Assembly (NCBI GenBank): GCA_025774865.1
Contig: JALGZO010000775.1
Span: forward strand, 1-16,070
Source: a bacterium
GTDB taxonomy: Bacteria; ARS69
Direction of reading: 5' to 3'
Length of the DNA: 16,070 bases
The notes beneath the pieces are model-generated. The model made no database searches, was not told where the DNA came from, and saw only the letters and a list, made by a program, of their open reading frames with translations. Of the stretch, positions 1-16,070 are shown piece by piece. A program made the translations under genes and the position numbers. Within the stretch, counting starts at the first letter, position 1. Every line of letters starts with the position of its first letter.

Positions 1-158
1 TGGCGCAGACCCGTGAGTCGGTTGAAGAGCGTCGACTTGCCGGAGTTCGGATTACCGAGGATCGCCACGAGAGGCCGCGGGGCCGCGGGGTCGGGCTCCG
101 GCGAGGCGGTCGGCAGGGCGCGGACGTTCTCCGCGCGAAGCTCAGATGGGCTCGACAT
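1..158 (-). CDS. feoB: Ferrous iron transporter FeoB, N-terminal fragment (cut by window edge)
   Basis: FeoB is the large inner-membrane protein of the Feo system and imports Fe(II); its N-terminus is a cytoplasmic G-protein domain. Only the first 52 codons lie in the window, because the gene continues past base 1. Visible is the G1/P-loop GNPNSGKS at about residues 35-42, followed by TLFNRLTG, the standard start of the FeoB GTPase domain. About 28 residues rich in Pro, Ala and Glu precede it, a somewhat longer leader than usual. The ATG at 158-156 lies inside the end of feoA, giving a 17-base overlap in another frame. No strong ribosome site of its own is seen, so translation is probably coupled to feoA. 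Identification rests on the P-loop and the feoA neighbour; the membrane part cannot be checked. Confidence 0.9.
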   Translation of the reverse strand, partial: MSSPSELRAENVRALPTASPEPDPAAPRPLVAILGNPNSGKSTLFNRLTGLR

Positions 159-381
159 GGACGTGTCCGGCTTCCGAGCGCCGCAGGGACAGGTGAGTAC
201 CGCGAACGACGAGCTCGCACGGATCCCCCAGCGGCGCGACGCGTACGAGCTCGACCGGCGTTCCCGGCACGAGCCCGAGCTCCATCAGACGTCGTACGAT
301 CCCCGGATCGCCGTCGATCCCCCGGATCACGCACCGATCACCCGGGCCGAGCTGATCGAGCCGGCAGGACTCGGCGCCCAC
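142..381 (-). CDS. feoA: FeoA family protein, ferrous iron transport accessory
   Basis: FeoA is a small SH3-like cytoplasmic protein that works with FeoB in Fe(II) uptake. This one is 79 residues, normal for the family. It shows the typical order: a start like LDQLGPGDRCVIRGI, then RRLMELGLVPGTPVELVRVAPLGDP at about residues 30-54, and a C-terminal strand with LSLRRSEAGHVHVEPI. The start is GTG at 381-379, directly after the TAG stop of the upstream regulator (384-382) with no spacer, so it is probably translated by ribosomes that have just finished the regulator. Its end overlaps feoB by 17 bases. The dtxR-feoA-feoB order fits an iron uptake unit carrying its own regulator. Family assignment is secure; an exact biochemical role for FeoA is not shown by sequence. 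Confidence 0.92.
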   Translation of the reverse strand: MGAESCRLDQLGPGDRCVIRGIDGDPGIVRRLMELGLVPGTPVELVRVAPLGDPCELVVRGTHLSLRRSEAGHVHVEPI

Positions 382-978
382 CTACCCCTCGCCCTCCGTC
401 CGGAGCCCCGGTTCGACCGAATCGCAGAGGCACTCGTCCCCGCAGACTTCGCACTCGCTCACGCGCTTTCCCTCGCACGGAGCGCGAAACGCGTGGAACG
501 CCTCCCGGAAACGCGCGGCCGTCATGTCATCCGAGACGAGGAGGGAAGTCAGGCGCAGGAGCTGCCCCATCGCCTCGGGACTCACGAGGTGTTCGATCAT
601 GCAGGCATCTTCCTCGGCCGTCCCGTCGGAGACCCCGAGGATGTCTCGGAAGAAGATCGAGAGCACCTGCCGGTTGGACTCCGTGCGCTCGGCGAGCTCC
701 TTACCGGATGGCGTGAGCTCGACGCAGCCGTAGCGCTCGTGGTCGACCAGACCCCGCCCTTGCAGCGAGCGCAGCATCGAGGTCACTCCGCTCTTCGAGA
801 CGCCCAGGCGCTCCGCCATATCCCCCACCCGCGCGTAGCCCTTCTCCCTCTTGAGGCCGGCCACCGCTTGCAGATAGTGGGCCATCGAGTGGGAGACTTC
901 CTTTTCGTGGTATTTCTTCCAGACTTCCATGGGACCGGCCTCGACACAGGGACTTGAGGGGTGCTCAAGAGTGTTCAT
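382..978 (-). CDS. DtxR/MntR-family metal-dependent transcriptional regulator with Cys-rich tail
   Basis: This is a likely iron- or manganese-responsive DNA-binding regulator, and probably controls the feoAB genes that follow directly. It has 198 residues: a winged-helix domain at about 30-92 (helix-turn-helix around VGDMAERLGVSKSGVTSML, wing ending ELTPSGKELAER) and a dimer/metal domain at about 93-150 with DACMIEHLVS. Aligned by eye to DtxR, the primary metal site has His34 where DtxR has Met10, and keeps Cys126, Glu129 and His130. The ancillary-site His79 is replaced by Asn102 or its neighbour, and His98 by an acidic residue. There is no SH3 domain. Instead a tail holds five cysteines (168, 176, 179, 183, 185). 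The ATG at 978 lacks a clear ribosome site; Met17 (930-928) is preceded by GAGG at good spacing and is a serious alternative. The stop abuts the feoA GTG. Confidence 0.88.
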   Translation of the reverse strand: MNTLEHPSSPCVEAGPMEVWKKYHEKEVSHSMAHYLQAVAGLKREKGYARVGDMAERLGVSKSGVTSMLRSLQGRGLVDHERYGCVELTPSGKELAERTESNRQVLSIFFRDILGVSDGTAEEDACMIEHLVSPEAMGQLLRLTSLLVSDDMTAARFREAFHAFRAPCEGKRVSECEVCGDECLCDSVEPGLRTEGEG

Positions 979-1008
979 ATAACTTAATTCGTCCGGCCGG
1001 AGTCATCA
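928..1008 (-). promoter_or_regulatory. Possible internal promoter/operator before the DtxR-like regulator
   Basis: On the minus strand, after the tandem TGATGA stop of the DUF1848 gene, there is a perfect 10-base palindrome TCCGGCCGGA (992-1001) followed by an AT-rich tract AATTAAGTTATATG (976-989) that stands out in this GC-rich DNA. The tract could hold a -10 element (TTATAT), but no good -35 is present. If transcription began just after it, the ATG at 978 would be lost and translation would start at the internal ATG at 930, which has the better ribosome site. An autoregulatory site for the DtxR-like protein is a reasonable guess from position only. Confidence 0.25.
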
Positions 1009-1944
1009 AGAGGAGACTGTGAGATCCACCCCCGAGAGCGACGGCGGCCGCCACAGCACCGTATCCTGGGGATCGCAGGCCGCCAGCCGCCGGAGAGCAG
1101 TCTCCCGGCTCGAGACGGCGTAGCAGTAGGCGCACCCGAACGCGCAGGTGTCGTACGCCCCCACGTCGACGGACCGCACGCAGCCGCAGTCCGCCCGCGT
1201 GGGGCGAGGTGGCAGCTTCGGCAGCGCGGCGCCGCGAACCTCCTCGACGGCGGCGGGATCCACGCAGCGCGATCTCTCGACGGTATCGCCGAGGAGGGAA
1301 TCGTCGCAGCAGGAGCGGAGGCTCATCCCGTGCGCACCGGCGATCGCCGCGAGCTCGCGGGCCCGGTCGATCTTCTCCGTGCGCGTCGGACGGTCGAACG
1401 GCCGGCCGGTCTGGGCCTCTATCCTCCCGAGGTTCCGCTTCGTCTTGCCGTAGAAGTCGACGAACGAGAACGTGCAGCGTCGGGTGATCCCCTCCAGACG
1501 CGACGCCAGTCGCTCGAAGCGTCGGACGTGCACGCACCAGGGCATTCCCGGCGACAGCACGATCGGGTCGTAGCGCCAGAGCACGGCGCCCGGTCCGAGG
1601 CGGCGCGAGACCTGCTCGGCCGCGGCGATCGCCGTCTCCACGGGAGGACTGTGCGACTCCACCGGGGGGCCGTAGCCCGTGATCGTGAGCTGGAAGAGCA
1701 TCGCGTAGCCGTCCTCCCGCAGCGCGCCGAGCTCCGGCAACAGAGGCCGCGGGTTTCTCGTCCAGAACACGATCCCGAGCACGTCGTCGGGTCGAAGCGA
1801 GACTCGACGCACGTTCGCGGTGAACGGGTGGATCCAGTGACAGTAGCCGGCGCGGACCCGATTCAAGAACCACTTCGAGTGGAACGCCGGGACGTCGGTC
1901 CGGCGGCTCGCGGAGATGATCTCGGCCGTGGTGCCTTCCGTCAC
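1006..1944 (-). CDS. DUF1848 family protein with C-terminal radical-SAM-like Cys cluster
   Basis: This is a DUF1848 (PF08902) protein of 312 residues, the usual size. Visible are the N-terminal IISASRRTDVPAFHSKWF, then FWTRNPRPLLPEL, LFQLTITGYG, LWRYDPIVL and FSFVDFYGKTKRNL. Near the end is the cysteine cluster C267-x3-C271-x2-C274 in DTCAFGCAYCYA, with further cysteines around CGC shortly before. The spacing matches the cluster ligands of radical SAM enzymes, but sits at the C-terminus instead of the N-terminus; this is known for the family, whose function is unknown. The open frame extends upstream to 2493, but that part is out-of-frame sequence of the neighbouring gene. I chose GTG at 1944-1942 because it overlaps the upstream TGA as GTGA and has GGGAG five bases before it. 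A ferredoxin gene in the same run could supply electrons, which is inference. Confidence 0.85.
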   Translation of the reverse strand: MTEGTTAEIISASRRTDVPAFHSKWFLNRVRAGYCHWIHPFTANVRRVSLRPDDVLGIVFWTRNPRPLLPELGALREDGYAMLFQLTITGYGPPVESHSPPVETAIAAAEQVSRRLGPGAVLWRYDPIVLSPGMPWCVHVRRFERLASRLEGITRRCTFSFVDFYGKTKRNLGRIEAQTGRPFDRPTRTEKIDRARELAAIAGAHGMSLRSCCDDSLLGDTVERSRCVDPAAVEEVRGAALPKLPPRPTRADCGCVRSVDVGAYDTCAFGCAYCYAVSSRETALRRLAACDPQDTVLWRPPSLSGVDLTVSS

Positions 1945-3326
1945 GAGGTCTCCCTCGCCGGCGCGAGAGCCCACCGCGAGCCCTCCGACCGGACGCGACC
2001 CGCCTCCGCCAGTTGACCGAGGTGCGACATCGCCTGTCGGGCCGCGAGCGCCGGGTTCGCCTCGGGTGTGTCCGCGTACGCGGCCTCGACGATTTCGTCG
2101 ATGTGCTTCGGGCCGTCGGCGAGCGCGGCGAGGATCCTGCCCTCGCGCTCCACCCGGTGGTCGATCAGGCGCTGCACGTCCGAAGCCGGATCGATCATCG
2201 GAGGCCCGTGCGCCGGAAACAGGGTCGTCGCGCCGATGTCGCGGATGCGTTCGAGCGACCGGAGGTACCGGTCGAGGCTTCCTGGGCCGGAGTCGACGAG
2301 AATCGTCGACACGCCGCTCACGAGGTCTCCCGCGAACAGGCTGCCCCTCGTTTCCTCGAGGAACGCGAGGTGCCCCTCCGCGTGCCCCGGTGTATAGAGC
2401 GCCCGAACCCGTTCCCCGCCCGACAGCGCGATCACTTCGTCGTCGGCGAGGTCGGTTCGCTCCACGTCCCGGCACTCCGGCCACGATGGCCACGTGTCCG
2501 GGTGCGCCAGTACGGGAACGCCGAGCTCGCCGGCGAGGAACGCGGCCGCGCCCGTGTGATCCCCGTGATGGTGCGTGAGCAGGATGCCCCTCGGTTCGCT
2601 ACCGTCACCCATTCGTGTTCGGACGTGACGCAAGATCCGCGACTGCTCACTTTCGTCGGCGCTCCCCGGGTCCACGATCACGAACTCCCGCGACCCGACG
2701 AAGTAGCAGTTCGTATGCGTCGCCGGCGGAAGCGTCGCGGTCGCGAGCGGGATCATCAGGACGTCGGGAACGAACTCGATGCGGGGGCCGTCTTTTTCCA
2801 GCCGTGCGTTCAGCCGGTCGAGGCGCCCCCCCAGCCCCTCGACCGATTCGTCGGCCGCCGCTGCCAGCTCTGCGAGAATCGGAATCAGAGGCGGCGCAAT
2901 CCGGATGTCCAAATTCCGCCACCGACGATAGAGCTCTTTCGGCTCCGCCCAGTGGAGATCCAGGAGCTCGTCGGCGTCACCGGAGGCGACCGGGACCGGC
3001 TCCGCCAAAGACGCGACGTACATCAAAGTGTCGAAGCGGCGCGGCGCGAACGGCGGCGTCACGCGCCGGCCGGCGCTCAGGAAGGCGTGGGGTGGGACGT
3101 CCACGCCGGTTTCCTCCCGCAGCTCCCTCGATGCGGTTCGGCGCAGACAAGCATCCTCGCCGTCTCCGGCGAGATCGCCGTCCTCCGCCTCGTGGACGCC
3201 GCCGGGGAACGCGAAGTATCCGCCGAGAAACCGCGACTTCGGATTCCGACGCCCGACGAGCGCCAAGAGCCCGCCCGCACCGCGGCTGACGACGATCGCG
3301 ACGGCGCCCTTCTGGACCCGGCTCAA
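1941..3326 (-). CDS. Nudix hydrolase fused to metallo-beta-lactamase-fold hydrolase
   Basis: This two-domain enzyme has about 461 residues. Residues 1-180 form a Nudix domain, which normally hydrolyses nucleoside diphosphates linked to another group: FPGGV (40-44), an insertion of about 18 residues, then RELREETGV (67-75). The interrupted Nudix box resembles the NUDT7/NUDT19 branch. Residues 205-400 are a metallo-beta-lactamase fold with the zinc motif H252-x-H254-x-D256-H257, then GHAEGHL, AGD and FPAHGPP. The last 70 residues (HRVEREGRILAAL to the end) look like the winged-helix tail of the LACTB2 group. Upstream codons in the frame belong to the adenosine deaminase in another frame. The best start is TTG at 3326-3324, overlapping the deaminase TGA as TTGA. 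No clear ribosome site is seen, so coupling is likely. The substrate is unknown; LACTB2 is a nuclease, but a small-molecule thioester or phosphate substrate is equally possible. Confidence 0.88.
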   Translation of the reverse strand: MSRVQKGAVAIVVSRGAGGLLALVGRRNPKSRFLGGYFAFPGGVHEAEDGDLAGDGEDACLRRTASRELREETGVDVPPHAFLSAGRRVTPPFAPRRFDTLMYVASLAEPVPVASGDADELLDLHWAEPKELYRRWRNLDIRIAPPLIPILAELAAAADESVEGLGGRLDRLNARLEKDGPRIEFVPDVLMIPLATATLPPATHTNCYFVGSREFVIVDPGSADESEQSRILRHVRTRMGDGSEPRGILLTHHHGDHTGAAAFLAGELGVPVLAHPDTWPSWPECRDVERTDLADDEVIALSGGERVRALYTPGHAEGHLAFLEETRGSLFAGDLVSGVSTILVDSGPGSLDRYLRSLERIRDIGATTLFPAHGPPMIDPASDVQRLIDHRVEREGRILAALADGPKHIDEIVEAAYADTPEANPALAARQAMSHLGQLAEAGRVRSEGSRWALAPARETS

Positions 3327-4435
3327 AGCGCGGCGGGAGAAGTGGACAGCGGCGCCATACCGAGGCTCTCGCGGAGTCGCGCGAACCCCGGCTTGAGAGT
3401 GTCGTAGATGACCGACAGTCGCTGGTTGTACGGGAGGAAGGAGCTCTTCATCGAATTGATCGAGATCTTCTCGAGGTCGTTGAAGTCGAGCCCGTACTCG
3501 TTCACAGCGACCTCGTACTCGCTGGTCATCGACACGTCCGACATCAGGCGGTTGTCGGTGTTGAGCGTCACCCGGAACCGCTTGTCGAAGAAGTAGCGAA
3601 ACGGATGGTCGGCGTAAGAACGCGCGGCGCCCGTATGGAGGTTGGACGTGAGGCAGATCTCGATGGGAATCCGCTTGTCCAGGACGTAGCCCGCCAGCGA
3701 TCCGATCCCCGCGACCCGCCCGTGATCCAGGAAGAGGTCCTCGCGCAGCCGTGTCCCGTGGCCGATGCGGTGGGCGCCACAGTACTGCAGGGCCTGCCAG
3801 ATCGACTCCTTGCCGAATGCTTCGCCGGCGTGGACCGTGATGTTGAAGTTCTCGCGCTGAACAAAATGGAACGCGTCCAGATGATCCTTCGGCGGATGGC
3901 CCATCTCGTCCCCCGCGAGGTCGAAGCCGACCACGCCGCGGCTGCGGAACGCGACCGCGAGCTCCGCCATCTCGAGGCTGGTCATGGGATCCATGCTCCG
4001 CATCGCGCAGATCACGAGACCCCACCTGACGCCGTGGTTCTCCCGCCCCCGTTCGAGCCCCTTGATGACCGCCTCGACGACCTGGTCGTAGCGAAGACCC
4101 GCTTCCCGGTGGAAGAGCGGCGAGAACCGCGTCTCGACGTAGACGACGCCGTCCGCGGCCACGTCCTCGATCATCTCCTCCGCGACCCGCTCGATCGCGT
4201 CGGTGTGCTGCATCACCGACGTCGTGGCGGCGAATCCCTGGAGGTACTGGGTCAGGTTTCCGACCATGGCTCCCTCGTGAAACCACTTCTCGAGGTCGGC
4301 CTCGTCGGTCGTCGGCAACTCGATGCCGTACTCCCCGGCGAGATCGATCACGGTCGTCGGGCGTAGGCCCCCGTCGAGGTGGTCGTGGAGGAGCACCTTG
4401 GGCATACGGTGCAGGACTTCACGCGTCAGTTTCAC
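3323..4435 (-). CDS. add: Adenosine deaminase
   Basis: This enzyme converts adenosine or deoxyadenosine to inosine and ammonia in purine salvage. It has 370 residues, a normal length. The zinc and catalytic residues of the amidohydrolase fold are visible: H17-D-H19 in LLHDHLDGG, H202-A-G-E205, GH226G in HRIGHGTRL, the SNLHTGA loop, and D294 in LNTDNRLMS. Where mammalian and E. coli enzymes have Asp-Asp, this one has D294-N295, a variant I recall from some other bacterial deaminases. The neighbouring Asp normally contacts the purine ring, so recognition may differ. The start is GTG at 4435-4433 with AGAGGA seven bases upstream (4443-4448). The stop overlaps the TTG of the Nudix/MBL gene. An adenine or aminofutalosine deaminase is less likely given the motifs, but substrate needs assay. 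Confidence 0.93.
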   Translation of the reverse strand: MKLTREVLHRMPKVLLHDHLDGGLRPTTVIDLAGEYGIELPTTDEADLEKWFHEGAMVGNLTQYLQGFAATTSVMQHTDAIERVAEEMIEDVAADGVVYVETRFSPLFHREAGLRYDQVVEAVIKGLERGRENHGVRWGLVICAMRSMDPMTSLEMAELAVAFRSRGVVGFDLAGDEMGHPPKDHLDAFHFVQRENFNITVHAGEAFGKESIWQALQYCGAHRIGHGTRLREDLFLDHGRVAGIGSLAGYVLDKRIPIEICLTSNLHTGAARSYADHPFRYFFDKRFRVTLNTDNRLMSDVSMTSEYEVAVNEYGLDFNDLEKISINSMKSSFLPYNQRLSVIYDTLKPGFARLRESLGMAPLSTSPAAL

Positions 4436-4468
4436 GGCACGTTCCTCTTTTGGCCCCAGGATCGACGC

Positions 4469-4497
4469 AAGATACGCCGAGCCGTCACGCCGCGCAA
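4469..4497 (-). promoter_or_regulatory. Possible internal promoter before adenosine deaminase
   Basis: On the minus strand TTGCGC (4497-4492) and TATCTT (4474-4469) are separated by exactly 17 bases, in the 74-base gap between the proline dehydrogenase stop and the deaminase GTG. Transcription would start near 4462, just upstream of the ribosome site. The -35 matches consensus at only three of six bases, so this is a weak prediction. Confidence 0.22.
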
Positions 4498-4509
4498 CCG
4501 CGTGGCGGG

Positions 4510-5400
4510 TCAGGGAAACCGCAGAAGCGCCTTGAGAACGTGGCCCGCGATCTTCGGGTTCTCCCGGAGGCGCCGCACCGAGTAGTCGTACCACTCCTCC
4601 CCGAACGGCACGTAGATGCGCATCGGATGCCCGGCCGCGACGATCGAGTCCCGGAGCTTCTCGGTGACCCCGAGGAGCATCTGGAACTCGTAGGAGCCGC
4701 TTCCGAGCTTTTCCAGAATGCGATACGACCCCTGGACGAGCGCGGCGTCGTGCGTCGCGATCGCCACGTGGCAACCCCGGCCGAGCAGGTGCTCCACGAC
4801 CCGAAGGAAGTTGCGATTGATCTCGGCCCCGTCCTGGTAGGCGATCTCGGCGGGCTCCCGGTAGATCCCCTTGCAGACACGAACGCGGGCGCCGATCTCC
4901 GAAAGGGCCCGCGCGTCGGCCTCGCTGCGACGCATGTACGACTGGAGCACGACGCCGACGTTGTCGTGCGTCTCTCGGAGCCGGCGGTAGATGTCGAGCG
5001 TCGCCGTCGTGGTGCTCGAGTCCTCCATGTCGATCCGAACGAAGATATCGCGCTCCGCGGCATGCTGCACGAGCGCCCGGATGTTCCGGAAACACGCTTC
5101 GGGATCCAGCGCGAGCCCGAGATGCGTGGGCTTCACGGAGATGTTGCTGTCGAGCGACGCGGCGGAGAGCTCGTCGAGAACGCGGCGGTAGAGCTCGACG
5201 ATCGCCTGGGCTCCGCCCAGATCGGCCACGTGTTCGCCGAGCACATCGAGCGTCGTGGAGATCCGTCGCTCGCTGAGCTGGCGGGTGACGTCCAGGGCGG
5301 ACTCGAGAGTCTCGCCGGAGATGTAGCGACGCGCGACGAGCCCGACGATCCGCCGGGGCAGTCTCGGTACGACCGCGGCGGCGGCCTGATTGATGATCAA
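4510..5400 (-). CDS. Proline dehydrogenase (monofunctional, FAD-dependent)
   Basis: This enzyme oxidises L-proline to pyrroline-5-carboxylate, passing electrons through FAD to the quinone pool. It has 296 residues and is the single-domain form, not the long PutA fusion. The family motifs occur in order: SVKPTHLGL, FVRIDMED, VCKGIYREPAEIAYQ, IATHD, YEFQMLLGV and FGEEWYDYSVRRLRENP, the last containing the paired arginines that bind the proline carboxylate. No P5C dehydrogenase gene lies in the window. The start is uncertain: the only in-frame start near the expected N-terminus is TTG at 5400-5398, 17 bases from GGGAG, too far for a direct ribosome site. A four-codon frame beginning at the well-placed ATG 5411 ends in TGA overlapping this TTG. 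The gene lies 30 bases after fdxA and 74 before the deaminase. Confidence 0.92.
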   Translation of the reverse strand: MIINQAAAAVVPRLPRRIVGLVARRYISGETLESALDVTRQLSERRISTTLDVLGEHVADLGGAQAIVELYRRVLDELSAASLDSNISVKPTHLGLALDPEACFRNIRALVQHAAERDIFVRIDMEDSSTTTATLDIYRRLRETHDNVGVVLQSYMRRSEADARALSEIGARVRVCKGIYREPAEIAYQDGAEINRNFLRVVEHLLGRGCHVAIATHDAALVQGSYRILEKLGSGSYEFQMLLGVTEKLRDSIVAAGHPMRIYVPFGEEWYDYSVRRLRENPKIAGHVLKALLRFP

Positions 5401-5411
5401 GTCAGGACCAT
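5397..5411 (-). other. Candidate four-codon leader cistron (MVLT-stop) coupled to proline dehydrogenase
   Basis: On the minus strand ATG at 5411-5409 follows GGGAG (5422-5418) at an ideal six-base spacing, and reads ATG GTC CTG ACT TGA. The TGA (5399-5397) overlaps the TTG start of proline dehydrogenase (5400-5398) as TTGA, the same overlap type seen at the deaminase-Nudix junction. It may be a real coupling leader, or the ATG may be chance and the ribosome may reach the TTG directly. Confidence 0.3.
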
Positions 5412-5430
5412 GATTGTCTCCCGGTGCGGC

Positions 5431-5769
5431 TTACTCCTCCGCGGGAGACGGATCGAACTGGTCGGCTTTTTCCTCGACGGATTTCCACTCTTCCGCGTCG
5501 GGGGGAGGATCCTTTTGCTCGGCGATCGTGGGCCACTCCTGAGAGTAGCGCTCGTTGATCTCCTTGTAGTTCGTCCACTTGTCCGGAACGCTGTCCTCCG
5601 AGTAGATCGCCTCGACCGGGCATTCGGGCACGCAAAGGTCGCAGTCCACGCAGATGTCGGGGTCGATGACGAGGAAGTTCTTCCCCTCCTTGAACGCCTC
5701 TACAGGGCAGACAGCGACGCAATCCGTGTACTTGCATCGAATGCAGGGTTCGGTGACGACGTAGGTCAT
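5431..5769 (-). CDS. fdxA: Seven-iron ferredoxin (3Fe-4S/4Fe-4S), FdxA type
   Basis: This is a small soluble electron carrier of 112 residues, close in length and sequence to Azotobacter ferredoxin I. The first motif [18 protein letters not shown] supplies C9, C17 and C21. The second, [12 protein letters not shown], gives the remaining cluster cysteines; by family pattern these make one 3Fe-4S and one 4Fe-4S cluster. The free cysteine found at position 24 of the Azotobacter protein is Ala here (A25). The C-terminal part with [18 protein letters not shown] is the typical long tail of this family. The start ATG at 5769-5767 has AAGGGG eight bases upstream. It is first in the run of minus-strand genes and has a good promoter in front. 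Its partner enzyme is not shown; the DUF1848 protein in the same run is one candidate. Confidence 0.95.
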
Positions 5770-5820
5770 GGATTCGGCCCCTTACGACTATCGGAAGACA
5801 GCGGCACCGTCGGAAACACC

Positions 5821-5838
5821 CCCCGGGGAGAGCCGGGG
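5821..5838 (-). other. GC-rich stem-loop in the fdxA leader
   Basis: CCCCGG (5821-5826) pairs with CCGGGG (5833-5838) around a six-base loop. It lies between the predicted promoter and the fdxA start, within a leader of about 73 bases. No T-run follows on either strand, so it is not a classic terminator; it could be a leader structure or chance in GC-rich DNA. Confidence 0.25.
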
Positions 5839-5848
5839 ACGGACCTCG

Positions 5849-5877
5849 GGTATACCTAGGAGGCGACTACCTGTAAA
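5849..5877 (-). promoter_or_regulatory. Predicted sigma70-type promoter of the fdxA operon
   Basis: On the minus strand TTTACA (5877-5872, five of six consensus bases) and TATACC (5854-5849, four of six) are separated by exactly 17 bases. The -35 lies inside the last codons of the upstream exported-protein gene, the -10 in the intergenic gap. Transcription would start near 5842, giving a leader of about 73 bases. The -10 region also contains the 8-base palindrome GGTATACC. No other intergenic gap in the window has a match this good. Confidence 0.5.
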
Positions 5878-6550
5878 GGGCCTTGATGTTCGACCACGTC
5901 TCGTCGTTGACGTGCACGGACCGGCTCGGGGACACCTCGAGATTCCACCGAGAGCCGTAACCCTCGGGGATTTCGCCCCCCTTCATCGACAGGGCCGCGT
6001 TGACCGCCCAGTGCCCGGAGCTCATGTCGGGCAGCCCCGACCCGGCCTCGAACCTCACTTGGCCCGACGCGGTCACGATTCCGAAGATCTCGCGGATGGT
6101 CAGTTCGGTCACGGAGCCGAGCAACACGACCTCGCCGTCGTGGAAGGTCGACGGGACGAGCGCATTCGGCGGATTCGGCCGGAAGATCGAGTTGAAGGAC
6201 GCGTCGGACCGAACTTCGAGGACTCCGAACGTGAGGTCGAGGTAGCGAATCCCCGAGGAGGGCTCCCGGATCTCGTGCACGACCGATCCGTACAGGGTCC
6301 ACGTGTACTCGCGCGTACCGGGCGTGACGTCGAACGGGGGATCGCTCGACTCCATGTCGAACTGGCCGACGACCTCCAGCGCCTGCCCCATCGCGGGCAG
6401 AACGTCCGGAAACGCGTAGCCGCTACCCCGGAGCGTCTCGCCAGGGGCGGGCGCCGCTCCGAAGAGCCCCACGACCCCCGCCGCAACGAGCCCCCGGACC
6501 ACGGCGCGGTCGGTCCGGGAAACGAGGCGCGAGGGATAGCCGTGAGCCAT
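5867..6550 (-). CDS. Hypothetical exported protein
   Basis: I do not recognise this 227-residue protein. Its N-terminus looks like a signal peptide: arginines within the first 19 residues, a hydrophobic stretch GLVAAGVVGLFGAA at about 20-33, then a small-residue region near APAPGETL. The mature part is rich in Ser, Gly, Val and Phe with alternating hydrophobic residues (YTWTLYGSVVHEI, IRYLDLTFGVLEV, GEVVLLGSVTELTI), which suggests a beta-sheet protein, perhaps periplasmic, surface or secreted. No cysteine motif, lipobox, anchor or catalytic motif is seen. The ATG at 6550 has no strong ribosome site. It follows the exonuclease gene by 89 bases on the same strand, with a stem-loop between them, and its last codons overlap the -35 of the fdxA promoter. 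Confidence 0.7.
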   Translation of the reverse strand: MAHGYPSRLVSRTDRAVVRGLVAAGVVGLFGAAPAPGETLRGSGYAFPDVLPAMGQALEVVGQFDMESSDPPFDVTPGTREYTWTLYGSVVHEIREPSSGIRYLDLTFGVLEVRSDASFNSIFRPNPPNALVPSTFHDGEVVLLGSVTELTIREIFGIVTASGQVRFEAGSGLPDMSSGHWAVNAALSMKGGEIPEGYGSRWNLEVSPSRSVHVNDETWSNIKALYR

Positions 6551-6566
6551 CAGGTCACCACACGGT

Positions 6567-6600
6567 GGGGCCGAGCGCGACGAGGTCCCGCCTCGGCCCT
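6567..6600 (-). terminator. Stem-loop between exonuclease and exported-protein genes, possible terminator
   Basis: GGGCCGAG (6568-6575) is a perfect 8-base inverted repeat with CTCGGCCC (6592-6599), extendable by one G-T pair, around a 16-base loop. It fills much of the 89-base gap just after the exonuclease stop. There is no T-run on the minus strand, so it would be a weak or factor-dependent terminator or an mRNA-processing structure. Confidence 0.35.
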
Positions 6601-6639
6601 GTCGACTCTAGAGAACCGAAGGAGGCCAGGTCAAACGAT

Positions 6640-7524
6640 TCAGGCGATTCCCGCTTCCCCGATCGCGACGACTCGGTCGAGGCGAAACACTTTCGTCTCC
6701 CCCCTTTCGACGTCGTAGGCGACGAGTCTCGGAACTCCGCGGGACCGGTCGATCACGTACGGCACGACGCGCCGCGCCCGTTCGATCCCGCGCTCCGACC
6801 GGACTCGGATCTCGAGCTGGTCGCCCCGGTGGAGGGCGGCCTCGAGCCGCATTTGCTGTTCCGGCGAGATCACGACCGCGGGCGGTTCGCGCCCGGGCCG
6901 GGCCTCTTCGGGCGACTCCGACTCGAGCAGCTCCGCGGTCGAGTGGACCCCGGCGTCGCGGGCGCACTCGAGAGCCAGACGAAAGACCTCGACGGTGGCC
7001 AGTGCGTCGTCGAGGGCGCGATGCGCGCGGGCTCGGCGGATGCGGTGGAACCAGCACAGCGTGGCCAGATCGTGCGCTGGGGCGTCGGGGAAGAACCGTC
7101 GGGAGAGGCGGACCGTGTCCACGAAAGGGTTCGGCTGGGGCGGACGGCCCGCCCGCCGGAGCGCGGCTCGGAGCACCGCGCGGTCGAAGGGCGCGTTGTG
7201 CGCGACGAGCACGGCGTCCCCGATGAAGGCCATCAGCTCCGGCAGCACGTGGACGAAGTGCGGCTCGGCGGCGACCATTTCGTTCGTGATGCCGTGAAGG
7301 CTTACGCCCGCGTCCGGGATCGGGAAGAGCGGACGGCACATTCTGTCGAATGTCCCGCCTGCGCGCCACGGCCGCCAGCGAACCGCGCCCACCTCGACCA
7401 CGTCACCGGCCGTCCCGGACGTCTCGAAGTCCAGGACGACGAAGGATTGTCGGAGCCAACGGTCAGACACCGGGGCACCTCGCACAGGGACTTCCGGGAG
7501 CATCGGGAGGTCAACCCGGGGCAT
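6640..7524 (-). CDS. DnaQ-type 3'-5' exonuclease fused to a WYL-like domain
   Basis: This 294-residue protein has two parts. Residues 26-195 are a DEDDh exonuclease of the DNA polymerase III epsilon family: Exo I VLDFETSG (D32, E34), LHGITNEMV, Exo II AHNAPFDRAVLRAAL, and Exo III ARAHRALDDALATVEVF with the catalytic His and Asp. After a linker rich in Glu and Pro, the last 75 residues resemble a WYL domain: EAALHRGDQLEIRVRS, RVVPYVID, PRLVAYD and VFRLDRVVAI match the usual pattern, though the Trp-Tyr of the name is Pro-Arg here. WYL domains normally sense nucleic acid or ligands in regulators and some helicases. I chose ATG 7524 because GGAG lies six bases upstream. GTG 7470 also has a GAGG site, and a frame from 7590 exists but its extra residues look non-conserved. 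Role in repair or nucleic-acid-triggered degradation is inference. Confidence 0.85.
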   Translation of the reverse strand: MPRVDLPMLPEVPVRGAPVSDRWLRQSFVVLDFETSGTAGDVVEVGAVRWRPWRAGGTFDRMCRPLFPIPDAGVSLHGITNEMVAAEPHFVHVLPELMAFIGDAVLVAHNAPFDRAVLRAALRRAGRPPQPNPFVDTVRLSRRFFPDAPAHDLATLCWFHRIRRARAHRALDDALATVEVFRLALECARDAGVHSTAELLESESPEEARPGREPPAVVISPEQQMRLEAALHRGDQLEIRVRSERGIERARRVVPYVIDRSRGVPRLVAYDVERGETKVFRLDRVVAIGEAGIA

Positions 7525-7729
7525 TCGTCGCTCCGCAGCTGCGCTCCTCGCCGAACATTCTAGGCCTCCATGGTGGCTGCGGTGCGCCATGCGGCTCGAC
7601 GAATGCCCCGGGCCGACCCCCTCCCGCTTTCCCGGCCTCCCCAGCGCGCTCGACCACCAGAGTACCGGCCGCCGGGGACTTGAGCTATCGTCCCGCGAAA
7701 CGCAAGCCCGACATCGGCCCGGAGACTCG
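7525..7729. promoter_or_regulatory. Divergent intergenic region between exonuclease and symporter genes
   Basis: This 205-base gap must hold the start signals for both neighbours. On the minus strand TAGAAT (7562-7557) is a good -10 element, about 26 bases before the ATG at 7524 once the transcript starts near 7550, but no matching -35 is seen. For the plus strand I found no convincing promoter. It is the longest non-coding stretch in the window, and no RNA gene is apparent in it. Confidence 0.3.
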
Positions 7730-9160
7730 TTGACCGATTCGAACGGATCCTCGCTCCACCTGACCTTCGTCCTCGGCTACCTCCTCGCGCTCATCGCCGT
7801 GGGCGCCTGGAAGGTCCGCCGCGTGCGGACGCACGCCGACTTCACGCTGGCCGGACGGGGCCTCGGTCCCTTCGTTCTGTTCGGAACGATGCTCGCCACC
7901 TGGATTGGCACCGGGAGCATCTTCGGAAACTCGGAGAAGACGTACGAGACCGGCATCGCCGCCTGGATCCTGCCCATCGGCGGCGTGCTCGGCATCCTCG
8001 CGCTCGCCCCTCTCGCCCCGCGCGCCCGCCGCTTCGCCGGCTACACCGTGCAGGACGTTCTCGAGGCTCGCTACGCGCCAGCCGCACGGGTGCTCGGCAC
8101 GATCACGCTGACCCTCGCGTACGTGACGATCGTCTCCTACCAATACCGTGCCGGCGGAGCGGTGATCCACTTGCTGGCTCCCGAAATCGACGTCGCGACC
8201 GCGACGATCATCGCGGCGGCGTTCGTCGTGCTTTACACGGCCCTCGCCGGAATGATCTCGGTCGCCTACACGGACGTGGTGAACGGCTTGCTCATGCTTG
8301 CCGGCTTCGCGATCGCCGTCCCGCTCCTCTGGCGACAGGTCGGCGGAGCGGAGGGCCTCGCCGCCACGCTGCCCCCCGAGCGGATGGAAGTCTGGGGAGT
8401 GATCGGGCCCAGAGAGGCGGTCGCGCTCACGCTCCCTTCGTTCCTCCTCGTGCTCGGGGACGCGAACATGTACCAGCGCTTCTTCTCGGCTCGCGACCCC
8501 GAGGCCGCTGCGCGCGCCGTGCGCTGGCTGGCGCTCGGAGTTCTCGCGATGGAGATCGGGATCATCGGGTGCGCGTGGATGGGCTCCGCTCTGACCGGCC
8601 CCCTCGAGAACCCCGGACACGTTCTCGCCGTCGTCGCTCGCGACCACGTCCCGGCCCTGCTCGGCGCCGTTCTCCTCGCCAGCATCGTCGCGATCATCGT
8701 GTCCACCGCCGATTCGTATCTGCTAGTTCCGGCGACCTGTCTCGTGCGGGACGTCTACCAGCGATTCTCTCGCCCCGACGCGACGGAGACCCAGCTCGTC
8801 GCGGTGTCGCGCATCGTCGTGCTCGCGCTCGGGCTCGTCGCGTACGGCCTGACGTATCTTTCGGATCGCTTCCTCGCAGTTGCCCTCTATGCGTACACGA
8901 TGTACGGCGCCGGCATCACGCCTTCGCTCGTAGCCGCGTTCGTCTGGCCGCGGGCCACCGCGACCGGCGCAGTCGCGTCGATGGCCACCGGGATCGGCGT
9001 GACGATCATCTGGGAGACATTTGGCGAGCGGATCGTGCCGGGCGTCGCGACGGTCTATCCGGCGCTCGCGCTCTCGGTGGCCACGCTGATCATCGGAAGC
9101 CTCCTGACTGCTCCGCCCCCGGCGGATCGCCTCGCCGTCGCGCGAGAAGACCCGCGGTGA
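7730..9160 (+). CDS. Sodium:solute symporter (SSS family)
   Basis: This membrane transporter has 476 residues with about 13 predicted membrane helices and uses a Na+ gradient to import a solute. The family signatures are visible: FTLAGRGLGPF and TWIGTGSIFGNSEKTYETGI in the first helices, VLYTALAGMISVAYTDVVN in the middle, and IVSTADSYLLVPATCLVRDVY, which carries the Ser/Thr of the sodium site. The substrate (proline, pantothenate, sugar or other) cannot be told from sequence; a proline dehydrogenase gene lies 2.3 kb away but is not linked. The open frame runs from 7589, but its first 47 residues are not membrane-like. TTG at 7730-7732, with GGAG five bases upstream, gives a normal N-terminus. 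Its end overlaps the end of the opposing MFS gene by 71 bases. Confidence 0.92.
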   Translation: MTDSNGSSLHLTFVLGYLLALIAVGAWKVRRVRTHADFTLAGRGLGPFVLFGTMLATWIGTGSIFGNSEKTYETGIAAWILPIGGVLGILALAPLAPRARRFAGYTVQDVLEARYAPAARVLGTITLTLAYVTIVSYQYRAGGAVIHLLAPEIDVATATIIAAAFVVLYTALAGMISVAYTDVVNGLLMLAGFAIAVPLLWRQVGGAEGLAATLPPERMEVWGVIGPREAVALTLPSFLLVLGDANMYQRFFSARDPEAAARAVRWLALGVLAMEIGIIGCAWMGSALTGPLENPGHVLAVVARDHVPALLGAVLLASIVAIIVSTADSYLLVPATCLVRDVYQRFSRPDATETQLVAVSRIVVLALGLVAYGLTYLSDRFLAVALYAYTMYGAGITPSLVAAFVWPRATATGAVASMATGIGVTIIWETFGERIVPGVATVYPALALSVATLIIGSLLTAPPPADRLAVAREDPR

Positions 9161-10262
9161 GGGTGAATCCGGCGACCAGCACTCCGATCCCGAGCCAGAA
9201 CGGCGCGGCGAGCGACGCCGTGAGCGTCGCGAGAACCCCGCCCGCCAGCGGCAGCGACGAGCTGCCTCCGCCGAGGATCGTCTCGTGCAATCCGGCCGCC
9301 CGCCCGCGGCCGGTGGCCCGGTCGAGGCTCGCGTGGATCGACGCTTGATACGCCAGACCCAGCGCGATCCCGAGCGGAAGCGCCGCGACCCATTGCAGGA
9401 CCAGATTCGGCGCCAGGAGAAAGAGCGTGAGAGCGACCGCGCCGAGCGCGTACGCGGAATAGAGCGTACCGCGCCCCGGTCGGTGGGAGTGAAGCAGCGC
9501 GAACGTGGCGGTTTGCGCGAAGAAGACGCTACCGATGACGACGCCGAACGCGGATGGACCCGCCGACTGCGCCAACAGGAACTTCGGCGCGTGGACGTTC
9601 ATCGTGCTGCCGAGGCCGAACGCGATCGCATTCGTGACCCAGGCCAGACGGAGGAACGTGACGCCGGGGTTCGACTCCGGTCGGTCCGCGCCCTCACCGG
9701 CGCGGACGGTGCCCACCATCTCGCCAGACCCCGGACGATTCCTCGGCAGGACGGCGAGCGCGATCAGAACCGGGACCCCCGCGAAGAGCAACGCCGGCTG
9801 CGGCTGCAGGGCCTCCGTCAGGAGCCCCCCGACGAGGAGCCCACTCCCCTTGCCGAGGCTCCACGAGACGTTAAACGCACTCACCGCTCGGGAGAGGTTC
9901 CCTGCCGCCCGGTCCGAGAGCGCCGCCTGCAGGGGCGACCAGAAGAACCCGAGTGCCACCCCCAGAACCGGCAACGCCGCAAACAGAACCGTCAGCCCCG
10001 GAGCCGCCGCGATTCCCAGGCACCCCAGAATGAAGACGACACTGCCCCCGCGGGCGAGCGTCAGCCGCGGCACGCGGTCCGAGAGACGCCCTCCCCAGGA
10101 CGCGCTCGCCATGTAGGCGGCCGCGTACAGAGTCGGTAGGATGCCGAGACGAGCCGGGCCGGCGCCGAGCTCGATCGCGCGAAACGGAAGCGCCGCGAAC
10201 GCGAGATAGAGAGCGGCGTCCGTGAGAAACGCGGCGATGAACAGACGGAGACAGCCTCTCAT
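9090..10262 (-). CDS. MFS transporter
   Basis: This major facilitator superfamily protein has 390 residues and about 12 predicted membrane helices. The conserved loop between helices 2 and 3 is present as SWGGRLSDRVPRLTLARGG (about residues 54-72), and the second half begins near NPGVTFLRLAWVTNAIAFG after a charged central loop. The family moves drugs, sugars or metabolites by proton exchange; nothing points to a substrate. The ATG at 10262-10260 has AGGA about seven bases upstream. This start codon and that of the aspartyl protease-like gene share the four bases CATG on opposite strands. The 3' end overlaps the symporter end by 71 bases, so the gene is overlapped on both sides. Promoter elements must lie inside the neighbouring reading frame. 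Confidence 0.9.
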   Translation of the reverse strand: MRGCLRLFIAAFLTDAALYLAFAALPFRAIELGAGPARLGILPTLYAAAYMASASWGGRLSDRVPRLTLARGGSVVFILGCLGIAAAPGLTVLFAALPVLGVALGFFWSPLQAALSDRAAGNLSRAVSAFNVSWSLGKGSGLLVGGLLTEALQPQPALLFAGVPVLIALAVLPRNRPGSGEMVGTVRAGEGADRPESNPGVTFLRLAWVTNAIAFGLGSTMNVHAPKFLLAQSAGPSAFGVVIGSVFFAQTATFALLHSHRPGRGTLYSAYALGAVALTLFLLAPNLVLQWVAALPLGIALGLAYQASIHASLDRATGRGRAAGLHETILGGGSSSLPLAGGVLATLTASLAAPFWLGIGVLVAGFTLTAGLLARRRGDPPGAEQSGGFR

Positions 10263-11865
10263 GGCGAGATCCTATCGACGCTCCCGGGAAGCGGCAATCG
10301 GCGTGTTCCTGGCCGGGCTCGTCGCCGCGATCCCGGTCGCCGCCTCCTCCGCGCCCGATCTCGAGCTTCTGCTCGACGAAATGGCCCGCTCCCTGTCCGC
10401 GACCCGCGACGTGCGCGAGGTCCGCGCGCTGCGCGTCGAGGCGACGGTCGAGGTGGGCGGGCAATCCGTCGGTCGCGTGGTGACGATCGCCCGGCGGGAC
10501 CCGAGAGCCCTGAGCGAGGTCCTGGACATGGCGGGCATCCGTCAGTCGCTGACGCTCCTCGGTGACGAGGTTTGGATCCGGGACGCGAACGGCACGACTC
10601 GCCGCGCCTCCGGAGACGAGGTGATCACGGCCCGGCTCGCGCACACGCTGCTGTTCCACACGTATCTCGACGGCGATTCGGACGAGCTCGAGCTGCGGCC
10701 GGCCGGCGACGGGCTCGAGTTCCGGTCGCCACCCGGCGATTCGACCCGGCCGCGCGGCCTGCGCGTCGAGCGCGTCGAGACCGACGGCCTGTCTCTCCTC
10801 CTGCCGCGAGAGTGGAGCCAGCGCCAGCACGGCATCGACGTCGTCACCACGTTCGAGGACTGGCGCCCGGTGGACGGAATCCGTTTTCCCCTGATCTCGA
10901 AGCAGTCGACCGGCGATCCGCGCTTCGACATGACGCTGCGCACGGACGTTTGCGAGGTGCTCGACGAGCTACCCGAAGACATCGCGATTCCGGTGTCGAG
11001 CGAGCCCGATTTCGAGATGACCGACGCCGATTCGGCCGCGGACATCCCCCTCGAGCTCGTGATGAACCTCGCTCTTCTGCCGGTCCGAGTGAACGGTAGG
11101 ACCGGGTCTTTCCTCCTCGATACGGGGGCGGGCGCCACCGTCATCGACGCATCCTTCGCCGAGTCGCTCGATCTCTCCGTGCGCGGCGTGCTCGAAGCGC
11201 GCGGCGCGGGCGGCAGCGAGCCGGGATCCTTCGTGAACGTCGAGAGTCTTCGACTGCCCGGCGTCGTCCTTCGAGGTCAGACGCTCGTCGCACTGTCGCT
11301 CGACGCCATTTCGAAGGCGCTCGGACGATCGATCTCCGGGATCCTCGGCTACGACTTCCTGAGTCGGTTCGCGGTCGAAATCGACTACGGGCAGGCTCGC
11401 CTCGCGCTCGCTCCCTCGGGCGGTTACGAGCCTCCGGACGAAGCGGTGCGGGTTCCGCTTCGCATCGAGTCGAACGTGCCGCGCGTGGAAGGGCGGCTGG
11501 AAGGGAAGCATCAGGGCAGCTTCCTGATCGACACCGGCAACAGCCGCAGTCTCCTGATTCACTCTCCGTTCGCCCGCGCCCACGGCTTCGACGATCGTCC
11601 TTCCCGGGGCGACGCGGACGTTTCGGGTATCGGCGGACGGGAGTCGATGCGCGAGATCTCGGTGCGCTCTCTCACGCTCGGCGACACCGTGTTCCACGAC
11701 GTGCGGGCGTTCGTCTCCGATTCGGCCGAGGGAATCGTCGCGATCGACGAAGCGATTGGAAACGTCGGCGGCGCGCTGTTCGCCGGAGGTGTGCTGGCGT
11801 TCGACTACAGAGCGGAGTCGCTCTGGATCCAGTCGCCGAGCTCCGCCTCGGCCTCCGACCGATAG
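10261..11865 (+). CDS. Exported aspartyl protease-like protein with two DTG motifs
   Basis: This protein has 534 residues. A signal peptide is visible: basic MARSYRRSR, hydrophobic AAIGVFLAGLVAAIPVAA, likely cut near ASSA-P. Residues 40-255 resemble an outer-membrane-lipoprotein-sorting type domain (VWIRDANGTTRRASGDE, FEDWRPVDGIRFPL). Two retropepsin-like units follow: the first with FLLDTGAGATVID (D287) and a matching GILGYDFLSRFAVEIDYG, the second with FLIDTGNSRSLLI (D424) and a degenerate counterpart GGVLAFDYRAE. The A1-type fold needs two DTG sequences, while retropepsins dimerise; here the two could pair within one chain. It is probably periplasmic or at the outer membrane; proteolytic activity is unproven. 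GTG 10222 and ATG 10237 are in-frame alternatives but put extra charges before the signal peptide. The end overlaps the rhomboid gene by 61 bases. Confidence 0.85.
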   Translation: MARSYRRSREAAIGVFLAGLVAAIPVAASSAPDLELLLDEMARSLSATRDVREVRALRVEATVEVGGQSVGRVVTIARRDPRALSEVLDMAGIRQSLTLLGDEVWIRDANGTTRRASGDEVITARLAHTLLFHTYLDGDSDELELRPAGDGLEFRSPPGDSTRPRGLRVERVETDGLSLLLPREWSQRQHGIDVVTTFEDWRPVDGIRFPLISKQSTGDPRFDMTLRTDVCEVLDELPEDIAIPVSSEPDFEMTDADSAADIPLELVMNLALLPVRVNGRTGSFLLDTGAGATVIDASFAESLDLSVRGVLEARGAGGSEPGSFVNVESLRLPGVVLRGQTLVALSLDAISKALGRSISGILGYDFLSRFAVEIDYGQARLALAPSGGYEPPDEAVRVPLRIESNVPRVEGRLEGKHQGSFLIDTGNSRSLLIHSPFARAHGFDDRPSRGDADVSGIGGRESMREISVRSLTLGDTVFHDVRAFVSDSAEGIVAIDEAIGNVGGALFAGGVLAFDYRAESLWIQSPSSASASDR

Positions 11866-13130
11866 CGGCTGGACGGATCCTGCCGAACCGCCTGTTCCAG
11901 GGAAGAGACCGCGTCCTGGAAGCGTCCGAGTCTGGCCAGCGCGATCGCGAGCAGGTAGCGATCAGTGGCCTCATCCCGCCCGGTTCGCTTCTGGGCGAGC
12001 GCCTCCGCGAGATAGCGGGCGGCCTCGGGGGCGTCGCCGTCGCGCAGGCGTGCCGTACCGTAGGTGCCGAGCACGTAGGGGTCCGTGGGCTCGAGCTCGA
12101 CCGCGCGACTCGCGAGGCGGGTCGCCTCCCTTCGATTGCGCAGCTCTTGCGGAGCCTCTTCCAGCAGCAGCCAGGCGAGGTTGTTCATCACCATCGCGTC
12201 GTCGGGCGTGATCGCGAGAACCGCTTGGTAGTCCTGGATCGACTCGAGCCAGTCCCCGGACAACATGTGGAGCTGCGCGCGCAAGCCCAGTAGCTCCGTA
12301 TCCGTGGGATTCCGCTCGAGGGCGTCGGTGACCGCTCGAATCCGTTCGTCCTGGAGGATCCACGCAATGCGGGCATCGTCGAGGCCCCGCGTCCGGAAGA
12401 TGTTCTGCGCCGAGCCGGCGAACGACACGAAGAGCAGCGGAAGGCAGATCGCGGCGAAGATGCGTGACGTCTCGCGCGACCGCCGACCTTCGGATTCGGC
12501 CAGCGCTTCCGGGCGGATGAAGAGCGCCAGGACCGCACCCACCAGCAGGCCGCCGAGGTGCGCTTTCGAGTCGATGAACGGAAACGTCAGGCCGAGCACG
12601 ATGTTCGCGCCGACCAACGGCAGCAGGAACGTTCCCATGATCTTCGTGACGCGCGGGGGCAGCGCCCCTCGAAATCGGAACGCGAAGACGATCGAGACGC
12701 CCGCGAGCCCGAAGACGGCGCCGGAGGCACCGACGGAAATCGCGTTCGAGAGCGTGGCGCTCGCGATCGATCCGCCCAGACCGGACACCAAGAAGACGAA
12801 GAGGAACGCCCAGGGTCCATAGAAGGCCTCGACGTTGCGACCGAGGAAGAAGAGTGACAGGAGGTTCAGCCCGAGATGGAGAACGCCGCTGTGGAGAAAC
12901 ATGCTGGCGATCAGTCTCCAGATCTCGCCGTCGGCGACGAGCCGACCGGAGTTCGCTCCGAAGTTGACGAGCACGGAGAGATCGCTGCCGAGGAGGGCCG
13001 CGATGGGATCGGTCGGCCGGCCGGCGATCCAGACCATCGCGAAGTACACGAGATTGCCGACGATGATCGCCTGCGTCGCGCGGGCGGGGCGAAGGAAGAT
13101 CACGCCGCGAGGTGGCAATGCCGCTTCCAT
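11805..13130 (-). CDS. Rhomboid-family intramembrane serine protease with C-terminal TPR domain
   Basis: This protein has 441 residues. Residues 18-205 form six or seven membrane helices of a rhomboid protease: WRLIASMFLHSGVLHLGLNL (71-90), the active-site GASGAVFGL with Ser136, and AHLGG with His191, so the Ser-His dyad is intact. After a further hydrophobic stretch near 225-240, residues 270-435 contain tetratricopeptide-like helix pairs (LHMLSGDWLESIQDYQAVL, MNNLAWLLLEEAPQELRNR, ALARLGRFQDAVSSLEQAV), probably for protein binding. Rhomboids cut membrane proteins within or near their helices; the target here is unknown. The ATG at 13130-13128 has only a weak ribosome site. It is 20 bases downstream of the 176-residue protein gene, so the two are likely co-transcribed. 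The last 61 bases overlap the opposing aspartyl protease-like gene. Confidence 0.9.
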   Translation of the reverse strand: MEAALPPRGVIFLRPARATQAIIVGNLVYFAMVWIAGRPTDPIAALLGSDLSVLVNFGANSGRLVADGEIWRLIASMFLHSGVLHLGLNLLSLFFLGRNVEAFYGPWAFLFVFLVSGLGGSIASATLSNAISVGASGAVFGLAGVSIVFAFRFRGALPPRVTKIMGTFLLPLVGANIVLGLTFPFIDSKAHLGGLLVGAVLALFIRPEALAESEGRRSRETSRIFAAICLPLLFVSFAGSAQNIFRTRGLDDARIAWILQDERIRAVTDALERNPTDTELLGLRAQLHMLSGDWLESIQDYQAVLAITPDDAMVMNNLAWLLLEEAPQELRNRREATRLASRAVELEPTDPYVLGTYGTARLRDGDAPEAARYLAEALAQKRTGRDEATDRYLLAIALARLGRFQDAVSSLEQAVRQDPSSRYRSEAEAELGDWIQSDSAL

Positions 13131-13150
13131 GAATCGTATCCGAACTGGGG

Positions 13151-13681
13151 TCAGCCCCGGCCCTCGTCCGCGTTGCCGGCGTCGCTCGGCATCGCGGGAG
13201 GATTCTCGTGCGGAGTGAGACTGATCACGTGCACCTTCGAGACGAGTACCGGACCGTCCGGGGTCTCCACGACGAAGAAATCCTGCGGGAAGTTCAAGAA
13301 GTCGGAGATGCGTGAGAATTCTTCGGGCAGGTTCATCGGGATCCGCCCCTCGATCATGAGGTCACTGCCCAGGCGGAGAGTCACGCCCTCGCGACGGAAA
13401 TGCTCGCCGCCCTCGCGCTCGAGATCGGGGTGAACGAGCTCGGGTGGTACGTCGGGGCCGGGCTGGACCAGCACCACGTGCCGACGGTTGAGAAGCTCCA
13501 CGTCGTCGTCGTCCCCGTTGATGGGGAACCACGTGAAGTCGTCGTTGAGCTTGTCGAGCAGGGTCTGCTCGCCTCGGTGGATCGCGTCGATGTAGTTCAG
13601 AAACGCGCCCCCGGCGACCGTGTCTCCGTTCTCGAGACGGACCAGTACGTCGATCCTTCTCTTGGGAATCACGTGGTCCAC
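13151..13681 (-). CDS. Unrecognised protein with an internally duplicated beta-rich domain
   Basis: I do not recognise the function of this 176-residue cytoplasmic-looking protein (no signal peptide or membrane helix). It contains two copies of one unit. Copy A is about residues 10-73, with RLENGDTVAGG, LLDKLNDDFTWFPI and NRRHVVLV. Copy B is about 99-155, with RLGSDLMIEGRI, RISDFLNFPQDFFVV and SKVHVISL. Each follows a pattern of beta-strand, glycine turn, a short region ending D-x-LN-x-x-x-x-F, and a closing beta-strand. The start is GTG at 13681-13679, with GAGGAGG about five bases upstream; the longer open frame above it is antisense to the HD gene. It is followed after 20 bases by the rhomboid gene. 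A DUF6812-like or PilZ-like small-domain protein is a possible family, from memory only. Confidence 0.75.
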   Translation of the reverse strand: MDHVIPKRRIDVLVRLENGDTVAGGAFLNYIDAIHRGEQTLLDKLNDDFTWFPINGDDDDVELLNRRHVVLVQPGPDVPPELVHPDLEREGGEHFRREGVTLRLGSDLMIEGRIPMNLPEEFSRISDFLNFPQDFFVVETPDGPVLVSKVHVISLTPHENPPAMPSDAGNADEGRG

Positions 13682-13816
13682 GAAGCCCTCCTCACCCTGG
13701 CGGGACCATTGAACGGGGAGCCCGGGGGCCAAGTCGAGGGGAATTTGGCGCCGAACACGGGCGTGGACTGAGCCCCTCACGATTGGCATCCTGTCCGGGA
13801 CCGGAGGTCCGCCATC
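13682..13816. promoter_or_regulatory. Divergent intergenic gap between the duplicated-domain gene and the HD gene
   Basis: These 135 bases separate two outward-facing genes and must contain both promoters. The ribosome sites are clear at each end (GAGGAGG on the minus strand, GGAGG at 13803-13807 on the plus strand). I found no convincing -35/-10 pair. A weak inverted repeat GCCAA/TTGGC is present in the middle. Confidence 0.3.
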
Positions 13817-14407
13817 ATGAGCAAGATACCGACCCGCGACGAAGCGTGGGAGATTCTGACGGAGTTCACGAAGGGCGACGCCCTGCGAAAGCACGCCCTC
13901 GCGGTCGAGGCCGCGATGCGCACCTACGCCGTCAGGCGCGGCGGTGATCCCGACGTCTGGGGGGTCACCGGGCTCCTGCACGACTTCGACTACGAGAAGT
14001 ACCCGACGCTCGACGACCACCCGTTCCGGGGTTCGGAGATCCTCGAGGAACGCGGCATCGCGGAGGAAATCCGGCGCGCGATCCTCGGCCACGGCGACCA
14101 TACGGGCGTGGCGCGCGATACGGACATGGCCAGAGCTCTGTACGCCGTCGACGAGCTGTGCGGTTTCCTCACCGCGTGCGCACTCGTGCGACCGACGAAG
14201 AGGATCGCGGACGTGCCGGTCAAATCGGTCAAGAAGAAGATGAAGGACAAGGCGTTCGCCCGGTCCGTGAACCGCGACGACATCCGACGGGGTGCGGAGG
14301 AGCTCGGGGTCGAGCTCGGCGAGCACATCGAGTTCGTTCGCGACGCGATGACCGAAGTCGCGACCGAGCTCGGCCTGGATGGCTCGGCCGCACCCGTGAA
14401 GCCGTAA
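13817..14407 (+). CDS. HD-domain phosphohydrolase-like protein
   Basis: This is a metal-dependent hydrolase fold protein of 196 residues. The HD-superfamily residues are visible: H26 in RKHALAVEAAM, H55-D56 in VTGLLHDFDYEKYP, the histidines in AILGHGDHTG (about 95-100), and the later Asp in YAVDELCGFL. The DDHPFRGSEILEERG segment is typical of the small HDIG-type hydrolases. Such enzymes remove phosphate groups from nucleotides or similar compounds; the substrate is unknown. The ATG at 13817 has GGAGG about nine bases upstream. It stands alone, divergent from the duplicated-domain gene and convergent with the glycosyltransferase gene, with 45 bases between stops. A C-terminal basic stretch KSVKKKMKDKAFAR is seen around residue 140. 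Confidence 0.88.
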   Translation: MSKIPTRDEAWEILTEFTKGDALRKHALAVEAAMRTYAVRRGGDPDVWGVTGLLHDFDYEKYPTLDDHPFRGSEILEERGIAEEIRRAILGHGDHTGVARDTDMARALYAVDELCGFLTACALVRPTKRIADVPVKSVKKKMKDKAFARSVNRDDIRRGAEELGVELGEHIEFVRDAMTEVATELGLDGSAAPVKP

Positions 14408-14409
14408 CG

Positions 14410-14423
14410 GGCGAGAGCTCGCC
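14410..14423. terminator. Short hairpin between convergent genes
   Basis: GGCGAG (14410-14415) and CTCGCC (14418-14423) form an inverted repeat that could fold with a four-base loop. It lies three bases after the HD gene stop, in the 45-base gap between convergent genes, where a two-way terminator would be expected. It has no T-run on either side, so support is weak. Confidence 0.3.
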
Positions 14424-14452
14424 ACTCACTCGTGCGGGTCCGGGTGACAGCG

Positions 14453-16070
14453 CTAGGGCGGACCCTCCCCGCTGGCGCGGGCCAACAGCCGCTGAGCGCG
14501 ACGATCGTCGGGGGACAGCGCCAACGCTTCCTCGGCGCGCTGCCGGGCACGGGCGGAGTCTCCCTGCGCCAGGGCGAGTCGACCCAGGTGAATGAACGGA
14601 CTCGCGTAGGTCCGGTCCCGTTCGATCGCGGCGAGAAAGAGCGACTCCGCCTCGGCGGGTCGCGACAGGCGCATCTCGCATAGTCCCGCATTGTTCAGAC
14701 ACCCGGCGGCCGGCTCGTGCTCCTCTGCGGCGAGCCGGAGAAAGATCGCGCGCGCCTCCTCGAACTGCCCCTCGGCGAACAATCGGTGCGCCTCCTGCAG
14801 ACGCGCCTCTCCGTCGCCGGGGACGTGTCCCTCCAGCCGATCCGCGATCCGGGTTTCCTCCCCCGCCCGTCGAACGTCGCCCTGGCGCCGCAGCACTTCC
14901 GCGAGCTTGCGCCGGTTGGGCGACCACTGCGGATCGATCGCAATCGACTTCTCGAGAAAGACCCGCGCCTCGTCGAGATCTCCGGCCATCGTCGCCAGCG
15001 TCCCGAAGTTGAGGTAGTCGACGCGTCGACTCTCGAGCCGTGACAGGAACGGCCCCTGGAAGTTGACGAGAACGAAGAGAGCAAGGACGCCGACGCCGCT
15101 CCCGATCGCCCGGAAAGGGACGCCTCCGGACGTCGCTGAACGCAGCGCGCCGCCGGCCCGGCGCGCGCCCGCAACCGCGAAGAGGATCAAACACGGTACC
15201 GTCGGGTGTCGGTATTCCGAGGACACGTAGAATGCGAGGCAAGTCGCGATCGAGACGGCGATCGGGACCGCGGGGACCGCGAGACGGCGCGCGTCCGTCG
15301 CGAGCCCGACGATCGCGAAAGGCAGTATCCAACCGAGGTGGATCCGGAACACGGCCAGGACCCAGGACCAGTCCATCGCGAAGTAGTACGAGAGATTCGT
15401 CTGCGACTCGGTCGCGTTGAGCCAGATGCGGAGCTTGCGAAGTCCGAGGCGCAGCGCGCGTGCCGGGTCCCGAGTCCACTCTCGCTGCGTCTCCCCCAGC
15501 CAGAATCGGCTCGACTGCGCGAGCGTCAGCTCCCGTCCCGCCCGCCGCGACGCCTCGACCCGGTAGTCTTCGGCCTCACGCTCCGGCACGGGATTCGCGA
15601 GGAAGTCCGGTTGCGAGTAGATACCGGTCGCCTCCGGGTGGTTCCCGGCCCAGAGCGCCATTCCGCCGTTCGCGCTCACCGGCACGAGCTCCCCCGACGC
15701 GCGCCAGTTGCGAACCGTCACCGGGGCCACCACCAGTCCCGCGACGACCGCCGCGACGACGGCCGCGGCGGTGCCCCGCCGCCCCCTCCGGAGCCACGGT
15801 AGCAGGAACGCCGGAAGCAACAGCGCGTGGTTCGCGCGACCGAGAGTGAGAAGGCCGACCAGGCCGCCGAGGCCCCCCGCGCCGAGTGCATCCGGCGCCG
15901 GACCGACCCGCACGGCCACGGGCGCCGCTGCGGTCGTCAGGAAGAGCAGGAGGCTCGGCGTGATGAGAGCCCCGTCGTAGAAGATCGCCGGGCCGTAGAC
16001 CGCGAGAATGGCGCCGGCCCAGACGCCGTCGCGGCTTCGCCCGAGGGCATCCGCGATCCGCGCCGTGAGC
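14453..16070 (-). CDS. GT-C membrane glycosyltransferase (PMT/ArnT-like) with C-terminal TPR tail, 5' part missing
   Basis: About 538 residues are visible; the open frame continues without a stop to the window edge, so the N-terminus, including the catalytic acidic loop expected in GT-C enzymes, is outside. The visible part starts in membrane segments (AGAILAVYGPAIFYDGALITPSLLLFL, then LLPAFLLPWL and a basic GRRG loop followed by VVAAVVAGLVVAPVTVRNWR). A periplasmic loop with GGMALWAGNHPEATGIY is typical of the family. More helices follow (FRIHLGWILPFAIVG, GVLALFVLVNF). The last 190 residues are tetratricopeptide-like, with repeats such as NFGTLATMAGDLDEARVFLEKSIAIDP and NNAGLCEMRLSRPAEAESLFLAAIERD. 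These enzymes move a sugar from a lipid-phosphate carrier to a protein or lipid; acceptor unknown. A GTG at 15919 is not needed as a start because the frame runs further. Confidence 0.85.
   Translation of the reverse strand, partial: LTARIADALGRSRDGVWAGAILAVYGPAIFYDGALITPSLLLFLTTAAAPVAVRVGPAPDALGAGGLGGLVGLLTLGRANHALLLPAFLLPWLRRGRRGTAAAVVAAVVAGLVVAPVTVRNWRASGELVPVSANGGMALWAGNHPEATGIYSQPDFLANPVPEREAEDYRVEASRRAGRELTLAQSSRFWLGETQREWTRDPARALRLGLRKLRIWLNATESQTNLSYYFAMDWSWVLAVFRIHLGWILPFAIVGLATDARRLAVPAVPIAVSIATCLAFYVSSEYRHPTVPCLILFAVAGARRAGGALRSATSGGVPFRAIGSGVGVLALFVLVNFQGPFLSRLESRRVDYLNFGTLATMAGDLDEARVFLEKSIAIDPQWSPNRRKLAEVLRRQGDVRRAGEETRIADRLEGHVPGDGEARLQEAHRLFAEGQFEEARAIFLRLAAEEHEPAAGCLNNAGLCEMRLSRPAEAESLFLAAIERDRTYASPFIHLGRLALAQGDSARARQRAEEALALSPDDRRAQRLLARASGEGPP

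Follow-up and report, generated by a model that had tools for sequence, protein, structure and literature searches.

A DEDDh exonuclease-like protein with a C-terminal WYL domain: a widespread bacterial family with a conserved basic groove

Background

More than 90% of WYL proteins possess an HTH domain and are taken as regulators (PMC6789036). In Makarova et al. 2014 (PMC4012209), the ligand groove of the domain is described as four basic residues, often with a cysteine, and the name-giving W-Y-L letters as weakly conserved across WYL domains, a point restated in PMC11804915. The single-stranded DNA (ssDNA) binding of PafB is abolished by R181A alone, by R181A/R204A/R208A and by R211A/R214A, and also requires Y196, the Tyr of the WYL motif (PMC11804915). 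A C-terminal WYL domain serves Pif1 helicases as an accessory ssDNA-binding module and is required for their activity (Andis et al. 2018, as reviewed in PMC9964779). A barrel following a DEDDh nuclease is known from E. coli exonuclease I, where the barrel is SH3-like (PMC4319927).

The pairing of a WYL domain with an exonuclease was named in 2014, when a 3'->5' exoRNase was given among the enzymes with which WYL domains combine (Makarova et al. 2014, PMC4012209). A 2019 survey of WYL proteins displays only architectures with at least 100 sequences, and DEDDh-WYL is unmentioned in its text (PMC6789036). No experimental study of a DEDDh-WYL enzyme was found in the open-access literature. The combination is widespread in bacteria, already mentioned in 2014 and uncharacterised. 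Here, one member is described from a window of 16,070 nucleotides, the whole stretch of DNA that was analysed (contig JALGZO010000775.1, assembly GCA_025774865.1).

The gene and its nuclease domain

The DEDDh-WYL gene occupies 6640..7524 on the minus strand, as do all of its features given below, and encodes 294 amino acids plus a stop; the plus-strand reading of 6640-7524 does not give this protein. The ATG at 7524..7522 is a plausible start because GGAG stands 7 bases ahead of it, and starting instead from an in-frame ATG at 7590 would lengthen the protein to 316 amino acids. Full-length homologs exist, 44 proteins of the family were aligned, and the gene is chromosomal. A plasmid search returned four records covering at least 80% of the protein, one of which, at 11.9 Mb, is chromosome-like.

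Residues 29-181 (6982..7440) match RNase_T (PF00929, E 6.9e-27) with 95.4 bits against a curated cut-off of 24, and the same domain is found in 44/44 aligned homologs. The DEDDh motifs are all present: D32 (7431..7429) and E34 (7425..7423) in VLDFETSG, D114 (7185..7183) in VAHNAPFD, and H168 (7023..7021) and D173 (7008..7006) in HRALDD. These five residues (D-x-E, D, H-x4-D) are invariant in every aligned protein. By structure and sequence comparison the nuclease part resembles S. aureus DinG, PolC, DnaQ, E. coli epsilon and ExoX, and the matches to DnaQ/epsilon, the PolC exonuclease, DinG and ExoX lie at Z 18-24 and 25-32% identity. The protein is, as judged from its sequence, a predicted DEDDh 3'-5' exonuclease of the DnaQ type, in agreement with the original prediction, which had seen every motif of such an enzyme in the N-terminal part.

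Identity and fold of the tail

The tail is a genuine WYL domain. Residues 226-287 (6664..6849) match PF13280 at E 2.3e-8 and 34.3 bits (cut-off 21.8). Searched by itself, the tail reaches E 1.6e-9 against Pfam WYL, and 43 of the 44 aligned homologs carry the domain at E <0.01. The scores of both domain matches are far past chance level. For the tail, a likeness to WYL by chance is ruled out by the Pfam match, the fold and the conservation together.

A full-length AlphaFold2 model built on the 44 homologs (mean pLDDT 86.7) contains two confident domains joined by a flexible linker, residues 207-214 (6883..6906), with pLDDT <50. In the model the WYL tail consists of a helix (221-233) and five strands (237-290). 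Modelled by itself, it has a pLDDT of 91.6 and the same one helix and five strands, forming the Sm-like SH3 barrel of WYL domains; a different fold had been named beforehand as the finding that would count against the assignment. Foldseek comparison of the tail with the PDB placed WYL proteins in all of rows 1-25, namely PafBC, BrxR, CapW and DriD, and several of the matched structures, including those of DriD and CapW, have ssDNA bound. VIA-align gave Z 11.4 for CapW (rmsd 2.1 over 79 residues) and Z 11.0 for PafBC, followed by Hfq and other Sm proteins at Z about 9 (Hfq-type about 8.8). The proposal that the last 75 or so residues are WYL-like is thus borne out by the Pfam match, the barrel fold and the top PDB matches. 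The protein ends seven residues past the WYL match without a WCX domain, and no HTH match was found in it with Pfam, residues 29-181 being nuclease.

The basic groove

In a phmmer alignment to mycobacterial PafB, R251 (6772..6774) pairs with R181, and the basic loop and strand R274-x3-K278-x2-R281-x2-R284 (6673..6705) pairs with R204, R208, R211 and R214. All five positions are basic in the window protein, and R251 is Arg in 41/44 proteins. Across the 44 proteins the five groove columns are 84% Arg/Lys, compared with 12% in the other tail columns. No other columns of the tail are as basic, and in 100,000 random draws of five columns none equalled them. At most two of the five basic residues are retained in 3/44 homologs.

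The original prediction called this WYL domain degenerate, which holds for the name-giving letters, since the window protein reads P-R-L where W-Y-L is expected, but not for the groove, whose five PafB-equivalent positions are all Arg or Lys and are the most basic columns of the tail. A degenerate or decaying tail was considered and is ruled out, as the groove positions are its most conserved basic columns. The W of the motif is absent across the family as a whole (44 proteins), the Y is found in 29/44 members and is Arg in the window protein, and the groove cysteine is found in 37/44 and is Asp in the window protein.

Distribution and history of the fusion

A profile search, using a profile built from nine fused proteins, identified full-length DEDDh-WYL proteins in 35/389 surveyed genomes from 25 families, and two further families carry the combination. 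The original prediction had regarded the design as unusual. It is not rare, given this spread and the statement of the combination in Makarova et al. 2014, and homologs keeping the same domain order, which the prediction had asked for, are those of the 25 families. Their full-length proteins also rule out a one-off fusion or an assembly artefact. In one phylum, 22 of 151 sampled genomes encode a full-length member, each in a single copy; the phylum is apparently Chloroflexota, because the members group with a Herpetosiphonaceae record. Named hosts among the matches listed, where PolC and GIY-YIG-fused relatives dominate, are Herpetosiphonaceae and Ca. Geohydrothermomicrobium. Two genomes of one family, G102 and G339, encode three diverged DEDDh-WYL paralogs each (L152-L155, L181, L182), which suggests sub-functions within the family.

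The fused nuclease domains cluster in a tree (5 label changes against 31 when shuffled), the proteins of this first set having been collected with a profile that includes WYL and being biased accordingly. When 20 more unfused relatives were added, 13 label changes were needed (35.7 shuffled), of which well-supported branches force only 3. These trees are compatible with a single fusion event but do not establish one.

Loss of the WYL domain from fused proteins does occur. In genome G003, of the same family as the window genome, the homolog L003 (G003:C10:45133-45759) keeps the nuclease and stops before the WYL domain, and no WYL remnant was found near it. In another genome (G035), an ACT-domain gene directly follows the nuclease.

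Among the unfused DEDDh relatives, eight (L004, L021, L029, L194, L201, L202, L205 and L206) bear an N-terminal extension of ~60-140 residues. The extensions are alike in several of them, e.g. ...EEILRDFFKIKNLTGRAEELLDGIL... and ...TATEAARIVFNSTSIPASLAESLLEAL...DGQW, and resemble a winged-helix domain; this is the second architecture in which the nuclease recurs.

Genomic context

The window genome (G000) is 92.65% complete and 8.3% contaminated, and a profile search detected the window protein as its only RNase_T and only WYL match, an absence of others that is limited by the incomplete assembly. The relatives G002 and G003 hold one RNase_T protein each, and none was found in two less complete relatives, within the limits of incomplete assemblies and profile reach. 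The single DnaE of the window genome, aligned to M. tuberculosis DnaE1, keeps all nine PHP metal ligands. The PHP exonuclease of DnaE1 does the proofreading in M. tuberculosis (PMC5636811); with an intact PHP site the cell can proofread without epsilon, and the window protein need not be the replicative proofreader.

The genes adjoining the 44 DEDDh-WYL loci vary by family and are mostly metabolic or mixed housekeeping. No recurrent neighbour or defence system was found among 74 immediate neighbours, a comparison that a stand-alone defence gene would escape. PADLOC signals at these loci are isolated, e.g. a kinase, the PD-T4-6 match being to a general kinase model, and the family's PADLOC hits to DEDDh and PDC-S48 are of a kind that the nuclease domain gives in general. 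Among phage records, none reaches 80% coverage of the window protein. A defence context was considered, and none was found at the 44 loci or in phage records.

The G002 homolog (51% identity) is adjoined by the same divergent SSF transporter that lies upstream of the gene in the window (74% identity between the transporters), which indicates that the locus is stable within the family. Downstream and on the same strand, 5867-6550 (-) encodes a 227-amino-acid protein for which Pfam returned nothing up to E 1. Elsewhere in the window, 382-978 (-) encodes a DtxR/IdeR-type iron-dependent repressor (PF01325, PF02742). By eye, the product of 1941-3323 (-) is Nudix-like in its N-terminal part (GGYFAFPGGVHEAED...REELREETG), resembles a metallo-beta-lactamase further on (THHHGDHTGAAAF) and possibly ends in a winged helix. 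The gene at 10222-11865 (+) encodes a protein in which two stretches resemble retropepsin-type aspartyl proteases (PF13650, E 9.9e-31). At its 3' end this gene overlaps with 11805-13130 (-), a convergent gene whose product is rhomboid-like in its N-terminal part and has TPR repeats.

Proposed mechanism and alternatives

On balance, and narrowly, the protein is probably a housekeeping, single-strand-preferring DEDDh 3'-5' exonuclease whose WYL barrel holds the same strand. It would act on single strands of nucleic acid, most likely on the ssDNA ends and flaps that arise in repair or recombination. Two divalent metal ions would be held by D32, E34, D114 and D173, with H168 as the general base, and nucleotides would be removed singly from the 3' end. 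The WYL barrel, on its flexible linker, may hold the strand being degraded by its sugar-phosphate backbone, in a groove lined with arginines, a grip that would raise the affinity or processivity of the nuclease. The nearest precedent tested by experiment is the accessory WYL module of the Pif1 helicases; exonuclease I serves as an analogy only.

This grip is supported by the PafB arginines, because those whose mutation abolishes ssDNA binding correspond to the most basic columns of the family, and by the top PDB matches of the tail, because these are ssDNA-sensing WYL proteins (PafBC, CapW-ssDNA, DriD-ssDNA). The nuclease itself is supported by the invariance of its catalytic residues in all 44 proteins. 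The neighbours, which differ between families and are mostly metabolic genes, fit a stand-alone repair enzyme. The case for ssDNA is weakened by the replacement of the Tyr needed in PafB with Arg, by the Asp in place of the common groove cysteine, and by the three homologs with few basic groove residues. In G003 the WYL domain appears dispensable, because the relative there lost it and keeps the nuclease. Moreover, since a basic groove is common to WYL domains generally, it predicts an anionic ligand and not ssDNA in particular.

An RNA substrate is the foremost alternative, in which the protein would be a 3'-5' exoribonuclease with a barrel that holds RNA in the manner of Hfq. This is unlikely, but carries some weight: the WYL-fused enzyme was called a 3'->5' exoRNase in Makarova et al. 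2014, the Hfq-type Sm proteins come next after WYL proteins in the structure ranking, and Pfam gives the protein a weak match to the exoribonuclease family Rv2179c (21.4 bits, cut-off 27), which 20/44 homologs match at E <0.01. DNA is favoured since the exonuclease families closest to the protein in sequence and structure (PolC, DinG, DnaQ, ExoX) act on it, and since WYL domains of known ligand mostly bind ssDNA.

It is doubtful that, in line with the original idea, the WYL domain is instead an allosteric sensor, by which an ssDNA fragment or small nucleotide signal of damage or phage would switch the nuclease on or off. The WYL domains of PafBC and DriD are ssDNA-triggered switches, and ligand control of WYL-fused enzymes was proposed in Makarova et al. 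2014. However, neither the 44 loci nor the phage records lend it support, the flexible linker shows no fixed interface to carry a switch, and the WCX domain that contributes to the ssDNA tunnel of PafBC is absent. Strand binding as an accessory function is no less likely than control by a damage or phage sensor. A nuclease family gated directly by its WYL domain, with groove-bound ssDNA or a nucleotide ligand changing its activity, is regarded as quite improbable; if true, the family would respond to DNA ends independently of RecA and transcription and would be the first demonstrated case of an enzyme switched by WYL. That this lineage uses the protein as its replicative proofreading subunit (epsilon) is very improbable: it is the sole RNase_T protein detected in the genome, scores above the cut-off of TIGR00573, the broad dnaq model of NCBIfam (79.2 vs 71.5 bits), and epsilon binding is compatible with an intact PHP site (PMC3919608), but it misses the true epsilon equivalog TIGR01406 (77.8 vs 222.7 bits), the single DnaE keeps its nine PHP metal ligands, and G102 and G339 hold three family copies.

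If the preferred reading of a strand-gripping exonuclease holds, a widespread family with the same groove would show that WYL is fundamentally a module for binding single strands, which enzymes have re-used. The window protein offers a small two-domain protein in which the role of WYL could be tested directly, and is an unstudied candidate repair exonuclease in lineages seemingly without another DEDDh enzyme.

Comparison with known systems

DnaQ/epsilon, the PolC exonuclease, DinG and ExoX have the nuclease domain in common with the window protein, but all lack a WYL domain. Conversely, PafBC, DriD, CapW and BrxR have the WYL fold and basic groove in common with it, but possess an N-terminal wHTH and mostly WCX, neither of which it has. 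In the Pif1-WYL helicases of T. elfii and D. desulfuricans (PMC9964779), too, an enzyme acting on nucleic acid carries WYL at its C-terminus, with neither WCX nor HTH, and the basic groove residues are the same. They are helicases whose ssDNA binding was demonstrated by experiment, whereas the window protein is an exonuclease for which such binding is predicted.

In E. coli exonuclease I (SbcB), an SH3-like barrel follows the DEDDh domain as well. That barrel belongs to another family and is larger, and the window protein is without the helical third domain, ends after its barrel and has no match to the Pfam ExoI domains at E up to 1. Exonuclease I ranks 12 in Foldseek, where only the nuclease part overlays well (rmsd about 13 Å over the whole span), and is a plausible working analogue of the window protein. 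The WYL/3'-5' exonuclease fusions of Makarova et al. 2014 (PMC4012209) combine the same two domain types and appear there, in the accessible text, in a single clause without sequences, order, distribution or mechanism; here, one such family is delimited, in which both the catalytic and the groove residues are conserved.
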